Assembly: GCA_016278265.1 (NCBI GenBank)
Contig: JADQCE010000003.1
Location: forward strand, 1 to 64,000
Source: Halothiobacillus sp.
Lineage (GTDB): Bacteria; Pseudomonadota; Gammaproteobacteria; Halothiobacillales; Halothiobacillaceae
DNA length: 64,000 nucleotides
Direction of reading: 5' to 3'
Made by a program: the position numbers and the translations under genes. Shown here one piece after another: positions 1 through 64,000 of the stretch. Position 1 is the stretch's first letter; each line of letters opens with the position of its first letter. Below the pieces are notes generated by a model. The model did not search any database, had not been told where the DNA came from, and worked only from the letters and a program-made list of their open reading frames with translations.

Positions 1-28
1 ATCTTACGCCCTTCGTGTCGCCTGTCAA
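1..28 (-). promoter_or_regulatory. Third of three tandem sigma70 promoters (P3), rRNA-operon type
   Basis: On the minus strand there is TTGACA (23-28), a 16 bp spacer and TAAGAT (1-6). The spacer ends in GGGCG and an AT-rich CCAAAAAGACC tract lies upstream. It is the promoter nearest the left edge and points out of the window. The -35 is a perfect consensus match. The transcript is inferred to be an rRNA operon outside the window. Confidence 0.7.
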
Positions 29-88
29 CCCCTCTAAGAGGTCTTTTTGGCGACCCTCTCAGCGGCGTTTCCGTTGAGAGGAGCGAGG

Positions 89-116
89 ATTCTACGCTCG
101 CTGCAGCGCCCGTCAA
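89..116 (-). promoter_or_regulatory. Second of three tandem sigma70 promoters (P2)
   Basis: On the minus strand there is TTGACG (111-116), a 16 bp spacer and TAGAAT (89-94). An AT-rich ATTGAAAAAACAC tract precedes the -35 and looks like an UP element. It has the same architecture and spacer length as the promoters on either side. Confidence 0.7.
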
Positions 117-190
117 GTGTTTTTTCAATCATCTTTTCGGGGCTGTCTTTCGGGACGTTGGCGTGGCCTGTGCCCCGTAAGGAGGAGCGC

Positions 191-218
191 ATCTTACGCG
201 CTTTGCCGGGGGCGTCAA
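191..218 (-). promoter_or_regulatory. First of three tandem sigma70 promoters (P1), overlapping the tyrS stop
   Basis: On the minus strand there is TTGACG (213-218), a 16 bp spacer and TAAGAT (191-196). The TGA inside the -35 is the tyrS stop codon, so the promoter begins within the end of the gene. In Pseudomonas and relatives a tyrS gene lies directly upstream of an rRNA operon, which supports an rRNA target to the left. Confidence 0.7.
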
Positions 219-1411
219 CCCCCTCCGACGATGATTTTTGCCAGGCGCCGCTTGCCCACCTGAATGATCGACTCACCCGCGGGCAGAATCATCGCGCGAT
301 CCTTCACCGGCTCGCCGCCAAGCTTCACCGCACCGGCCTTGATATGACGAAAACCCTCGGAGTTCGACTGGATCAGCCCCGCGCGGTTAAGCGCCTCGAC
401 GATCGCCACCCCTTCATCAAGGTGCACCTCGGGCATGTCGTCAGGCAGCTGCTTTTTCTGGAAACGGGCAATGAACGCATCGCGCGCCTTCTCCCCCACC
501 CCCTTGCCATGGAAACGATCCACGAGCTCGACGGCGAGTTCGAACTTGATATCGCGCGGATTGCGCCCGCCACCCATCTCCTCGCGCAGGCGCGCGATCT
601 CTTCAAGGGGGCGGAACGAGAGCAGCTCGAAGTAGCGCCACATCAGATCATCGGAAATCGACATCAGCTTGCCGAACTGCTCGTCGGCGGGTTCCTCGAT
701 ACCGATGTAGTTGTTGAGCGACTTCGACATCTTGTTAACGCCGTCGAGCCCCTCGAGGATCGGCACGGTCATCACGACCTGTGGCTTCTGGCCGTACTGT
801 TTCTGCAACTCCCTGCCGACCAGCAGGTTGAACTTCTGATCGGTGCCGCCCAACTCGACATCCGCCTCCAGTTCCACCGAGTCATAGCCCTGAACCAGGG
901 GGTACAGGAATTCGTGGACGGCAATCGAGCGATTCTCCCGGTAACGTTTGGAAAAATCGTCGCGCTCCAGCATGCGTGCCACGGTGTAGCGACTGGCCAG
1001 CTGGATCAGATCGGCGGCGCTCTTCTGCCCCATCCACTCCGAATTGAAGACGATGCGCGTCTTTTCCGGATCGAGGATGCGGAAGATCTGGCGCTCGTAA
1101 GTGCGGGCGTTCTCGCGCACGGCTTCCGGCGTCAGGGTCGGCCGGGTGGCATTCTTGCCGGTGGGGTCGCCGATCATGCCGGTGAAATCCCCGATCAGGA
1201 AGATGACCTCATGCCCACGCTCCTGGAACTGGCGCAGCTTGTTGATCAGCACCGTGTGGCCCAGGTGGAGATCCGGTGCGGTGGGATCGAAACCAGCCTT
1301 GATCCGCAACGGCCGCCCTTCGGCCAGCCGCTCGACCAGTTCCTCGCGGACCAGCACCTCGTCGGTTCCCCGACACAACTCCGCCAGCATCTGCGCTTGC
1401 TCCTGAGACAC
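215..1411 (-). CDS. tyrS: Tyrosyl-tRNA synthetase
   Basis: This cytoplasmic class I aminoacyl-tRNA synthetase charges tRNA-Tyr. The 398-residue product has the ATP-binding HLGH signature (residues 49-52) and a perfect KMSKS loop (227-231). A C-terminal S4-type RNA-binding domain covers roughly the last 65 residues. Length and motif form fit the TyrZ branch rather than E. coli TyrS. The start is GTG at 1411, preceded by an AAGGG ribosome-binding site at good spacing. It is divergent from the mepM-like gene with about 90 bp between starts. Its stop codon lies inside the first of three strong promoters reading on in the same direction. Confidence 0.96.
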
Positions 1412-1434
1412 GATTCACCCTTACAAGAATTACG

Positions 1435-1462
1435 TTGAATGGCTGCTGAAAGGCGGTTATGT
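1435..1462 (+). promoter_or_regulatory. Candidate promoter for the peptidase/anmK pair
   Basis: TTGAAT (1435-1440), a 16 bp spacer and TTATGT (1457-1462) lie 43 bp upstream of the preferred ATG at 1505. If this is the promoter, the longer reading frame opening at 1439 cannot be the true start. This is a motif match only. Confidence 0.35.
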
Positions 1463-1504
1463 TACCGGTTTTACTCCATATTTTTCTGCCAGGTTTTTAT
1501 ATCC

Positions 1505-3088
1505 ATGCAACAACGCCCTCTATTCAAGCCCAAGCGCGGGCCATCTCGCCTGATACGGCGCACCCTGCTGCTTGGCCTTGGCGTGTTCGCGCTCGGCACC
1601 GTCGTCTGGCAAGTCCTGCCCGACGAGGGTCCACAAGGCGCCCCCACCACCGCCTCGACGCCAGATGACAGCAACGAAATCCCGCTGACACTCGAAGCCG
1701 TCGACTCCCCGAACCAGACAGCACGCGACACGGAATCGGAGTCGGTCTCGATCGACGCGCCGGCCACCGGCAACCAGTCATCGGCCTTTGCTCGGTCGGT
1801 CAGCCTGAGCAGCCGACCCAACTTCCACATTCCCGGTCAGAAGGAGGCCCTGCAGGCCATCGAGACGCCGGACGCCAATCGGGCCGCCGTCAGCAGCGCG
1901 GAGGACCTCGATCCGACCGAGCGTGCGTCACCGTCACTCGAGGAGACCACGATTACGGTCGATTCGGGGGACACCCTGTCGACCATCTTCGAGAAGGCCG
2001 GCCTCGGCTACAGCGACGTACTCAAGGTGCTCGACCTGGGCGACGAGGCCCGTCGCCTGGAACGCATTCGCCCGGGCGACAAGCTCGTGCTGATGATGGA
2101 CGACGCCGAACGGTTCGCCGGACTGAAATACGACCTCAGCAGCGAGAGCGAGCTTTCCATCTTCCGCAGCGAGGGCGACCAGCTGGTGGCCGAGATCACC
2201 GACCTGCCCAGCGAGACCCGGCTGGTCTCGGCGGGCGGGACGATCAAGGGCTCGCTTTATCAGTCCGCGATCGCGACGGGCGTCCCCCCGGCGCAAATTA
2301 TGCAATTGGCCGAGGTCTTCGGCTGGAAGGTGGATTTCCTGCGGGATGTCCGCGATGGCGACCAGTTCCGCCTGATCTACGAGGTGCGCGAACGCGAGGG
2401 CGAGCGCCTCGGGACCGGGCAGCTCGTGGCGGCCGAGTTTCTCAATCGGGGCGAGCGAGTCCAGGCCGTACGCTACACCTCGCCCAACGGCACGACCGGC
2501 TACTACGAGCCCGACGGCAGCAGCCTCGAGCGTGGCTTCCTGCGCTACCCGGTGGAGTTCTCCCGCATCAGCTCGAACTTCAACCCCAAGCGGCTGCATC
2601 CGATTCACAACACGGTCCGACCACATAACGGGGTCGACCTCGCCGCCCCGACCGGCACGCCGGTCAAGTCCGCCGCATCGGGTCGGGTAACCTTCGTCGG
2701 CTGGAAACACGGCTACGGCAAGGTGATCCAGGTGCGCCACGACGCCACACACGAAACCCTCTACGCCCACCTGTCCGGCTTCAAGGGCAACCTCAAGCGC
2801 GGCGCCAGCGTCGACAAGGGCACGACCATCGGCTTTGTAGGCATGACCGGCGGCGCCACGGGCCCCCATCTACACTACGAATTCAAGGTCCACGGCAAGG
2901 CACTCGATCCGCTCAAGGTCGATCTGCCGGAAGCGAATCCGATCGCCTCGGAGGACCGCAAGGATTTCATCGCCCGGACACGCGGTTCGCTCGAGGAACT
3001 GGCTCGTATCGAGATCGACGTCGAAGGCGAGCAGCCCGTTCACCTCGCCCGAAACGAGCGTGTCGCCCGCGAATCACGTGACGACTGA
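1505..3088 (+). CDS. mepM: M23 family murein DD-endopeptidase (MepM-like)
   Basis: This envelope peptidase cuts peptide cross-links in peptidoglycan. The 527-residue protein has an N-terminal membrane anchor (about residues 18-38) and a low-complexity Ser/Thr/Asp linker. A LysM/OapA-like module follows, with the pattern DSGDTLSTIFEKAGL. The C-terminal LytM domain shows the zinc ligands in HNGVD and HLHYE. The ATG at 1505 is preferred over the upstream in-frame 1439, because the extra 22 residues look unlike a signal sequence and overlap a candidate promoter. Its 3' end overlaps anmK by 29 bp, which suggests a cell-wall operon. Orthology to E. coli MepM is by architecture. Confidence 0.88.
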   Translation: MQQRPLFKPKRGPSRLIRRTLLLGLGVFALGTVVWQVLPDEGPQGAPTTASTPDDSNEIPLTLEAVDSPNQTARDTESESVSIDAPATGNQSSAFARSVSLSSRPNFHIPGQKEALQAIETPDANRAAVSSAEDLDPTERASPSLEETTITVDSGDTLSTIFEKAGLGYSDVLKVLDLGDEARRLERIRPGDKLVLMMDDAERFAGLKYDLSSESELSIFRSEGDQLVAEITDLPSETRLVSAGGTIKGSLYQSAIATGVPPAQIMQLAEVFGWKVDFLRDVRDGDQFRLIYEVREREGERLGTGQLVAAEFLNRGERVQAVRYTSPNGTTGYYEPDGSSLERGFLRYPVEFSRISSNFNPKRLHPIHNTVRPHNGVDLAAPTGTPVKSAASGRVTFVGWKHGYGKVIQVRHDATHETLYAHLSGFKGNLKRGASVDKGTTIGFVGMTGGATGPHLHYEFKVHGKALDPLKVDLPEANPIASEDRKDFIARTRGSLEELARIEIDVEGEQPVHLARNERVARESRDD

Positions 3089-4256
3089 CCCGAACCCCAA
3101 ACACGCCGATGACAACGCCGAGTTGTTCATCGGGGCGATGACGGGCACCAGCATCGATGCGCTCGATCTGTGCCTCTGCGATTTCTCCACGTCGCAACCT
3201 CGTCTGATCGCCCACCACCAGCAGCCGCTCGACGCGACCCTGACCGCCCAGTTGAAACGACTGGCGCGCGGCATCAACAGTGAATCAATCTACGACTCAC
3301 CGGCGATCGACGCCATCGACCTGTTAGGCATGGCCGATCGCCGACTTGCCGAAATCACGGCGGCGGGCGTCGCCCGGCTACTGGGACAGGCAGGCCTGTC
3401 GGCCAAGGCTGTCCGGGCAATCGGCTCGCATGGCCAGACGGTGCGTCATCGCCCGGATTGGCGGGAAGCCGCCTTCACCCTGCAATTGGGCGACCCCAGC
3501 CGCATCGCCGAGCTGACCGGCATTACCGTGGCCGCCGACTTCCGTCGACGGGACATGGCCGCCGGCGGGCAGGGCGCGCCGCTGGCACCACCGGCACATG
3601 CCGCCCTGTTCCCGCCCAGCCCCGAGGGGCGGATCGTGATCAACCTCGGTGGGATCGCCAATGCCTCGATCCTGCATCCCGGGCAGGAACCCATCGGCCT
3701 GGACACCGGCCCCGCCAATACCCTGATGGATGCCTGGCACAGCCGCCATCGGCAGGCCCCGTTCGACCGGGACGGCCAATGGGCGGCCAGCGGGACGGCA
3801 CACCCCGTGCTGCTCGAGCACCTGCTGAACGAATCGTTCTTCGCCGCCCCCGCCCCGAAATCCACCGGACCGGAACACTTCAACCTCGGGTGGCTGGAGC
3901 GATTGGGCGGGAAGTGGATCGAGACGCTCCCGGCCGAGGACGTCCAGGCCACCCTGCTTGAACTGACGGTCGAGAGCATTGCCCGGGCGCTCTCGCGCTG
4001 GCAGACCGATCGACCGGGCATGCCAATCACGTTATGTGGCGGCGGGGCGTACAACGGAAGGCTGGTCAAGCGACTGGGCGAACGACTGGCCGCGCCGGTG
4101 GAAAGCAGCGCGGCACTCGGCTTGGCGCCGGAATGCGTCGAAGGGGCCGCGTTTGCGTGGCTGGCCCGCCAGCTGCTCAGCGGTCAGCCGGGCAATGCCC
4201 CCAGCGTGACGGGGGCGGCCGGTCCGCGGTTACTGGGCGGGATCTACCCGGCCTGA
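3060..4256 (+). CDS. anmK: Anhydro-N-acetylmuramic acid kinase
   Basis: AnmK phosphorylates and opens 1,6-anhydro-MurNAc released during peptidoglycan turnover, feeding it back to the wall-recycling pathway. The product (398 residues from GTG 3060; about 392 from GTG 3078) has the family GTSID phosphate loop near residues 29-33. It also has GSHGQTVRH, a NLGGIAN segment and a C-terminal CGGGAYN segment, as expected of the sugar-kinase/actin fold. It overlaps the upstream endopeptidase gene. The N-terminus is about 20 residues longer than in E. coli, so the exact start is uncertain. Confidence 0.93.
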   Translation: MSPANHVTTDPNPKHADDNAELFIGAMTGTSIDALDLCLCDFSTSQPRLIAHHQQPLDATLTAQLKRLARGINSESIYDSPAIDAIDLLGMADRRLAEITAAGVARLLGQAGLSAKAVRAIGSHGQTVRHRPDWREAAFTLQLGDPSRIAELTGITVAADFRRRDMAAGGQGAPLAPPAHAALFPPSPEGRIVINLGGIANASILHPGQEPIGLDTGPANTLMDAWHSRHRQAPFDRDGQWAASGTAHPVLLEHLLNESFFAAPAPKSTGPEHFNLGWLERLGGKWIETLPAEDVQATLLELTVESIARALSRWQTDRPGMPITLCGGGAYNGRLVKRLGERLAAPVESSAALGLAPECVEGAAFAWLARQLLSGQPGNAPSVTGAAGPRLLGGIYPA

Positions 4257-4291
4257 GTCGGCCAAGAATCGCCATTCTCAGACGAGATCGA

Positions 4292-5446
4292 TCAGCGGGC
4301 GCCGATCGGGCGGTAGTCGCGCGGGCTTTCGCCGACGTACACCTGGGTGGGGCGATAGATGCGGTTATTCGCGATCTGCTCCTTCCAGTGCGCCAGCCAG
4401 CCGGCCGTGCGCGAGATGGCGAAGATCGGGGTGAACTGGTCGCGCGGGATGCCGAGCTCGGCGTAAAGCAGTCCGGAATAGAAATCGACATTCGGGTAGA
4501 CGCCCTTGCCGGCCAGGTGCTCGGCCGCCTGGGTCTCGAGCTCGCGGGCGATCTCGTAGAGCGGCGAAAGCTGGCCGCCACGATGCTCGCGCAGCTGCTC
4601 GAGCAGGCCCTGCAGGATGTCGGCGCGCGGGTCCTTGACCTTGTACTCACGGTGACCAAAGCCCCAGATTACCTCCTTGTTGGCCAGCTTGCGCTCCAGC
4701 CAGGGCGCAACATTCTCCACCGAGCCGATCTCGTCGAGCATCGCCAGCACGCGCTGATTGGCCCCGCCGTGCAGCGGCCCCGCCAGCGTGCCGATGGCCG
4801 AGGCAACCACCAGGTTCGGCGGCGCGAGGGTCGAACCGCAAACCAGCGAGGCGAAGGTCGAGGCATTGAGCGTGTGCTCGGCGTGCAGGATCAGGCAGGC
4901 GTCCATGATGCGCGCCTCGATCGGGTCGGGCTCGCGCTCGGTCATCATGTACAGGAAGTTCTCCGCATAGGAGAGGTCGGCGCGCGGCGCGACCGGGTCG
5001 TCGCCCTTGCGGATGTGCTCCCACATGGCCACCAGCGTGGACATGCTCGACAGGATCTTGACGATCATCTGCTCGACGAACTCGCTATCGGCGTTCACGC
5101 CGTTGGCGGTCATGCGCTCCTGCCCCGGGTAGAACATGCCGAGACTGGCCACGCAGGTCTGCAGCGCTTCCATGGGGTGCCCGTCGATGGGCAGGAACTT
5201 CATGATGTCGCGCACGTTGTATTTCACGCGCCGGTTGCGACGCAGCTCGGCATCGAACTCCGCAAGCTCGAGCGCCGTGGGCAGATCACCGTGGATCAGC
5301 ACCCACGCGGTTTCCTCGAACGTGCTCTGGCGCGCCAGATCCACGATGCGATAACCCCGGTAGGTCAGCAGCCCGGCCTGACCATCCAGATACGAAATGG
5401 CAGACTGCGCCGCCGGCACACCCTGCAAACCCGGTACGAAATCCAT
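4292..5446 (-). CDS. gltA: Citrate synthase (short, type II-like form)
   Basis: This TCA-cycle enzyme condenses oxaloacetate and acetyl-CoA. The 384-residue protein carries the His-His-Asp catalytic set in HAEHTLNASTFAS (about 188-200), GPLHGGANQ (His 226) and NVDFYSG (Asp 321). It lacks the N-terminal beta domain of the roughly 430-residue E. coli enzyme and resembles the shorter citrate/2-methylcitrate synthase group. No prp genes are nearby, so citrate synthase is preferred. The ATG at 5446 follows an AAGGCG ribosome-binding site, whereas the upstream in-frame TTG (5491) lies in a hairpin. Confidence 0.9.
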   Translation of the reverse strand: MDFVPGLQGVPAAQSAISYLDGQAGLLTYRGYRIVDLARQSTFEETAWVLIHGDLPTALELAEFDAELRRNRRVKYNVRDIMKFLPIDGHPMEALQTCVASLGMFYPGQERMTANGVNADSEFVEQMIVKILSSMSTLVAMWEHIRKGDDPVAPRADLSYAENFLYMMTEREPDPIEARIMDACLILHAEHTLNASTFASLVCGSTLAPPNLVVASAIGTLAGPLHGGANQRVLAMLDEIGSVENVAPWLERKLANKEVIWGFGHREYKVKDPRADILQGLLEQLREHRGGQLSPLYEIARELETQAAEHLAGKGVYPNVDFYSGLLYAELGIPRDQFTPIFAISRTAGWLAHWKEQIANNRIYRPTQVYVGESPRDYRPIGAR

Positions 5447-5480
5447 CGACAACGCCTTGTAATAACCCTGACAAACGCGA

Positions 5481-5501
5481 GGCGCGGGCAATGCCCGCGC
5501 C
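5481..5501 (-). terminator. Hairpin between erpA and gltA, possible erpA terminator
   Basis: A perfect 9 bp stem (5481-5489 with 5493-5501) closes a 3 nt loop. On the minus strand it lies just after the erpA stop and is followed by TCGCGTTTGTC. That is a weak T tract, so termination is plausible but not certain. Confidence 0.4.
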
Positions 5502-5520
5502 TTGACCCACTACTAACCAA

Positions 5521-5895
5521 TCAGACCGAAAACGAGGAACCGCAGCCGCAGGTAGTCGCGGCGTTAGGGTTGCGGATCACGAACTGCGCGCCGGAGACAT
5601 CTTCCTTGTAATCGATCTCGGCGCCCTCGAGGTACTGGATGCTCATCGGATCGACCAGCAAGGTCACCCCCGAGCGCTCCACCGCCGTGTCATCCGGCTG
5701 AACCTCTTCCTCGAACATGAATCCGTATTGGAAGCCGGAACAGCCACCGCCCGTGATGAACACGCGCAGCTTGAGCTCGGGGTTACCCTCTTCCTCGATC
5801 AGTGACTGGACCTTGTTCGCCGCGTTCTCGGTAAAGACCAGCGGCGTGGCCTCGGTAGCCGGCTCGGCCACCGGTGTGTCGGTTGCGTCAACCAT
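5521..5895 (-). CDS. erpA: A-type iron-sulfur cluster carrier ErpA
   Basis: ErpA accepts Fe-S clusters from the assembly scaffold and passes them to target enzymes. The 124-residue protein holds the three invariant cysteines: Cys52 in [11 protein letters not shown] and Cys116/Cys118 in the C-terminal CGCGSSFSV. It matches ErpA more closely than IscA. The ATG at 5895 follows a strong GAGGTG ribosome-binding site 6 nt upstream, so the 15-residue longer in-frame start is rejected. An acidic 18-residue N-terminal tail precedes the conserved domain. Confidence 0.94.
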
Positions 5896-5921
5896 CGCGT
5901 TCACCTCAATCGATTGCGCGT

Positions 5922-5953
5922 CTGCTCGGCAGAAAAACACCCTTGCCGAGCAG
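5922..5953. promoter_or_regulatory. Stem-loop in the erpA leader
   Basis: A perfect 10 bp inverted repeat (5922-5931 and 5944-5953) closes a 12 nt A-rich loop about 27 nt upstream of the erpA ATG. It may be an operator or a structured 5' leader. No iron-sulfur regulator consensus could be assigned by eye. Confidence 0.4.
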
Positions 5954-6001
5954 CAAACTCACAGTCTATCAGACCATTGGCGAATGCAGGCGAGCCGGCA
6001 C

Positions 6002-6172
6002 TAGGGAACCTCTGCACGATTCGATAGCGCCTCTGGCTGGCGGGTTTGTTCGCAATCAAGGCGCCGTGCCGAAGGCGGGCTCATTGCCCGGCGAGGGGCG
6101 GCAACGCCGAGTGCGGGCAAACCCGCCAGCCCCTTCGGGCGAGCCGCCATCGAATCGTGCAGAGGTTCCCTA
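6002..6172. mobile_element. MITE-like palindromic element between erpA and argC
   Basis: A 24 bp perfect inverted repeat (6002-6025 and 6149-6172) bounds about 171 bp. A second perfect 14 bp inverted repeat is nested inside (6035-6048 and 6118-6131). Outer ends read TAGGG..CCCTA, so TA could be a duplicated target as in IS630/Tc1-type insertions. There is no room for a transposase, hence a non-autonomous element. The right edge contributes the TAG stop of argC. Related, decayed sequence recurs at 25994-26060 and perhaps 48184-48222. Confidence 0.65.
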
Positions 6173-7204
6173 CGGCGACAGCGCAACGAGGTCGAGCCCC
6201 GCCGATTCATCACAGCCCAGCATCAGGTTCATGTTCTGCACCGCCTGCCCGGCCGCCCCCTTGACCAGGTTGTCGATCACGCTGGAGACCACCAGCATTG
6301 GGCCGTCGAGCGGGCGGTGTACGGCCATGCGGCAGATATTGTTGCCGCGCACGCTGCGGGTTTCCGGGTGGCTGTTCGGTGGCATGACGTCGACGAATGG
6401 CTCCTGGGCGTAATAGCGCTCGTAGAGCCGCTGCACGTTGGCGCCCGGTTCGCCGTTCAACGGCAGGTACACGGTCGCTTCGATTCCTCGGACCATCGGC
6501 ACCAGGTGGGGCACGAACGTCAGGCCGATCTCGCGCTCAGCGATGGTGGTCAACGTCTGGCGAATCTCCGGCTGGTGGCGGTGACCGGCGGCGGCGTAGG
6601 TCCGCACGCTCTCGCCCGCCTCGGCCATCAGCGTGTGAACGGCGGCCGAGCGACCGGCGCCGCTGGCGCCCGACTTGGTGTCCGCGACGATCTGGCCGTG
6701 ATCGATCCAGTCCAGCCCCATCAGCGGCAGCACGGCGAGGGTCGTCGCGGTGACGTGGCAACCGGGGTTGGCGACCAGCTGCGCACCGCGTATCTCGTCG
6801 CGGTAGAGTTCGGGGAGCCCGTAGACGGCCTGGTCGACCCATTCCGGCGAGGCGTGCGTCATGCCGTACCACTGCGACCACACATCGAGGTCCTTGATGC
6901 GGTAGTCGGCGGCGAGATCGACCACCCGCACACCTTGCTCGAGCAACGCCGGCGCCTCCTGCATCGCGATGCCGTTGGGCGTAGCGAAGAACACGAGATC
7001 GCAACCAGCCAGATCGGCCTCACCCGGCGCGCTGAAAACCAGGTCGGTGTGCCCGCGCAGACTGGGGTAAAGATCATCCACACGGCGACCGGCCTCGCCG
7101 CGCGACGTCATTGCCACCACCTCGACCTCGGGGTGGTGGGCCAGTAGGCGCATCAGCTCGACGCCGGTATACCCGGTGCCTCCGACGATTCCGATCTTCT
7201 TCAT
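6170..7204 (-). CDS. argC: N-acetyl-gamma-glutamyl-phosphate reductase
   Basis: ArgC performs the third step of arginine synthesis, reducing N-acetylglutamyl phosphate with NADPH. The 344-residue protein starts with the nucleotide-binding [10 protein letters not shown] and has the catalytic cysteine in NPGCHVT (Cys149). A conserved PHLVPMVRG segment also fits. The ATG at 7204 is chosen because the upstream extension is not conserved-looking. Its TAG stop (6170-6172) is the last three bases of the palindromic element next door. The C-terminus may therefore have been trimmed or recoded by the insertion, although length is normal for the family. Confidence 0.94.
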
Positions 7205-7373
7205 GTCTTCGCTCGACTCCTCGTGCTTGGCTACGTCCGATCCGGCCCCGCCCATCGGGCAACGGGCGTTCGAATCGGGTCGGCAATCGTGGCATATTAG
7301 CAGCCACTACGCGGCGGACCATCCGCTCGTCCGACCGACCACCGACTTCATCTTCCCTCGGGAGGCCCGGCCC

Positions 7374-9374
7374 GTGACCGCTTTGCTCGCCCGCATCCAG
7401 GACTGGTTCGGCCGCCCGCTGAACCGATTCATCGAGCGTCTGCGGCTTCGCCTGGCACAGCCGGACGCCCTATTGCAGGTCACCCTGCTGGGCCTGATCG
7501 CCGGGCTGCTCGCCGCCCTGCTGGTGGTCGCCTTCCGCCTGGCGCTCGAGGGACTCCAGGTCTACGGCCTGGGGCTGCCGGGCGCGGAGCGCTACGAATC
7601 CCTGCCCGCCGAATGGCGGCTGCTGCTGCCGATCCTCGGCGCACTGGTCCTCGGCCTTGCCTTCCACCTGCTGCCGTTCGGCATGCGCAACGTCGGCGTC
7701 GGCCACGTCATCATCCGGTTTCACCGCTTCGGTGCCGACATGCCGTGGCAGAATGCCGTGGTGCAGTTCGTCGCCGGCGTATGGGGCCTGCTGATCGGTC
7801 TGACCGGCGGGCGCGAAGGCCCCGGCATTCATCTGGGTGCCTTCTCCGGCAGCCTGCTGGGGCACAGCCTCGGCCTGCCGAACAACAGCGTGCGCACCCT
7901 GTCCGGCTGCGGGGTGGCCGCGGCCATCTCCGCGGCCTTCAACACGCCGTTGGCCGGCGTGATCTTCGCCCTCGAGGTGGTGATCAAGCAGTACACGCTG
8001 GCGAGCTTCCTGCCGGTCATCCTCGCCTCCTCGATGGGTGCGCTGCTGGCCACGACCGTCTTCGGGCCGGAAACCCTGTTCACCATCGAGATTCACCACC
8101 AGATGTCGTTCTGGGAGGTGCCCACGCTGCTGGCGCTGGGACTGACCATCGGCGCGATGGCCGCCGGCTACATCCAGATCGTCGAGGGCACCATCGCCCG
8201 CAGCTGGAACTGGCCGGTCTGGGCGCGCTTTACCGCCGCCGGGGTGGCCACCGGCATCATCGGCTTCTGGGTGCCGGAAATCCTCGGCATCGGCCACGAC
8301 ACCACGGACCTGGTCGCCGCCGCCGAGCTGACCCTGGGCGCCCTGCTGATCATCGCCGTGGCCAAGTGGTTGCTAGCCAGTGTCACCGTGGGGCTGGGGC
8401 TGCCCATCGGCACCATCGCCCCGGTGCTGATGATCGGCGCGGTGGTCGGCGGCACGCTTGGCAGCCTGCTCTATCGGCTCGACCAGATCCCGCTCAACGA
8501 CGTCGCCTTCTACACGGTGCTGGGCATGGGGGCGATGATGGGCGCCACGCTGCAGGCGCCACTGGCCGCACTGGCGGCGGTACTGGAGCTGACCAGTGAC
8601 ACCGGCGCCATCCTGCCCGCCATGATTACCATCGTCGTCTCGGGGCTGGTCAGCCGCATGGTGTTCGGCAAGTCCGGCCTCTACGACGCGATCCTGCGCG
8701 CCAACGACCAGCAGATGCCGGGGCCGTCGTTGTGGTTCAACGGCGACAACATCGGCGTGTCGAGCATCATCGAGCGCCGTGTCGCCGAGGTGAGCTGCCC
8801 CTGCAACCTCGCCCGCTTCGAGCAGGCGCTCGAGGAGAAACCGGCCTGGCTGGTCATCCGCGACGAGAACCGCCAGGCCATGGGCGTGATCCGCTATGCC
8901 CCGGCCCGGGCAGCGTTCGATCAGATCTTCAACCAGGCACTGTTCGACGCCCAGACCCGTGCCGAGCAGGCCGCACGGGAGGCCGACGCCGAGGCGCAAG
9001 CCGGCCAGGCATCGGCGGAAGGCCAGCAGGGCACGGCAGACGAGGCCGCCCACACCCCCGCGAGCACGGCCGAGGGCGGCACCGAGACCCCCGACACGGC
9101 GGAGACTGACAGCGCAGAGACCGGCACAGGCATCGACATGGAAGCCCTGGCCAACCAGGTGCGCGAGGAAGTCCGTTTCGACCCGGCGGAGATCAGCGGT
9201 TTCTACCAAGCCGCCGACGTCGAGGTCGGCTATACCCTGACCCAGGCGCAACGAGTGATGCGCGAGGAAGACGTCGGCGTGCTGGTCGCGCGACGCATGC
9301 TCGGCTCGCCACAGGCCCGCACCCTGGGCGTGATGACCGCCGCCATGCTGGAACAGGCGATCGTCGAACGTTGA
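7374..9374 (+). CDS. ClC-family chloride channel/transporter with degenerate CBS tail
   Basis: This is an inner-membrane anion-transport protein of 666 residues. The ClC core (about residues 30-445) shows GREGP with the gating glutamate at 148 and a GTIAP segment near 346-350. The first selectivity motif, GSGIP in E. coli ClcA, reads VGVGHV. At the internal proton glutamate (E203 in ClcA) the aligned segment FALEVV has Val. These changes favour channel-like rather than antiport behaviour, by inference. A cytosolic tail contains two CBS-like halves split by an Ala/Glu/Thr-rich insert (about 525-590). The start is GTG 7374 after GGGAGG. The longer frame back to 7176 would overlap argC and is rejected. 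Confidence 0.88.
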   Translation: MTALLARIQDWFGRPLNRFIERLRLRLAQPDALLQVTLLGLIAGLLAALLVVAFRLALEGLQVYGLGLPGAERYESLPAEWRLLLPILGALVLGLAFHLLPFGMRNVGVGHVIIRFHRFGADMPWQNAVVQFVAGVWGLLIGLTGGREGPGIHLGAFSGSLLGHSLGLPNNSVRTLSGCGVAAAISAAFNTPLAGVIFALEVVIKQYTLASFLPVILASSMGALLATTVFGPETLFTIEIHHQMSFWEVPTLLALGLTIGAMAAGYIQIVEGTIARSWNWPVWARFTAAGVATGIIGFWVPEILGIGHDTTDLVAAAELTLGALLIIAVAKWLLASVTVGLGLPIGTIAPVLMIGAVVGGTLGSLLYRLDQIPLNDVAFYTVLGMGAMMGATLQAPLAALAAVLELTSDTGAILPAMITIVVSGLVSRMVFGKSGLYDAILRANDQQMPGPSLWFNGDNIGVSSIIERRVAEVSCPCNLARFEQALEEKPAWLVIRDENRQAMGVIRYAPARAAFDQIFNQALFDAQTRAEQAAREADAEAQAGQASAEGQQGTADEAAHTPASTAEGGTETPDTAETDSAETGTGIDMEALANQVREEVRFDPAEISGFYQAADVEVGYTLTQAQRVMREEDVGVLVARRMLGSPQARTLGVMTAAMLEQAIVER

Positions 9375-9471
9375 CGCCGGCGGGTGTCCCGCGGAAACTT
9401 CGCTTTCTGGCGCCGGTCCATTTTGCTTGCCACACCCCGGTCGCTTTTACCCAAGGACGCGTTGATCCAAC

Positions 9472-9506
9472 AGGAATGCCGTTCCGGCGTGCCGGGCGGC
9501 ATTCCT
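9472..9506. other. Inverted repeat downstream of the ClC gene
   Basis: A 10 bp perfect inverted repeat (9472-9481 and 9497-9506) with a 15 nt GC-rich loop lies between the ClC gene and the TlpA-like gene. No T run follows, so it may be a processing site or operator rather than an intrinsic terminator. The rest of 9375-9538 shows nothing recognisable. Confidence 0.35.
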
Positions 9507-9538
9507 ATTCGACCTGAGCTTCCCAATGAGGGTTCGAC

Positions 9539-10099
9539 ATGACGCGACGTAACGATATTCACCGCCGGGCGGATTCTGCTGCGGATCCGCACCACGACAG
9601 CTCACGCCGCCGCTTGCTGCTGGGCGGCACGGGGGCGCTGCTCACCCTGGGGCTGGGCGGCTGCCTGTCCGACAGCGGTCTGTCGCTCGAGGGCGTGACC
9701 GTGCAGGACCGCGACGGCAAGCCGGTGGAGCTGGCGTCGATCAAGGGCAAGCCCACCCTGATCACCTTCTGGGCGACCACCTGCCCCGGCTGCGTCAAGG
9801 AAATCCCCCACATCCAGGAATTGCACGACAAGTACGCCGAGCGCGGCGTGAACGTCGTAGGACTGGCGATGAGCTACGACCCGCTCGACCAGATCAACAA
9901 GATGGTCGATGAGCGCAACATGACCTACACCATCTGGCAGGACAAGGACGGCCGCGGCGCCGAAGCCTTCGGGCCGGTGCGCGTCACCCCGACGACCTTC
10001 ATCCTCGATGCCCAGGCCCGCATCGAATTCCAGAAGATCGGCGCGTTCGACGTCGACCGGGTCGAGCGCACCCTCGACCGACTGCTCGAGTCGGCCTGA
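9539..10099 (+). CDS. TlpA-like thiol-disulfide oxidoreductase, lipoprotein
   Basis: This is a periplasm-facing thioredoxin-fold protein of 186 residues. The N-terminus has an SSRRRLLLGG twin-arginine-like segment and a lipobox LGGC with the modified cysteine at 42, so a Tat-exported lipoprotein is likely. The active-site CPGC (82-85) sits in FWATTCPGC, and the cis-proline lies in RVTPTTF. The family includes cytochrome c maturation and general redox partners; no specific client is shown by the neighbours. A GAGGG ribosome-binding site precedes the ATG and an intrinsic terminator follows. Confidence 0.87.
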   Translation: MTRRNDIHRRADSAADPHHDSSRRRLLLGGTGALLTLGLGGCLSDSGLSLEGVTVQDRDGKPVELASIKGKPTLITFWATTCPGCVKEIPHIQELHDKYAERGVNVVGLAMSYDPLDQINKMVDERNMTYTIWQDKDGRGAEAFGPVRVTPTTFILDAQARIEFQKIGAFDVDRVERTLDRLLESA

Positions 10100-10122
10100 G
10101 GCTCCTCGACCGACGCACCCCG

Positions 10123-10148
10123 ACGCCCCGCGAGCCGGGGCGTTTTTC
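10123..10148 (+). terminator. Intrinsic terminator after the TlpA-like gene
   Basis: An 8 bp GC-rich stem (10123-10130 with 10136-10143) with a 5 nt loop is followed by TTTTT. It separates the lipoprotein gene from map. Confidence 0.85.
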
Positions 10149-10206
10149 GTTACACTGACCGCCTTTGCGCGCGCCACGCACACATCAGGGAGCCCGTTTC
10201 CAGGTC

Positions 10207-10965
10207 ATGAACATCACCATCAAGACCCCCGAGGAAATCGAGAAGATCCGCATCGCCAGCCAACTGGCCGCCGAGATATTGGTGCTCCTGCGCGAGCACG
10301 TGAAGGCCGGCGTCACCACCGGCGAGCTCAACGAGATCGCCCACCGTCACATCACCGAGGTGCAGGGCGGCACGCCGGCGACGCTCGGCTACCACGGCTT
10401 CCCCGCCTCGATCTGCACCTCGCTCAACCACCAGGTCTGCCACGGCATTCCCGGCGACAAGACCCTGCGCGAGGGAGACATCCTCAATATCGACGTGACC
10501 GTGATCAAGGACGGCTGGTACGGCGACACCTCGGCGATGTACACCGTCGGCAAACCCTCGGTGCGCGCACAGCGGCTGATCGACGTCACCCATGAGGCGA
10601 TGATGAAGGGCATCGAGACGGTCCGCCCCGACGCGACCCTCGGCGACATCGGCCATGCCATCCAGACCCATGCGGAGGCCAGCGGGTTTTCCGTGGTGCG
10701 CGAGTACTGCGGCCATGGCATCGGGCGCAACTTCCACGAAGACCCGCAGGTGGTCCACTACGGCAACCCGGGGGAAGGCGTGCGCCTAAAGGAAGGCATG
10801 GTCTTCACCATCGAGCCGATGATCAACGCCGGCAAGAAGGAGATCAAACTGCTGGGCGACGGCTGGACGGTGGTCACCAAGGACCACTCGCTGTCGGCGC
10901 AGTGGGAGCACACGATCGCCGTGACCGCAGACGGATTCGACATCCTCAGCCTGCCGCCCGCCTGA
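10207..10965 (+). CDS. map: Methionine aminopeptidase, type I
   Basis: Map removes the initiator methionine from nascent proteins. The 252-residue protein has all five metal ligands: Asp96 (LNIDVT), Asp107 (YGDTSAM), His170 (CGHGIGRNFH), Glu203 (FTIEPM) and Glu234 (QWEHT). The ATG at 10207 begins the conserved NITIKTPEEIEK; an upstream in-frame start at 10165 adds 14 unconserved residues. No strong ribosome-binding site is visible (GGGAG lies 13 nt away). It is followed 4 bp later by glnD. Confidence 0.95.
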   Translation: MNITIKTPEEIEKIRIASQLAAEILVLLREHVKAGVTTGELNEIAHRHITEVQGGTPATLGYHGFPASICTSLNHQVCHGIPGDKTLREGDILNIDVTVIKDGWYGDTSAMYTVGKPSVRAQRLIDVTHEAMMKGIETVRPDATLGDIGHAIQTHAEASGFSVVREYCGHGIGRNFHEDPQVVHYGNPGEGVRLKEGMVFTIEPMINAGKKEIKLLGDGWTVVTKDHSLSAQWEHTIAVTADGFDILSLPPA

Positions 10966-10969
10966 TCGC

Positions 10970-13660
10970 ATGCAAACGACAGGGCAACCCCACCCCGACG
11001 GCCGATTCGGCGACCAGACCACCTTCCCGGCCGACCGGCCGCTGGCCCGCCAGCTCGAGACACTGAACGACCACTGGAACGAGGCGCTGACCGACGAGGC
11101 CAGCGCGCGCGGCTTCATCCAGGAGGTCACTGCCCGCGTCGACAGCGCCCTGCGGGCGCTGTGGCAGGACAGGCTCGTCGACACGCCCTGCGCCCTGGTC
11201 GCGGTCGGCGGCTACGGCCGTGGCGAGATGTTCATCCACTCGGACATCGACATCATGGTACTCACCGCCGACCACGCCCATGACGAGGCGGTACAGGCGT
11301 TTCTCTACACCCTCTGGGATACCGGCCTGTCGATTGGCTACGCCGTGCGCAGCGTCGAGGAATGCCTCGAGGCGGCCACCGACCCGACCGTCTACACCAG
11401 CCTGATCGAGATGCGCCTGATCGCCGGCGACGAGAGCCTGCTGACACGACTGGACACCGCCATTCGCGACGACACGGCCTTCGACCCGGCCTGGTTCTTC
11501 GCCGCCAAGCTCGACGAGCAGCAGGCGCGCTACGAATCGCACGACAATGTCGGCACCAAGATCGAGCCGCACATCAAGGAAGGCCCGGGCGGCCTGCGTG
11601 ACCTGCACACCATCCGCTGGCTGGCCAACCGCATCGACGGGGCCCCCAGTCTCGCGGCGATGCACCGCGGCGAGCTGCTGCGCGATGACGAGTATCGGGC
11701 GCTCGAGCATGCCGAATCCCTGCTGTTTCGCATCCGCATCGGTCTGCACGGCTTGGCCGAGCGGGCCGAAGAGCGCCTGCTGCTGATGCACCAGAAAACG
11801 CTGGCCGGCGCGTTCGGCTACGAAGGGCTTCAGGACGGCAACCTCGCGGTCGAGCGCTTCATGCAGCACTTCTTCCGCGCCACCATCGAGGTCGAACGCC
11901 TCAACCAGCTCCTGATCCAGCGGTGGCGCGAACGCCTGCACCCCGAGATCCTCGAGCCGATCCAGCGGCTCAACCCGCGCTTCGTTCGCCGCGGCCGGCT
12001 GATCGAGACCCGCGACGCGCAGATCTTCATGCGCTCGCCCACCGCCATCCTCGAGTTATTCCTGCTGCTTGCCGAGCACCGCGAGCTGGAGGGCATGACG
12101 GCCGCCACCGCCCGACAGCTGCGCGCCAACCTGTCGGTGATCGATGCCGGCTTTCGCGCCAATCGCCACGCGCAGCAGCTTTTCATGCGCCTGTTGCGCG
12201 CCGAGCGCGGCGTCTACCTCGCCCTGCGCAATATGAACCTCACCGGCGTGCTCGCCGCCTACATCCCCAGCTTCGCGCCGATCGTCGGGCTGATGCAGTT
12301 CGACCTGTTCCACGCCTACACGGTCGACACCCACACCCTGCTGGTAATGCGCAACCTGCGCCGCCCCGCGCTGCCCGAATACCGCGACGAAAACCCAATC
12401 GCCTCGGACGCCTTCCAGCGCATCCCGCGCCCGGAGGTGCTGTACCTGGCTGGCCTGTTCCATGACATTGCCAAGGGCCGCGGCGGTGATCACGCCGAGC
12501 TGGGCGCTTTCGACGCCCGGGATTTCGCCCGAGCCCATGGCCTGCCACGCGAGGACGTCGACCTGGTCGGCTGGCTGGTCGAACAGCACCTGCTGCTTTC
12601 GTTCACCGCCCAGCGCCAGGACATCGAGGACCCGGAGGTCATCCGCCGTTTCGCCGAACAGGTCGGCAGCGCCGAACAGCTCGACTACCTCTACCTGCTG
12701 ACGGTGGCCGATATCCGCGCCACCAATCCGCAGTTGTGGAATTCGTGGCGCGACACCCTGCTGCGGCGCCTGTTCGAGCTCACCCACCAGCATTTTGCCG
12801 AGGGGGTGCGCTCGTCGGCACAGATCGTGCGCGAAACGCGACGCGACGCCAATCGCCAGGGCTCCAGCGAGGGCATGGATGCCGCCAAGCTGGCTTCTTG
12901 GCTCTCGGGCATGCCGGAGGAGTACTTCCTGCGCAACGAGATCGGCAACATCCTGCGCCACTCAAGGGTCGCGATCGATGCCGACCTGCCCGCCCTGACC
13001 ATCAACGATGACCCGCAGCACCAGGCCACCCAGATCCTGATCCTGGCCCAGAACCACCCGGCCCTGTTCGCCCACGTGGTTGCCGGCATCGACCGGGAGG
13101 GACTGAACGTCCAGTCGGCCAACATCACCGTGATCCCGCGCCCCCTGGTGGTCGAAAGCGGACTCAACGCCATCGACAGTGACGGCAACCGCGAGCCCTT
13201 GCCCGAGTCCGAGCTGATCCTGCTGGAATTCTTCGTGCTCGACCGGCAAGGTCACGCCGTCAGTGACCCCGGCGCGATCGAGGCGCTGCACGAGCGGCTC
13301 GAGGGGGTAGTCCATCGTCCGGACCGTGCCCTGTCGATCACCCGACGGCGCACCCCCGCCCAACTCTCCAGCCTAGACGTGGATACCGAGGTGGAATTCA
13401 TTGCCGACGTCGCCCGGGCGCGCACCATGATCCAGGTCCTGACCAAGGACCGGCCGGGCCTGCTGGCGGATCTCTCCGATACCCTGTGGCGCATGGGTGC
13501 CATCCTGCTGCATGCGCGCATCGCCACCCTGGGCGAACGCGCCGAGGACGCCTTTTTCGTCGTCGACCAGTACGGCCATCCGATCAACGACCGCGAGCAT
13601 CAGCAGGCGATTGCCGAGGCCCTGATCCACGCGGCCAAGGGTCGCGCGGGAGACAAATGA
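10970..13660 (+). CDS. glnD: Bifunctional uridylyltransferase/uridylyl-removing enzyme (PII)
   Basis: GlnD senses glutamine and adds or removes UMP on PII proteins, steering the NtrBC cascade and glutamine synthetase adenylylation. The 896-residue product has the nucleotidyltransferase motif GGYGRGE..SDIDIM (80-95). An HD phosphohydrolase motif FHDIAKGRGGDHAE sits near 497-510, and two ACT domains lie at the C-terminus (about 700-780 and 810-890). It follows map by 4 bp and precedes rluA by 1 bp, implying co-transcription. ntrBC are present elsewhere in the window (49509-52083). Confidence 0.96.
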   Translation: MQTTGQPHPDGRFGDQTTFPADRPLARQLETLNDHWNEALTDEASARGFIQEVTARVDSALRALWQDRLVDTPCALVAVGGYGRGEMFIHSDIDIMVLTADHAHDEAVQAFLYTLWDTGLSIGYAVRSVEECLEAATDPTVYTSLIEMRLIAGDESLLTRLDTAIRDDTAFDPAWFFAAKLDEQQARYESHDNVGTKIEPHIKEGPGGLRDLHTIRWLANRIDGAPSLAAMHRGELLRDDEYRALEHAESLLFRIRIGLHGLAERAEERLLLMHQKTLAGAFGYEGLQDGNLAVERFMQHFFRATIEVERLNQLLIQRWRERLHPEILEPIQRLNPRFVRRGRLIETRDAQIFMRSPTAILELFLLLAEHRELEGMTAATARQLRANLSVIDAGFRANRHAQQLFMRLLRAERGVYLALRNMNLTGVLAAYIPSFAPIVGLMQFDLFHAYTVDTHTLLVMRNLRRPALPEYRDENPIASDAFQRIPRPEVLYLAGLFHDIAKGRGGDHAELGAFDARDFARAHGLPREDVDLVGWLVEQHLLLSFTAQRQDIEDPEVIRRFAEQVGSAEQLDYLYLLTVADIRATNPQLWNSWRDTLLRRLFELTHQHFAEGVRSSAQIVRETRRDANRQGSSEGMDAAKLASWLSGMPEEYFLRNEIGNILRHSRVAIDADLPALTINDDPQHQATQILILAQNHPALFAHVVAGIDREGLNVQSANITVIPRPLVVESGLNAIDSDGNREPLPESELILLEFFVLDRQGHAVSDPGAIEALHERLEGVVHRPDRALSITRRRTPAQLSSLDVDTEVEFIADVARARTMIQVLTKDRPGLLADLSDTLWRMGAILLHARIATLGERAEDAFFVVDQYGHPINDREHQQAIAEALIHAAKGRAGDK

Positions 13661-13661
13661 C

Positions 13662-14327
13662 TTGAGCCCGATCGACCACAACCTGCCCGCCAACCAGCCG
13701 CCGGGTGACTGGGCGCTGATCGATGAGCGCCGCGATTTCCTGGTGGTGACCAAGCCCGAACGGATGCTGTCGGTGCCCGGCATCGGCCCGGACAAGCAGG
13801 ATTGCCTGATCACGCGGGTGCAGACCGAATTCCCCGAGGCGCGCATCGTCCACCGCCTCGACTGGGACACCTCGGGCCTGCTGGTGCTGGCGCGCAATGC
13901 CCGCGCCCACTCCTTCCTCTCCAAGGCCTTCGCCGCACGCGACGTGGACAAGACCTACGAGGCACTGATCGACGCCCCGTTGGAGCCGGCCAAGGGGCTG
14001 ATCGACCTGCCGATCGGTAAGGACCACGAGCGCCGGCCGCGCTATCGCATCGACCCGGAGAGCGGGCGGCCGTCGCAGACGCGTTACCGCGTGGCAGAAA
14101 CGGTCGACGACGGTATTCGCGTGATCCTCGAGCCGATCACCGGCCGCTCGCACCAGCTGCGCGTCCACCTATTGGCCCAGGGGCGCCCCATCCAGGGCGA
14201 TTCGCTCTATCATCCCGAGGCCGACCGTCACGAGCGACTGATGCTGCACGCCGCCCGGCTGGCCTTCCCCGACCCGGAACACCCGGACGCCCCCAAGGTC
14301 ACCTACGAAATGGCCGCGCCGTTCTAA
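13662..14327 (+). CDS. rluA: Pseudouridine synthase RluA
   Basis: The enzyme isomerises uridine in rRNA and tRNA; E. coli RluA acts on 23S U746 and tRNA U32. The 221-residue protein matches RluA in length (E. coli 219). It has the catalytic aspartate in HRLDWDTSG and the family segments ITGRSHQLRVH and LPIGKD. It lacks an S4 domain, unlike RluC/RluD. The start appears to be TTG at 13662, 9 nt after GGGAG in the end of glnD; no ATG fits the frame. It converges on the VOC gene. Confidence 0.87.
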   Translation: MSPIDHNLPANQPPGDWALIDERRDFLVVTKPERMLSVPGIGPDKQDCLITRVQTEFPEARIVHRLDWDTSGLLVLARNARAHSFLSKAFAARDVDKTYEALIDAPLEPAKGLIDLPIGKDHERRPRYRIDPESGRPSQTRYRVAETVDDGIRVILEPITGRSHQLRVHLLAQGRPIQGDSLYHPEADRHERLMLHAARLAFPDPEHPDAPKVTYEMAAPF

Positions 14328-14339
14328 CAGGACGAGGAT

Positions 14340-14747
14340 TCAGTCGTTGCCGACCAGTTCGACGGCATTGCCGTCCGGATCACGCAAGAAGAGCGCATCA
14401 CGCCCCGAGCGCGATCGGGTAAAGGGGATGTCGCGCTGGCCAAGTCGATCGGCGAACGGGGCGGTTTTGTTCACCCGCAGCGCGACATGCCGGTCGCGCC
14501 CGCCGTGCTCGGGCCGCCCGTCGCGCGGATCGGGATTGGTCAGCTCGAGCAGGTGCAGCGCCTGGCCGGCGCCCAACGACAGCCACGCCCCCGGAAAGCC
14601 GAGATCGGGGCGCGCCAATTCCACAAGCCCCAACACTTCGACATAAAAATCACGCGCCTGCCGGGCATCGCTGACCAGCAGACTCACGTGGTCGACCCCA
14701 TGGACCTCAGGCTGCAGCACATCAGGTCGGTTGTCGGCATCAGGCAT
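14340..14747 (-). CDS. VOC-superfamily (glyoxalase/dioxygenase-like) protein
   Basis: This small metal-binding protein of 135 residues shows one complete VOC unit: VDHVSLLVSDARQARDFY, then HVALRV and a terminal DPDGNAVELVG. These supply the usual His, His and Glu ligands. Substrate cannot be read from sequence; glyoxalase I, fosfomycin-resistance and extradiol dioxygenase relatives share the fold. The ATG at 14747 with GGGAG upstream is chosen over a 24-residue longer frame. It is convergent with rluA and divergent from dapC. Confidence 0.8.
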   Translation of the reverse strand: MPDADNRPDVLQPEVHGVDHVSLLVSDARQARDFYVEVLGLVELARPDLGFPGAWLSLGAGQALHLLELTNPDPRDGRPEHGGRDRHVALRVNKTAPFADRLGQRDIPFTRSRSGRDALFLRDPDGNAVELVGND

Positions 14748-14801
14748 CACTGGCTCCCGTTTCGGTTCTCGCCACCACTCGCAGCGACTGGATCGGGCAC
14801 C

Positions 14802-14807
14802 TATAAT
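14802..14807 (+). promoter_or_regulatory. Consensus -10 element for dapC
   Basis: A perfect TATAAT lies 49 bp upstream of the dapC ATG. No convincing -35 is present at the expected distance, so the promoter may need an activator or an extended contact. Confidence 0.45.
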
Positions 14808-14855
14808 GCCCGGTCGCATCCCGCGCCGTCACCACCCAGACTCGATGACCCCGGC

Positions 14856-16064
14856 ATGAATCCCAATCTCGACCGACTGCATCCCTACCCCTTCGAGAAG
14901 CTCGCCGAGCTCAAGGCCGGCGCCGAGCCGCCCGCCGATCGGAAGCACATTCCGCTGTCGATCGGCGAACCGCGCCATGCCCCGCCGGCAATCGTGCTCG
15001 ACACCCTGCGCGAGGCCCTGCCGGAGATCGCCCGCTACCCGGCGACCAAGGGCGAGCCGGCCCTGCGCGAGGCGATGGCGGGCTGGCTGAGTCGCCGCTT
15101 CGATCTGGCCGATGGCCTGCTTGACCCGGAGGCGAACGTGCTGCCGGTCGCCGGCACCCGCGAGGCGCTGTTCGCCATCGCCCAGGCCGTGGTCAATCAC
15201 GATACCGGCGACGAACCGCCGGTGGTGCTGATGCCCAATCCCTTCTACCAGATCTACGAGGGGGCGGCCCTGCTGGCCGGGGCCGAGCCCTACTACTACC
15301 CGACGCTGGCGGAAAACGGCTTCCTGCCGGACTTCGAGGCCATCCCCGAGCCAATCTGGGAGCGCGCGCAACTGCTCTACGTCTGCTCGCCTGGCAATCC
15401 CAGCGGTGCGGTGATCGATGCCGAGCGCTACCGCAACCTGCTCACGAAGGCCCGTCACCACAGCGTGATCATCGCGGCCGACGAGTGCTATTCCGAGATC
15501 TACTTTGACGAGGCGCAACCGCCGGTCGGACTGCTGGAAGTGGCCAACAAGGTCGGTGGCGAGTCGCCGTTCGAGAACGTGATTGTCTTTCACAGCCTGT
15601 CCAAGCGCTCCAACCTGCCGGGCCTGCGCTCGGGGCTGGTCGCCGGCGACGCGGCCATCTTGACGCGTTTTCTGCGCTATCGCACCTACCAGGGCTGCGC
15701 CCTGCCGCTGCCGACACAACTCGCATCGATCACCGCCTGGAATGACGAGGAGCACGTGCGTACAAACCGCGCGTTCTACCGCGAGAAGTTCGATGCCGTG
15801 CTCGAGATCCTCGAGCCGGTCGTCGACATCAACGTGCGTCGCCCCGATGCCGGGTTCTACCTCTGGGCCGGGGTGAAAGGCGACGAGCGCGACTTCGCCC
15901 GCCGCCTGTTCGCCGAGCAGAACGTCACCGTGCTGCCGGGGCGGTTCCTCTCGCGCGAGACGAACGGCGTGAATCCCGGGGCGGGGTTCGTGCGGATGGC
16001 GTTGGTGGCCGAGCTCGACGACTGCGTCGAGGCGGCGAAGCGGATTCGGGCGATGCTTTCCTGA
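14856..16064 (+). CDS. dapC: Succinyldiaminopimelate transaminase
   Basis: This PLP enzyme transfers an amino group to N-succinyl-2-amino-6-ketopimelate in lysine/meso-DAP synthesis. The 402-residue class I/II aminotransferase opens with the DapC-type PLSIGEPRHAPP. It has SPGNPSG and the Schiff-base lysine in HSLSKRSNLPG (Lys250). The ATG at 14856 is favoured because upstream sequence in the same frame overlaps the divergent VOC gene. Its pathway partner dapD lies about 850 bp downstream, beyond a palindrome-rich gap, and dapE is at 22586. Confidence 0.92.
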   Translation: MNPNLDRLHPYPFEKLAELKAGAEPPADRKHIPLSIGEPRHAPPAIVLDTLREALPEIARYPATKGEPALREAMAGWLSRRFDLADGLLDPEANVLPVAGTREALFAIAQAVVNHDTGDEPPVVLMPNPFYQIYEGAALLAGAEPYYYPTLAENGFLPDFEAIPEPIWERAQLLYVCSPGNPSGAVIDAERYRNLLTKARHHSVIIAADECYSEIYFDEAQPPVGLLEVANKVGGESPFENVIVFHSLSKRSNLPGLRSGLVAGDAAILTRFLRYRTYQGCALPLPTQLASITAWNDEEHVRTNRAFYREKFDAVLEILEPVVDINVRRPDAGFYLWAGVKGDERDFARRLFAEQNVTVLPGRFLSRETNGVNPGAGFVRMALVAELDDCVEAAKRIRAMLS

Positions 16065-16096
16065 CGACTGCCTGCTCATTTCGGGCGAGGATGGGT

Positions 16097-16758
16097 TTTC
16101 GCACGCCTGTTGCCCGAAGTGGCTTTTTGCTGCCCTCAGTGCCGGGCGCGCGAGCCCCTTTTCTTGCTTGCCCAAGAAAAGGGGCGAAAAGAAAGGCACC
16201 CCGGCCTCCTGGCCCTTCGGGCCTTCGAGTCCGGACTTCGCGTCCGCACTCGAAGCCTCGCGACAGGCGGCTGGCTTCGGGGTCGGCTCAACGTGACTTC
16301 CTGTCACGCCGAGCCTCGGAGCGACGTCCATGTCGCTCCGACCCCGACCCACCCACCTGTCGCGAGGCAGGACGCAAGGGGATATGGTTCCCAGCCATCA
16401 GGTGGCATGACTCAGATCCTCAAGGTAACCGGGAAGTCCAGAGATTACGCTCAAAGCAGGATCGGAGGGTCGGAGTCCCCTTGTGCCTTGCCTCGCGGAC
16501 GATGGATTGCAGGGTCGGGCTCGCATGGACGCGAGCCCGAGGTTCGCCGCGACAGGAGGTCGCGTCGAACCGACCCGTCCGCAATCTCTCGGTCGCGAGG
16601 CTGATCGTCGCGGATGCAATCCGCGACGATCAGGCCCGAAGGGCCGAGGCACCGGGGTGTCCTTCTTTTCGTCGGTTTTCTTGGACAAGCAAGAAAACCG
16701 ACTCGCGCGCCCGGCACCCGGGCCGGCCAGGGCCCGTCCGCAAAACCGGCGTGCGAAA
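16097..16758. repeat. Roughly 660 bp nested-palindrome element between dapC and dapD
   Basis: This gene-free stretch is one large imperfect inverted repeat with hairpins inside. Outer ends pair at 16097-16107 with 16748-16758. Long arms pair at about 16139-16223 with 16633-16715. The left core has a 12 bp perfect pair (16256-16267 / 16356-16367) enclosing 16279-16286 / 16338-16345 and 16317-16325 / 16332-16340. The right arm includes a long near-perfect hairpin at 16601-16633. Open frames across it are low-complexity Arg/Pro products that change frame, so I do not call a gene. No transposase is present. Confidence 0.7.
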
Positions 16759-16821
16759 CCTCTCCGATTGCACAACGAACACCCCGCCCGCGCGACCTCA
16801 ACTCCATCAACCATCTGTTGT

Positions 16822-16827
16822 TACAAT
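16822..16827 (+). promoter_or_regulatory. Likely -10 element of dapD
   Basis: TACAAT lies 84 bp upstream of the dapD ATG in a locally AT-rich patch. A poor -35 (TCAACT) lies 18 bp further upstream. It would place the terminator-like hairpin at 16854-16887 inside the dapD leader. Confidence 0.4.
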
Positions 16828-16853
16828 AACCGCAACCAACGCTTCGCATTCAC

Positions 16854-16887
16854 GCGGCCGGCCATTACAAGCCGGCCGCTCGTTTTT
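16854..16887 (+). terminator. Terminator-like hairpin in the dapD leader (possible attenuator)
   Basis: A 9 bp all-GC stem (16854-16862 with 16871-16879), 8 nt loop and TCGTTTTT tail end only 24 nt before the dapD ATG. If transcription starts near 16835, the hairpin is an attenuator. If not, it insulates dapD from the upstream repeat. No leader peptide or known riboswitch fold was recognised. Confidence 0.6.
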
Positions 16888-16910
16888 CCAAATCATTTCA
16901 GGAGCATCCG

Positions 16911-17741
16911 ATGGACATCAACTCCATTCGCGACACCATCGAATCGGCCTTCGAGCGCCGCGCCGAGATCAATCCGTCCAACGCCCCCGCCGACGTGGTG
17001 GAGGCAGTCGAAACCGCGCTCGCCGGTCTGGACGACGGTTCGCTGCGCGTGGCCGAGCGACGTGGCGTGGGTGACTGGCAGGTCAACGAATGGCTGAAAA
17101 AGGCCGTGCTGCTGTCGTTCCGCCTGCGCAACAACGAGGTGGTCTCCGGCGGCGACGTGAACTACTTCGACAAGGTGCCAACCAAGTTCGCCGACTGGGA
17201 CCAGGCGCGCTTCGAGCAAGCCGGCATGCGTGTTGTGCCGAACGCCGTCGCCCGCCGCGGCAGCTTCATCGCCAAGAACACCGTATTGATGCCGTCCTAC
17301 GTCAACATCGGCGCCTACGTCGACGAGGGCACCATGGTCGACACCTGGGCGACCGTCGGCTCCTGCGCCCAGATCGGCAAGAACGTTCACCTCTCCGGCG
17401 GCGTCGGCATCGGTGGCGTGCTCGAACCGCTGCAGGCCGCCCCGACCATCATCGAGGACAACTGCTTCATCGGCGCGCGTTCCGAGGTGGTCGAGGGCGT
17501 GATCGTCGAGGAAGGCTCGGTGATCTCGATGGGCGTCTACATCGGCCAGTCGACCAAGATCTACGACCGCGAGACCGGCGAGATCCACTTCGGCCGCGTA
17601 CCGGCCGGCTCGGTGGTCGTCTCCGGCAACCTGCCGTCCAAGGACGGCAAGTACAGCCTGTACTGCGCGGTGATCGTCAAGAAGGTCGACGAGAAGACCC
17701 GCTCCAAGGTCGGCATCAACGAGCTGCTGCGCGACGTCTAA
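16911..17741 (+). CDS. dapD: Tetrahydrodipicolinate N-succinyltransferase
   Basis: DapD uses succinyl-CoA to acylate tetrahydrodipicolinate, committing carbon to the succinylase branch of DAP/lysine synthesis. The 276-residue protein is close to E. coli length (274). It shows the left-handed beta-helix hexapeptide region (about 105-205), with repeats around [20 protein letters not shown] and [13 protein letters not shown]. An AGGAG ribosome-binding site precedes the ATG. It is followed by a bidirectional terminator. Confidence 0.96.
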
Positions 17742-17790
17742 GCATGCCGTGCCGTTGGGCGCGTCCAACGGCATCACGATACATACGAAG

Positions 17791-17829
17791 AGGCCCGCAG
17801 GGAGAGTAAAGAATCCCTGCGGGCCTTTT
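17791..17829. terminator. Bidirectional terminator between dapD and the methyltransferase gene
   Basis: A 13 bp perfect stem (17791-17803 with 17814-17826) has a 10 nt A-rich loop, with TTTT on the right. It sits between convergent genes. A smaller hairpin (CCGTTGG..CCAACGG) precedes it. Confidence 0.85.
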
Positions 17830-17841
17830 GACGTCTGGTGA

Positions 17842-18444
17842 TCAGCCTTGGCGTCGCCCTACGCCGTGGGTGACGAAACCCGGCCCCTGATGGCCGGGCC
17901 CCTCGTCGAGCAGGGCCTTGCCCTCGGCGAGAATCAGCCACTCCAGTCCGGGCAGATCTTGCGAGAGGTCGCTGGCACGCACCAGCATGTCGGCCCGCTT
18001 GGGCCCGCCGCTCTGGTAGGCGAGCTGGCGCGGGTGGAACAGCTCGATGATCAGCAAGCCACCGGGGCGCAGGGCGGCCGCGGCACGCCGGTAGACCTCG
18101 CGCCGCGCCGGCGGCTCGAAATGCAGGTAGATCAGGACGACGGCATCGAAACCGTCTTCCTCCCAGTTCCACTCGGTCAGATCGGCACAGTGGACCGCCA
18201 CGCTGACATCTCGCTCGTCGGCCAGTTGCCGGGCCTTCTCGCAGCCCACAGCGGAGTAATCGATACTGGTAACGTCGAAGCCCTGCTCGGCCAGCCAGAC
18301 GCCGTTGCGGCCCTCGCCATCACCCAGAACCAGCACGCGGCCGCCCGGCGGTAGGCGAAAGGTCTGGCTCAACAGAAATTCATTCGGGTGCGCCCCGTAG
18401 AGAAAATCGACCTGACCGTACTTTTCGTTCCAGAACTCGGACAT
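17842..18444 (-). CDS. Class I SAM-dependent methyltransferase (TehB-like)
   Basis: The product is a cytosolic methyltransferase of 200 residues. The SAM-binding glycine loop VLGDGEGRNGVW (about 39-50) is followed by SIDYS (acidic ribose contact) and a CADL segment. Its size and N-terminal FWNEKYG pattern resemble the tellurite-resistance TehB/thiopurine-type group, but the substrate is unknown. The start ATG 18444 is the beginning of the conserved part; upstream sequence overlaps the end of phoR. It lies 32 bp after phoR on the same strand, so it may be co-transcribed with phoBR. Confidence 0.75.
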   Translation of the reverse strand: MSEFWNEKYGQVDFLYGAHPNEFLLSQTFRLPPGGRVLVLGDGEGRNGVWLAEQGFDVTSIDYSAVGCEKARQLADERDVSVAVHCADLTEWNWEEDGFDAVVLIYLHFEPPARREVYRRAAAALRPGGLLIIELFHPRQLAYQSGGPKRADMLVRASDLSQDLPGLEWLILAEGKALLDEGPGHQGPGFVTHGVGRRQG

Positions 18445-18476
18445 CGGCTGGCTCGCGCCCTTTGTGGCAATTCGGG

Positions 18477-19934
18477 TCAGTCTACCCCATCCCGATCGGG
18501 GGACACGGTAGCTACCGTCGGTGTCTGCCGAACCGTCTGTCGAAGCGAAAAGAGCACACGGAAACAGCTTCCCTCGCCCGGCGTGCTGTCGATCTCGAGC
18601 CGGGCCCCGTGACGCAACGCCACATGTTTGACGATCGCCAGCCCCAGACCGGTGCCGCCCCGCGAACGTGACCGCCCCACATCGATGCGATAGAACCGCT
18701 CGGTGAGCCGGGGAATGTGTCGCGCCTCGATGCCGATACCCGAGTCGCACACCGAGAACACGGCCCGGCCCCGTTCGTCGCGCGCCCAGCGCACCTCGAC
18801 ACGCCCACCGGCGGGGGTGTACTTGACCGCGTTGAAGACCAGGTTGGAAAACGCCGACTGCAATTCGCGGGGCACACCCCGCAGCGTCAGATTGGCATCG
18901 AGGTCGGCCCGAATATCGTGGCCCTCTTCGCCCGATACCAGGCGCGCGTCGTTGAGGATGGGCTCGAGCAGGCGGGCCACGTCGATGGTTTCGAACAGCT
19001 CGGAGTCGGGCTGCGAGGTCTCCAGCCGAGACAGGAGCAACAGGTCCTCGACGATCCGCCGCATCCGATCGGCCTGCTGGTGCATGTTCGACAGGATGCG
19101 ATGCATCTGCGGGTCATGGCCATCCTCGGTATCCAGCAGGGTTTCGACATAGCCGGCCAGCACGGTCAGCGGGGTGCGCAACTCATGCGAGACATTGGCG
19201 ACGAAGTCCTGGCGCACGCCCTGCAACCGGTGCAGCGCGGTGACGTCACGCCCTATCAGCAGATAGCGATCCGAGCCGTACGGCTCGATTCGCAGACTCA
19301 GTGCGCGGCTATCGTCCCCCGGCGCACTGATCTCAAGCGGCGGGCGTTCGATGCCATTGGCCAGCCAGTCGGTGAAGGCGGGGGCCCGCCAGAGGTTGTC
19401 CAGACGCAGACCGATATCCATGCGGCTCAACCCCAGCATCTCGATGCCCGCAAGGTTCAGCCATTCGATCTCCCGGTCCTCGTTCAACACGACCATGGCA
19501 TCGGGCACCGACATGGCCGAGTGGTGATAACGTTTGAGCAAACGAATCAGCCGGCGCTGGCGACGATACCCTGCCCGCCTTAGTCGACGCTGACGGGCCT
19601 GAACCAGGCCGGGCACACCCCAGACCTCGCGGTGCCGCCAGGCAAGCGGCAGGCTCCGGGCGAGATAGGCCACGCGCAGCAGCAGACTGGCCGCATAGAC
19701 GCCCAGTCCCAGGGTTATGGCCCAGCCCCAGTGACCCTGCCAGGCAAGCGCCTCACCCATCACACCAACCAGCACCACCAATACACCGGCGGCCGCCAGC
19801 AGCGCGATTTCCTGCTGCCAGGCTTTCAGTCGCGCCTGGGCCCGTCGCGCCCGGCGGGCTCGAGCACGCCGCTCGGCCTGATCCCCCTCGCCGGGACGGG
19901 TGGCCAGCGGCACTCTGGGATCAGACTGATTCAT
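18477..19934 (-). CDS. phoR: Phosphate-regulon sensor histidine kinase PhoR
   Basis: PhoR is the membrane sensor kinase that signals phosphate limitation to PhoB. The 485-residue protein has a basic cytoplasmic N-terminus and two membrane segments (about 42-62 and 68-90). A PAS domain follows (about 135-235), then the H-box NVSHELRTPLT (His250) and N, G1 and G2 boxes ending in GGTGLGLAIVKH. The ATG at 19934 has a GAGGTG ribosome-binding site; an upstream frame start at 19997 overlaps the end of phoB. It is 31 bp downstream of phoB. Confidence 0.92.
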   Translation of the reverse strand: MNQSDPRVPLATRPGEGDQAERRARARRARRAQARLKAWQQEIALLAAAGVLVVLVGVMGEALAWQGHWGWAITLGLGVYAASLLLRVAYLARSLPLAWRHREVWGVPGLVQARQRRLRRAGYRRQRRLIRLLKRYHHSAMSVPDAMVVLNEDREIEWLNLAGIEMLGLSRMDIGLRLDNLWRAPAFTDWLANGIERPPLEISAPGDDSRALSLRIEPYGSDRYLLIGRDVTALHRLQGVRQDFVANVSHELRTPLTVLAGYVETLLDTEDGHDPQMHRILSNMHQQADRMRRIVEDLLLLSRLETSQPDSELFETIDVARLLEPILNDARLVSGEEGHDIRADLDANLTLRGVPRELQSAFSNLVFNAVKYTPAGGRVEVRWARDERGRAVFSVCDSGIGIEARHIPRLTERFYRIDVGRSRSRGGTGLGLAIVKHVALRHGARLEIDSTPGEGSCFRVLFSLRQTVRQTPTVATVSPDRDGVD

Positions 19935-19965
19935 CGACACCTCGTCTGTGTAAACGCGCGTGTCC

Positions 19966-20652
19966 TCACTGCGCCGATAGACGGTAACCCACGCCACGCA
20001 CGGTCTGGATCAGACCATCATAACCACTGGGTGCCAGCACCTTGCGCAGGCGCAGGATGTGCACGTCGACCGTCCGCTCCTCGACGTAGGCGTTCTGTCC
20101 CCAAACGCGATCCAGCAATTGCGTGCGGGTGAATACCCGGTCCGGGTGTTTCATGAAAAAGGCGAGCAAGCGAAACTCGGTCGGCCCGATGTCGACCGAC
20201 TCGTCGGCCGCCGTCACCCGGTAGCTCTCCTGGTCGAGTTTCAGCCCGGCGACGTCGAGCACGGGACTCTCGGTCTCCGGGGACACGCGGCGCAACACGG
20301 CCTTGATCCGGGCCATCAGCTCGCGCGGCGAAAACGGCTTGGTCACGTAGTCGTCGGCCCCGGCCTCCAGTCCGCTGACCTTGTCCTCTTCCTCGCCGCG
20401 CGCGGTGAGCATGACGATCGGCACATCGCGGGTCAGCTCGTCGCGCTTGATGCGGCGGGCAAACTCGATGCCGCTGGCGCCCGGCAGCATCCAGTCGAGC
20501 AGGATCAGGTCGGGCTGCTTTTCCGCCAGCCGCTCGAAGGCCTCCTGTACATCGGCCGCCTCGACCAGATCGTAGCCGGCCCGCCCCAGGGCAAAGGCCA
20601 CCATCTCGCGAATGGGCTTTTCGTCCTCGACAATCAGTATCGTCTTTTGCAT
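19966..20652 (-). CDS. phoB: Phosphate-regulon response regulator PhoB
   Basis: PhoB is the DNA-binding activator of the phosphate-starvation regulon. The 228-residue protein has a receiver domain with phospho-acceptor Asp53 in LLDWMLPG, the conserved Lys in TKPF, and an OmpR-type winged helix (about 130-228) ending in [10 protein letters not shown] Pho box lies 103 bp upstream on the same strand, so phoBR is probably autoactivated. No pst or phoU genes are in the window. Confidence 0.95.
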
Positions 20653-20738
20653 TCGGTCATCCCGGCCAGAGCCGGTCCTCGCAACAGTCGGTGTGAGAGG
20701 GCGCCGGGGAACCGAGTGGAACCCCGACTTCTGCCGGC

Positions 20739-20772
20739 ATTAAACGCCGCCGCGATGACAGCAGCATGACAA
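20739..20772 (-). promoter_or_regulatory. Pho box and promoter of phoBR
   Basis: On the minus strand TTGTCAT-GCTG-CTGTCAT (20755-20772) is one mismatch from the Pho box consensus of two 7-mers separated by 4 nt. A -10 TTTAAT (20739-20744) follows after 10 bp, the layout used when PhoB replaces the -35. Two more GTCAY units lie just upstream (to 20786), suggesting an extended PhoB site. Confidence 0.8.
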
Positions 20773-20907
20773 GATGACAACGTGACGGGAAGCGATAACA
20801 GGGTCCACGACATGCCGATCCATCGTGGGCGTAGCGGACAGCAGCACAATTCGCCACCGGTAAATTGCTAGACTCCCGTCCTCGACTACCCGACACACGG
20901 TGCCTTA

Positions 20908-21744
20908 ATGAGCAAAGCCGACCCTGACATCGTCGCCCTGGACGTGGCTCGTGCGCTGTCCGAAGACATCGGCAGCGGCGACGTCTCCGCGCAGCTGATC
21001 CCGGCAGACGAAACCGCGCATGCCCGGATCATCAGCCGCGAGCCCGCCATTCTCTCCGGGCTCGACTGGGCGGATGCGGCCTTCCGGCGCGTCTCGCCGG
21101 CCGTCCGGATCGACTGGGTGGCCGCCGACGGCGACCCCCTGTCCCCGGAACAAGCCCTCTGCCTGCTCAGCGGTCCGGCGCGCGCCCTGCTCACGGCCGA
21201 ACGGGTTGCGCTGAACTTCCTGCAAACGCTCAGCGCAACGGCCACGGTCACCCGCCGATTCGTCGAGGCCGTCGAGGGCACCGACGCGCAGATCCTGGAC
21301 ACCCGCAAGACCTTGCCCGGTCTGCGTTACGCGCAGAAAAAGGCCGTGACCGATGGCGGCGGCGCGAACCATCGCATGGGTCTGTACGACATGGTGATGA
21401 TCAAGGAGAACCACATCCGGGCGGCGGGATCGATAACGGAGGCCGTGCGCGCCGCCGGGGTGGTAGCGCGCGACCTGCCGCTGGAAGTCGAGGTGGAAAA
21501 CCTCGAGCAGTTGGACGAGGCGCTGAGCGCCGGGGTCAAGCGGGTGCTGCTGGACAACTTTGCCCTGGACCAGCTGCGCGAGGCCGTCCGAGTCACCGCC
21601 GGCCGGGCCAAGCTGGAATCCTCCGGCAACGTCTCGCTCGAGACCGTGCGCGACGTGGCCGAAACCGGGGTCGACTACATTTCCATTGGCGCGCTGACCA
21701 AGCACATCGAGGCCATCGACCTGTCGATGCGGTTCATCGACTGA
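20908..21744 (+). CDS. nadC: Nicotinate-nucleotide pyrophosphorylase (carboxylating)
   Basis: NadC converts quinolinate and PRPP to nicotinate mononucleotide in NAD synthesis. The 278-residue protein has the expected EDIGSGDVSA near the N-terminus, the LDTRKTLPGLR PRPP/quinolinate loop, GGGANHRMGL and the C-terminal GVDYISIGALT phosphate-binding segment. It is divergent from phoB across a 255 bp region holding the Pho box. nadA and nadB are not in view. Confidence 0.95.
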   Translation: MSKADPDIVALDVARALSEDIGSGDVSAQLIPADETAHARIISREPAILSGLDWADAAFRRVSPAVRIDWVAADGDPLSPEQALCLLSGPARALLTAERVALNFLQTLSATATVTRRFVEAVEGTDAQILDTRKTLPGLRYAQKKAVTDGGGANHRMGLYDMVMIKENHIRAAGSITEAVRAAGVVARDLPLEVEVENLEQLDEALSAGVKRVLLDNFALDQLREAVRVTAGRAKLESSGNVSLETVRDVAETGVDYISIGALTKHIEAIDLSMRFID

Positions 21745-21769
21745 TCACGCCCCGGCAACGCGGGTCGCG

Positions 21770-22096
21770 TCACTCGAAGTCGTAGTATTCCTGGTTCATC
21801 CAAGCGGTGACTGCCTCGACCTCTTCGTCGAACCACGGCAGGCCGAAGTTGTTGGCGCAGCCCTGAACTTGGGTGCGCAGGCTGTCGTAGCTGCCCATGT
21901 TGCCGGCGTCCGCGCGCGCCTTGAACCACTCGTCGTTGTGCGGAACCATGTGGCACTCGGCGCAATTGTCGGCAAAGAGCTCACCGCCCCAAGCGATATC
22001 GGGCTCGGCGGCCACCGGTGCGGCAAGCATCAGGCCGGCGAGAAGGCCCAGCATTCGAGTCAGGTTTGCGTGCATCGTCATCTTCCTGGTTCGCAT
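21770..22096 (-). CDS. Small mono-heme cytochrome c, periplasmic
   Basis: This is an exported electron carrier of 108 residues. A basic N-terminus and hydrophobic stretch ending in APVAA form a signal peptide. The mature part has one CAECH heme site (45-49) near its start and a C-terminal helix with a possible Met ligand in AWMNQEYY. The partner is unknown. Start codons at 22096, 22081 and 22075 are all possible: GGAG precedes the first by about 10 nt and AGGAAG precedes the last by 6. It faces yffB across a region containing a perfect palindrome. Confidence 0.75.
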   Translation of the reverse strand: MRTRKMTMHANLTRMLGLLAGLMLAAPVAAEPDIAWGGELFADNCAECHMVPHNDEWFKARADAGNMGSYDSLRTQVQGCANNFGLPWFDEEVEAVTAWMNQEYYDFE

Positions 22097-22186
22097 AGCA
22101 TTACCACTCCGTTTCTGCTGCAATTCGGTCGCGCGGGCCACTCAACTTCACGGCCGCATCCAGTTTGAGTGTAGGACGCCGGCGGT

Positions 22187-22211
22187 GATAGGAAAATCAA
22201 ATTTTCCTATC
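22187..22211. promoter_or_regulatory. Perfect AT-rich palindrome between divergent cytochrome and yffB genes
   Basis: An 11 bp perfect inverted repeat with a 3 nt loop (22187-22197 / 22201-22211) lies 33 bp upstream of the yffB ATG. It stands out in AT content from its surroundings. It could be an operator serving one or both divergent genes; no T tract makes it a clear terminator. Confidence 0.45.
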
Positions 22212-22244
22212 CAGAACAACTATTTTCACTTGTTAGGACTATCG

Positions 22245-22589
22245 ATGATTACCGTCTACGGCATCCCCAACTGCGACACCGTCAAGAAGGCCCGGGACTG
22301 GCTGGCCGAACAGGGGCTGGGGTATCACTTTCACGACTTCAAGAAGGCAGGCGTACCGAAGGCCCAGCTGGACGACTGGCTGGAGCGATTCGGCTGGGAG
22401 ACGGTGATCAACCGCCGCGGTACGAGCTGGCGACGCCTGCCGGCCGACAAGCGCGAGACGATGGACGCGGCGCGCGCCTGCGAGGTGGCGCTCGCCAATC
22501 CCAGCCTGATCAAGCGCCCCGTGGTGGAAAGTGATGGCAACACCCTGATCGGCTTTAATGCCGACGAGTGGCAGGAGACCTTGGTATGA
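22245..22589 (+). CDS. yffB: ArsC/Spx-family protein YffB
   Basis: This is a 114-residue thioredoxin-fold protein of the ArsC family. It has a single-Cys start GIPNCDTVKKAR and the typical NRRGTSWRRLP and LIKRPVV segments. E. coli YffB, encoded just upstream of dapE, has the same layout and is not an arsenate reductase by itself. Here yffB and dapE overlap by ATGA (22586-22589), so they are translationally coupled. The physiological role is unknown. Confidence 0.85.
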   Translation: MITVYGIPNCDTVKKARDWLAEQGLGYHFHDFKKAGVPKAQLDDWLERFGWETVINRRGTSWRRLPADKRETMDAARACEVALANPSLIKRPVVESDGNTLIGFNADEWQETLV

Positions 22590-23749
22590 GTGAGGCAACC
22601 ATCGATCTCGCCCGCGAGTTGATCCGTCGACCCTCGGTCACGCCGGACGACCGAGGCTGCCAGGCGCTGATCGCCGGACGGATCGCCCCGCTGGGCTTTG
22701 CGATCGAATCCCTGCGCTTCGAGGAGGTCGACAACCTCTGGGCGGTACATGGGGGCCGGGGCGACCGGGATCCTTTGTTCGTGTTCGCCGGGCATACCGA
22801 CGTCGTGCCGACCGGTGATGCCTCGCGCTGGACCTACCCGCCGTTCGGCGCCGAGATCCACGCCGGCCACCTGTACGGCCGCGGCGCGGCCGACATGAAG
22901 GGCTCGGTGGCGGCGTTTGTTACCGCCACCGAGCGCTTCCTCGCCCGGCAACCCAACCCGGCCTTCCGGCTGGGCTACCTGATCACCAGCGACGAGGAGG
23001 GCCCCGCTCAGCACGGCACCAAGCGCGTGATGCAGTGGCTGCGCGAGAAGGGGATATCGATCAACTGGTGCCTGGTGGGCGAACCATCGAGCCGCAACCG
23101 GCTGGGCGACGAGTTCAAGATCGGGCGGCGCGGGTCGATCACCGGCAACCTCGTGATCGAGGGCCGCCAGGGTCACGTCGCCTACCCGCACCTGGCCGAC
23201 AACCCGGTGCATCGCGCCGCGCCGTTCCTGACCGAGCTGGTCGAGATCGAGTGGGACCAGGGCAATGCCCACTTCCCGCCCTCGACGCTGCAGATCGCGA
23301 ATATCCAGGCGGGCACCGGGGCGAACAACGTCATCCCCGGCGAGATGAGCGTCCAGTTCAACCTGCGCTTCAATACGGAGACCTCGGTCGAGGCAATCCA
23401 GGCGCGGGTGGAGGAACTGCTCAAGCGCCACGGCCTGGCCTATCGCCTCGACTGGCATCTGTCGGGCGTGCCGTTTCTCACCCGGGACGACGGGCCGATG
23501 GTGGGCGCGGTCGAGCGGGCCGTGGAAGGCGTGCTGGGAACGGCACCGACGCCGTCAACCGCGGGCGGGACCTCGGACGGGCGCTTCATTGCGCCGACCG
23601 GCGCCCAGGTGATTGAGCTCGGCCCGCTCAACGCCACCATCCATCAGATCGATGAGCATGTCGCCGTCGAGGACCTGAAAGTCCTGTCCGCGATCTACGA
23701 GCGCCTGCTCGACGAACTGGACGCCGAAGCGCGACGCCTCAGGAGCTGA
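22586..23749 (+). CDS. dapE: Succinyl-diaminopimelate desuccinylase
   Basis: DapE is a di-zinc hydrolase that removes succinate from N-succinyl-LL-DAP. The 387-residue M20-family protein shows FAGHTDVVP (His70), GRGAADMKG (Asp103), SDEEGPA (catalytic and metal glutamates 137/138) and a GGTSDGRFI dimer/substrate segment. The ATG at 22586 overlaps the yffB stop and follows GGCAGGAGACC. Together with dapC (14856) and dapD (16911) it completes the succinylase branch, although the three genes are in separate transcription units. Confidence 0.95.
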   Translation: MSEATIDLARELIRRPSVTPDDRGCQALIAGRIAPLGFAIESLRFEEVDNLWAVHGGRGDRDPLFVFAGHTDVVPTGDASRWTYPPFGAEIHAGHLYGRGAADMKGSVAAFVTATERFLARQPNPAFRLGYLITSDEEGPAQHGTKRVMQWLREKGISINWCLVGEPSSRNRLGDEFKIGRRGSITGNLVIEGRQGHVAYPHLADNPVHRAAPFLTELVEIEWDQGNAHFPPSTLQIANIQAGTGANNVIPGEMSVQFNLRFNTETSVEAIQARVEELLKRHGLAYRLDWHLSGVPFLTRDDGPMVGAVERAVEGVLGTAPTPSTAGGTSDGRFIAPTGAQVIELGPLNATIHQIDEHVAVEDLKVLSAIYERLLDELDAEARRLRS

Positions 23750-23770
23750 CCGTCGGTCGCCGCGGTGACC

Positions 23771-24889
23771 TCAAAGGAGCACCAGGTTGTCCCGGTGCAC
23801 CAGTTCGTTTTCCTCGCGGTATCCGATCGCCTCGGCGATCGCCTGGCTCGAACACTGGACCAGCCGGGCGGCGTCGCTGCTCGGGTAGTTAACCAGCCCG
23901 CGCGCGAATTCGTGGCCGTCGGCATCGACGATCGAGACCAGCTCACCGCGGGCGAATTGCCCCGAAACGGCCGTCACGCCGACCGGCAGCAGCGAACGCC
24001 CCTGCTCGGCCACCGCCCGGGCGGCACCGGCATCGACCCGCAACTGGCCCCGCACCCGCAACTGTCCCGCCAGCCACTGCTTGCGCGCCGCCAGCCGGTT
24101 GGTCGCGGGGCGAAAATGCGTCCCCAACGGCTCACCGGCGGCTAGTCGGCAGAGCACGTCCGCCTCGCTGCCCGCCGCGACGATCGTCGCCGCGCCGGAA
24201 CGGGCGGCGCGCTTGGCGGCCAGCACCTTGGTGTACATCCCGCCGCGACCAAGGCGACCGCCCTCGGGCGAGGCCATCTCTTCGAGAGCCGGGTCACCGG
24301 CCGTCACCTCGGTCAGCAGATGGGCATCGGGCTGCTTGCGCGGGTCGGCCTCGAACAGCCCCGGCTGGTCGGTGAGTATCACCAGCATGTCCGCCTCGAC
24401 CAGGTTGGCGACCAGCGCGGCGAGCGTGTCGTTGTCGCCGAAGCGGATCTCGTCGGTGGCGACCGTGTCGTTCTCGTTGACCACCGGCACCACGCCCAGA
24501 TCCAGCAGCGTGCGCAGCGTGCTGCGGGCATTGAGGTAGCGCTCGCGGTCGACCAGGTCATCGTGGGTCAGGAGGATCTGCGCCGAATGGGTGTCGAACC
24601 GGGCCAGCCCCTCGGCGTACGCCTCGACCAGTCCCATCTGGCCGACGGCGGCGGCCGCCTGCAGCTTGGGAAGAGACTCGGGACGCTCCTCCCACCCCAG
24701 GCGCGCCATGCCCTCGGCGACCGCCCCGGAGGTGACGATGAGGATCTCGCGCCCCTCGCGACGGAGTTCGGCCAGCTGGCGCGCCCAGGCGGCGATGGCC
24801 TCCCGGTCCAGGCCGCGCCCGTCCCCGGTGACCATCGCCGAGCCGATCTTCACCACCCAGCGCTGATAGCCCCTGACCTCGTCACGCAT
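23771..24889 (-). CDS. proB: Glutamate 5-kinase
   Basis: ProB phosphorylates glutamate in the first step of proline synthesis, which also supports osmoadaptation. The 372-residue protein has an amino-acid-kinase domain ([38 protein letters not shown]) and a C-terminal PUA domain from about residue 275. Its ATG lies 2 bp after the obgE stop, matching the common obgE-proB pairing. Feedback inhibition by proline is typical of the family. Confidence 0.95.
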
Positions 24890-24891
24890 CC

Positions 24892-25983
<1,092 letters not shown>

Positions 25984-25993
25984 TCACGCCCGT

Positions 25994-26060
25994 TAGGGCA
26001 ATTCTGCATGATTCGACGGCATCCCTGGCTTACGGATTTGCCCCGCATTCGGCGTTGCCC
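25994..26060. repeat. Decayed copy of one arm of the MITE-like element
   Basis: From TAGGGCAATTCTGCATGATT through GGATTTGCCCCGCATTCGGC this stretch tracks one arm of the 6002-6172 element. The likeness to the reverse complement of its right arm is clearest: GGGTTTGCCCGCACTCGGCG there. No second arm is present here. The rest of 25966-26156 holds only this relic and the rpmA terminator. Confidence 0.55.
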
Positions 26061-26080
26061 TGAACAGGCCACAAACACGA

Positions 26081-26104
26081 AAGCCCCGCTCGCGGGCGGG
26101 GCTC
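26081..26104 (-). terminator. Intrinsic terminator of rplU-rpmA
   Basis: On the minus strand an 8 bp GC stem AGCCCCGC/GCGGGGCT is followed by TTCGTGTTTGT. It sits 53 bp after the rpmA stop. Confidence 0.7.
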
Positions 26105-26156
26105 AGACGACGGTCACCGGTCAGCCGGGCTGACCGCCAACTTACATCGCGCCGGT

Positions 26157-26414
26157 TCAGGCCGACTCGATGCTGACGAAACGGCGGCTTTTCGGGCCCT
26201 TGACCTCGAATTTCACCTTGCCGTCGGTCAGCGCGAACAGCGTGTAGTCACGCCCTACGCCCATGTTGGAACCGGCGTGGAACTTGGTGCCACGCTGACG
26301 AACGATGATGCTGCCGGCAGAGACGGCTTCACCGCCGAAACGCTTCACGCCGAGGCGCTTGCTTTCACTGTCGCGCCCGTTCCGGGTAGAGCCTGCTGCT
26401 TTCTTATGTGCCAT
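26157..26414 (-). CDS. rpmA: 50S ribosomal protein L27
   Basis: L27 reaches toward the peptidyl-transferase centre. The 85-residue basic protein has the canonical [15 protein letters not shown] start, immediately after Met, and [20 protein letters not shown]. It needs no N-terminal cleavage, unlike the Firmicute form. It is 33 bp after rplU, its usual partner. Confidence 0.97.
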
Positions 26415-26447
26415 GGTTCAAGTCTCCTAGTCTGGGTCACCGGGCGC

Positions 26448-26759
26448 TTAGGCGCTGATGCCGGTGATCTTGAGTTCAGTGTAGGCCTGGCGGTGGCCCT
26501 GACGCTTCATGTGGTGCTTGCGGCGGCGAAACTTGATGATCTCGACCTTCTTGCCGCGGCCCTGGCCGACGATTTCGGCGGTGACGCTCGCGCCATCGAC
26601 GTTGGGCGTGCCCACCTTGATGTCAGAGCCGTCGCCAACCATCAAAACCTGATCCAGCGTCACGGTGCTGCCGGCTTCGCCAGAGAGCTTCTCGACGCGC
26701 ACCTTGGTGCCTTGCTCGACGCGGTACTGCTTACCGCCGGTAACGACCACTGCGTACAT
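26448..26759 (-). CDS. rplU: 50S ribosomal protein L21
   Basis: L21 binds 23S rRNA in the large subunit. The 103-residue protein begins [16 protein letters not shown] and ends with the basic [20 protein letters not shown] segment of the family. It is transcribed from a strong promoter about 80 bp upstream, with rpmA downstream. Confidence 0.97.
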
Positions 26760-26839
26760 GCTGTAAAACCCGAATGTTTATGCGTAAGGGGGCCGGCGAC
26801 TCATTACGGCCGCCGGCCGGCGTTATCTGAAGGCGCGCA

Positions 26840-26868
26840 ATCTTAGCGACCCGCGACCCGTTCGTCAA
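26840..26868 (-). promoter_or_regulatory. Strong sigma70 promoter of rplU-rpmA
   Basis: On the minus strand TTGACG (26863-26868), a 17 bp spacer and TAAGAT (26840-26845) form a near-consensus promoter. The leader to the rplU ATG is about 75 nt and contains GC-rich inverted repeats around 26800-26825, which could carry translational autoregulation. Confidence 0.8.
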
Positions 26869-26894
26869 GGGAGATCCGCAGACTTCCCAAGGGC

Positions 26895-28313
26895 TTATGC
26901 CTCGACTTCGGCGGCGTCGATCACCATCAGGCCACTGTCGGCCTGCATGGCCTCGTACTCGTCCTCGAAGAAAAACTTCTTCTCTCCGAAGGCCGGCGTC
27001 AGTTCGTTGAGCCAGGTGGCTTGCTCGTCGTACTTGGCAAAGAACGGCCGTTGGACCCAATCCGGATTGCGACCCTGAACGAAGCGCAGGACGAACACCT
27101 TCTCGCCCTGGATCTCGGCCACGCCCTGAATCTCGACCTTGCCCGGCCCGGCGGACATGGACGGGCCACGGGCGGTACGCGCCAGGCCCGAGACCTGTTT
27201 CATCGCGTCGCGGTAGATGCGGTGGGCCTCGGCCAGCGGCACCTCGAAGCGGTACTTCGCCCCGGTGTCGCGCTCGACGAACATGTAATAGGGGATCATG
27301 CCCAGACGCACCTGCTCGCGCCACATGCGCGCCCAGACCTCGCCCGAATCGTTGATGTGCTTGATCAGCGGGCTCTGGGTGCGGATCTCGGCGCCGGTCG
27401 CCCGGATGCGCCTGACCGCCTCGCGGAAGATGGGGTTTTCCATCTCCTGGTAGTGGTTGATGTGCGCCATCACCGCGACATGCTTGCCGGACTCTACCAG
27501 CCGCTCGAACAGCGCCAGCAGCTCGTCGGCATCCGCGTCGGTGACGAAGCGATACGGCCAGAACGACAGCGCCTTGGTGCCGATACGCACGGTCTGCACG
27601 TGTTCGAGGCGCGGATCGAGCAGTCCCTCGAGATACGGCGCCAGGTGCTTGGTCTTCATCACCATCGGGTCGCCGCCGGTCATCAGCAGATCGGTCAGGT
27701 TGGGGCGCTCGGCCAGGTAGTCGAGCAGCTGGCCGGCCTCCTTGGAGGCGATCTTGAGGTCCTTGTCACCGACGAACTGCGCCCAGCGGAAACAGAAGGT
27801 GCAGTAGCTGTGACAGGTCTGCCCCTGACTGGGGAAGAACAGCGCGGTCTCGCGGTACTTGTGCTGCACGCCCTCGACCGTCTCGCCGTTGACCTCGGGG
27901 AGGTTCATCTCCATCTGGCCGGCCGGGTGCGGGTTGAGCTGGTGCCGCAGCTTCCAGGCCAGTGCGGTGATCTCTTCCTTAGGTGCCTCGCGGCGATGCA
28001 GCTCGGCCATCTGCTCGTACATCTCGGGGTCGAGCATGTCGCGCTGCGGGAAGGTCAGGGCGAAGATCGGGTCGTCGGGCGCGCGATCCCAGTCGATCAG
28101 GTTCTCGATGACGTAGTTGTTGACGCGAAACGGCAGCACGCTCGCGACGACCTTCATCTCGAACAGCACCTCCTCGCCCAGGCGCTTGAGCGGCTCGATC
28201 TTGTCGAGGTGGCGGTCGGTGAAGACCTGCAGCTTGGGCGCCTGCCCGTCCTGCGTACCCGCCGCTGTCGCTGGGCGGGTTCCGGGAATGCTTCGCTTGG
28301 CAACAGTCGTCAT
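26895..28313 (-). CDS. KamA-family radical SAM aminomutase-like protein
   Basis: This is a radical SAM, PLP-type enzyme of 472 residues. The cluster motif is CHSYCTFC (Cys167, 171, 174), and GGDPMV follows as in lysine 2,3-aminomutase. A candidate PLP lysine lies in AGPGKVEI (Lys392). One of the two lysine epsilon-amino contacts is kept (Asp322 in HINDSG). The position of the other, in VVDAPGG of the clostridial enzyme, reads SMSAGPG, so the substrate may not be lysine. It is longer than EpmB (about 340), and no ablB or efp gene is adjacent. The ATG at 28313 follows GAGG. The name kamA is avoided because activity is unproven. Confidence 0.8.
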   Translation of the reverse strand: MTTVAKRSIPGTRPATAAGTQDGQAPKLQVFTDRHLDKIEPLKRLGEEVLFEMKVVASVLPFRVNNYVIENLIDWDRAPDDPIFALTFPQRDMLDPEMYEQMAELHRREAPKEEITALAWKLRHQLNPHPAGQMEMNLPEVNGETVEGVQHKYRETALFFPSQGQTCHSYCTFCFRWAQFVGDKDLKIASKEAGQLLDYLAERPNLTDLLMTGGDPMVMKTKHLAPYLEGLLDPRLEHVQTVRIGTKALSFWPYRFVTDADADELLALFERLVESGKHVAVMAHINHYQEMENPIFREAVRRIRATGAEIRTQSPLIKHINDSGEVWARMWREQVRLGMIPYYMFVERDTGAKYRFEVPLAEAHRIYRDAMKQVSGLARTARGPSMSAGPGKVEIQGVAEIQGEKVFVLRFVQGRNPDWVQRPFFAKYDEQATWLNELTPAFGEKKFFFEDEYEAMQADSGLMVIDAAEVEA

Positions 28314-28368
28314 AAAACCTCGTCTGGTGCGCATGGTAATGGGCCGTGCCGACCACAAAGGCCGGCGA

Positions 28369-28396
28369 ATTCTAGCCCATTTCCCGATAAAAACAA
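28369..28396 (-). promoter_or_regulatory. Candidate promoter of the KamA-like gene
   Basis: On the minus strand TTGTTT (28391-28396), a 16 bp spacer and TAGAAT (28369-28374) lie about 56 bp before the ATG at 28313. Confidence 0.5.
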
Positions 28397-28427
28397 CCGC
28401 TTATACGTGCGCATGCCATCCATTTGA

Positions 28428-28676
28428 CGCCGGATCGGCGGCCACGACCTCCATCCCGGCCGGCCTCTCGGCAACAATGCCTGGTGGCTCACCGCAGTGC
28501 TCGTCGAGTGCCCCCATCGGCCCCTCGGCATCGAGTTCGCCCCCGTGGCCACCGTCGCCGGGCTCGGCTACGGCCAGGCCGCGTGGCAGAGCGGTTCGCG
28601 GTGGCCGACCATCGCGCCGCACTGGCTGGTCAACCAGCGACACTGCTCGTTGTTCAACTACCCGATGCTGGCCTGA
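28428..28676 (+). pseudogene. C-terminal relic of a CPBP-type (CAAX) intramembrane protease
   Basis: The frame ending at TGA 28674-28676 reads WWLTAVLVECPHRPLGIEF, then VAGLGYGQAAWQSGSRWPTI and APHWLVNQ. This matches the last two conserved motifs of CPBP family metalloproteases, with the His of the SH.P motif and the H..VN motif. There is no start codon at a sensible place, and a stop (28425-28427) lies just upstream. Only about 80 of roughly 230 residues remain, so this is a 5'-truncated relic. The family call is from motif memory. Confidence 0.55.
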
Positions 28677-28741
28677 GCACCTCCATCGTCTCGTCTACTC
28701 TCAGACTGCACGCCACTGAATACCGGCCGCGAGGAACCGCC

Positions 28742-29839
28742 ATGTCTCGTGCTCAACTTGCGCTGCTCGCCCTCCTGTCGTGGTTCCCACTGCTCGCCGC
28801 CCACCCCGCACCGACCGAGCCGGCCGTCGAGACGATCGCCGACGAGCTGCACCACCCCTGGGCCCTGGCCTTTCTTCCCGATGGCGACCTGTTGGTCACC
28901 GAGCGGCGCGGCCGGCTCTGGCGGGTCGACCCGGCCAGCGGGGAGCGCCAGGAGATCGACGGCCTGCCGGAGGTCGATCACCGCAACCAGGGTGGGTTGC
29001 TCGACGTGCTCGCCCATCCGGCACATACCGACAACCAATGGATCTACCTGACCTGGGCGGGACGCTGCGACGGCGGCAACGCCACCCACCTCGGCCGCGG
29101 GCGACTGGAGGACAACCGGCTAGTCGACTTCCAGACCCTGCATGTCGCCACCCCCTGCGTGGATTCCGGCATCCACTTCGGTTCGCGGCTGGCCTTCGAC
29201 CGAGACGGCTACCTGTTCATGACCGTCGGCGACCGCGGCGAACGCGATCGCGCCCAGGACCTGGCCGACCACAACGGCTCGGTGCTGCGATTCTACGCCG
29301 ATGGCCGCATTCCCGAAGACAACCCGTTCGTCGGCCGCCCCGACGCCGAGGCCGCGATCTTCAGCTATGGCCACCGCAACCCGCAGGGCGCGGCCACCCA
29401 CCCGCACACCGGCCGCGTCTGGATTCATGAACACGGCCCGCGCGGCGGCGACGAGATCAACATCCCGGTCGCCGGGGCAAACTTCGGCTGGCCAATCCAG
29501 ACCTACGGCCGGGAATATGCCGGTCCGGAAATCGCCCCGGACGAGGTGGAGGGTGTCATCGGCCCGATCCACCACTGGACCCCGTCGATCGCCCCCTCCG
29601 GCATGACCTTTTACGATCACGAACGCTTCCCCGACTGGCAGGGCAACCTGTTCGTCGGGGCGCTGGCCAAGCGCCACCTGGCCCGGCTGCAACTGGATGG
29701 CGACCGCGTGATCAGCGAGGAACGCTGGCTGGAAGGGCGCGAGTGGCGCATCCGAGATGTCGAGGCCGGGCCGGACGGCGCACTGTGGGTAATCACCGAC
29801 CATGCCGACGGTCGACTGCTCCGATTAACCCTCGACTGA
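28742..29839 (+). CDS. PQQ-dependent sugar dehydrogenase family protein, periplasmic
   Basis: This is an exported six-bladed beta-propeller of the soluble aldose dehydrogenase (YliI/Asd) type, oxidising sugars with PQQ. The 365-residue product has a signal peptide ending LLAAH. It keeps HPWALAFLPDGDLLVTER, DRGERDRAQD, SYGHRNPQG, HEHGPRGGDEIN and ANFGWP, the usual blade signatures including the catalytic-type His and Arg/Asp region. The true cofactor cannot be proven from sequence and no pqq genes are in the window. It lies 58 bp before the metal-efflux operon, which has its own promoter. Confidence 0.87.
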   Translation: MSRAQLALLALLSWFPLLAAHPAPTEPAVETIADELHHPWALAFLPDGDLLVTERRGRLWRVDPASGERQEIDGLPEVDHRNQGGLLDVLAHPAHTDNQWIYLTWAGRCDGGNATHLGRGRLEDNRLVDFQTLHVATPCVDSGIHFGSRLAFDRDGYLFMTVGDRGERDRAQDLADHNGSVLRFYADGRIPEDNPFVGRPDAEAAIFSYGHRNPQGAATHPHTGRVWIHEHGPRGGDEINIPVAGANFGWPIQTYGREYAGPEIAPDEVEGVIGPIHHWTPSIAPSGMTFYDHERFPDWQGNLFVGALAKRHLARLQLDGDRVISEERWLEGREWRIRDVEAGPDGALWVITDHADGRLLRLTLD

Positions 29840-29859
29840 CCGCCGATCCGCGGCCGGGC

Positions 29860-29888
29860 TTGCGCCTGCCAAAAGAGGCACCTATAGT
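29860..29888 (+). promoter_or_regulatory. Candidate promoter of the metal-efflux operon
   Basis: TTGCGC (29860-29865), a 17 bp spacer and TATAGT (29883-29888) lie 10 bp upstream of the ATG at 29898. The spacer contains the GCCT..AGGC half-palindrome. The spacing is not the 19-20 bp of a MerR-type promoter, so a CueR-like regulator is not indicated. Confidence 0.45.
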
Positions 29889-29897
29889 TCCGGCACC

Positions 29898-30230
29898 ATG
29901 AAATTCACGCACCTGGTCACCCTACTGCTCGCCCTGTGGGCACCGCTGAACGCGGTGACCGCCGGCGTGGCCATGCTCGACTGCCCGATGGACGAGATGG
30001 TCGAGCACGGGGCCGACTGCCCGAGCATGGGCGGCACGACCGGGGAGGCCACTGCCTCGGCCGGCTGTGACCATTGCGCCAATTGCGTGCTGCTGGGCGG
30101 CTTCTCCCTGCCGGCGCAGGCCACGCCGGCCGCCATCCAGCTGCCCAACGGCACCCCCGACGCATCCTTGGCCGATTCGATCGCCGCCGGCGTTCCCAGC
30201 ACCCCGTTCCGCCCTCCCCTCTCGGCCTGA
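29898..30230 (+). CDS. Small Cys-rich secreted protein at the head of the efflux operon (DUF2946-like)
   Basis: The product is an exported protein of 110 residues with a signal sequence and four short metal-type motifs (LDCPMDEM, DCPSMGG, CDHCANC). A PFRPPLSA C-terminus is typical of small proteins found beside copper-resistance genes. Function is unknown; a periplasmic copper-binding or sensing role is inferred from the cysteines and the downstream tripartite pump. Confidence 0.7.
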   Translation: MKFTHLVTLLLALWAPLNAVTAGVAMLDCPMDEMVEHGADCPSMGGTTGEATASAGCDHCANCVLLGGFSLPAQATPAAIQLPNGTPDASLADSIAAGVPSTPFRPPLSA

Positions 30231-30316
30231 TACAGCCGAGAAGGGAGGGGTACCGCGCCCCGCGCACCTCGGCTGACCCAGCTTCCTGCTGACCGTCTTC
30301 AACCGAGGAAACCGCC

Positions 30317-31570
30317 ATGAACCAATCCATCCTCTCGCGGGCCGCCGTGGCCTGGCTGGCCCTGGCCGTGCCGCTCACGCCGAGCCTGGCCGACTCGTCG
30401 GCCGACACCGGCCCGCGCCTGACGCTGGAAGCGGCCGTACAGGCCGCGACCCAAAGCGACGAAGGACTACAGGCCGCCGACCGGCGGCGTGCCGGGCTGG
30501 CCGCGACCGCCGAGGCCGCCGACGAGCTGCCCGACCCGCGGCTGTCCGTCGCCTTGCAGAACGTACCCACCGACAACTACAGCCTGAGCGATTCCCCCAT
30601 GACCCAGACGGTGGTGACGCTTTCGCAGAGCCTGCCGCCGGGTGACACGCTCGCCTACCGCGGCGAGCTGGCCGAGGCCCGCGTCGCCGGCTCGGCGGCC
30701 GCCCTGGCCACCGCCGACCGCCAGCTCAAGCGCGAGGTTCGCCGGCTGTGGCTGGCCGTCTACCGCGAGGAGGCCCTCGGTCGCCTGCTCAAGGCCGAGC
30801 GCGAGCTGTACCGCGAATTGCTGGAAAGCGCGCGCACCTCCTATCAGGTAAACGAGGCCAGCGGCAGCGACCTTGTCGTCCTGCAGGCACGTCGGTCGCG
30901 GATCGAGGATGCCCTCGAGCGTCGCCGGGGCGAGGCCGAGGCCGCCCGCGCCCGGCTGGCCCGCTGGGTGGGCGATGCCGCCCGACGCCCCCTGACCGAC
31001 TCCCTGCCGGCCCGCCTGACCGACCTGCCGCAGGGCGACCTCAACCACCAGCCCGAACTCGACCGACTGCGCGCCGAGCTTGAGGCCGCTCGCGCCCAGG
31101 TGGGTGAGGCCGAGGAGCAGTTCGCCCCGGAAATCGGCCTGCAGGTCGGCTACGGCCTGCGCGCGGGCAGCGAGCCCAACACCCTATCCGCCGGCGTGAG
31201 CGTGAGCCTGCCGATCTTCCACGAGCGTCGCCAGTCGCCCCGGCTGCGCGGGGCACAACAGTCGGCCCAGGCCGCTCAGCTCGAGCTGACCAAGCGCGCG
31301 CGTGATCTCGCGGCCCAAGCCGATAGTATCCGCGCGCGATTGGCCGCCTTGGACCGGCGCGTGGCGCACTTTGAAACCGACATCATCCCCGAACTGAAAC
31401 AGGTCGCCGAGATGATCCGTGGCGAAATCGGCGCCGGCCAGGGCGAATTCGAGGCCCTGATCGAAGCCGAACGCGTGGTCATCGAGGCCCGCCAGGAGCT
31501 ACTGACCCTGCGCCTCGACCGCGCCGAGCAACTCATCGACCTGCGCTACCTGCTGGAGCCGAATTCATGA
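30317..31570 (+). CDS. TolC-family outer-membrane efflux channel (CusC-like)
   Basis: This is the outer-membrane channel of a resistance-nodulation-division pump. The 417-residue protein has a signal peptide (cleavage after SLA near residue 25) and two OEP repeats of long amphipathic helices, with LTLEAAVQAA opening the first. It lacks an obvious lipobox, unlike E. coli CusC. Its stop overlaps the next start by ATGA (31567-31570), so coupling to the adaptor gene is strong. Confidence 0.88.
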   Translation: MNQSILSRAAVAWLALAVPLTPSLADSSADTGPRLTLEAAVQAATQSDEGLQAADRRRAGLAATAEAADELPDPRLSVALQNVPTDNYSLSDSPMTQTVVTLSQSLPPGDTLAYRGELAEARVAGSAAALATADRQLKREVRRLWLAVYREEALGRLLKAERELYRELLESARTSYQVNEASGSDLVVLQARRSRIEDALERRRGEAEAARARLARWVGDAARRPLTDSLPARLTDLPQGDLNHQPELDRLRAELEAARAQVGEAEEQFAPEIGLQVGYGLRAGSEPNTLSAGVSVSLPIFHERRQSPRLRGAQQSAQAAQLELTKRARDLAAQADSIRARLAALDRRVAHFETDIIPELKQVAEMIRGEIGAGQGEFEALIEAERVVIEARQELLTLRLDRAEQLIDLRYLLEPNS

Positions 31571-33303
31571 ACCGTCACAACACGATTCTTCGCATCAGCC
31601 TGCTCGGTGCCGCGCTGGTCACGCCGGCGGTGCTGACCGGTCTGGCACCGGCGCTCACCCAGGCCGTGGCCGCCGAGAACGCCGACCACTCGGGCCATGA
31701 CCACGCCCAGTCGACCGACGGCAACGACACCGTCACCCGCTGGACCTGCCCCATGCATCCGCAGATCGTCGAGCAGGAGCCCGGCTCTTGCCCCATCTGT
31801 GGGATGGACCTGGTCGAGAAGGAATTCCCCGCCCAGCAAGTCTCCAGCCAGCAAGCCGCCACCCAGGCGGGCGGCAGCAAGGCGGACGACACAGCGGGTA
31901 CGGAAGGTGCCACCGCAGCCGCCAGCTCCGGTAGCGAGACGGTCACGCGCTGGACCTGCCCGATGCATCCGCAGATCGTGGAGGAGGAGCCGGGTTCCTG
32001 CCCCATCTGCGGCATGGACCTGGTCGAGAAGGAATTCCCAGCCCAGCAAGCCACCGCCGAGGTGGGCGGCATGACCGGCCACGACGATCAAAACCTGATC
32101 GCAAGCACCGGCGGCGAGACCGTCACCCGCTGGACCTGTCCCATGCACCCGCAGATCATCGAGGAGGAGCCCGGCTCCTGCCCCATCTGCGGCATGGACC
32201 TAGTCGAGAAGGAGTACCCGGCCGCCGAGATCGGTGCCGGCGAAGCGCCGAGCACGAGCAATGCGACCAACCGCCCCCAGGCGCCGAGCTTTCCGGCCGT
32301 TTCGGTGAGACCGATCACCGTGCAGCACATGAACGTCGTGATCGACGCGGCGCAAAAACGTCCGCTCACCGAGACGATCCGCACCGTCGGCACCGTCGGC
32401 TACGACGAGGATCTGCTCGCCCACGTCCATCCACGCTCGAAGGGCTGGGTCGAACGACTCGAGGTCGCCTCGATCGGCGCCTCGGTTAAAAAGGGTGACG
32501 TCCTGTTCGAGTACTACTCACCGGACATCGTTTCCGCCCAGCAGGACTACCTGGTCGCCCTGCGCCGCGGCATGAGCGACCTGATCGATTCCACACGCGC
32601 CCGGCTCGAGTTGCTCGACGTGCCCGAGTCGGTCATCGATGCCGTCCGCCGGCAGGGCAAGGTGCAGCGCACCATCCCGCTACTCGCCCCACAAGACGGC
32701 TACGTCGCCGAGATCAACCTGCGCGAAGGGATGTACATCCAGCCCGGCCTCGACCTCTACACCATCGCCCGACGCGATCGTGTCTGGGTCAACGTCGACG
32801 TACTCGAACGGCGCATGCAGTCGGTCCACGAGGGCCAGCAAGCGCGCATGCAGGTCGACGGCCTCCCCGGGCGCGAGTTCGTGGGGACGGTGGATTTCGT
32901 CTACCCGGAACTCGACCCACAATCACGCACCCTACGGGTCCGGTTGGCATTCGACAACGAGGACGGCCAGCTGCGGCCCAACCAGTTCGCCGAGGTCACA
33001 CTCATGCCGGAGAAGAGCCCGCCAGTGCTCACCGTGCCGTCGACGGCGATCATTCCGGCGCCGGGCGGCGCGCGCGTGGTCGTACGCACCGGCGAGGGCC
33101 GCTTCCGGCCAGTCGCGGTGCAGACCGGCGCCGAATCCGGCGGCTACACGGAGATCGTCTCGGGTCTGGAAGCCGGCGAGCAGGTGGTCGCCTCGGGCCA
33201 GTTCCTGATCGACTCGGAATCGAGTGTTCAGGCGTCCTTCCTGCGGCTGTCCGGCTCGGGTGACGACTCGTCCTCCGGCGACCAGTCCGGCCAGCAGCAA
33301 TAA
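31567..33303 (+). CDS. cusB: CusB/CzcB-type membrane-fusion protein with three heavy-metal-binding domains
   Basis: This is the periplasmic adaptor linking a CusA pump to the outer-membrane channel. The 578-residue protein has a signal segment, a His-rich HSGHDH patch, then three near-identical metal-binding units. Each has CPMHPQI..E.EPGSCPICGMDLVEKE, at about residues 61-86, 131-156 and 191-216. Ordinary members usually have one. The hairpin, lipoyl and beta-barrel domains occupy about 250-565, with VKKGDVLFEYYSPDIVSAQQ in the lipoyl/hairpin part. Substrate Cu(I)/Ag(I) is inferred from the paired CusA. Confidence 0.92.
   Translation: MNRHNTILRISLLGAALVTPAVLTGLAPALTQAVAAENADHSGHDHAQSTDGNDTVTRWTCPMHPQIVEQEPGSCPICGMDLVEKEFPAQQVSSQQAATQAGGSKADDTAGTEGATAAASSGSETVTRWTCPMHPQIVEEEPGSCPICGMDLVEKEFPAQQATAEVGGMTGHDDQNLIASTGGETVTRWTCPMHPQIIEEEPGSCPICGMDLVEKEYPAAEIGAGEAPSTSNATNRPQAPSFPAVSVRPITVQHMNVVIDAAQKRPLTETIRTVGTVGYDEDLLAHVHPRSKGWVERLEVASIGASVKKGDVLFEYYSPDIVSAQQDYLVALRRGMSDLIDSTRARLELLDVPESVIDAVRRQGKVQRTIPLLAPQDGYVAEINLREGMYIQPGLDLYTIARRDRVWVNVDVLERRMQSVHEGQQARMQVDGLPGREFVGTVDFVYPELDPQSRTLRVRLAFDNEDGQLRPNQFAEVTLMPEKSPPVLTVPSTAIIPAPGGARVVVRTGEGRFRPVAVQTGAESGGYTEIVSGLEAGEQVVASGQFLIDSESSVQASFLRLSGSGDDSSSGDQSGQQQ
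31729..32226 (+). repeat. Three tandem coding repeats of the metal-binding unit
   Basis: Units begin near 31729, 31939 and 32119, with about 100 bp conserved in each and spacers of unequal length (210 and 180 bp periods). DNA similarity is high over the core, including the TGCCCCATCTG stretch, so the duplication is fairly recent or is kept uniform by recombination. Confidence 0.85.
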
Positions 33304-33315
33304 AAGGAGAGGGAC

Positions 33316-36300
33316 ATGATCGAACGCATCATCCATGCCTCCATCCGCTACCGCGTGCTGGTCTTGCTGCTGGCCGCGCTTCTCGCGGCCATCGGCTGGG
33401 GGGCGTGGAAGGCCACGCCGCTGGACGCGATTCCGGATCTGTCCGACACGCAGGTGATCGTCAAGACCACCTTCCCGGGCCAGTCGCCGCAGGTGGTCCA
33501 GGACCAGGTCACCTACCCCCTGACGACGCGTCTGTTGGCCGTGCCCGGCTCCACGGCGGTGCGGGGGTACTCGTTTTTCGGCGATTCCTACATCTACGTG
33601 ACCTTCAAGGAGGGCACCGATCTCTACTGGGCCCGCTCGCGGGTGCTCGAGTACCTCAACCAGGCCGCCGAGGACCTGCCGGAAGGCGTGACCCCCAAGC
33701 TCGGGCCGGATGCGACCGGCGTGGGCTGGGTGTTCCAGTACGCGCTCAACGACCCGACCGGGCAGCACGACCTGGCCGCGTTGACCACGCTGCAGAACTG
33801 GTTTCTCAAGTTTCAGCTCGAATCCGTCGAAGGCGTCGCGGAGGTGGCCACCGTCGGCGGCATGGTCCGCGAGTATCAGATCGTGGTCGATCCGCAACGC
33901 CTGCGCTCTTTCAACGTCTCGATCAACCGGCTGCGCGAGGCAATCGCCCAGGCGAACCGCGAGGTGGGCGGCGGCGTGATCGAGCGCGGCGGTGCCGAGT
34001 ACATGATCACCAGCCGCGGTTATCTTCAATCCGCCTCGGACATCGAGAAGATCCCGGTGGGCGTGACCGACACGGGCACGCCGATCACCGTGCGGGATCT
34101 CGGCCATGTGGAGGTCGGTCCGGCCGAGCGGCGCGGCGTGGCCGAGCTCGACGGCAAGGGCGAGGTGGTCGGCGGCATCGTCGTGATGCGCAGCGGCGAG
34201 AACGCCCTCGAGGTGATCGCCGCGGTCAAGGAAAAGCTTGACGACGTCAAACCGGGGCTACCCGAGGGCGTCGAGGTGGTGACCACCTACGACCGCAGCG
34301 GCGTGATCGAACGCGCGGTGGCCTTCCTCGAGAAAAAGCTGTTCGAGGAATTCCTGGTCGTCGCGCTGGTGAGCCTACTGTTCCTGTTCCACCTGCGCTC
34401 GGCGCTGGTGGCGATCATCAGCCTGCCGCTCGGCATTCTGACGGCGTTCATCGTCATGAACTGGCAGGGCATCAACGCCAACATCATGTCGCTGGGCGGG
34501 ATTGCGATCGCCATCGGCGCGATGGTCGACGCGGCGATCGTGATGATCGAGAACGCCCACAAGCACCTGGCACGCTACCGCGAGACGTACGGCCACCCAC
34601 CCAAGGGCGAGGTCCACTGGGGACTGATCGCGAAATCAGCCAGCGAGGTGGGCCCGGCGCTGTTCTTCTCATTGCTGGTGATCACGCTGTCGTTCGTGCC
34701 GGTGTTCGCGCTGGAGGCGCAGGAAGGCCGCCTGTTCGCCCCGCTGGCCTACACCAAGACCTACGCGATGGCAGCCGCCGCTGGTCTTGCGGTCACGCTG
34801 ATACCGGTACTGATGGGCTACTTCATCCGCGGCCGAATTCCCAGCGAGAACAGCAATCCGCTCAACCGCTTTCTCATCTGGGGCTACCGGCCGCTGCTGG
34901 CCGGCGCGCTGCGTTTCCCCCGCAGCGTGCTGGTCGGTGCCCTGCTGTTGCTGCTTTCGGCCGTGCTGCCGTTTGCGGGCATCTCCGGCTTCCTCGCGCC
35001 GCTCAAATGGGCGGGCGACACGGAGTGGCAGGCACAGGTCACCGACTGGCAGACGGGACTGGAACGCCAATGGCAAGATTGGTTCGACGGCTCGCCGCGA
35101 CTCGCCGCGCTGGGCACGGGGCTGGGCTCGGAGTTCATGCCCCAGCTCGACGAGGGTGACCTCCTCTACATGCCGACCACCCTGCCGGGCCTGTCGGTGG
35201 GCGAGGCGCGCATCCTCCTTCAGCAGGTCGACAAGCTGATCAGCGAGGAGCCCGAGGTCGAACGCGTCTTCGGCAAGATCGGCCGGGCCGCGACGGCGAC
35301 CGACCCCGCGCCGTTGACCATGATTGAGACCAGCATCACCTTGAAGCCGCGCGACCAGTGGCGCCAGGGCGTAACACTGGACGACCTGATCGATCGACTG
35401 AACGAGAAGGTCGACTTCCCCAGCCTGAACAACGCCTGGGTGATGCCGATCAAGACGCGTATCGACATGCAGACCACCGGCATCCAGACGCCGATCGGCA
35501 TCAAGATCACCGGCTCGGATCTGGGAGAGATCGAGGCGATCGGCCAGGAGGTGGAGGCCGCACTCAAGGGGCTGCCCGGCACGCGCAGCGCATTTGCCGA
35601 CCGCACCTCGGACGGCCGCTACGTGGTGATCACGCCCGACCGCGCCAAGGCGGCCCGCTTCGGTCTGAACATCGGCGACATCCAGAAGGTGATCAGTCTC
35701 GCCGTCGGCGGGGTCAAGGTGACCGAAACCGTCGAGGGCCTCGAGCGCTATCCGGTCAGCCTGCGGTACCCCCAGGGCGATCGAAACTCGGTGGAAACAT
35801 TGCGCGACCTGCCGATCGTCACGCCCAGCGGCTCCGCGGTCGCTCTCGGGCAGGTGGCCACGGTGACCATCGAGTCGGGCCCACCGGTGATCAAGTCGGA
35901 GAACAGCCGCCCGGCCGGCTTCGTCTTCGTCACCACCAGCGGCGTCGATCTCGGCGGCTACGTCGAGCGGGCCAAGGACGTGCTCAAGGAGAAAGTCGAC
36001 CTGCCGCCAGGTTACGCGATCGAGTGGGCCGGCCAGTACCGCTACATGGAGCGCGCGGCCGAACGACTCAAGCAAGTAGTGCCGCTGACGCTCGCGATCA
36101 TCTTCGTGCTGCTGTATCTCACCTTCCGCCACGGCGGCAAGGCGGTGATGATCATGGCCAGCCTGCCGTTCGCGCTGATCGGTAGCTTCTGGCTGCTGTG
36201 GGCACTGGGCTACAACCTGTCGATCGCGGTGGCAGTGGGGCTGATCGCCCTGGCTGGCGTGGCCGCCGAGTTCGGCGTGATCATGCTGATCTATCTCGAC

Positions 36301-36591
36301 CAGGCCATCGAGCATCACCAGAAAGAGGGACGGCTCAACACCCGTGCCGACCTGAGAGATGCGCTAATGGAAGGCGCGGTGCTGCGGGTACGCCCCAAGG
36401 CCATGACCGTCGCCGTCATCCTCGCCGGCCTGATGCCGATCATGATCGGGCACGGCACCGGCTCGGCGGTGATGTCGCGCATCGCCGCGCCGATGGTCGG
36501 CGGGATGATCACCGCCCCGATCCTGTCGATGATCGTGCTGCCGGTGATCTACTGGCTGTGGCAGCGGCGCAAATTGCCGCAGTCCGCGTAG
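33316..36591 (+). CDS. cusA: CusA-type heavy-metal RND efflux pump
   Basis: This is the inner-membrane proton-driven transporter of the tripartite copper/silver efflux system. The 1091-residue protein has twelve predicted membrane helices in two halves. The N-terminal PLDAIPDLSDTQVIVKT is typical of HME-RND pumps. Three methionines matching the Cu/Ag relay of E. coli CusA appear in GDLLYMPTTLPG, PLTMIETS and RIDMQTTGI. The helix 4 region SLGGIAIAIGAMVDAAIVMIE carries the proton-relay acid. It is 12 bp downstream of the adaptor and ends at a terminator. Confidence 0.95.
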   Translation: MIERIIHASIRYRVLVLLLAALLAAIGWGAWKATPLDAIPDLSDTQVIVKTTFPGQSPQVVQDQVTYPLTTRLLAVPGSTAVRGYSFFGDSYIYVTFKEGTDLYWARSRVLEYLNQAAEDLPEGVTPKLGPDATGVGWVFQYALNDPTGQHDLAALTTLQNWFLKFQLESVEGVAEVATVGGMVREYQIVVDPQRLRSFNVSINRLREAIAQANREVGGGVIERGGAEYMITSRGYLQSASDIEKIPVGVTDTGTPITVRDLGHVEVGPAERRGVAELDGKGEVVGGIVVMRSGENALEVIAAVKEKLDDVKPGLPEGVEVVTTYDRSGVIERAVAFLEKKLFEEFLVVALVSLLFLFHLRSALVAIISLPLGILTAFIVMNWQGINANIMSLGGIAIAIGAMVDAAIVMIENAHKHLARYRETYGHPPKGEVHWGLIAKSASEVGPALFFSLLVITLSFVPVFALEAQEGRLFAPLAYTKTYAMAAAAGLAVTLIPVLMGYFIRGRIPSENSNPLNRFLIWGYRPLLAGALRFPRSVLVGALLLLLSAVLPFAGISGFLAPLKWAGDTEWQAQVTDWQTGLERQWQDWFDGSPRLAALGTGLGSEFMPQLDEGDLLYMPTTLPGLSVGEARILLQQVDKLISEEPEVERVFGKIGRAATATDPAPLTMIETSITLKPRDQWRQGVTLDDLIDRLNEKVDFPSLNNAWVMPIKTRIDMQTTGIQTPIGIKITGSDLGEIEAIGQEVEAALKGLPGTRSAFADRTSDGRYVVITPDRAKAARFGLNIGDIQKVISLAVGGVKVTETVEGLERYPVSLRYPQGDRNSVETLRDLPIVTPSGSAVALGQVATVTIESGPPVIKSENSRPAGFVFVTTSGVDLGGYVERAKDVLKEKVDLPPGYAIEWAGQYRYMERAAERLKQVVPLTLAIIFVLLYLTFRHGGKAVMIMASLPFALIGSFWLLWALGYNLSIAVAVGLIALAGVAAEFGVIMLIYLDQAIEHHQKEGRLNTRADLRDALMEGAVLRVRPKAMTVAVILAGLMPIMIGHGTGSAVMSRIAAPMVGGMITAPILSMIVLPVIYWLWQRRKLPQSA

Positions 36592-36616
36592 GCCGCGGCC
36601 CGAGCACTCGAAACAA

Positions 36617-36644
36617 GAAAGGCCGGGGACCCCGGCCTTTCTTT
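36617..36644 (+). terminator. Intrinsic terminator after cusA
   Basis: A stem of GAAAGGCCGGG with CCCGGCCTTTC, with a very short loop, is followed by TTTTG. It lies 26 bp past the cusA stop. Confidence 0.85.
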
Positions 36645-36698
36645 TGTCGCAAGTCACGAGTCAGCAGCGATCAACGGGTGCGACGTGGTCGCTCCTAC

Positions 36699-37178
36699 TC
36701 ATTTGACACCGGCGGCCGCCTTCGCGAACCCATCCAGCGCCTGGCCGACCTTTTCCTGCACCGGCGCGGCGCAATCACCGATCTCGTGTCGCTCGACGAG
36801 GTAGTCAACCGTGTTGTAGGCCACCTTGACGGCCTCCCCGTCTTCCCATATCAGCATCTTCATCGGCAGGTCGATCGCCACCGTCGGGGCGCACTTCATC
36901 AACTGGGTGCCGAGCTTTGGGTTGCCAAAGATCACCAGCCGCGTCGCCGGCATTTCCATGTCGACCGTCTCGGCATTGGCCTGATGATCGACCTGGGCCA
37001 TGACCGTCAGGCCCTTGCCCTCGACCGCCTCGACCAGTCGCTCCTCGGTCTCGGCCACGCTGTACTGGCTTTCCAGCGTCGTCAGGCCGTTACCGGCCAG
37101 GGCCGCGGCCGGCAGGGCGAAGGCCGGCAGCACCAGCAACGCCGATCCCATTTTCGAAAACATCGTCTTGAGGTGCAT
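36699..37178 (-). CDS. DUF302 domain protein, exported
   Basis: This 159-residue protein has a signal peptide (cleavage after AALA near 28) and a single DUF302 domain, with segments TVMAQVDHQANAE, TRLVIFGNPK and APTVAIDLPMKMLIWED. Function of the domain is unknown; it is often found beside metal or redox genes. It converges on the efflux operon. The leader contains five copies of a 9 bp repeat (37194-37238) just upstream of a GGAGTGACGAG ribosome-binding region. Confidence 0.85.
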   Translation of the reverse strand: MHLKTMFSKMGSALLVLPAFALPAAALAGNGLTTLESQYSVAETEERLVEAVEGKGLTVMAQVDHQANAETVDMEMPATRLVIFGNPKLGTQLMKCAPTVAIDLPMKMLIWEDGEAVKVAYNTVDYLVERHEIGDCAAPVQEKVGQALDGFAKAAAGVK

Positions 37179-37193
37179 CTCGTCACTCCGTCT

Positions 37194-37238
37194 GTTCGTC
37201 TGGTTCGTCTGGTTCGTCTGGTTCGTCTGGTTCGTCTG
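37194..37238. repeat. Five-copy 9 bp tandem repeat in the DUF302 gene leader
   Basis: Exact units GTTCGTCTG (plus strand) repeat five times. They end 15 bp before the DUF302 start codon, which lies at lower coordinates. The number of units could vary by slippage and so alter promoter spacing or the leader. Confidence 0.9.
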
Positions 37239-37265
37239 GGTTAGTGCTGACCGACAAGGGTTAGT

Positions 37266-37515
37266 TCACGCCGCCGGCGGTGTCCACGCATTGCCCTGCA
37301 TCGGCTCGTCCACCGGGGTGTCGGCCAGGTGATGGGTGTAATTGCTCAGGGTCTTCTGCGCGATGCCCACCAGCACGTCGAGCATCTGGGACGGCTCGTA
37401 GCCGGCATCGAGACGGGTATTCGACTGGAAGATATAGGAGAACGACAGGTACGCCTCGGCACGTGGAAGGGCGTTTTGCCGAGGGGCTTACGGAAGGACA
37501 GAACGACGGGCCGGT
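37266..37515 (-). pseudogene. Relic of an AhpD/carboxymuconolactone-decarboxylase-like gene
   Basis: Reading leftward to TGA 37266-37268, the frame encodes YEPSQMLDVLVGIAQKTLSN, then YTHHLADTPVDEPMQGNAW. This resembles the C-terminus of AhpD-like proteins. Upstream, the run RPVVLSFRKPLGK lies in another frame, and the two join at an AAAA tract near 37474, suggesting a frameshift. No complete N-terminal CxxC domain is present. 37516-37724 shows no convincing gene on either strand. Confidence 0.5.
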
Positions 37516-37724
37516 TCGGACGGCGACACCCCCGGCACGTCAGGCACGCCTGCTCATGACGGGCGTTTTCGACCTGCACGTCTACGGGCGGATGCCCGAC
37601 GGGCAGAATCACGGCCGCGAGATCGTCGACACCCGCCTCGAGACCGCCATCCGCCGCGGGCGGCCATCGCCATCAGTGACCCCGTCGAGAAGAGGCATCT
37701 GACTCGGCTGTCGCCATCGGCAGG

Positions 37725-39281
37725 CTATGTGTCCTTGGACACATCCTCGTCCGACGGACCCGACAACGCATCGGTCAGCTCGGCGGCGGACAGCGGCCGC
37801 GACTCCTGGGTCACCGGGTCGAGCGTAGCGATGTCCTTGTCGGCCGAGACGGTCTTGAGGTCACGGAACTTACGCGCGCTGGGCAGTACCCGCGATTCGA
37901 GCGTGCCTACTGAGCTGTTGTAGGCGTTGACCGTCTGGTTGAGGCTCTTGCCCACCTTGGTCCAGTGATCGGCGAGCGTGCCGATCCGCTCGTAGAGCTC
38001 CTTGCCCAACGCGGCGACTTCGACGGCATTCTGCGCCATGGCCTCCTGCCGCCAGCCATAGGAGACGGCCTTGAGCAGGGCGATCAGCGTGGTCGGGCTG
38101 GCCGGGATGACGCGGTTCTCGGCGCCGTACTCGATCAGCCCCGGGTCCTCGGCCAGCGCCGCGGAGAAGAAGGCCTCGCCGGGGACGAACAGCACCACGA
38201 ACTCCGGGCTGGGATCGAACTGGTCGAAGTAGCTCTTTTTGGCCAGCTGGCCGACGTGGGTGCGCACCTGGCGGGCGTGACGGACCAGCGCGGCCTTGCG
38301 CCCGTCCTCGTCCGGCGCCTCGACGGCCTGCAGATAGGCATCTACCGGCGCCTTGGCATCGACCACCACCTGCCGCCCGCCGGGCAGGTGGACGATCATG
38401 TCCGGGCGCAGGCGGCTGTCCTCGCTGGACTGGCTGACCTGCTCCTCGAAGTCGCAGTGCTCGAGCATGCCGGCCATTTCGACCACGCGCTTGAGTTGCA
38501 GCTCCCCCCAGCGCCCGCGGGCCTGCGGTTGGCGCAATGCCTTGACCAAGTCCGCGGTCTCGCGGTGCAGCCGGGGCAGGTGCGTCTGCAGCAGGTCGTT
38601 GACCTGCTGGCTCAAGGCCGAATAGGCGCCGGTACGTGCCTGCTCCAGCCCGTCGAGCTTGGTGTCGAACTTCTCCAGGCGCTCGCGGATCGGGGCGGTG
38701 AGTTGCTCGATCGCCTTGTGGCGCGCCGAGAGATCGTCCTTGGCCTGGTGCTGGAAGCGCTCGAGATTCTCGCGGGCCAGTTTGAGAAAGGATTCGTTGT
38801 TGCGCGACAGCGCATCGGCCGACAGCCCCTTGAAGGCATCCGAGAGCTTCTCGCGCGCCTCGTCGAGCAGCTTGAGCTTCTCGTCGGCCGCCTCGCGCTC
38901 GCGTTCCAGCCGTTCGGTCAGTTCGGCCTTCTCCGCCTTGAGCGCGGCAGTGGCCTCCCGCTCGGCATCCAGCGCGGCCTGCGCCTCGCGCCGGCGGGTC
39001 TCGAGCGCATCTCGCATCTCGATCAGGTGCTGGCGCTCGGTTTCATGGCGGGCGGCCATGGTGCGCGATTCCGACAGTTCCTCCCGGGCGGTGCGCAGGG
39101 CCACGGTCTCGTCCTCGAGCAGGGTCTCGAGGCGCTCGTGTTCCGCGGCCAGTCGGTCGCGTTCCCGGGCTTCCGCCCGCAGCCGGGCCGCCAGCCAGGC
39201 GGTCGCCACCAGCATGACCAGTGCAAAGGCCGCCAGCCCCCAGGCAATCGGGTTGTCGATTAGCACGTCGATGGACGTCAC
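37725..39281 (-). CDS. rmuC: RmuC-family protein (putative DNA recombination protein)
   Basis: RmuC limits inversions at short repeats in E. coli; the mechanism is unclear and the domain looks nuclease-like. The 518-residue product has one N-terminal membrane segment (about 12-32), a long coiled coil (about 35-230), and the conserved domain with ARGRWGELQLKRVVEMAGM, VVDAKAPVDAY and VLFVPGEAFFSAAL. The start is GTG 39281 following GGAG, overlapping the ribF stop by 4 bp. Confidence 0.92.
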   Translation of the reverse strand: MTSIDVLIDNPIAWGLAAFALVMLVATAWLAARLRAEARERDRLAAEHERLETLLEDETVALRTAREELSESRTMAARHETERQHLIEMRDALETRRREAQAALDAEREATAALKAEKAELTERLEREREAADEKLKLLDEAREKLSDAFKGLSADALSRNNESFLKLARENLERFQHQAKDDLSARHKAIEQLTAPIRERLEKFDTKLDGLEQARTGAYSALSQQVNDLLQTHLPRLHRETADLVKALRQPQARGRWGELQLKRVVEMAGMLEHCDFEEQVSQSSEDSRLRPDMIVHLPGGRQVVVDAKAPVDAYLQAVEAPDEDGRKAALVRHARQVRTHVGQLAKKSYFDQFDPSPEFVVLFVPGEAFFSAALAEDPGLIEYGAENRVIPASPTTLIALLKAVSYGWRQEAMAQNAVEVAALGKELYERIGTLADHWTKVGKSLNQTVNAYNSSVGTLESRVLPSARKFRDLKTVSADKDIATLDPVTQESRPLSAAELTDALSGPSDEDVSKDT

Positions 39282-40276
39282 GATGTCTCTCCTTCATCCA
39301 CCGGCCAGGGCGTTCCCGCCCGGCGGTGCGTGTCTAGTAGTTGGCGCGCCTCGGCGACGTCCGCCCCGATCTGTTCGACCAGGGCATCCAGCGATTCGAA
39401 GCGCCGTTCGTCGCGGATGTCGGCGAGGAACTCCACGGTCGCCAACTGCCCGTAGAGGTCGCCGTCAAAATCGAGCACGAACACCTCCAGTCGCGCCTCG
39501 CCGCCATCGACGGTCGGGCGGGTGCCGATATTGGCCACCCCGTAGCGTGTCCCGCCGTCGATGCCGCTCATCCGCACCAGAAAGACGCCACGCAACGGCG
39601 ACTGCCGGCGTCGCAACGCGATGTTCGCGGTGGGGAAACCCAGCTGGCGGCCGCGCTTGTCGCCATGCATCACCCGCCCGCAGAGAAAGAACGGATGGCC
39701 CAGCAGGCGCGCGGCGCCGGCCACGTCGCGGGCCTCAAGCGCCGCACGCACCCGGGTCGAAGAGACCCGCTCGCCATCGAGTGTCACCGTCACGGCCCGC
39801 TCGACGCCAAAACCCAGACGCGGACCCATCGATTCCAGCAGGGCGAAATCGCCGGCGCGTTTGGCGCCGAAACGGAAATCGTCGCCGATCACCACGTGCC
39901 GCGCGCCCAGCGCATCGACCAGCAACTCGTTCACGAACGCCTCGGCCGACATGCACGCCAAACGCGCATTGAAGGGCATCAGCACCAGCCGGTCGATCAC
40001 GCCCAGCGCTGCGAAGGCCTCGAAACGTTCGCGCAGCCGAGTCAGACGCGCGACCGGCTCCATCCCTCTTGCCTCGGCGAAGAATTCCCGCGGCAGCGGC
40101 TCGAAGATCACCACCGTCAGCGGCAGGGTCAGCGCATCAGCCCGTTCGGCGGCCTGCCGGATGACCGCGCGATGCCCGCGGTGCACGCCATCGAAATTGC
40201 CGATGGTGACCACCGCACCGCCGGCCGGGGCGGCATCAGGTGGCGTTGTCCCGTGAGACAGGCGGATGAGATCCAT
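39278..40276 (-). CDS. ribF: Bifunctional riboflavin kinase/FAD synthetase
   Basis: RibF converts riboflavin to FMN and then FAD. The 332-residue protein has the N-terminal adenylyltransferase domain (TIGNFDGVHRGH, and GDDFRFG plus SSTRVRAAL) and the C-terminal riboflavin-kinase domain (HGDKRGRQLGFPTANI, YGVANIGTRPT). The ATG at 40276 follows GGAAG and is preferred to an upstream frame inside murJ. murJ-ribF adjacency is widespread in gammaproteobacteria, while rmuC downstream is less usual. Confidence 0.95.
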   Translation of the reverse strand: MDLIRLSHGTTPPDAAPAGGAVVTIGNFDGVHRGHRAVIRQAAERADALTLPLTVVIFEPLPREFFAEARGMEPVARLTRLRERFEAFAALGVIDRLVLMPFNARLACMSAEAFVNELLVDALGARHVVIGDDFRFGAKRAGDFALLESMGPRLGFGVERAVTVTLDGERVSSTRVRAALEARDVAGAARLLGHPFFLCGRVMHGDKRGRQLGFPTANIALRRRQSPLRGVFLVRMSGIDGGTRYGVANIGTRPTVDGGEARLEVFVLDFDGDLYGQLATVEFLADIRDERRFESLDALVEQIGADVAEARQLLDTHRRAGTPWPVDEGETS

Positions 40277-40301
40277 TCGGGCTTCCTTCATTGGCGTTCC
40301 G

Positions 40302-41888
40302 TCATTGACGCTCACGAGGCACCAGGCGATCGAAGGCGACCACCGATACCAGGCGGCGCGGGGTCTGCCCCAGTGCCGCAGCAATAGCCACGAATACCGC
40401 CACGCCCAGCATGATCAGGCCGAGCACCGCCCCGACCCGTTCGAACCACGCCCAGTCGCTCCAGATGTCGGCGGCCGGGCTCAGCCAGAGCAGCAAGCCC
40501 GCCATCGCCAACGCGGCGAGCGTGATATGCCCGATGAAACGGCGCGTACCGGGCTCGATCCGCCAGACACCACGTCGACGCAGGGTCCAGCCCAGCAGCA
40601 GCGCGTTGACCCAGGCGGCCATCACCGTGGTCAGTGCGAGTCCCACGTGGGCGAGATCGCCGCCCAGCCAGAAAATCCACGGCACCACCAGCAGGGCCTT
40701 GAAGACCAAGTTGGCGCCCACCGAGATCACCGCAATGCGCACCGGGGTGACCGTGTCCTGCCGGGCGAAGAAGCCCGGCGCGAAGATCTTGATCAGCAAG
40801 AACGCCGGCAGGCCCAGCGCGTAGGCGGTCATCGCCATCGACACCATCTGCGTGTCGGTGGGCGAGAACGCGCCGTATTCGAACAGCGTGGCCAGGATCG
40901 GCACCGACAGCCCTATCAGCCCGGCCATCGCCGGCACGCCGATCAGCAGGGTCAGGCGGAGCGCGCCGTTGACGGTGCGATTGTAATCCTCGTCGCTGCC
41001 CCGGGCGAACGCCCGCGACAGGGCCGGCAGGATGACCGTGCCGATCGCCACGCCGAACACCCCCAGCGGCAGCTCCACCAGCCGGTCGGAGTAGTACAGC
41101 CAGCTCACCGAGCCGGCCACCAAGAGCGAGGCCAGGATGGTGTCGACCAGCAGGTTGATCTGGGTCACCGAGGCGCCGAACATCGCCGGCAGCATCAGCC
41201 GCAGGGTCTTGCGTACCCCGGGGTGTCGTCCGATGCGCGGGCGCGGCAGCAGCCCCAGCCGGGCGAGAAACGGCAACAGGAAGAACAGCTGCAGGATGCC
41301 GGCGACGAACACGCCCCAGGCCAGCGCCATCACCGGCTCGTCGAACAAGGGCGCGGCAATCAGTGTCGCGGCAATCAGGCTCAGGTTGAGCCAGATGGGC
41401 GCGAGCGCCGGCATGGCGAAGCGGCCAAAGGCGTTCAGGCTACTGGCGACGAAGGCGGTCAGCGAGATGAACAGCAGATAGGGGAAGGTGATCATCAGCA
41501 TCGTCTCGGCCAGCTCGAGCTGGTCCGGATCGTCGGTAAAGCCCGGTGCGAACAGCATGACCAGCAGCGGTGCGCCGGCCAGCCCCAGGGCGACGACCAC
41601 CGCGACGATCGCCGCCAGCGTGCCGAACATGTAGTCGACGTAGCGCTTGAGCTCTTCGCGCGTCGAGGACTCGCGGTACTCGGACAGCACCGGCACGAAC
41701 GCCTGCTGGAAGGCGCCCTCGGCGAACAGCCGGCGCAGGAAATTCGGGATCTTGAAGACGACGAAGAAGGCGTCCATCGACGCGCTGGCGCCGAACACCC
41801 GCGCGAGCAGCATGTCGCGGACGAATCCGAGCACCCGCGAGATCATCGTCATGCCGCCGAAGGCCGCGCTGCTCTTCCAGATGCTCAT
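40302..41888 (-). CDS. murJ: Lipid II flippase MurJ
   Basis: MurJ flips lipid II across the inner membrane for peptidoglycan synthesis. The 528-residue protein has the MviN signature start MTMISRVLGFVRDMLLARVF and about 14 hydrophobic segments. The cavity arginines expected near RLFAEGAFQQAFVPVLSEY are present. The ATG at 41888 begins the conserved part; the ribosome-binding site is weak. It is the first gene of murJ-ribF-rmuC. Upstream lies a roughly 420 bp non-coding stretch leading to the cassette cluster. Confidence 0.95.
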   Translation of the reverse strand: MSIWKSSAAFGGMTMISRVLGFVRDMLLARVFGASASMDAFFVVFKIPNFLRRLFAEGAFQQAFVPVLSEYRESSTREELKRYVDYMFGTLAAIVAVVVALGLAGAPLLVMLFAPGFTDDPDQLELAETMLMITFPYLLFISLTAFVASSLNAFGRFAMPALAPIWLNLSLIAATLIAAPLFDEPVMALAWGVFVAGILQLFFLLPFLARLGLLPRPRIGRHPGVRKTLRLMLPAMFGASVTQINLLVDTILASLLVAGSVSWLYYSDRLVELPLGVFGVAIGTVILPALSRAFARGSDEDYNRTVNGALRLTLLIGVPAMAGLIGLSVPILATLFEYGAFSPTDTQMVSMAMTAYALGLPAFLLIKIFAPGFFARQDTVTPVRIAVISVGANLVFKALLVVPWIFWLGGDLAHVGLALTTVMAAWVNALLLGWTLRRRGVWRIEPGTRRFIGHITLAALAMAGLLLWLSPAADIWSDWAWFERVGAVLGLIMLGVAVFVAIAAALGQTPRRLVSVVAFDRLVPRERQ

Positions 41889-42118
41889 GAGGCAAAAACC
41901 CCACTGCCGGAGACACGCGCCGGCCTCCAGCGCCGGTGGGAGCCGGCCTCGCCCACGAAGACCGCGCAAGCAGCCTTCCTGTCATCGCCGGGACTCGAAG
42001 CCGACGAGGGGGAACGCACGCCTGACGCGCTCCACTGGCGAGACACACCCCCAAAGTGTCGAATGACAGGCGTGCCGGCCCGGTCACGTCTCATGCTCCC
42101 TTCCTCCGAACCACCCAC

Positions 42119-42254
42119 CCGTGCGACTACGCTCCAGACATTTGCCAGGACCGGCTTCTGACCGACAGCACTGAGGTCCAGGTCCTCGAGCATCAGATCG
42201 CGCTCCGTGTGCACGCCCCTCCAGCACGAACGGCAGGTCGTTCGCCTCGGACAG
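42119..42254 (-). pseudogene. Decayed 3' portion of a second tesA copy
   Basis: On the minus strand this encodes LSEANDLP, a shifted stretch, then ERDLMLEDLDLSAVGQ and KPVLANVWSVVAR. The intact tesA at 44287 has LAETNGLP, ERELMMDDGIHPNADGQ and VLENVWEVVAP at the same places. The catalytic Asp and His of DGIHP are gone. The sequence between murJ and here (41889-42118) shows only short GC-rich inverted repeats and no gene. Confidence 0.6.
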
Positions 42255-42259
42255 AAGGG

Positions 42260-42316
42260 AAATGCCAGAGCGCACCGGCGCACTTTGGTGCGTCCGAGTG
42301 ACGTGAACTGTTAGGA
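42260..42316 (-). other. attC-like remnant at the end of the SGNH cassette
   Basis: The SGNH stop TAA (42311-42313) lies in TCCTAACAGTTC, the inverse-core side of an attC. It is followed by a GCGCAC..GTGCGC-rich hairpin. No matching GTTRRRY core is found before the tesA relic, so the site looks truncated. Confidence 0.45.
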
Positions 42317-42907
42317 CTCATAAAACCACCAAGTTGGTGACGACAAAACAATTTTTGCCATTTTTTCGTAACCGTTACTTCTAGGATGTGAGCCGTCATT
42401 GCTCATGACCTCACGCTTGTATGCAGCGTCAGATACTAGCGGCGAAAAAAGATCAACATACGGGACGCCCAGCGCCGCCGCCTCTTCCGCAAATGCGTGT
42501 GAAAGCGCCAGAATTCTCTCATTTTGCTCAACATCCCCAACTGGGGGCGGACCGAGCAAGATAATTTTGTATTTTTTGGCTTTAATAAGTAGCTCTCTAA
42601 GATTTGCACGTGACTCCTCGTAAGGAACACGCACAGAACCATTTTCAATTACAGTGTCGTTTACTCCGAAGGAAAGCACGACTCGGCAATCAAAGGGCTC
42701 AGGCAATCTAAGAGAGCATTCAACCTCCAAACGTTGCAAAATATCTCTGCTTGTGTTCCGTCGTATACCAAGGTTGTAGTAGGTGACAGGAACGCCACGC
42801 GCATGAGCGGCAGCGCACAAACGCCCAGCCCAGCCAAGAGCCTCTTCATCTCCCGTGCCATTGACGAAAGAATCACCAACAAAACAAATTCTAATATCTT
42901 TAGTCAT
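42311..42907 (-). CDS. SGNH/GDSL hydrolase carried as an integron cassette
   Basis: This is an esterase/lipase-type protein of 198 residues. Block I reads FVGDSFVNGTGD (Ser13), block III SFGVNDT (Asn83), and block V NDGSHP (Asp171, His174), so the catalytic set is complete. No signal peptide is seen. Base composition is more AT-rich than the flanking core genes. It begins 20 bp after an attC core (GTTAGGG) and its TAA falls in another attC-like site, the layout of a promoterless gene cassette. The start is ATG 42907; a TTG two codons upstream is possible. Its substrate is unknown. Confidence 0.8.
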   Translation of the reverse strand: MTKDIRICFVGDSFVNGTGDEEALGWAGRLCAAAHARGVPVTYYNLGIRRNTSRDILQRLEVECSLRLPEPFDCRVVLSFGVNDTVIENGSVRVPYEESRANLRELLIKAKKYKIILLGPPPVGDVEQNERILALSHAFAEEAAALGVPYVDLFSPLVSDAAYKREVMSNDGSHPRSNGYEKMAKIVLSSPTWWFYES

Positions 42908-42926
42908 CGACAACTCGTGATTTTCA

Positions 42927-43004
42927 CCCTAACGCGGAGAAAAGCGCCGCCCCATCATGGACGTCTAGCGACCGCAGGCCGCTTACTGATGCGAATTGTT
43001 AGAT
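42927..43004 (-). other. attC recombination site between SGNH and HEPN cassettes
   Basis: On the minus strand the site opens with ATCTAACAATTCGC and closes with CTCCGCGTTAGGG, 78 bp in all. The arms AAGCGGCC and GGCGGCGCTT pair inside. The first core contains the TAA stop of the HEPN gene. The CTAACAATTCG opening is the form seen in classic class 1 integron cassettes such as aadA. Confidence 0.8.
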
Positions 43005-43541
43005 ATTTCTCTCAAGATAATCATCCGTTGCGCGCACCAACTCCCTTAGGAATCTGATCACCTTCTCCAATTCATCTTTCTTAATCAGATGAGCAGCCGG
43101 CGGTCCATTATTGATTGGCTTCGAGCGATGAACGGCATCTCCACGCTTTGAAATCCACTGATTTAGAGATTTTCGAGCCTTTTCCGGCGTCACGTTCGCC
43201 CAAGACCACGCTGAAGTAACGTCTAATCCAAGATATTCCTGGAATATCTTTTTGGTCTTATCTGAGGTTGGGTTGTGAAACTGCTTGAGCTCTTGTTGGA
43301 GTTTTTTATGAATAAAATCCCCAACATAACTGCCAGAGACGACACTGAGGCGTTTATCCATAGCCTCGGTGACACGGTCTTCAACGTATGTTTCCCAAGC
43401 CGTCAAGGCCATCACCAAGCCAGCTCGCTTTAGCACCTCGGCATTTGCTGGGGGCGGATTGCAGTTAATCGCATCGAAGTGAGCAAGGAGCTCTTCTGCG
43501 TCTATTATTCCATGCTCGAACGAGCTCTTTGCTTGTGACAT
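42999..43541 (-). CDS. HEPN-domain protein (RiboL-PSP-HEPN type) in a gene cassette
   Basis: This 180-residue, mostly helical protein contains VMALTAWETYVEDRV (about 43-57) and the RX4H motif RGDAVH (Arg133-His138), the active site of HEPN ribonucleases. Relatives occur in toxin, phage-defence and stress systems, where they cut RNA. No cognate antitoxin (MNT or other) is encoded beside it. The ATG follows an AAGGGAAT ribosome-binding site. The TAA stop lies inside an attC. AT-richer codon use than neighbours supports acquisition by transfer. Confidence 0.72.
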   Translation of the reverse strand: MSQAKSSFEHGIIDAEELLAHFDAINCNPPPANAEVLKRAGLVMALTAWETYVEDRVTEAMDKRLSVVSGSYVGDFIHKKLQQELKQFHNPTSDKTKKIFQEYLGLDVTSAWSWANVTPEKARKSLNQWISKRGDAVHRSKPINNGPPAAHLIKKDELEKVIRFLRELVRATDDYLERNI

Positions 43542-43550
43542 ATTCCCTTC

Positions 43551-43614
43551 TCTAAAGTTGAAGCTCAGCCGCGCGCCGCAGGCGCGTCGGCTGCAGCGCC
43601 TTGCCTTGTTAGCC
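43551..43614 (-). other. attC recombination site between HEPN and membrane-protein cassettes
   Basis: On the minus strand the site starts GGCTAACAAGGC and ends CAACTTTAGA (64 bp), so its second core is degenerate. The inner arms GCAGCCGACGCGCC and GGCGCGCGGCTGAGC pair strongly around a 3 nt loop, the standard attC cruciform. The first core holds the TAA of the upstream cassette gene. Confidence 0.75.
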
Positions 43615-44082
43615 GCTCGGAGAGGTTGCTGATCTATCGGCGCGGAAGGAGAACGCGGATGGCTCTAACCGGAACAGCGTGTCGGACAACCGCAGCATCT
43701 CGATGTCGTGACGCCGGTTGCCCAGGCTCTCCCTCATCTCGACGCACAGCCGCTTGAAGGCGAGAACCTCTTGCTCACGCTCAAGCGTTCCTCCCGCTAG
43801 CCAGAAATCAGCAAGTGCCTCTACCACCACAGATTCCGCGCACAGACAGATGCGCGCCTTGGCTTCGTTCAACACCGCCAGCTCCTCCAACTCGTCGTTT
43901 TTCTTGCCCAAGCGCCGAGCAGCAACCAAACGCGAAACAGCTTGGAGAAAGTCCCCGTACGCCTTTAGTCGCATGCTAGCCAACTCATTTCCACGCGCCC
44001 GCCGGTCTGCGAGGCGATGTCCAATAAGCGCGACAATCACAGCGCTGGCTAATGAGAGCAAGGTTGCAAAAGCTGCTGACAT
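43609..44082 (-). CDS. Unknown single-pass membrane protein in a gene cassette
   Basis: The 157-residue product has one N-terminal membrane helix (about 3-22, AAFATLLSLASAVIVALIGH), then a charged, helix-rich cytoplasmic part with RLKAYGDFLQAVSRL and a C-terminal region. I recognise no family. The ribosome-binding site GGAAGGAAG is close to the ATG. Its TAA stop is in an attC core and another attC-like site lies upstream, so it is the first intact cassette in the direction of transcription. Confidence 0.65.
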   Translation of the reverse strand: MSAAFATLLSLASAVIVALIGHRLADRRARGNELASMRLKAYGDFLQAVSRLVAARRLGKKNDELEELAVLNEAKARICLCAESVVVEALADFWLAGGTLEREQEVLAFKRLCVEMRESLGNRRHDIEMLRLSDTLFRLEPSAFSFRADRSATSPSG

Positions 44083-44111
44083 ATCTTCCTTCCGGCTTGC
44101 TATAAATGGAC

Positions 44112-44163
44112 GGCCTTAACGCCATACAACACCACGCCAGCGGCGTACCCATAATTTAATGCC
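44112..44163 (-). other. Degenerate attC-like site upstream of the first cassette gene
   Basis: On the minus strand the stretch GGCATTAAATTATGG ... TATGGCGTTAAGGCC has an ACGCC/GGCGT central hairpin and a GTTAAGG core. It ends 29 bp before the membrane-protein ATG. The 5' core is diverged (ATTAAAT). The 120 bp between it and the tesA stop (44164-44286) has no supported gene; it may be an eroded earlier cassette. Confidence 0.5.
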
Positions 44164-44286
44164 TTGCAAATACACCCGAGGCTCCGTGTACGGGCGTTCT
44201 GCAGCGTATCGGCGGTGTAGTGCGCCGTATAAGGACCCAGCCGTGCCGGCCAATAGCGCCACAAACGTCCGGCCAGTGGAGCGCGC

Positions 44287-44970
44287 TCACTGGGCTGTCT
44301 TCGCATCATCCAGCGCCAACAAAGGCGCCACCACCTCCCAGACGTTCTCCAACACCCCGTCCTGCCCGTCGGCATTCGGGTGGATGCCGTCGTCCATCAT
44401 CAGTTCGCGCTCGCTCGCCACGCCGTCGAGCAGGAAGGGCAGCACGGGCAGGCCGTTGGTCTCGGCCAGCCGCTCGTACATGGCGGCGAATGGCTCGGCG
44501 TAGGCGGGGCCGTAGTTGGTGGGCAGCATGATGCCGAGCAGCACCACCCGGGCGCCATGGTCCTCGACGCGGTCGATCAGCGATTGCAGGTTGGCCTCGA
44601 TGCGCGTCAAGGGCAGGCCACGCAGGCCATCGTTCGCCCCCAGTTCGAGCAGCACCCAGTCGTAGTCGCCGGTCTCGAGCACCTCGGGCAAGCGCGAGAG
44701 GCCGCCGGAGGTCGTTTCGCCGCTGACCGAGGCATTGGTTACCTCGAAGCGATCGGGGGCGCGCTCGGCAAGGCGCTCGCGCAGGCCGGCCACCCATCCG
44801 GCCTCGGTGGGCAGCTGGTAGGCCGCCGAGAGCGAGTCGCCGAAGACCAGCACCTGGGCCGGCACCGCCGGGGTGTCGTCACCTATACTCGCGCCGAACC
44901 AGAAACACAGCAGCAACAGGCCGGCGATACGCGCCGGCCAGCCGAAACCGAGCTTTCCCCATGACCTCAT
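44287..44970 (-). CDS. tesA: TesA-like periplasmic esterase/lysophospholipase (SGNH)
   Basis: This is a multifunctional acyl hydrolase of the TesA/TAP family. The 227-residue protein has an N-terminal hydrophobic export segment (about 14-30), VFGDSLSAAYQ (Ser46), SVSGETTSGG, ELGANDGLRG (Asn113) and DDGIHPN (Asp194, His197). Its start (ATG 44970) overlaps the start of the divergent ybbA by 10 bp. The same tesA-ybbA-ybbP arrangement exists in E. coli. A broken copy of its 3' end lies about 2 kb away at 42119-42254. Confidence 0.92.
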   Translation of the reverse strand: MRSWGKLGFGWPARIAGLLLLCFWFGASIGDDTPAVPAQVLVFGDSLSAAYQLPTEAGWVAGLRERLAERAPDRFEVTNASVSGETTSGGLSRLPEVLETGDYDWVLLELGANDGLRGLPLTRIEANLQSLIDRVEDHGARVVLLGIMLPTNYGPAYAEPFAAMYERLAETNGLPVLPFLLDGVASERELMMDDGIHPNADGQDGVLENVWEVVAPLLALDDAKTAQ

Positions 44971-45704
44971 CCGATGCTCCCCGTGACACGACCCGGCCGA
45001 TTCTGTCCGTCGAAGGCGTCACGCAGACCGTGCGCACCCCCGAACCGCTGACCATTGTGCATCAGGCCACCCTGCAAATCTTCCCCGGTGAGGCGGTCGC
45101 GCTGGTCGGACCGTCGGGAGCCGGCAAGTCCACCCTGCTGGCCCTGATGGCCGGTCTCGACTCGCCCAGCCAAGGCGAAGTCGTGCTCGACGGCCATGCG
45201 CTTTCGCAACTCGACGAGGATGGCCGGGCCGCGGTGCGCTCGGGCCGGGTCGGCTTCGTGTTCCAGTCCTTCCAGCTGATCGACGGACTCAATGCACTCG
45301 AGAACGTCGCCCTGCCCCTGGAGCTGACCGGTGCGCGCGATGCCGAGCGCCGGGCGCGAGAGGCGCTGGAGGAAGTGGGTCTCGGCGAACGCTTGCGCCA
45401 CCTGCCCCGGCAACTCTCCGGTGGCGAGCAACAGCGCGTGGCACTGGCCCGCGCGTTTGTCGGCGAGCCGGCGGTGCTGTTCGCCGACGAGCCGACCGGA
45501 TCGCTGGACACCGCCACCGGTGAACACGTCATCGAGCTGCTCTTCCGCCTGCGCGAACGTCATCAGACCACGCTGGTGCTGGTCACCCACGACCCGGCCC
45601 TGGCGGCGCGCTGCGACCGGGGTTTCCAGATACAGGCCGGGCGCGTCAGCGACTGGACGCCGGACCCCGAGGCCCTACAGGCACACCCCGGAGGCCGGGC
45701 ATGA
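44961..45704 (+). CDS. ybbA: ABC transporter ATPase YbbA (LolD/MacB-like)
   Basis: This is the ATP-hydrolysing subunit of a FtsX-type ABC system. The 247-residue protein has Walker A GPSGAGKST, Q-loop FVFQSFQLI, signature LSGGEQQR, Walker B VLFADEPTGSLD and the switch histidine in VTHD. It overlaps ybbP by 4 bp (ATGA). The system's cargo is unknown; family relatives extract lipoproteins or act as mechanotransmitters. Divergent overlap with tesA leaves almost no intergenic promoter space, so promoters lie inside the two coding regions. Confidence 0.92.
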   Translation: MTSSDAPRDTTRPILSVEGVTQTVRTPEPLTIVHQATLQIFPGEAVALVGPSGAGKSTLLALMAGLDSPSQGEVVLDGHALSQLDEDGRAAVRSGRVGFVFQSFQLIDGLNALENVALPLELTGARDAERRAREALEEVGLGERLRHLPRQLSGGEQQRVALARAFVGEPAVLFADEPTGSLDTATGEHVIELLFRLRERHQTTLVLVTHDPALAARCDRGFQIQAGRVSDWTPDPEALQAHPGGRA

Positions 45705-48175
45705 GCCAAGCCCCCAACACGGCCCCCAACACGCGACGCCTGGCCTGGCAGGGACTGGTACGCGAGGTGCAGAACGGGCTGCTCACCCCGATGCTGCTCG
45801 CACTGCTCGTGGCCGTCTCGGCGGTCACCGCGGTGGGCTTTTTCGTCGATCGCGTCGACGGGGCGATGCGGGCGCAGGCCGCGCAGTTCCTCGCCGCCGA
45901 TGCACGCGTGGAGGCCCCCGGCCCGCTGGACGTCGCCCTGGAAACGGCACGAGAACTCGATCTGACCACCAGCCAACAGGTCACCTTTCCCACCGTGGTA
46001 CTCGCCGGCGAGCAGACGCTGCTGGTGGGCCTGAAGGCCGTCGACGACGCCTACCCGCTGCGCGGCGAACTGCGGATCCGAGAGGACGGCGGCCCGCGCT
46101 CCGTCACGCACGGCCCGCCACCGGGCGAGGCCTGGGTCGCGCCACGGGCGCGCCTGTCGTTAGGGCTCGAACTGGGCGACGCCCTCCAGGTCGGCCAGAG
46201 CGAGTTGCCGGTGACCGCCGTGATCGAACGCGAGCCCGACGTGGGCAATGTGTTCTCGCAGGCCGCCCCTCGCCTGATGATCCACCGCGACGATCTGGCC
46301 GCCACCGAGCTGGTCACCGACACCAGCCGGGTCGAGCACGCCCTGCTGCTGGCCAGCGATGCGAATGACCGGACCGCACGACTGGACCGACTGGCCGAGC
46401 AACTGCCCGCCGAATACGAACTCGAGCGCCCCGAGAACAGCCAACCGGCCTTCGAGACGGCCTTCGACCGGGCGGCGCGCTTTCTCGGCCTGGCTTCGGT
46501 GGTCGCCGTGCTGCTCGCCGGGGCGGCCCTGGTAATCGCGGCACGCCACTACAACCGCATCCAGCAGGACACGGCCGCCCTGATGCGGGCACTGGGGGCC
46601 TCCTCGCAACAGATCGGGGCGATCTACCGTTGGCGCCTGCTGATGCTGGCGCTTGCCGCCGCGGTTCCCGGCATCGCCATCGGCGCCGTGACCCAGCTAC
46701 TGTTGGCGGATCTCATGACTGCCGTGCTGGATGTCGACCTGCCGCCCCCCGGCCTGATGCCGGTGGCACTGGGGCTGGCCGTCGCACTGGTCGCCCTGTT
46801 CGGCTTCGCCCTGCCGAGCCTGATTCAACTCAAGCACACGCCGCCGCTGCGGGTGCTCAACCAGCGGGCGACCGCGCCCAGCCCGGCGGCGAGCCTACTG
46901 TTCGCCGCCGGCCTGATTGCGATCGCGCTGCTGGTCTGGTTCCAGGCGCGCGATGCGGCGCTGGCCTTGTACGTACTCGGCGGCCTGGCCGTGAGCCTGG
47001 GCACCTTCCTGATCGTCGCGTGGCTGCTCGTCAGTGCCCTGCGCCGCTGGCCGGCACGTGGCGTGGCCCGATTCGGGCTGGCCCGCATGGCTCGGGCGCG
47101 CTGGGTGTCGGCCACTCAGATCGCCGCGCTGGCCCTCGGGGTCACGGCGGTGCTGCTGCTATCGGTGGTCCGCGCGGATCTGATCGAGGCGTGGGAACGA
47201 CAGATCCCGACCAACGCGCCCAATGTCTTCGCCATCAACATCCAGCCCGACGAGGTGGATGAAATGCGCGGGTTCCTCGACCGGCAGGGGATCGACGACG
47301 CCGGCTTCTACCCCATGATCCGCGGTCGGCTGGAGGCGAGCAACGGCAACGCCATCGATCCCGACAACTACGAGGGGCGCGCCCACCGGTTGGCGACGCG
47401 CGAGTTCAACCTGTCGACGTCCGACGAACTGGCCGCGGACAACCGCGTGCTGGCCGGCACGTTCCCGGCCGAGGGCTTCTCGGTCGAGGAGGGCATCGCC
47501 GAGACGCTGGGCTGGTCGCTGGGCGATCGGCTGACGTTCCGCGTCGATGGCAGGGCGATCTCGAGCGAGATCACCTCCATCCGCTCGGTCGACTGGGACT
47601 CGATGCGGCCCAACTTCTTCGTCATCGCCAACCCGGGACTGATGGAGAACGTCGCGGCGCAGTACATCACCAGCTTCCACCTGCCCGAGGGCAGCGAGGA
47701 TCGGCAGGTCGAGCTGTTGCGCGCCTTCCCCACGGTGACGCTGTTCGACGTCTCGCGCATTCTCGACGAAGTGCGCACCCTGATCGCGCGCGCCAGCCAG
47801 GCGGTCGAGTACGTGTTCGCCTTTACGGTGATGGCGGGGCTGGTGGTCCTGCTGGCCGCCTTCGGTGCCAGCGAACGCCAGCGGATTCACGACGCCGCGG
47901 TGCTACGCGTGATGGGTGCCAGTCGGCGGATGGTGCTCTCGGCGCTCTGGATCGAGTTCCTCGTCCTCGGCCTGCTGGTGGGCCTACTCGCTGCGTTCGC
48001 CGCGATGGGGGTGGGCTCGCTGCTCTCGGCACAGGTCTTCGACCTGCCCTGGCGCCTGAACCCCTGGCTGCTAGCCTGGGGCATCGGCGCGGGCCTGCTG
48101 CTGGCCGCGCTGATCACGCCGCTGCTGGGATGGCGCATGACGCGGGTCGCCCCGGCAAAGGCGCTGCGTTCCTGA
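45701..48175 (+). CDS. ybbP: FtsX-like ABC permease YbbP
   Basis: This is the inner-membrane permease partner of YbbA, 824 residues. The first helix (about 28-48) is followed by a periplasmic domain. A block of FtsX-like helices then lies at about 260-480, followed by a second periplasmic domain (about 495-690) and three final helices with the FtsX signature around RQRIHDAAVLRVMGASRRMV. A second RALGASSQQIG loop in the middle fits the duplicated FtsX fold. Its function is not established. Confidence 0.9.
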   Translation: MSQAPNTAPNTRRLAWQGLVREVQNGLLTPMLLALLVAVSAVTAVGFFVDRVDGAMRAQAAQFLAADARVEAPGPLDVALETARELDLTTSQQVTFPTVVLAGEQTLLVGLKAVDDAYPLRGELRIREDGGPRSVTHGPPPGEAWVAPRARLSLGLELGDALQVGQSELPVTAVIEREPDVGNVFSQAAPRLMIHRDDLAATELVTDTSRVEHALLLASDANDRTARLDRLAEQLPAEYELERPENSQPAFETAFDRAARFLGLASVVAVLLAGAALVIAARHYNRIQQDTAALMRALGASSQQIGAIYRWRLLMLALAAAVPGIAIGAVTQLLLADLMTAVLDVDLPPPGLMPVALGLAVALVALFGFALPSLIQLKHTPPLRVLNQRATAPSPAASLLFAAGLIAIALLVWFQARDAALALYVLGGLAVSLGTFLIVAWLLVSALRRWPARGVARFGLARMARARWVSATQIAALALGVTAVLLLSVVRADLIEAWERQIPTNAPNVFAINIQPDEVDEMRGFLDRQGIDDAGFYPMIRGRLEASNGNAIDPDNYEGRAHRLATREFNLSTSDELAADNRVLAGTFPAEGFSVEEGIAETLGWSLGDRLTFRVDGRAISSEITSIRSVDWDSMRPNFFVIANPGLMENVAAQYITSFHLPEGSEDRQVELLRAFPTVTLFDVSRILDEVRTLIARASQAVEYVFAFTVMAGLVVLLAAFGASERQRIHDAAVLRVMGASRRMVLSALWIEFLVLGLLVGLLAAFAAMGVGSLLSAQVFDLPWRLNPWLLAWGIGAGLLLAALITPLLGWRMTRVAPAKALRS

Positions 48176-48183
48176 CTATGCCT

Positions 48184-48222
48184 TGAGGAACCCCTGCACG
48201 AATCCGGTGCGAATGGCTGGCC
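48184..48222. repeat. Possible third fragment of the palindromic element family
   Basis: GAGGAACCCCTGCACGAATC just after ybbP resembles the outer arm of the 6002-6172 element (GGGAACCTCTGCACGATTCG). The similarity ends after about 20 bp. The rest of 48223-48381 shows no gene; it presumably holds the promoter of the small membrane peptide. Confidence 0.35.
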
Positions 48223-48381
48223 GCTGGCGCCTCCGTCGCGGTGGTACCGAATTTACTAAAGTCCTTAACGGCATGGACGCCATCTGACGGCGATTGTGAT
48301 CGTGTTGGAACCCGCGCCGATTCCATGCTCGCGGGCGATTGCCGGTTCGAATCCATTTACTGACCACCAAGGCATACCGTC

Positions 48382-48579
48382 ATGCGAATCCTGCTCGCCA
48401 TCTTCCTTCCCTGGCTGTTGTTCTTCACCATCGGGCGCCCGATTGCCGGCATCGTCTGCCTGCTCCTTCAAGTGACGTTGATCGGCTGGATCCCGGCCGC
48501 GCTCTGGGCCGTTTTCGCCCTGAACGACTACAAGACCGACAAGAAGATCGCTCGATCCATGGACGATCGTTCCTCTTGA
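48382..48579 (+). CDS. Pmp3/YqaE-family small membrane protein
   Basis: This 65-residue protein has two hydrophobic helices (about 2-18 and 20-47). The family pattern is AIFLPWLLFFTIG then IVCLLLQVTLIGWIPAALWA. Pmp3/YqaE proteins are stress- or salt-induced and influence membrane potential in yeast; bacterial roles are unclear. A charged C-terminal tail follows. It stands alone between ybbP and the ParA-like gene. Confidence 0.8.
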   Translation: MRILLAIFLPWLLFFTIGRPIAGIVCLLLQVTLIGWIPAALWAVFALNDYKTDKKIARSMDDRSS

Positions 48580-48653
48580 CCCGTCGACACCCGGCCGGCC
48601 ATTGAGTCGGTAACCGATTGGGGCTGACCACGCCGAACGTGTAGGACCCAGCG

Positions 48654-49397
48654 TCAGGCGAACAGCGCGTCGATCTCGTCCCAGAGGGCGCGGTAGGCCT
48701 GGTTGGCTGGGTGGCGTGGCTCGCGGTAGACGCTGGGTTGCTGATCCTCACCCATCTGTTCGACGATCGAGGCGTAGGGGATCTCGCTTGAGAGCAGTTC
48801 GGGGATGTCGTGGCGATGGCGCTCGGCGAACTCGCGGTGCATGCGTCGGCGCCGGTCGACCAGCGACAGGAAGGCGTGCAGCCGTTCGGGATGGATATGG
48901 CGCTCGTCGAGATGACGCTTGAGCTGGAACCAGGTGCGTTCGGACAGGTGCGTGGGCACCATCGGCACCAGCACCATGTCGGCGGCGCGAAGCACGTTGT
49001 CCGCCAGCAGCGACAGCCCCGGCGGCGCGTCGATCCATATCTCTTCGAATTGCTCGGCGAGCGGATCGATCAGCTTAGCCAGCCGGTAGCCGGCGTCCTT
49101 CTTGTCGGCGAGATGGTGCTCGATCGCCTGCTGACCGGGCAGGGCCGGCAGCACCCAGAGGTGGTTGTGGATGGTCGGTCGCACCGAAGCAGCCAGCCCC
49201 TTGGGCTTGAGGAGCTTCTTGACCGACCGCTCCGCGCCAGCCTCAGCCTGGAGGTACCACGATGCGGCACTCTGAGGGTCGAGATCCCAGACCAGCACGC
49301 GCCGACCGGCCGCCGCCGATAACGCCGCCAGGTTGACCGCCGCGGCGGTCTTGCCCACCCCGCCCTTGACCGAATACAGCGCCACCGTCTGGGCCAT
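48654..49397 (-). CDS. ParA/MinD-superfamily ATPase, orphan
   Basis: This is a positioning-type ATPase of 247 residues. It has the deviant Walker A KGGVGKTAA (11-19) with its signature lysine, Walker A' WDLDPQSAASW, and Walker B-like IWIDAPPGLSLLADN. No ParB gene, parS site or chemotaxis cluster is adjacent, so it is not the chromosomal ParA. A role in placing an envelope or storage structure is possible but unproven. Confidence 0.83.
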   Translation of the reverse strand: MAQTVALYSVKGGVGKTAAAVNLAALSAAAGRRVLVWDLDPQSAASWYLQAEAGAERSVKKLLKPKGLAASVRPTIHNHLWVLPALPGQQAIEHHLADKKDAGYRLAKLIDPLAEQFEEIWIDAPPGLSLLADNVLRAADMVLVPMVPTHLSERTWFQLKRHLDERHIHPERLHAFLSLVDRRRRMHREFAERHRHDIPELLSSEIPYASIVEQMGEDQQPSVYREPRHPANQAYRALWDEIDALFA

Positions 49398-49508
49398 GCC
49401 GACTCCCTGTTTCCGACTGATTCAAACGTGCCTGAGAGCATAGCATCGGGCGGGGGCGGATCTTGTGACAGTCGCCACGGACGGGCAGACCCGACCACTT
49501 ACGTTCCC

Positions 49509-50963
<1,455 letters not shown>

Positions 50964-50970
50964 GGTCGGC

Positions 50971-52083
50971 TCACTCAGTCGGAGAAAGAGATGTTTTCCG
51001 CCCCGGGGCGTGGTCGCCGTGGGGGTGGATGGGCAGGATCAGGGAAAACCGGGTCACGCCGCGCTTGGGCACGAACTCGATCATGCCCTGGTGGCGCTCG
51101 GCAATGGTCTGCGCCAGCGACAGCCCCAACCCGCTACCACCGGCCCGACCGCTGACCATTGGCAGAAACAAGGTCTCGACCAGGTCCTCGGGCACGCCGG
51201 GGCCGTTGTCCTCGACGTCGATGCGGACGGCTAGTCGATGGCGCTTGCCGTGGATGGTGAACTGGCGCAGCACGCGTGTGCGAAAGGTCAGCTGTGGCTC
51301 AGGCGTGTTGCCCTCGCGCATGGCCTGGACGGCATTGCGGGCGAGATTAAGCAGCACCTGCACCAGCTGGTCACGATCGGCCCAGACATCGGGAATCGAC
51401 GGGTCGTAATCCAACTGCCAGTCGAGCGGGCGGTCACCCGCCTCGATCCGGAGCAACTGGCGAACCTGCTCGAGCGGCTCGTGGACGTTCACCCAGTGGC
51501 AGTCCGGCCGGTCGTTCGGCCCGAGCATGCGATCGATCAGCCCACGCAGGCGATCGGTCTCCTGCAGGATGATGCGGGTGTACTCGGTCAGGCGCTCGTC
51601 GGGCAGCTCGCGTTCCAGCAACTGCGCCGCCCCGCGCAGGCCGCCCAGCGGATTCTTCAGTTCGTGGGCGAGCCCTCGCATCATCTGCCGGGTGGTCATC
51701 TGCAGGGAGTTGATACGTGCATCGCGGGAGATGCGCAGGTGGCGCTCGATGTCGTTGAATTCGAGCATCACCCGGGCGCGGGGGTAGTCCGGGCGCGGGG
51801 TGATAGCGCAGTCCGCCACGCGGGTGGACTCGTGCGCCAGCACCAACTCGATCTCGCGCAGGGTCATGACCTGCTGGGTGGTCAGTGCCTCGCCAATCGC
51901 CTCGGCCAGCAGGGGGTTGGCGGCGAAAACCGTTTCAAAGCCCGACTTGAGCGCGGCGCCGTAGCTGGTGCCGAGGAACTGCTCGGCCGCCGAATTGAGA
52001 TAGATCGGCCGATTGCGCTCGTCGAGCACCACGATCGCGGTATTGAGGGTGTCGGCAAGCCGGGGCTCGGTTCTCGGGTTCAT
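50971..52083 (-). CDS. ntrB: Nitrogen sensor kinase NtrB
   Basis: This is the cytosolic histidine kinase/phosphatase that, under PII control, sets NtrC phosphorylation. The 370-residue protein has an N-terminal PAS domain (about 8-115), the H-box RGLAHELKNPLGGLRGAA (His140), an N-box NLARNAVQAM, and the G boxes DNGPGVP and GSGLGLSLAQTI. It has no membrane segments. The ATG at 52083 follows GGAG. glnD at 10970 supplies the upstream PII switch. Confidence 0.95.
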   Translation of the reverse strand: MNPRTEPRLADTLNTAIVVLDERNRPIYLNSAAEQFLGTSYGAALKSGFETVFAANPLLAEAIGEALTTQQVMTLREIELVLAHESTRVADCAITPRPDYPRARVMLEFNDIERHLRISRDARINSLQMTTRQMMRGLAHELKNPLGGLRGAAQLLERELPDERLTEYTRIILQETDRLRGLIDRMLGPNDRPDCHWVNVHEPLEQVRQLLRIEAGDRPLDWQLDYDPSIPDVWADRDQLVQVLLNLARNAVQAMREGNTPEPQLTFRTRVLRQFTIHGKRHRLAVRIDVEDNGPGVPEDLVETLFLPMVSGRAGGSGLGLSLAQTIAERHQGMIEFVPKRGVTRFSLILPIHPHGDHAPGRKTSLSPTE

Positions 52084-52296
52084 GCACTGCTCCACCGGGC
52101 GCGAAACGATCGACAGGCCAGGCCTGCCGGGCGGCTGACGATTTTGGTGCAATTAGCGTGCCCGGCCGAGAACCGGCGGACGAACCATGACGGATCGCAT
52201 GGTGGCGGGGTTTACCTTGCTGATCAGCCTGAGGCCGCGTGTTCGGCAAGGAAGCGGTTGCACCAGGTCAGTGCATGAGAATAGACGATCGCACCG

Positions 52297-52923
52297 TTAT
52301 TGGGAGGGCGTCATCAATTGAAAACGCACCGGCGCACTCTCCTTGATCACCTCGCCGTCGCGGTGAATCTGCGCCATCAGCACGTGCTCACCGGGCGCGA
52401 GCCCGTTGATCAGGTGACGACGTCCGGAGGAATCCCGTACGCGCGGCTCACCATCGACGAGGATATGTACCCGGTCGCCGCCCTGCAGGTTCGGCTGCAT
52501 CACCAGGCCAACCGTGATGCTGCCCTGCAGGCGACTGGCGACCTCGCCATCGGCCGGTTCGACGATGGCCAGGTGCCGATACCCGGGCGGCTCACTGGCC
52601 TCTTGGTCCGTTTGGGTGGACGGCGGGCTGCCGGACATCGCGGGCGATTCGGGGGGCGTGTCCGAAGCCCCATCCGATGACTGGGTCTCCGAACGAGCCG
52701 GATCGGGGGGCTCCGGGATGTCTACCGGCGTCATGGGAATGACCGGGGCATCCTCGACCTCGTGAACGGTCGCACCCTCGACCGGCTCGTCGGTGAACAC
52801 GGTCTCGCCGGCATCGTTGGTGTACTGATAGACCTTCGCGGCCGCCAACGGCTGGGCTACTACCAGCAGCAGGGGCCAGAGCAGGTGGAGCCAACGTGAC
52901 GACCTTCCGTTGACGACTGGCAT
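52297..52923 (-). CDS. DUF4124-containing exported protein
   Basis: The 208-residue product has a signal peptide (about 1-27, cleavage after PLAAA). A DUF4124 motif, KVYQYTNDAGETVFTDEPV, follows, then a Pro/Ser/Glu-rich linker (about 60-110). A C-terminal Ig-like domain contains GSITVGLVMQPNLQGGDRVH. DUF4124 proteins are common beside glnA-ntrBC in gammaproteobacteria, which fits this location, but their role is unknown. The ATG at 52923 has a GAGGG ribosome-binding site; an upstream in-frame ATG at 52956 is less likely. Confidence 0.8.
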   Translation of the reverse strand: MPVVNGRSSRWLHLLWPLLLVVAQPLAAAKVYQYTNDAGETVFTDEPVEGATVHEVEDAPVIPMTPVDIPEPPDPARSETQSSDGASDTPPESPAMSGSPPSTQTDQEASEPPGYRHLAIVEPADGEVASRLQGSITVGLVMQPNLQGGDRVHILVDGEPRVRDSSGRRHLINGLAPGEHVLMAQIHRDGEVIKESAPVRFQLMTPSQ

Positions 52924-52952
52924 GGATATTCCCTCGATGCGTTGGCGGCGGG

Positions 52953-54164
52953 TCATGTCCCGGGTGCCGCAGATGCCCCGGGCGAGCGGATCACGGCCCG
53001 CAGGCGATCCAGGCGGGACTCGAGGGCGGTGCGATCGGGCGCGGTGACCGTCACATGGCCAAGCTTGCGGCCGGGACGCGGGGTCTTGCCGTAATCGTGC
53101 CACTGGGTGCCCGGCACCGCCAGCACCGCCGCCGGGTCGGGCAAGGTGCCGACCAGGTTGAGCATGGCGACCTCGCCGATCGGGTCGGTCTCGCCCAGCG
53201 GCCAGCCGATCACCGCGCGGATGTGGTTCTCGAACTGCGAGGTGCGCGCCCCTCCCAGGCTCCAGTGCCCGCTGTTGTGCACGCGCGGGGCCATCTCGTT
53301 GATCACGAGCCGACCATCCACGACGAAGAACTCGATCGTCAGCACGCCGACGTAATCGAGCTTTTCCATCACCAGGCGCGCAGCGCGTTCGGCATCTGCC
53401 TGCAACGGGTCGCCGGTATGCGCGGTGGTCTGCCAGAGGATGCCGTCGCGGTGCTCGTTGGTCACCAACGGGTAGACCCGCGCCTCGCCGTTACGGCTTC
53501 GCACGGCCACGATGGAGATCTCGCGCTCGAAGTGCTGCAACTTCTCGAGCACGGCCGGGACACCGGCCAGCGCCTCCCAGGCCGAGGCTGCCTCACCGGG
53601 ATTGCCCGGCCCGCCCTCGTGGGCGGCATGGGCGGGATCGGCCAATCGGACTTGGCCCTTGCCGTCGTAACCGAAGCGGCGCGTCTTGAGGATCGAGGCG
53701 CCACCAAGGTGCGCCACGCCTTGGACGATGTCGCGGACCGAGTCGACCTGCACCCAGGGGGCGACCGACAGGCCCAGCCCCTCGAAGAACTGCTTTTCCT
53801 CGACGCGATCCTGCGCCACGGCCAACGCCTGCGGGTTGGGCATCAGGCAATTGCGCGCCGCGACCAACTCGGCGGAAGCCTGCGGCACGTTCTCGAACTC
53901 GAGCGTGACCAGGTCACACTCTACGGCCAGGCGCTCGAGCGCCTCGGCATCGTCGAACTCGGCGCGCAAGTGGCGACCGACCGAGGCGGCCGGTGGCTCC
54001 ATCGCCGGATCGAGGAAGGTAAAGCGATGCCCCATCGCCACACCGGCCAGCCCCAGCATCTGCCCGAGCTGACCACCGCCGATCACGCCGATGTGCAGCC
54101 CGGCCGGCTCGCCGGTGCGTCCTTCGACGCGGGGCACATCGCATTGGTCCTGAACGCCGGCCAT
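52953..54164 (-). CDS. purK: N5-carboxyaminoimidazole ribonucleotide synthetase
   Basis: PurK uses ATP and bicarbonate to make N5-CAIR in purine synthesis. The 403-residue ATP-grasp protein has IGVIGGGQLGQMLGLAG at the N-terminus, LKTRRFGYDGKGQ, VLEKLQHFEREISIVAVRS and the metal-binding INEMAPRVHNSGHWS. The start ATG at 54164 lies 4 bp after the purE stop, and upstream in-frame sequence belongs to purE. Confidence 0.94.
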   Translation of the reverse strand: MAGVQDQCDVPRVEGRTGEPAGLHIGVIGGGQLGQMLGLAGVAMGHRFTFLDPAMEPPAASVGRHLRAEFDDAEALERLAVECDLVTLEFENVPQASAELVAARNCLMPNPQALAVAQDRVEEKQFFEGLGLSVAPWVQVDSVRDIVQGVAHLGGASILKTRRFGYDGKGQVRLADPAHAAHEGGPGNPGEAASAWEALAGVPAVLEKLQHFEREISIVAVRSRNGEARVYPLVTNEHRDGILWQTTAHTGDPLQADAERAARLVMEKLDYVGVLTIEFFVVDGRLVINEMAPRVHNSGHWSLGGARTSQFENHIRAVIGWPLGETDPIGEVAMLNLVGTLPDPAAVLAVPGTQWHDYGKTPRPGRKLGHVTVTAPDRTALESRLDRLRAVIRSPGASAAPGT

Positions 54165-54168
54165 CGGC

Positions 54169-54666
54169 TCAGGCCTCGCCCGGCTCGGGCTTGTCGAGCA
54201 CCGCTTGGGTCTGGCGCTCGCGCCAGGCATCCAGCCGCTCGGCCAGCGCCTCGTCGTTGTTCGCCAGCGTGGCGGCAGCCAGCAGCGCGGCATTGATCGC
54301 CCCCGAGCGACCGATCGCCAGCGTGCCCACCGGGACGCCGGCCGGCATCTGCACGATCGAGAGCAGCGAGTCCATGCCCGAGAGGGCCTTGGACTGCACC
54401 GGCACGCCGAACACCGGCAGCCGTGTCTTGGCCGCGACCATGCCCGGCAGGTGGGCCGCGCCACCGGCCCCGGCGATGATCACCTTCAGACCCCGGCCGA
54501 CGGCCGCATCGGCGTAGTCGAACAGCTTATCGGGGGTGCGGTGCGCCGAGACCACCGCCTTCTCGAAGGGAATACCCAGTGCCTCGAGGGTTTCGCAGGC
54601 GTGGCTCATGGTCTCCCAGTCCGACAGCGAGCCCATGATCACGCCGACCAGCGGTTGGGCACTCAT
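54169..54666 (-). CDS. purE: N5-CAIR mutase
   Basis: PurE rearranges N5-CAIR to CAIR. The 165-residue class I protein has the substrate loop GSLSDWETM (about 12-20), SAHRTPD (catalytic His) and [11 protein letters not shown]. Its ATG overlaps the stop of the SirB-type gene by 4 bp and purK follows, so the three form one operon. Confidence 0.95.
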
Positions 54667-55079
54667 ACGCCCGTCACCATGGCCGGCAGCACGTCCTGCA
54701 GTTGCGGGTGCGTGTTCGCCACGCCCACCGCGGCCACGTACAGGAAGACCAGGATGGCCAGCACCCAGGCACTGGCGCGCAGGCCACGGGTCTTGCCGAA
54801 GCGCATCGCCACCAGCCCCAGGCCGATGTAGACGATCAGCCCGACGATCTTGACGGTGAGGAAGTCGGGATGAACGCCATTGCCCCAAAACAACAGCCAG
54901 GCGGCGACCAGGGCGCTGACCAGCAGCACGGTGTCGACCACGTGCGGGGTGATCTTCACCCACTTCTTTTTCAGCATCGGCGAGCCCGAAAGCATCCAGA
55001 CACCGCGTACGAGGAAACCGGTGAGCGAGAGCACGGCCGCCAGGGCATGCAGGTGAATCCAGAGGGAGGCGTTGGCCAT
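54663..55079 (-). CDS. SirB2-family integral membrane protein
   Basis: This 138-residue protein has four hydrophobic segments (about 5-27, 43-64, 70-92 and 100-118) in the SirB pattern, with [35 protein letters not shown] and [15 protein letters not shown]. SirB-type proteins are widespread and of unclear role. It is translationally coupled to purE through ATGA, an unusual partner for a purine gene. The ATG at 55079 precedes the conserved region. Confidence 0.8.
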
Positions 55080-55227
55080 GGGGTATCTTCCCGATTGATG
55101 TGTCCGTGTGACCGCAAGGGAGCGAACCCTAGGTGCGGAAAGGTCCAAAGCATAAATCATCGGCGCCCACCCCCCAAGGTCGCTACACTGAGGCTCCCAA
55201 CGGGCACCAGCGACATGAGGTGATGTC

Positions 55228-55896
55228 ATGCAGCTACCCAACCACCTGGTCTCCCTGCCGATTGGCGCGATCGGCTGGCTGCTGGCCCTCGGCAGCCTCG
55301 CCTGGGCGGTACGCACCGCACCCTGGCCGGCCCTGCGCGCCGAGCCGATGCGGGTCCACCTCGTCCTCCTGGCCGTCGTCTTCCTGACCGGCATGTGGAC
55401 GCTCTCGGCCACCCTGATGCCGGGGTTGACCCTGCACTTTCTCGGCGCGGCCACCGTCACCCTGGTCATCGGGCTGGAGTTGGCCCTGGTCGCCGGCCTG
55501 ATCGCGGCCATTCTTTCGGCATTGGTGTTCGGCCACGGGCTTGCCATTGCTGGCTGGACGTTCCTGCTGAGCGCCGCCCTGCCGGCAGCGATTACCTACG
55601 GCATCACGCGCGCCTCGCAGCGTTTTCTGCCGCCGAATTTCTTCATCTACCTGTTCATCGGGGTGTTCCTATCCGCCGTGCTCGGCGTGCTGGTCCACGG
55701 TGGCGGCACCGCGTTGCTGGTGATGGCGCTGGGGCTGTATGACATCGACATCATCTGGAACAACTACCTGCGCATCCTGCCGCTGCTCGCCTTTCCCGAA
55801 GGGGTCATCAACGGCATGCTCATGACGGCCCTGGCGCTGGTCAGCCCACACTGGGTGATCTCCTTCGACGACCACCATTACATCGACGGCCGGTGA
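55228..55896 (+). CDS. CbiM-like energy-coupling-factor permease (stand-alone)
   Basis: This is a polytopic inner-membrane protein of 222 residues with about six helices and the CbiM-type LTLHFLGAATVTLVIGLELAL segment. CbiM is the substrate-binding part of cobalt or nickel ECF importers. No CbiN, CbiQ or ATPase gene is adjacent and the N-terminal metal-binding MHI motif is missing, so metal transport is not certain. The start codon follows GAGGTG. Confidence 0.75.
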   Translation: MQLPNHLVSLPIGAIGWLLALGSLAWAVRTAPWPALRAEPMRVHLVLLAVVFLTGMWTLSATLMPGLTLHFLGAATVTLVIGLELALVAGLIAAILSALVFGHGLAIAGWTFLLSAALPAAITYGITRASQRFLPPNFFIYLFIGVFLSAVLGVLVHGGGTALLVMALGLYDIDIIWNNYLRILPLLAFPEGVINGMLMTALALVSPHWVISFDDHHYIDGR

Positions 55897-56007
55897 GCCG
55901 AACCCGCCCGGGGCAATCCCAACCGACAGGCTGGCGGATTGCGTCCTGACGTCGCCGATTTGCAAGATGCAACTACCACCACCGTCATCAGTCGAACTGG
56001 ACTCGGG

Positions 56008-56021
56008 TAAACGTTTGTTTA
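56008..56021. promoter_or_regulatory. TAAAC-N4-GTTTA palindrome upstream of the cytochrome c gene
   Basis: A 14 bp palindrome in a short AT-rich patch about 110 bp before the cytochrome ATG could be an operator. It does not match the FNR or ArcA consensus well. Otherwise 55897-56131 shows no gene. Confidence 0.3.
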
Positions 56022-56131
56022 TGAAAGCACGCCGAGCCGCGCAAGGGTGGCATGGAACCTGCTTTATTACACCCTAGCCGAGCAGGAGTGAGCTCGGGTA
56101 ATTCAATGACACGAGATATCAGGAGTTCCTC

Positions 56132-56470
56132 ATGAAGAAACTGACCGCGATCGCATTCGCCTCCGGTTTGGCCGTTGCCTCCGGGCAAGCCATGGCCGCC
56201 GACATGGCCGCTGGCAAAAAGCTTTACGAACAAAGCTGTGCTTCCTGCCACGGCCAGAAGGCCCAAGGCCAGGGCATGTTCCCGGCGCTGGCCGGCAAGA
56301 GCGCTGACCACATCGTCACCGCGCTGGGCCACTACAAGAACGGCAACCAGGATGCACTTAAGGAAATGGGCGACCTGGGCGGCTCGAACTTCGCCATCAT
56401 GGCGCCGAACGCCGCCGGCCTGTCCGATGGCGACATGGAGAACCTGGGCGCCTACATCGAGAGCCTCTAA
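56132..56470 (+). CDS. Small class I cytochrome c (c5/c553-like)
   Basis: This is a periplasmic electron carrier of 112 residues. The signal peptide ends at AMA near residue 22. The mature domain has SCASCH (heme 36-40) and an axial methionine in AIMAPNAAGLSDGDM (Met90), with a terminal NLGAYIES helix. The MAPNAA.LSD segment is also present in the tri-heme protein at 58254, so the two may be related carriers. It ends in a clear terminator. Confidence 0.88.
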   Translation: MKKLTAIAFASGLAVASGQAMAADMAAGKKLYEQSCASCHGQKAQGQGMFPALAGKSADHIVTALGHYKNGNQDALKEMGDLGGSNFAIMAPNAAGLSDGDMENLGAYIESL

Positions 56471-56492
56471 GCTCCCGCGCCCGCCACGAACA

Positions 56493-56521
56493 AACCCGGA
56501 CCAGGTGGTCCGGGTTTTTTT
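56493..56521 (+). terminator. Intrinsic terminator of the cytochrome c gene
   Basis: The stem AACCCGGACC with GGTCCGGGTT is followed by an unbroken T run. It lies 23 bp after the stop codon. Confidence 0.9.
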
Positions 56522-56657
56522 GTGGCCGATGACAAATCACTTGAACACGGTTGGGGCGAGTCGCACGCCACGCCCGGGCCTAACCAGGACTCGCGCTGGC
56601 CGGGGGCAATTCGCAGGCGGACCCGTCCCAGCCCACTCACAGGGACGCCGAGTGTTG

Positions 56658-57458
56658 TCAGCGCCCGCTGCGCAGCCGGTCGAGTCGCAGGCGGTCGCGC
56701 GCATCAAACAGGCGCCGCGCGCCCAGTTGCACCGCCACCAGCGAGCCAAAACCCGTCGCCGCGGTGATCAGGAACATGATCAGGATCTGGTACTTGACCG
56801 CCTCGATCGGCGCCGAGCCGGCGAGGATCTGGCCGGTCATCATCCCCGGCAGGCTGATCACTCCCGCGGCGGCCAGCATGTTGAGCGTCGGGATCAGGCC
56901 GGCGCGCATTGAATCGGACCGCAGCTCGGCGGTGGCATCACGCACCGAATGACCCAGCACCAGCCGCGCCTCGATCTCGACGCGCGTCTGCCAGGCCGTC
57001 TGCGTCAGGTTATTCAGTGCCAGCCCGATGCCCGTCATGGTGTTGCCGAGGATCATCCCCAGCAGCGGGATGGCGTATTGCGGCTCGTACCAGGGATCGG
57101 TCTCGATCATCAGCGTCAGGGCCAGCACGGTGACGATCAGTGCGGTCACGCTCATCGACGCCAGGCCGATGCCGTAGCCATGCCAGCCACGGATGGCCCG
57201 CTTCTGCCGCGCGACCACCTCGTAACCGGCCAGCCCCATCATCACCAACGCGATCAGCACGATCCACGGCAGCGTGGCCGCGTCGAACACCGCCTTGAGG
57301 ATCACGCCCACCAGCAGCAGCTGCAGCACCATGCGCACGCTGTTCAAGGCCAGGGTGCGGAACAGGCCCAGGCCAAGCAGTATCTGCACCATCCCGAGGG
57401 CCAGCACCAGACTAGCCGCCACGATCAGGTCGACCGGCGTCAGGCTATACAGATCCAT
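56658..57458 (-). CDS. fetB: FetB-type iron export permease (UPF0014)
   Basis: This is the membrane subunit of the FetAB ABC system, which protects E. coli from iron-linked oxidative stress. The 266-residue protein has seven hydrophobic segments and the family signature GMILGNTMTGIGLALNNL (about 147-164), plus GLIPTLNMLAAAGVISLPGMM (about 203-223). It overlaps fetA by 14 bp. Iron export by this copy is inferred from family knowledge. Confidence 0.88.
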   Translation of the reverse strand: MDLYSLTPVDLIVAASLVLALGMVQILLGLGLFRTLALNSVRMVLQLLLVGVILKAVFDAATLPWIVLIALVMMGLAGYEVVARQKRAIRGWHGYGIGLASMSVTALIVTVLALTLMIETDPWYEPQYAIPLLGMILGNTMTGIGLALNNLTQTAWQTRVEIEARLVLGHSVRDATAELRSDSMRAGLIPTLNMLAAAGVISLPGMMTGQILAGSAPIEAVKYQILIMFLITAATGFGSLVAVQLGARRLFDARDRLRLDRLRSGR

Positions 57459-58047
57459 GCAACACCCCTCCCTCGGACGTCATTTCCAGCCAGCGATCGC
57501 CGTGGGCGTCGATCTCGCGCGGATCGTGACTGATCCACACGGCGGCTGCGCCCTGATCGCGCAGGTAGTCGAGCAGCAGGCCCGCCATCGCCTCGGCGTT
57601 GTCACGATCCAGATTCGCGGTGGGCTCGTCGAGCAACAGCACGCGCGGCTCGAGCGCGAGCGCGCGCAATACCGCCAGCCGCTGACGCTCCCCCGAGGAC
57701 AACCGCTCGACCGGCGACTCCCACAAGGCGGCCCGCAGGCGCAGGCGCTCCCACCAGGCCTCGGAGGGGCGGGCCGGGAAGTGCTCGGCGACCGTGTCCG
57801 CCCACCAACCGGACTCCGCCGGCACCAACGCCACCTGACGTCGCCAGTCCGTCGCCTGCATGGATTGCTGCTCGACGCCCCCCAGACTGATCTCGCCCTC
57901 GTGCGGGGAGAGATCCGCCAGCGCGCGCAGCATCTGACTTTTGCCCACGCCCGACTCGCCCCGCACCGGCAGCACCTCGCCGGCGGCAAGTGCGAACGAG
58001 ACCGGCGGCACGTTCGGTCCGCGCAGATCCTTGACCTCGAACAACAT
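57445..58047 (-). CDS. fetA: FetA-type ABC ATPase
   Basis: This is the ATPase of the FetAB system, 200 residues and thus short as usual for FetA. It has Walker A RGESGVGKSQ (29-38), signature LSSGERQR, Walker B VLLLDEPTANLD and the switch histidine ISHD. The ATG at 58047 follows GGGGAG; the upstream frame is non-coding sequence. Translation is coupled with fetB. Confidence 0.87.
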   Translation of the reverse strand: MLFEVKDLRGPNVPPVSFALAAGEVLPVRGESGVGKSQMLRALADLSPHEGEISLGGVEQQSMQATDWRRQVALVPAESGWWADTVAEHFPARPSEAWWERLRLRAALWESPVERLSSGERQRLAVLRALALEPRVLLLDEPTANLDRDNAEAMAGLLLDYLRDQGAAAVWISHDPREIDAHGDRWLEMTSEGGVLHGSV

Positions 58048-58165
58048 GCAGCTCCCCTTTCGAAAACAATGCGACCGCCGGCACCTGATGGCAGCGGGCC
58101 GTGCCCGCGAAGGGCCGGACAGCGACCGCGCCGCCCCAAGACACCCGGACCGTTCGCGATGCCCC

Positions 58166-58198
58166 ACAAACAAAACGCCGGCCCGAGGGGCCGGCGTT
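58166..58198 (-). terminator. Terminator of the tri-heme cytochrome gene
   Basis: An 11 bp perfect GC stem (58174-58184 with 58188-58198) with a 3 nt loop is followed on the minus strand by TTGTTTG. It lies 55 bp past the stop. The reverse direction lacks a T run. Confidence 0.7.
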
Positions 58199-58253
58199 CT
58201 ACTTGGGTTGCCCTGGACCGCTGGCGCGGTCCGGCTTGCCGGTATCAGCCCCC

Positions 58254-59477
58254 TTAGGAGCCCGCCGGCTCCTCGTCCATGACCGCGATGTAGGCACCCA
58301 GGGCCTCGATGTCCTCGTCGGTCAGGCTCTTGGCCTGCGGGATCATCGCGTAGGAATTCGGACCCATCTCCTGGCCCTTGCGGTAGATCTTCAGCAGGGA
58401 GATGGTCTGATCCATGGCAGTACCGGCCAACTTGGGCGCGTTGAATAGCTCACCGCCCTCACCTTCGGCGCCGTGGCAGATGGCGCAGGAGGAGTAGATC
58501 GCTTGGCCGCGGCTGATGACCGACTCGCTGACGATGCGCGGCTCGGCCGGCGTCTCTTCCTTGGCGGCGTCGCCACCCTCGGACTTGGCCTGATCACCGC
58601 CAGCCGCGGCACCGCCGCCGTTGGTGCCACCGAACTCGTCGGCAATGTAGACCGACAGGTTGGCGATCTGCTCGTCGGAGAGATTGGCCGCATTCGGCGC
58701 CATGGTGCCGTAACGATCGCCCAGGCCGACCGACTTCAGGAATTCCTGGTCGCCTTCACGGTAGGCGGTCAGCTTCTTCTGCACGTCGGTTGCGTCCATC
58801 TCGGTCAGCACCGGGAAGGCGCCGCCCTGGCCCTTGCCGTCAGCACCATGACACGCGGCACAGGCGGCGTAGGCCTGCTTGCCGGCGGCGACGTCGCCGT
58901 CAACCGCTCCGCCGCCGTTGCCGTTGCCGCCAGCGCTGTCTGCCGCACCACCGGCGCCACCGCCGAACTCGTCGCCGATGTAGGCGGCCAGGTCAGCGAT
59001 GTCCTCGTCGGAGAGGCTGGCCGCGTTCGGCGCCATGGTGCCGTAACGGTCACCCAGGCCGACCGACTTCAGGTATTCCTGGTCACCTTCGCGGTAGGCG
59101 GTCAGTTTCTTCTCGGTTTCGGCGGCGGTCAGGCCAGTCAGGACCGGAAACGCACCGCCCTGGCCTTTGCCGTCCGCGCCGTGACAGGCCGCACAGCTAG
59201 CAAATTTCTGCTTGCCGGCTGCCACGTCACCACCGGTAGCCGCCGCGGCAGCGGCAGCGCCATCCTTGTCAGCCGACTCGTCGGTCGACTCGGCCTTGGC
59301 CGTCTTGGTGGCTTCCTTGCTTTCCGGATTCTCCACAACCTGCCCGTCGAGCGAGTTCTCCTCGGCGGTGTTGAAAAGCGCGTTCACGAGATAGAACACG
59401 GCGACCAGCAGGACCAGCGCCGAGACGAAGCCAACCAGCTTCGACATCGGATCGACCTTGGGGGTATGTTGAGCCAC
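58254..59477 (-). CDS. Membrane-anchored tri-heme cytochrome c with duplicated domains
   Basis: The product is a 407-residue c-type cytochrome with an N-terminal membrane helix (about 12-33) and an Ala/Glu/Lys-rich linker. Three heme domains follow: CAACH (95-99), CAACH (206-210) and CAICH (331-335). Domains 1 and 2 are near copies over about 90 residues, both with GTMAPNAA, whose Met is a likely axial ligand. Domain 3 is diverged, with SYAMIPQA. The linkers are Gly/Ala-rich. A role as a periplasmic electron wire between quinol-side enzymes and an oxidase is inferred. The start is GTG 59477 after GGAGG. Confidence 0.87.
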   Translation of the reverse strand: MAQHTPKVDPMSKLVGFVSALVLLVAVFYLVNALFNTAEENSLDGQVVENPESKEATKTAKAESTDESADKDGAAAAAAATGGDVAAGKQKFASCAACHGADGKGQGGAFPVLTGLTAAETEKKLTAYREGDQEYLKSVGLGDRYGTMAPNAASLSDEDIADLAAYIGDEFGGGAGGAADSAGGNGNGGGAVDGDVAAGKQAYAACAACHGADGKGQGGAFPVLTEMDATDVQKKLTAYREGDQEFLKSVGLGDRYGTMAPNAANLSDEQIANLSVYIADEFGGTNGGGAAAGGDQAKSEGGDAAKEETPAEPRIVSESVISRGQAIYSSCAICHGAEGEGGELFNAPKLAGTAMDQTISLLKIYRKGQEMGPNSYAMIPQAKSLTDEDIEALGAYIAVMDEEPAGS

Positions 59478-59567
59478 GAGAATCCTCCAGAATCTTTATC
59501 GTTTTAGCATGCGCAACGGCGCGTAGTATATCGGCAAAAATCCTCGTTTGACAGAACCGGCGCGCGC

Positions 59568-61709
59568 ATGTCTCCCCCCGCATCCAAAAAAAACCACACA
59601 TCCGGCAGGGTCTCCAGCTCGGGGCGCGGCAGAAAGGCGCCTCCGGGACTGTCGTCTCCCGTGGGAGAACTGCCCGGCGTCGGCCCGAAGGTCGCCGAGA
59701 AGCTCGCCCGCCTGCAGATCGAGACGGTCGAAGACCTGCTCTGGCACCAGCCATTGCGCTACGAGGACCGCGGCACCAAGCAATCGCTCTCGCCGGAACA
59801 CATCCATGAGGCGGCACTGTTCGAGGTGCGCATCACCGAGGTGCGCCCGCTGTTTCGCGGCAAGGCACGCCTGGTCTGCCAGGCCGTTGGCGAGGGCCCG
59901 TCGGGGCCGATGCCCCTGACCGTCTGGTTCTTCGGCCGCTTCGGCCCCACGCCCCAGGCCGGACGGACCTATCTGCTGTTCGGCGAATTGCAACACGGGC
60001 CGCACGGCCTGGAGATGGCCCAGCCCGAACTCGTCGCGCCCAACCAGATCGGCCAGATTCGCCCGGTGTACCCGGCCACCGAGGGTGTCGCCCAGCCCAA
60101 GCTGCGCCAGCTGGTCGAGGCGGCACTGGAAGTGGCCGTACGCGACCTGCGCGACCCGTTGCCCGTCACGATCCGCGAGGCGCGCGACTGGCCGCCGCTG
60201 ATGCGCGCGCTGCAACGCATCCACCTACCCAAACGCAACGACGGCGTGCCCGAACGGACCGAGCCGGCGCTGCAGCGCCTGATCACCGAGGAACTGGCGA
60301 CCCACATCCTCGCCCTGCGCCAGCGCCGCGCGGTCACCCGCCGGGTCGCCGCGCCGGCCATCCCCCCGCAGGCACACCTGTTCGATCAACTGCTCGGGCA
60401 CCTGGGTTTCACGCCCACCGGTGCGCAGACGCGGGTGATCGGCGAGATCAAGGCGGACCTGGCCCAGCGCCTGCCGATGCTGCGACTGGTGCAGGGCGAC
60501 GTTGGCTCGGGCAAGACCCTGGTCGCTGCAGCCGCCGCACTGGACGTGATCGATGCCGGCTACCAGGTTGCCCTGATGGCACCCACCGCCCTGCTCGCCG
60601 AGCAGCATGCGCGCAACTTCGCGCAGTGGTTCGAGCCGCTGGGGCTATCGGTGTTGCTGCTCTCCGGCCAGCAGTCGGCGGCAAGCCGACGCGAGGGGCT
60701 GGCGCAACTGGCCGACGGCCGCGCCCAGATCGTCATCGGCACCCATGCCCTGTTTCAGGAATCGGTGGCCTTTCATCAACTGGGTCTGGTGATCGTCGAC
60801 GAACAACACCGTTTCGGCGTGCATCAGCGCCTGGCGCTGACCGACAAGGGCGCCAGCCAGCCTGACTCAATGGGGGCGGGCGGCGCACGCCGGCCGCACC
60901 AGCTGATCATGACCGCCACGCCCATTCCGCGCACGCTGGCCATGACGCAATTCGCAGACCTTGACGTGTCGATCATCGACGAGCTGCCGCCGGGGCGCAC
61001 GCCGGTAACGACCGTGGTGGTGCGCGCCGACCGCCGCGGCGAGGTGATCGAGCGGATCGCCCGCGTGTGTGCCGAAGGTCGGCAGGCCTACTGGGTCTGC
61101 CCGCTGATCGAGGAAGGCCAGATCGAGGCGCAGGCCGCCGAGTCTACCTTCGCCATGCTGGGCGAGGAGTTGCCGCACCTGAGCATCGGCATGGTCCACG
61201 GCCGGATGTCTGCGGCGGAAAAGCAGCGCGCAATGGCCCGCTTCAAGGCCGGCGATTACCACCTGCTGGTGGCGACCACCGTGATCGAGGTGGGCGTCGA
61301 CGTGCCCAATGCCTCGCTGATGATCATCGAGAACGCCGAACGCATGGGCCTGGCCCAATTGCACCAGCTGCGCGGCCGGGTCGGCCGTGGCGCGACGGCC
61401 AGCCACTGCGTGCTGCTGTTCGAGGAACCGCTCTCCGACCGCGCCCGGGCACGACTGGGTCTGATGCGCGAGACCGAGGACGGCTTCCGCCTCGCCGAGG
61501 CCGACCTGGAACAGCGCGGCCCCGGCGAGGTGCTCGGCACCCGCCAGGCCGGCATCGCCAAGCTCAAGATCGCCAACCTCCTGGAAGACCAGGGCAAGCT
61601 CGACGAGGCGGGGCAACTGGCGGACGAGCTGCTGGAACGCTTCCCCGAGTCGGTCAATCCGCTGATCGCCCGATGGGTCGGGGCGGCGGGCCAGTACGGG
61701 CAGGTGTAG
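59568..61709 (+). CDS. recG: ATP-dependent DNA helicase RecG
   Basis: RecG reverses stalled forks and migrates branched DNA. The 713-residue protein has an N-terminal wedge/OB domain (about 30-190), then helicase motifs I GDVGSGKT (about 310-317), II DEQHRFG, III TATPIPRT, and VI QLRGRVGRG. It is shorter at the N-terminus than some homologues but motifs are complete. It is divergent from the tri-heme cytochrome gene across 90 bp. Confidence 0.96.
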   Translation: MSPPASKKNHTSGRVSSSGRGRKAPPGLSSPVGELPGVGPKVAEKLARLQIETVEDLLWHQPLRYEDRGTKQSLSPEHIHEAALFEVRITEVRPLFRGKARLVCQAVGEGPSGPMPLTVWFFGRFGPTPQAGRTYLLFGELQHGPHGLEMAQPELVAPNQIGQIRPVYPATEGVAQPKLRQLVEAALEVAVRDLRDPLPVTIREARDWPPLMRALQRIHLPKRNDGVPERTEPALQRLITEELATHILALRQRRAVTRRVAAPAIPPQAHLFDQLLGHLGFTPTGAQTRVIGEIKADLAQRLPMLRLVQGDVGSGKTLVAAAAALDVIDAGYQVALMAPTALLAEQHARNFAQWFEPLGLSVLLLSGQQSAASRREGLAQLADGRAQIVIGTHALFQESVAFHQLGLVIVDEQHRFGVHQRLALTDKGASQPDSMGAGGARRPHQLIMTATPIPRTLAMTQFADLDVSIIDELPPGRTPVTTVVVRADRRGEVIERIARVCAEGRQAYWVCPLIEEGQIEAQAAESTFAMLGEELPHLSIGMVHGRMSAAEKQRAMARFKAGDYHLLVATTVIEVGVDVPNASLMIIENAERMGLAQLHQLRGRVGRGATASHCVLLFEEPLSDRARARLGLMRETEDGFRLAEADLEQRGPGEVLGTRQAGIAKLKIANLLEDQGKLDEAGQLADELLERFPESVNPLIARWVGAAGQYGQV

Positions 61710-61728
61710 CGCCGCCCGACCCCAAGCC

Positions 61729-61757
61729 TTGCTCGCATCCGGTCGCTGACATACAGT
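61729..61757 (+). promoter_or_regulatory. Candidate promoter of the diguanylate cyclase gene
   Basis: TTGCTC (61729-61734), a 17 bp spacer and TACAGT (61752-61757), followed by TTTTCC, lie about 130 bp upstream of the ATG at 61885. The remaining leader has GC-rich inverted repeats but nothing recognised. Confidence 0.45.
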
Positions 61758-61884
61758 TTTCCTTATACCCCGATCCGGCCCACACCGACCGGGCACCCTG
61801 GTGGGACTGCAAGCACGGCCACGCTACCCGACCGCGACGGCCGGAACGACCCACCCCTGGCACTGACGGAACCACGCGCCGGCA

Positions 61885-64000
61885 ATGAAGCAACGCTGCC
61901 TTTCTTTACTCGGGACCTGGTTCCTGCTGATCGCCCCCGTGATCGCCCAAGCCGCGATGACCCAGGGCGCACCGGCGGTGACCCTCAGCGCCGACGAAAA
62001 GGCCTTCCTCGAAGAGCACCGAGCCGTCCGCATCGCCATGATGGTCGAGCACCCGCCGTTCACCGTCGTCGGTGACGGATCGGGCAACGGCTTCGAACAC
62101 GACGTCCTGCACCTGATCGCCAGCAAGACCGGGCTCACCTTCGAGAAGACCTTCGGCACCTGGGGCGACTCGTTGCGTCGCTTCCGCGAGGGCGAGGTCG
62201 ACGTGATCTCCAGCATCTCCTACGACGAGGATCGCACCGCCTTCACGCTCTTCACCGAGCCGTACTACGAGCTGCCGATCTTCGTCTTCGTCCGTGACGA
62301 TTTCGGCGACTACTCGGGCATCGAGGACCTTGCCGGGCACCGGGTCGGGGTGATCGAGGACATCTTCTACATCGACGACCTGGAGGACGCCGGCGGCATG
62401 GACCTGCGGCACTACGGCACCTACCAGGAAATGACCCGCGCGCTGGTGCTGGGCGAGATCGACGCGCTGGTGCAGAACCTCACCAACATCAACGAGGTCA
62501 TCAAGCGGCGCGCCTACACCAACATCCGCATCGCCGGCGAACTGTCACTGCCCGGCGTGGGCGACGAAGACCTGCGCTTCGGCATCACGCCGGACAAGCC
62601 CGCGCTGCGCTCGATCATGCAGAAGGGCCTGGACGCCATCTCCCCGGCCGAGTGGAGCACCCTGACCGGACGCTGGCTCGGCGTGCGCAGCGAGGGGGCA
62701 CGCCAGGACCTGCCAGTGCTCATCCGACTGACCGACGCGGAACGCACCTACCTCGACGAGGCAGGCCACATCGACATCTGCATCGACCCGAACTGGATGC
62801 CCTTCGAACGCTTCGACGAAAACGGCCAGCACGACGGCATCAGCGCCGACTACTTCGCCCTGTTCGAACACGCCCTGGGCATCGATTTCCGCCCCCTGCC
62901 GGTCGAGACCTGGTCCGAATCGGTCGAGCATCTCAAGGCGGGCGACTGCGATCTGTTCAGCCTGGCCATGCGCACCCCGGAACGCGAGACCTACGCCGAG
63001 TTCACCGACAGCTACATCGAGACCCCGCTGGTCATCGCCACCAAGGCCGACGTCGCCTTTATCAATGATCTGGGTGATCTCAGCGGACGGCCGATCGCGA
63101 TCCCGGCGCTGTACGCCTTCGCCGAATTGCTGCGCGACGACTACCCCAACCTCGATCTGGTCGAGGTGACCGACATCGACGCCGGCCTGGCGATGGTCAG
63201 AAGCGGCCAGGTTTTCGGCTACATCGGCACGCTGGCGACCATCGGCTACAAGCTGCAGACCGAATACGGCGGCGAGCTGCGCATCACCGGCGATACCGGC
63301 AAGTCCTGGGACATGGGCGTGGCCGTGCGCGAGGACCGGCCGGTGCTGCACGGCATCATGCAGAAGGCAGTCGCCAGCCTCACCGAGGAGCAACGGCGGG
63401 ACATCAACAACAAGTGGATCGCGGTCCGCTACGACCAGCGGGTCGACTACACCCTGCTCTGGCAGGTCAGCGCGGTGTTCGTGCTGCTGATCGTCCTGGG
63501 CGGCCTGATCTACTGGAAGCAGGCCAACCTCAAGCGCCAGCTCGAAGCCGCCTACGAGCAGGCCGAGCGGCTGGCCGTCACCGACAAGCTGACCGGGGTG
63601 TACAACCGGCACCGGCTCGACCAGGTTCTCGGGGAAGAGACGCGCAAGGCCGACCGCTACGGCGATGCCTTCGGCGTGATCATCCTCGACATCGACCACT
63701 TCAAGGCCATCAACGACCGCTTCGGTCACCGCGCCGGCGACGCCGTCCTGCGCGAGTTCGTCGACGTGCTGCGCCGCAACTGCCGCCAGACCGACATCCT
63801 CGGACGCTGGGGCGGCGAGGAATTCCTCATCATCGCCCCGCATGCCGACAAGGCGACCCTCCTCACGCTGGCCGAAAAGCTGCGCACCGCCATCGAGGCA
63901 ACGACCTTCCGTGACGTCGAGCGAGTCACCACCAGTATCGGCGCGAGCGTCTACCGGCGGGGCGACAACCCCGACACCCTGATCAAGCGCGCCGACGACG
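61885..64000 (+). CDS. Diguanylate cyclase with two periplasmic solute-binding domains (3' end outside window)
   Basis: This membrane sensor makes cyclic di-GMP. At least 705 residues are encoded before the window ends. They comprise a signal peptide ending AQA and a first SBP_bac_3 domain (about 45-270, VRIAMMVEHPPFTVVG start). A second SBP_bac_3 domain follows (about 285-515, IDICIDPNWMPFE start), then a membrane helix (about 523-545) and a GGDEF domain from about 570. The active loop is GGEEF (643-647) and ILDIDHFKAINDRFGH is intact, so cyclase activity is expected. The tandem Venus-flytrap domains suggest control by amino acids or similar ligands. Confidence 0.9.
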   Translation, partial: MKQRCLSLLGTWFLLIAPVIAQAAMTQGAPAVTLSADEKAFLEEHRAVRIAMMVEHPPFTVVGDGSGNGFEHDVLHLIASKTGLTFEKTFGTWGDSLRRFREGEVDVISSISYDEDRTAFTLFTEPYYELPIFVFVRDDFGDYSGIEDLAGHRVGVIEDIFYIDDLEDAGGMDLRHYGTYQEMTRALVLGEIDALVQNLTNINEVIKRRAYTNIRIAGELSLPGVGDEDLRFGITPDKPALRSIMQKGLDAISPAEWSTLTGRWLGVRSEGARQDLPVLIRLTDAERTYLDEAGHIDICIDPNWMPFERFDENGQHDGISADYFALFEHALGIDFRPLPVETWSESVEHLKAGDCDLFSLAMRTPERETYAEFTDSYIETPLVIATKADVAFINDLGDLSGRPIAIPALYAFAELLRDDYPNLDLVEVTDIDAGLAMVRSGQVFGYIGTLATIGYKLQTEYGGELRITGDTGKSWDMGVAVREDRPVLHGIMQKAVASLTEEQRRDINNKWIAVRYDQRVDYTLLWQVSAVFVLLIVLGGLIYWKQANLKRQLEAAYEQAERLAVTDKLTGVYNRHRLDQVLGEETRKADRYGDAFGVIILDIDHFKAINDRFGHRAGDAVLREFVDVLRRNCRQTDILGRWGGEEFLIIAPHADKATLLTLAEKLRTAIEATTFRDVERVTTSIGASVYRRGDNPDTLIKRADD

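Follow-up and report, generated by a model that had tools for sequence, protein, structure and literature searches.

A probably fossil three-cassette array preceded by an attI-like segment between tesA and murJ in a Halothiobacillus genome lacking an integron integrase

How did three genes arranged like integron cassettes come to lie between two housekeeping genes of a genome in which no integron integrase is found? This question is raised by the window, i.e., the whole analysed stretch of 64,000 nucleotides from Halothiobacillus sp. (contig JADQCE010000003.1), in which an array of three cassettes is situated between tesA and murJ. The resident tesA (acyl-CoA thioesterase/SGNH hydrolase; 44287..44970, minus strand), whose synteny is kept in the genus, matches NF007819 with an E-value of 1.4e-50, yet under the curated cut-off, and its transcription points at the array. 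The resident murJ (40302..41969, minus strand; TIGR01695, E 1e-134) is located downstream of the array. An earlier note on this DNA had described three AT-richer genes and interpreted them as a cassette cluster without an integrase (CALIN). The G+C contents of the cargo genes are 0.58, 0.47 and 0.47, compared to 0.68 for the flanking tesA and murJ, so that the AT-richness of the first is no more than moderate. In the nearest congener (G006), the tesA locus carries no array.

The attC sites were assigned using the covariance model R1, which stands in for the attC model of IntegronFinder and was built on 14 attC sites, all from other genomes; the window and the three nearest relatives of the HEPN cassette were left out of the training. 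The initial alignment A1 (22 sites) had been replaced by A2 (13) and A3 (14), hand-chosen for regular L-box spacing, and A3 alone was used. When positions 30000-55000 were searched on both strands without filtering, the three best matches in these 25 kb, each of them on the minus strand, coincided with the ends of the three genes, and the fourth match had only 8.9 bits. These are site B (42927..43004; 21.2 bits, E 0.0029), site A (43550..43614; 15.6 bits, E 0.077) and site C (42261..42318, matched over 42261-42312; 13.2 bits, E 0.31). R1 therefore matches both places on which the earlier note had staked its interpretation, 42927-43004 and 43551-43614, and adds a third at the end of the array. 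The statement of the note that each minus-strand gene ends in a TAA within a CTAAC core also holds, as the ends of the 157-aa ORF, the HEPN gene and the SGNH hydrolase gene read GGCTAACAAGG, ATCTAACAATTCG and TCCTAACAGTT, respectively. A CALIN comprises at least two clustered attC sites on the same strand; here, three R1 matches lie within 1.4 kb, two of them with a degenerate or absent 3′ core.

In 21 control loci, consisting of 18 of the 80 HEPN loci and three others, R1 gave 66 matches, all on the plus strand, seven of which were training sites. A strict motif-and-arm scanner, which gave 65 plus-strand, 17 minus-strand and 12 shuffled matches over all 80 HEPN loci, detected zero attC sites in the window. 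When R1 was applied to the whole genome, site B was the only one of the three sites detected (E 0.32); together with the blank strict scan, this indicates that a genome-wide screen could overlook the array. Taken individually, the matches to sites A and C in 25 kb are weak, with E-values of 0.08 and 0.3. The region 44118-44232, whose arms seemed complementary, was considered as a fourth attC and rejected because 466 of 500 shuffles were equally good and R1 gave no match; the region proved to be the attI-like leader described below. The same shuffle test also fails for site A (430/500) and site B (128/500); it is thus non-discriminative and was excluded from the evidence.

The array is a fossil. 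The core of site A has lost its GTT, being TTTAGAG instead of the expected GTTAGAG; site C retains the 5′ core and hairpin but lacks the 3′ half with its core; and site B alone retains a full core (GTTAGGG), with an eroded L box and an R1 score of 21.2 bits, as compared to 37-47 bits for its counterparts at the HEPN loci L029-L031. With the attC sites decaying in this manner, excision of the cassettes is unlikely. Site B differs from its counterpart in L029 at 11 of 71 positions, and third codon positions differ at 36 of 180, which is no significant difference in rate (p 0.48). Relative to L030, the 11/71 differences of site B lie below those of the third positions (70/180, p 0.0003), and between L029 and L030 themselves the site differs at only 2/71 positions versus 67/180 third positions (p 1e-9). 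The changes on the window branch, 9 vs 1 in attC and 11 vs 9 at third positions, give a non-significant excess (p 0.10). Judged by these substitution counts, the L029 comparison and its contrast with the L029-L030 pair speak for erosion of site B, and the L030 comparison and the non-significant excess count against a reading of drift.

For the second gene, the cassette boundaries are seen in other genera. Cassette 2, measured from recombination point to recombination point (42933..43555, minus strand), has the same boundaries as its relatives in L029, L030 and L031, the flanks being unrelated. Similarity to the Marinobacter, Thiopseudomonas and Gilvimarinus copies extends from one recombination point to the other and is lost outside, i.e., one unit bounded by G^TT is found in unrelated contexts; L032 has the cassette start in common, with the intact downstream site absent. 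At the level of sequence, the HEPN gene is a true integron cassette. An attC at the HEPN stop was found in 12 of the 18 HEPN loci scanned with R1, two of these 12 being training sites, and 4 of 13 genomes have an over-cut-off integrase no more than 6 kb away from the HEPN gene, a sample for which 14 of the 80 HEPN loci were chosen and in which L034 was not covered.

The gene (42999..43541, minus strand) encodes a RiboL-PSP-HEPN protein (PF18735, E 3e-29), a predicted RNase, with the motif R133-GDAV-H138. Both R133 and H138 are invariant in 81/81 HEPN sequences of the alignment, from which L077 was excluded owing to a stop codon. The best structural matches of the model are HEPN domains with Z-scores of 9-11, which is below the caution level of the tool for helical bundles; Foldseek alone gave the model no match at E ≤ 0.001, a PDB sequence search gave no useful match, and the 3jrt family is absent among the structural matches listed. 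The protein thus combines a HEPN fold with an Rx4-6H motif (RGDAVH), the two features expected of a HEPN RNase. Relative to L029, dN is 0.025 and dS is 0.37, values which show purifying selection on the HEPN gene.

Cassette 1 (43609..44082, minus strand) encodes a protein of 157 aa that is hydrophobic in its N-terminal segment and has no family; no noteworthy match was obtained in Pfam, NCBIfam, PADLOC or PHROGs. Its relatives are 44% and 25% identical, and the scanner detected an attC after the 25% relative and none after the 44% one. Cassette 3 (42311..42913, minus strand) encodes an SGNH/GDSL hydrolase of 200 aa (PF13472, E 1e-21; PDB 1vjg, E 3e-52). Its 66% homologue in G183 shows CTAAC and GTTAGG cores by eye and no R1 match, and attC context is absent at six further SGNH loci. 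The putative cassette status of the 157-aa ORF and the SGNH gene rests mainly on their own attC matches. All three reading frames are open. The suggestion in the earlier note that the cargo offers undescribed accessory functions was too strong: a HEPN protein in a cassette (according to the available part of PMC3710099) and SGNH hydrolases are known kinds, and the 157-aa protein alone has no family. PADLOC gave no match for the HEPN protein or the SGNH hydrolase and E 0.05 for the 157-aa ORF, so that none of them was matched to one of its listed anti-phage defence systems.

We have little doubt that the locus represents, in one form or another, a cassette array that has decayed and has no integrase. 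Our preferred reading is more specific, and we consider it probable: a fossil array of three cassettes with an attI-like start, no integrase of its own, and seeding in trans by an IntI. It includes a segment of ~140 nt (44095..44234, minus strand), which lies right after tesA and is homologous to the attI region beside the intI of a congener. Since this segment precedes the array, the locus is more than a loose attC cluster. An HMM built from the leaders of four other loci, excluding the copy of the window, matched 44223-44100 with an E-value of 9e-11; this was its only match (E ≤ 10) in the window and the 80 control loci (~0.95 Mb), and the reversed HMM gave zero matches. An HMM built on the intI-side copy of G008 alone matched the leader with only E 0.019, which counts against the preferred reading. 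The leader thus has the homology expected of attI, namely to the stretch that separates intI from the first cassette. The point equivalent to the crossover falls between 44100 and 44099; at this point, G|TT is found in 9 of 11 copies and G|CA in the window. As its G^TT is missing, we refer to the segment as attI-like, or as a dead attI. Segment 44234-44095 at the array start is a probable landing site.

An unlikely explanation, although the likeliest of the alternatives, is a plain CALIN, for which a foreign IntI used chance secondary sites (attG), the leader being a repeat unrelated to attI that occurs between genes in this genus. The 5′ half of the leader is palindromic and matches its own opposite strand, as in REP-like repeats. 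This is countered by the layout in G008, where the leader separates intI from the first AT-rich gene, a canonical divergent arrangement, and by the alignment of 11 copies, which omits the truncated tesA leader of G005 and in which the similarity among the copies at four loci ends just past the G|TT point; two orthologous pairs among the 11 copies inflate the apparent conservation. These loci are the intI-bearing site, tesA-murJ, a yceI-like gene and a DEAD-box helicase gene. The distribution of the leader bears on both sides. Copies at trpD-glyQ in G001, G005 and G010 occur without intI, the trpD-glyQ array of G009 has no leader match, the tesA loci of five congeners have no leader, and both rhlE copies are followed by one and the same cupin gene and lack an attC match, all of which would suit an unrelated repeat. 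However, the leader model R2 has matches in 7 of 11 genus genomes and in only 1 of 16 others (E 0.03), and the 600 nt after each of the 11 copies have a G+C content of 0.38-0.58, compared to 0.66 for the window.

The array could also be the remainder of a complete integron whose intI stood beside it at tesA-murJ and was then deleted, which we consider improbable. The locus has been rearranged, as seen from a short inverted repeat pair flanking the array (42026-42044 / 44267-44285) and a decayed second copy of the tesA 3′ end (42102..42254, minus strand; 74-79% identity to nine tesA copies of the genus), and the available part of PMC12444791 mentions an earlier survey in which the ilvD-linked intI of Xanthomonas was mostly predicted inactive. 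Nevertheless, a tblastn search with the G008 intI gave no match in the window or in the tesA loci of G001, G005, G008 and G010, and the distance from the end of tesA to the leader is 52 nt, which leaves no space for intI on the tesA side.

The earlier note had found no integrase gene in the window, and this extends to the genome: in the 99.96%-complete assembly, window included, none of the eight TIGR02249 matches is over the cut-off, and no integron integrase was found at E 1e-40. Among 27 genomes of the family, nine have an IntI over the cut-off. The functional intI of a complete integron is thus missing, as in a CALIN, and the CALIN interpretation of the earlier note is borne out by the attC matches at the predicted places, the HEPN cassette boundaries and the lack of an IntI over the cut-off.

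That the locus owes nothing to integrons, being foreign genes whose hairpins and CTAAC stops arose by chance, is hardly credible, since the blank strict scan and the unremarkable folding of site B as a single strand (z −1.2, with −2.3 and −2.7 for sites A and C) are set against the coincidence of the three best R1 matches with the three gene ends and contradicted by HEPN cassette boundaries common to three other genera.

In the preferred reading, a trans-acting IntI would have inserted cassettes, as circles, at the attI-like site that follows tesA via attI × attC recombination. The most likely source of this IntI would be an integron like the one still held by a congener between trpD and glyQ; within the assembly, the integrase is now absent. 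The crossover bases of attI, the core of site A and half of site C have been lost and site B is eroded, and because of these losses the cassettes are presumably hardly mobile now. The cargo has been retained as three open frames, purifying selection being shown for HEPN only. Because tesA is transcribed towards the array, the cassettes may be expressed by read-through. The HEPN protein would most likely act as a stress- or phage-triggered RNase, in view of its fold and invariant motif.

The best reading of the genus as a whole is that of intI-less, attI-seeded mini-arrays at conserved sites, frozen in the present genome. As a tentative extension, attI-like sites may have been copied away from intI into a minimum of three further places beside housekeeping genes (tesA-murJ, the yceI-like gene and the DEAD-box helicase gene) as landing pads, where a trans integrase seeds short arrays, partly of defence type, that are read from the promoter of the neighbour and fixed as islets after loss of the integrase. 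If this is true, integrons have fixed outlets for gene capture in addition to the one beside intI, and there are predictable places at which genes of defence type can be deposited.

CALINs are usually viewed as degraded integrons or off-target insertions. The array resembles them in having at least two one-strand attC sites between small AT-rich genes with no IntI found in the genome, and differs in the broken or missing 3′ core of two of its three attC sites, the attI-like start, and the other gene sets at the site in congeners. Close precedents exist in Xanthomonas and in a Shewanella prophage. The Xanthomonas CALINs away from ilvD-intI are likewise intI-less cassette clusters at recurrent positions in one genus, interpreted as traces of ancestral integron activity; the available part of that source mentions no attI copy (PMC12444791), whereas the Halothiobacillus leader marks four loci. 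The closest precedent is the Shewanella CALIN, which also starts with an attI site but belongs to one cryptic prophage retaining intI, while the present case is chromosomal and extends over several loci and species, mostly without intI. In the ΔattI-type cassettes of mobile integrons, attI sequence also occurs away from its usual intI-adjacent place; according to the part available, however, attI fragments there replace the attC ending resistance cassettes (PMC12901181), whereas the Halothiobacillus segment precedes the array. A CALIN without intI is also reported for Halorhodospira halochloris in the accessible text of PMC7923331. In the literature covered, which did not extend to subscription journals, no publication was found that deals with attI copies at several chromosomal loci lacking intI.

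As for the cargo, the integron-cassette HEPN (PDB 3jrt) and Ribo L-PSP-HEPN proteins share with the present protein a HEPN with an Rx4-6H motif in a cassette, and RNase-induced dormancy has been hypothesised for HEPN cassettes, as far as the available part of PMC3710099 goes. The same part lists the RiboL-PSP-HEPN family, to which our protein belongs, apart from the integron-cassette family. On plasmids, relatives of the HEPN protein occur in three records and those of the SGNH hydrolase in two; relatives of the 157-aa ORF occur in no record.

The 14-nt inverted repeat CGCGCTCCACTGGC has two exact occurrences in the genome, both at the array locus. For a possible transposon or MITE enclosing the array, neither a target duplication nor a family was found around this repeat. 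The identities of the tesA fragment to the nine tesA copies, 0.74-0.79, are too similar to discriminate for or against an origin as foreign DNA. Rfam gave no match at the array. Counting against the preferred reading, no promoter-like sites were found within 41800-45100, and the inserts at tesA in G001 and G008 yielded no R1 match. Some sister species hold other borrowed, partly defence-like genes at tesA-murJ, including those for AbiV-HEPN, GmrSD_N and a GGDEF protein.

The array lies on the minus strand between tesA (44970-44287) and murJ (41969-40302), and consists of a 157-aa ORF (44082-43609), a HEPN gene (43541-42999) and an SGNH hydrolase gene (42913-42311), in this order. Their G+C contents are 0.58, 0.47 and 0.47, respectively, as compared to 0.68 in tesA and murJ; the genes called AT-richer in the earlier note are all below the flanking value, the 157-aa ORF by the smallest amount. 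The sequence of all three gene ends bears out the TAA stop inside CTAAC followed by a hairpin.

The Rfam scan at gathering thresholds gave no match at the array; therefore, an attC covariance model, R1, was built from 14 attC sites in arrays of other genomes (alignment A3), with neither the window's sites nor any from the three closest HEPN relatives in the training set. In an unfiltered search of 25 kb of the window on both strands, R1 matched site B after the HEPN gene (42927-43004, 21.2 bits), site A after the 157-aa ORF (43550-43614, 15.6 bits) and site C after the SGNH gene (42261-42312, 13.2 bits), all on the minus strand, and noise starts at 8.9 bits, below the three sites. The two attC sites predicted at 42927-43004 and 43551-43614 were thus both recovered. 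In 21 control loci, where the HEPN cases were oriented to the plus strand, all 66 R1 matches at E<=0.5 (7 of them training sites) are on the plus strand. In the own genome at large, site B alone reaches E 5 with R1, at E 0.32, and a strict motif-and-arm scanner found no attC site in the window. Because R1 gives these top matches, the strict scanner is blank and site B stands alone genome-wide, the array is genuine yet degenerate. On the minus strand, site A reads AACTTTAGAG, where AACGTTAGAG would be expected of a functional site; site C stops short of its 3' core.

The integron integrase profile TIGR02249 gave eight matches in the own genome, none of which is over the cut-off; profile positions of about 184-236 are uncovered in all eight, as we would expect of Xer-type recombinases. 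The statement that the window holds no integrase is thus borne out for the whole genome with this profile, and the proposal of integron cassettes without an integrase was right in kind. In the family, an integrase over the cut-off is found in 9 of 27 genomes, and G008 is the only such genome in the genus.

Near relatives of the HEPN protein occur in Marinobacter sp. F4218 (94%), Thiopseudomonas denitrificans (92%), Gilvimarinus chinensis (92%) and others. Upstream of the HEPN gene, TTAGAGAAGGGAATATG is common to the window and to L029, L030 and L031, the copies in three other genera, and the sequences before it differ; downstream, the attC site is shared as far as GCGTTA and diverges beyond. 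Because the start and attC are shared among the four loci and the flanks differ, the HEPN unit is regarded as a moved cassette, and its boundaries are the signature of movement from one G^TT point to another. The start is also found in a fifth copy, L032 (Aestuariicella, 89%), which lacks the preceding G, as in the window, and has no intact site after the HEPN gene. In L030, the HEPN cassette is preceded by CTAACAATTCGTTCAAGCC...CAAGCGTTAG, which we take to be an aadA-type class 1 attC, so that the remark on class 1 likeness was fair. Of 18 HEPN loci searched with R1, 12 have an attC match where the HEPN gene stops, two of these being training sites; the other six are not in an attC context by R1, nor, by eye, are many remoter relatives. 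An integron integrase over the cut-off is contained in 8 of the 13 genomes with a HEPN relative, and by coordinate comparison it lies less than 6 kb from the HEPN gene in four of the 13 (L030, L038, L039 and L043).

Downstream of tesA, the own genome, G001 and G008 share one conserved leader segment, of which G005 has the 5' half only. Further copies lie in the G008 integron at trpD-glyQ, in the gap that separates intI from the first AT-rich gene, and near a yceI-like gene in G009 and likewise in G001:C15, where neighbouring genes were named by Pfam domain. A leader HMM of four loci, with the own copy left out, matched window 44223-44100 at E 9e-11, and the reversed HMM gave no matches; apart from the own site, no leader match at E<=10 came up in the window or in 80 control loci. 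The model from the G008 intI copy alone matched the window weakly (E 0.019). The leader model R2, whose training included the own copy and not G005, G006 and G010, matched 7 of 11 genomes in the genus, these three among them, and 1 of 16 family genomes outside it, at E 0.03. The copies at G000:C10 and G006:C22 each neighbour a DEAD-box helicase gene, and in both the same cupin gene comes after the leader, without attC matches. The leader copy and the cupin gene directly after it are at L191 3100-3731 (own genome, C10) and L193 2816-3424 (G006).

Eleven leader copies, aligned by eye at the putative core, are alike up to ...CATTTATAG and divergent thereafter. Before this point, the commonest base has a mean fraction of 0.78 across the final 20 positions; across the next 3 the value is 0.85, and at positions 7-30 after the point it is 0.47. 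The putative core is G|TT in nine copies, G|CA in the window and G|CT near yceI in G001, and the G+C of the 600 nt after each copy is 0.38-0.58. We read the leader as a putative attI, of which the window's copy would be a dead one.

The spacing of tesA and murJ is roughly 90-810 bp in G002, G004, G006, G007 and G009, with no attC match, and about 1.8 kb in G001, 1.8 kb in G005 and 4.2 kb in G008, around AT-rich DNA; the G010 tesA locus stops at a contig edge. In the G005 insert, an attC (28.5 bits) is followed by the gene of an AbiV-family HEPN protein (PF18728, E 2e-44). R1 finds no attC in the insert of G001, which encodes a GmrSD_N protein (E 1e-22) and gives a weak, sub-cut-off nucleotidyltransferase match, or in that of G008, where a GAF-GGDEF protein is followed by a transposase and YefM-YoeB. 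By the scanner, G001 has an attC-form sequence with a perfect L box and only 4/7 R pairs, whose last core, GTTACGG, abuts the murJ start codon. At trpD-glyQ, G008 keeps intI in the canonical layout, and G009 has three attC matches (E 2e-8, 0.03 and 0.13; L164 5267-6538) without intI. The own genome's trpD-glyQ gap is AT-rich (G+C 0.51 over 2.3 kb; L166 1611-3952, C6), with no intI, leader or attC match. YefM-YoeB pairs occur in G008 at both tesA-murJ (L160 4685-6802) and trpD-glyQ (L161 3270-3897).

Between the relatives, attC is better conserved than third codon positions in all pairs: 2/71 vs 67/180 for L029-L030 (p 1e-9), 6/71 vs 60/180 for L030-L031 (p 3e-5) and 8/71 vs 42/180 for L029-L031 (p 0.035). 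Site B of the window differs from L029 at 11/71 vs 36/180 (p 0.48), from L031 at 15/71 vs 46/180 (p 0.52), and from L030 at 11/71, fewer than the 70/180 at third positions (p 0.0003). The window branch carries 9 attC changes and the L029 branch 1, against 11 and 9 at third positions, which is suggestive only (p 0.10). Constraint on site B has likely loosened in the window; the core losses at sites A and C and at the putative attI are plainer evidence of this. The HEPN gene is conserved, with dN 0.025 and dS 0.37 to L029, and about 0.023 and 0.17, respectively, on the window branch by three-point arithmetic with L031.

The structure model of the HEPN protein (mean pLDDT 88.9) has HEPN domains, HepT toxins among them, as best matches (Z 9-11), and its R-x4-H motif is invariant; the protein is absent from the PADLOC listing. 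For HEPN integron cassettes, RNase-induced dormancy is hypothesised in one paper (PMC3710099). The SGNH protein is close to the putative lipase PDB 1vjg (E 3e-52). The 157-aa protein has a hydrophobic N-terminal stretch and two distant relatives, and a membrane-anchored role is a guess.

This array stands out from an ordinary CALIN by its attI-like beginning, copies of which recur at several places in the genus. How far it stands out, where recombination is read from sequence, is limited by precedents in Xanthomonas (PMC12444791) and in a Shewanella prophage (PMC9892861).

A decayed second tesA 3' end (42102-42254) is located between site C and murJ, so that it and the intact tesA stand as direct repeats on either side of the array. 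The array is also bracketed by a 19-nt inverted repeat (89%) at 42026-42044 and 44267-44285, whose exact 14-nt core occurs at those two places only in the genome. Elsewhere in the window, at 16233-16622, two TwoAYGGAY RNA motif matches lie on opposite strands, both over the Rfam gathering score.
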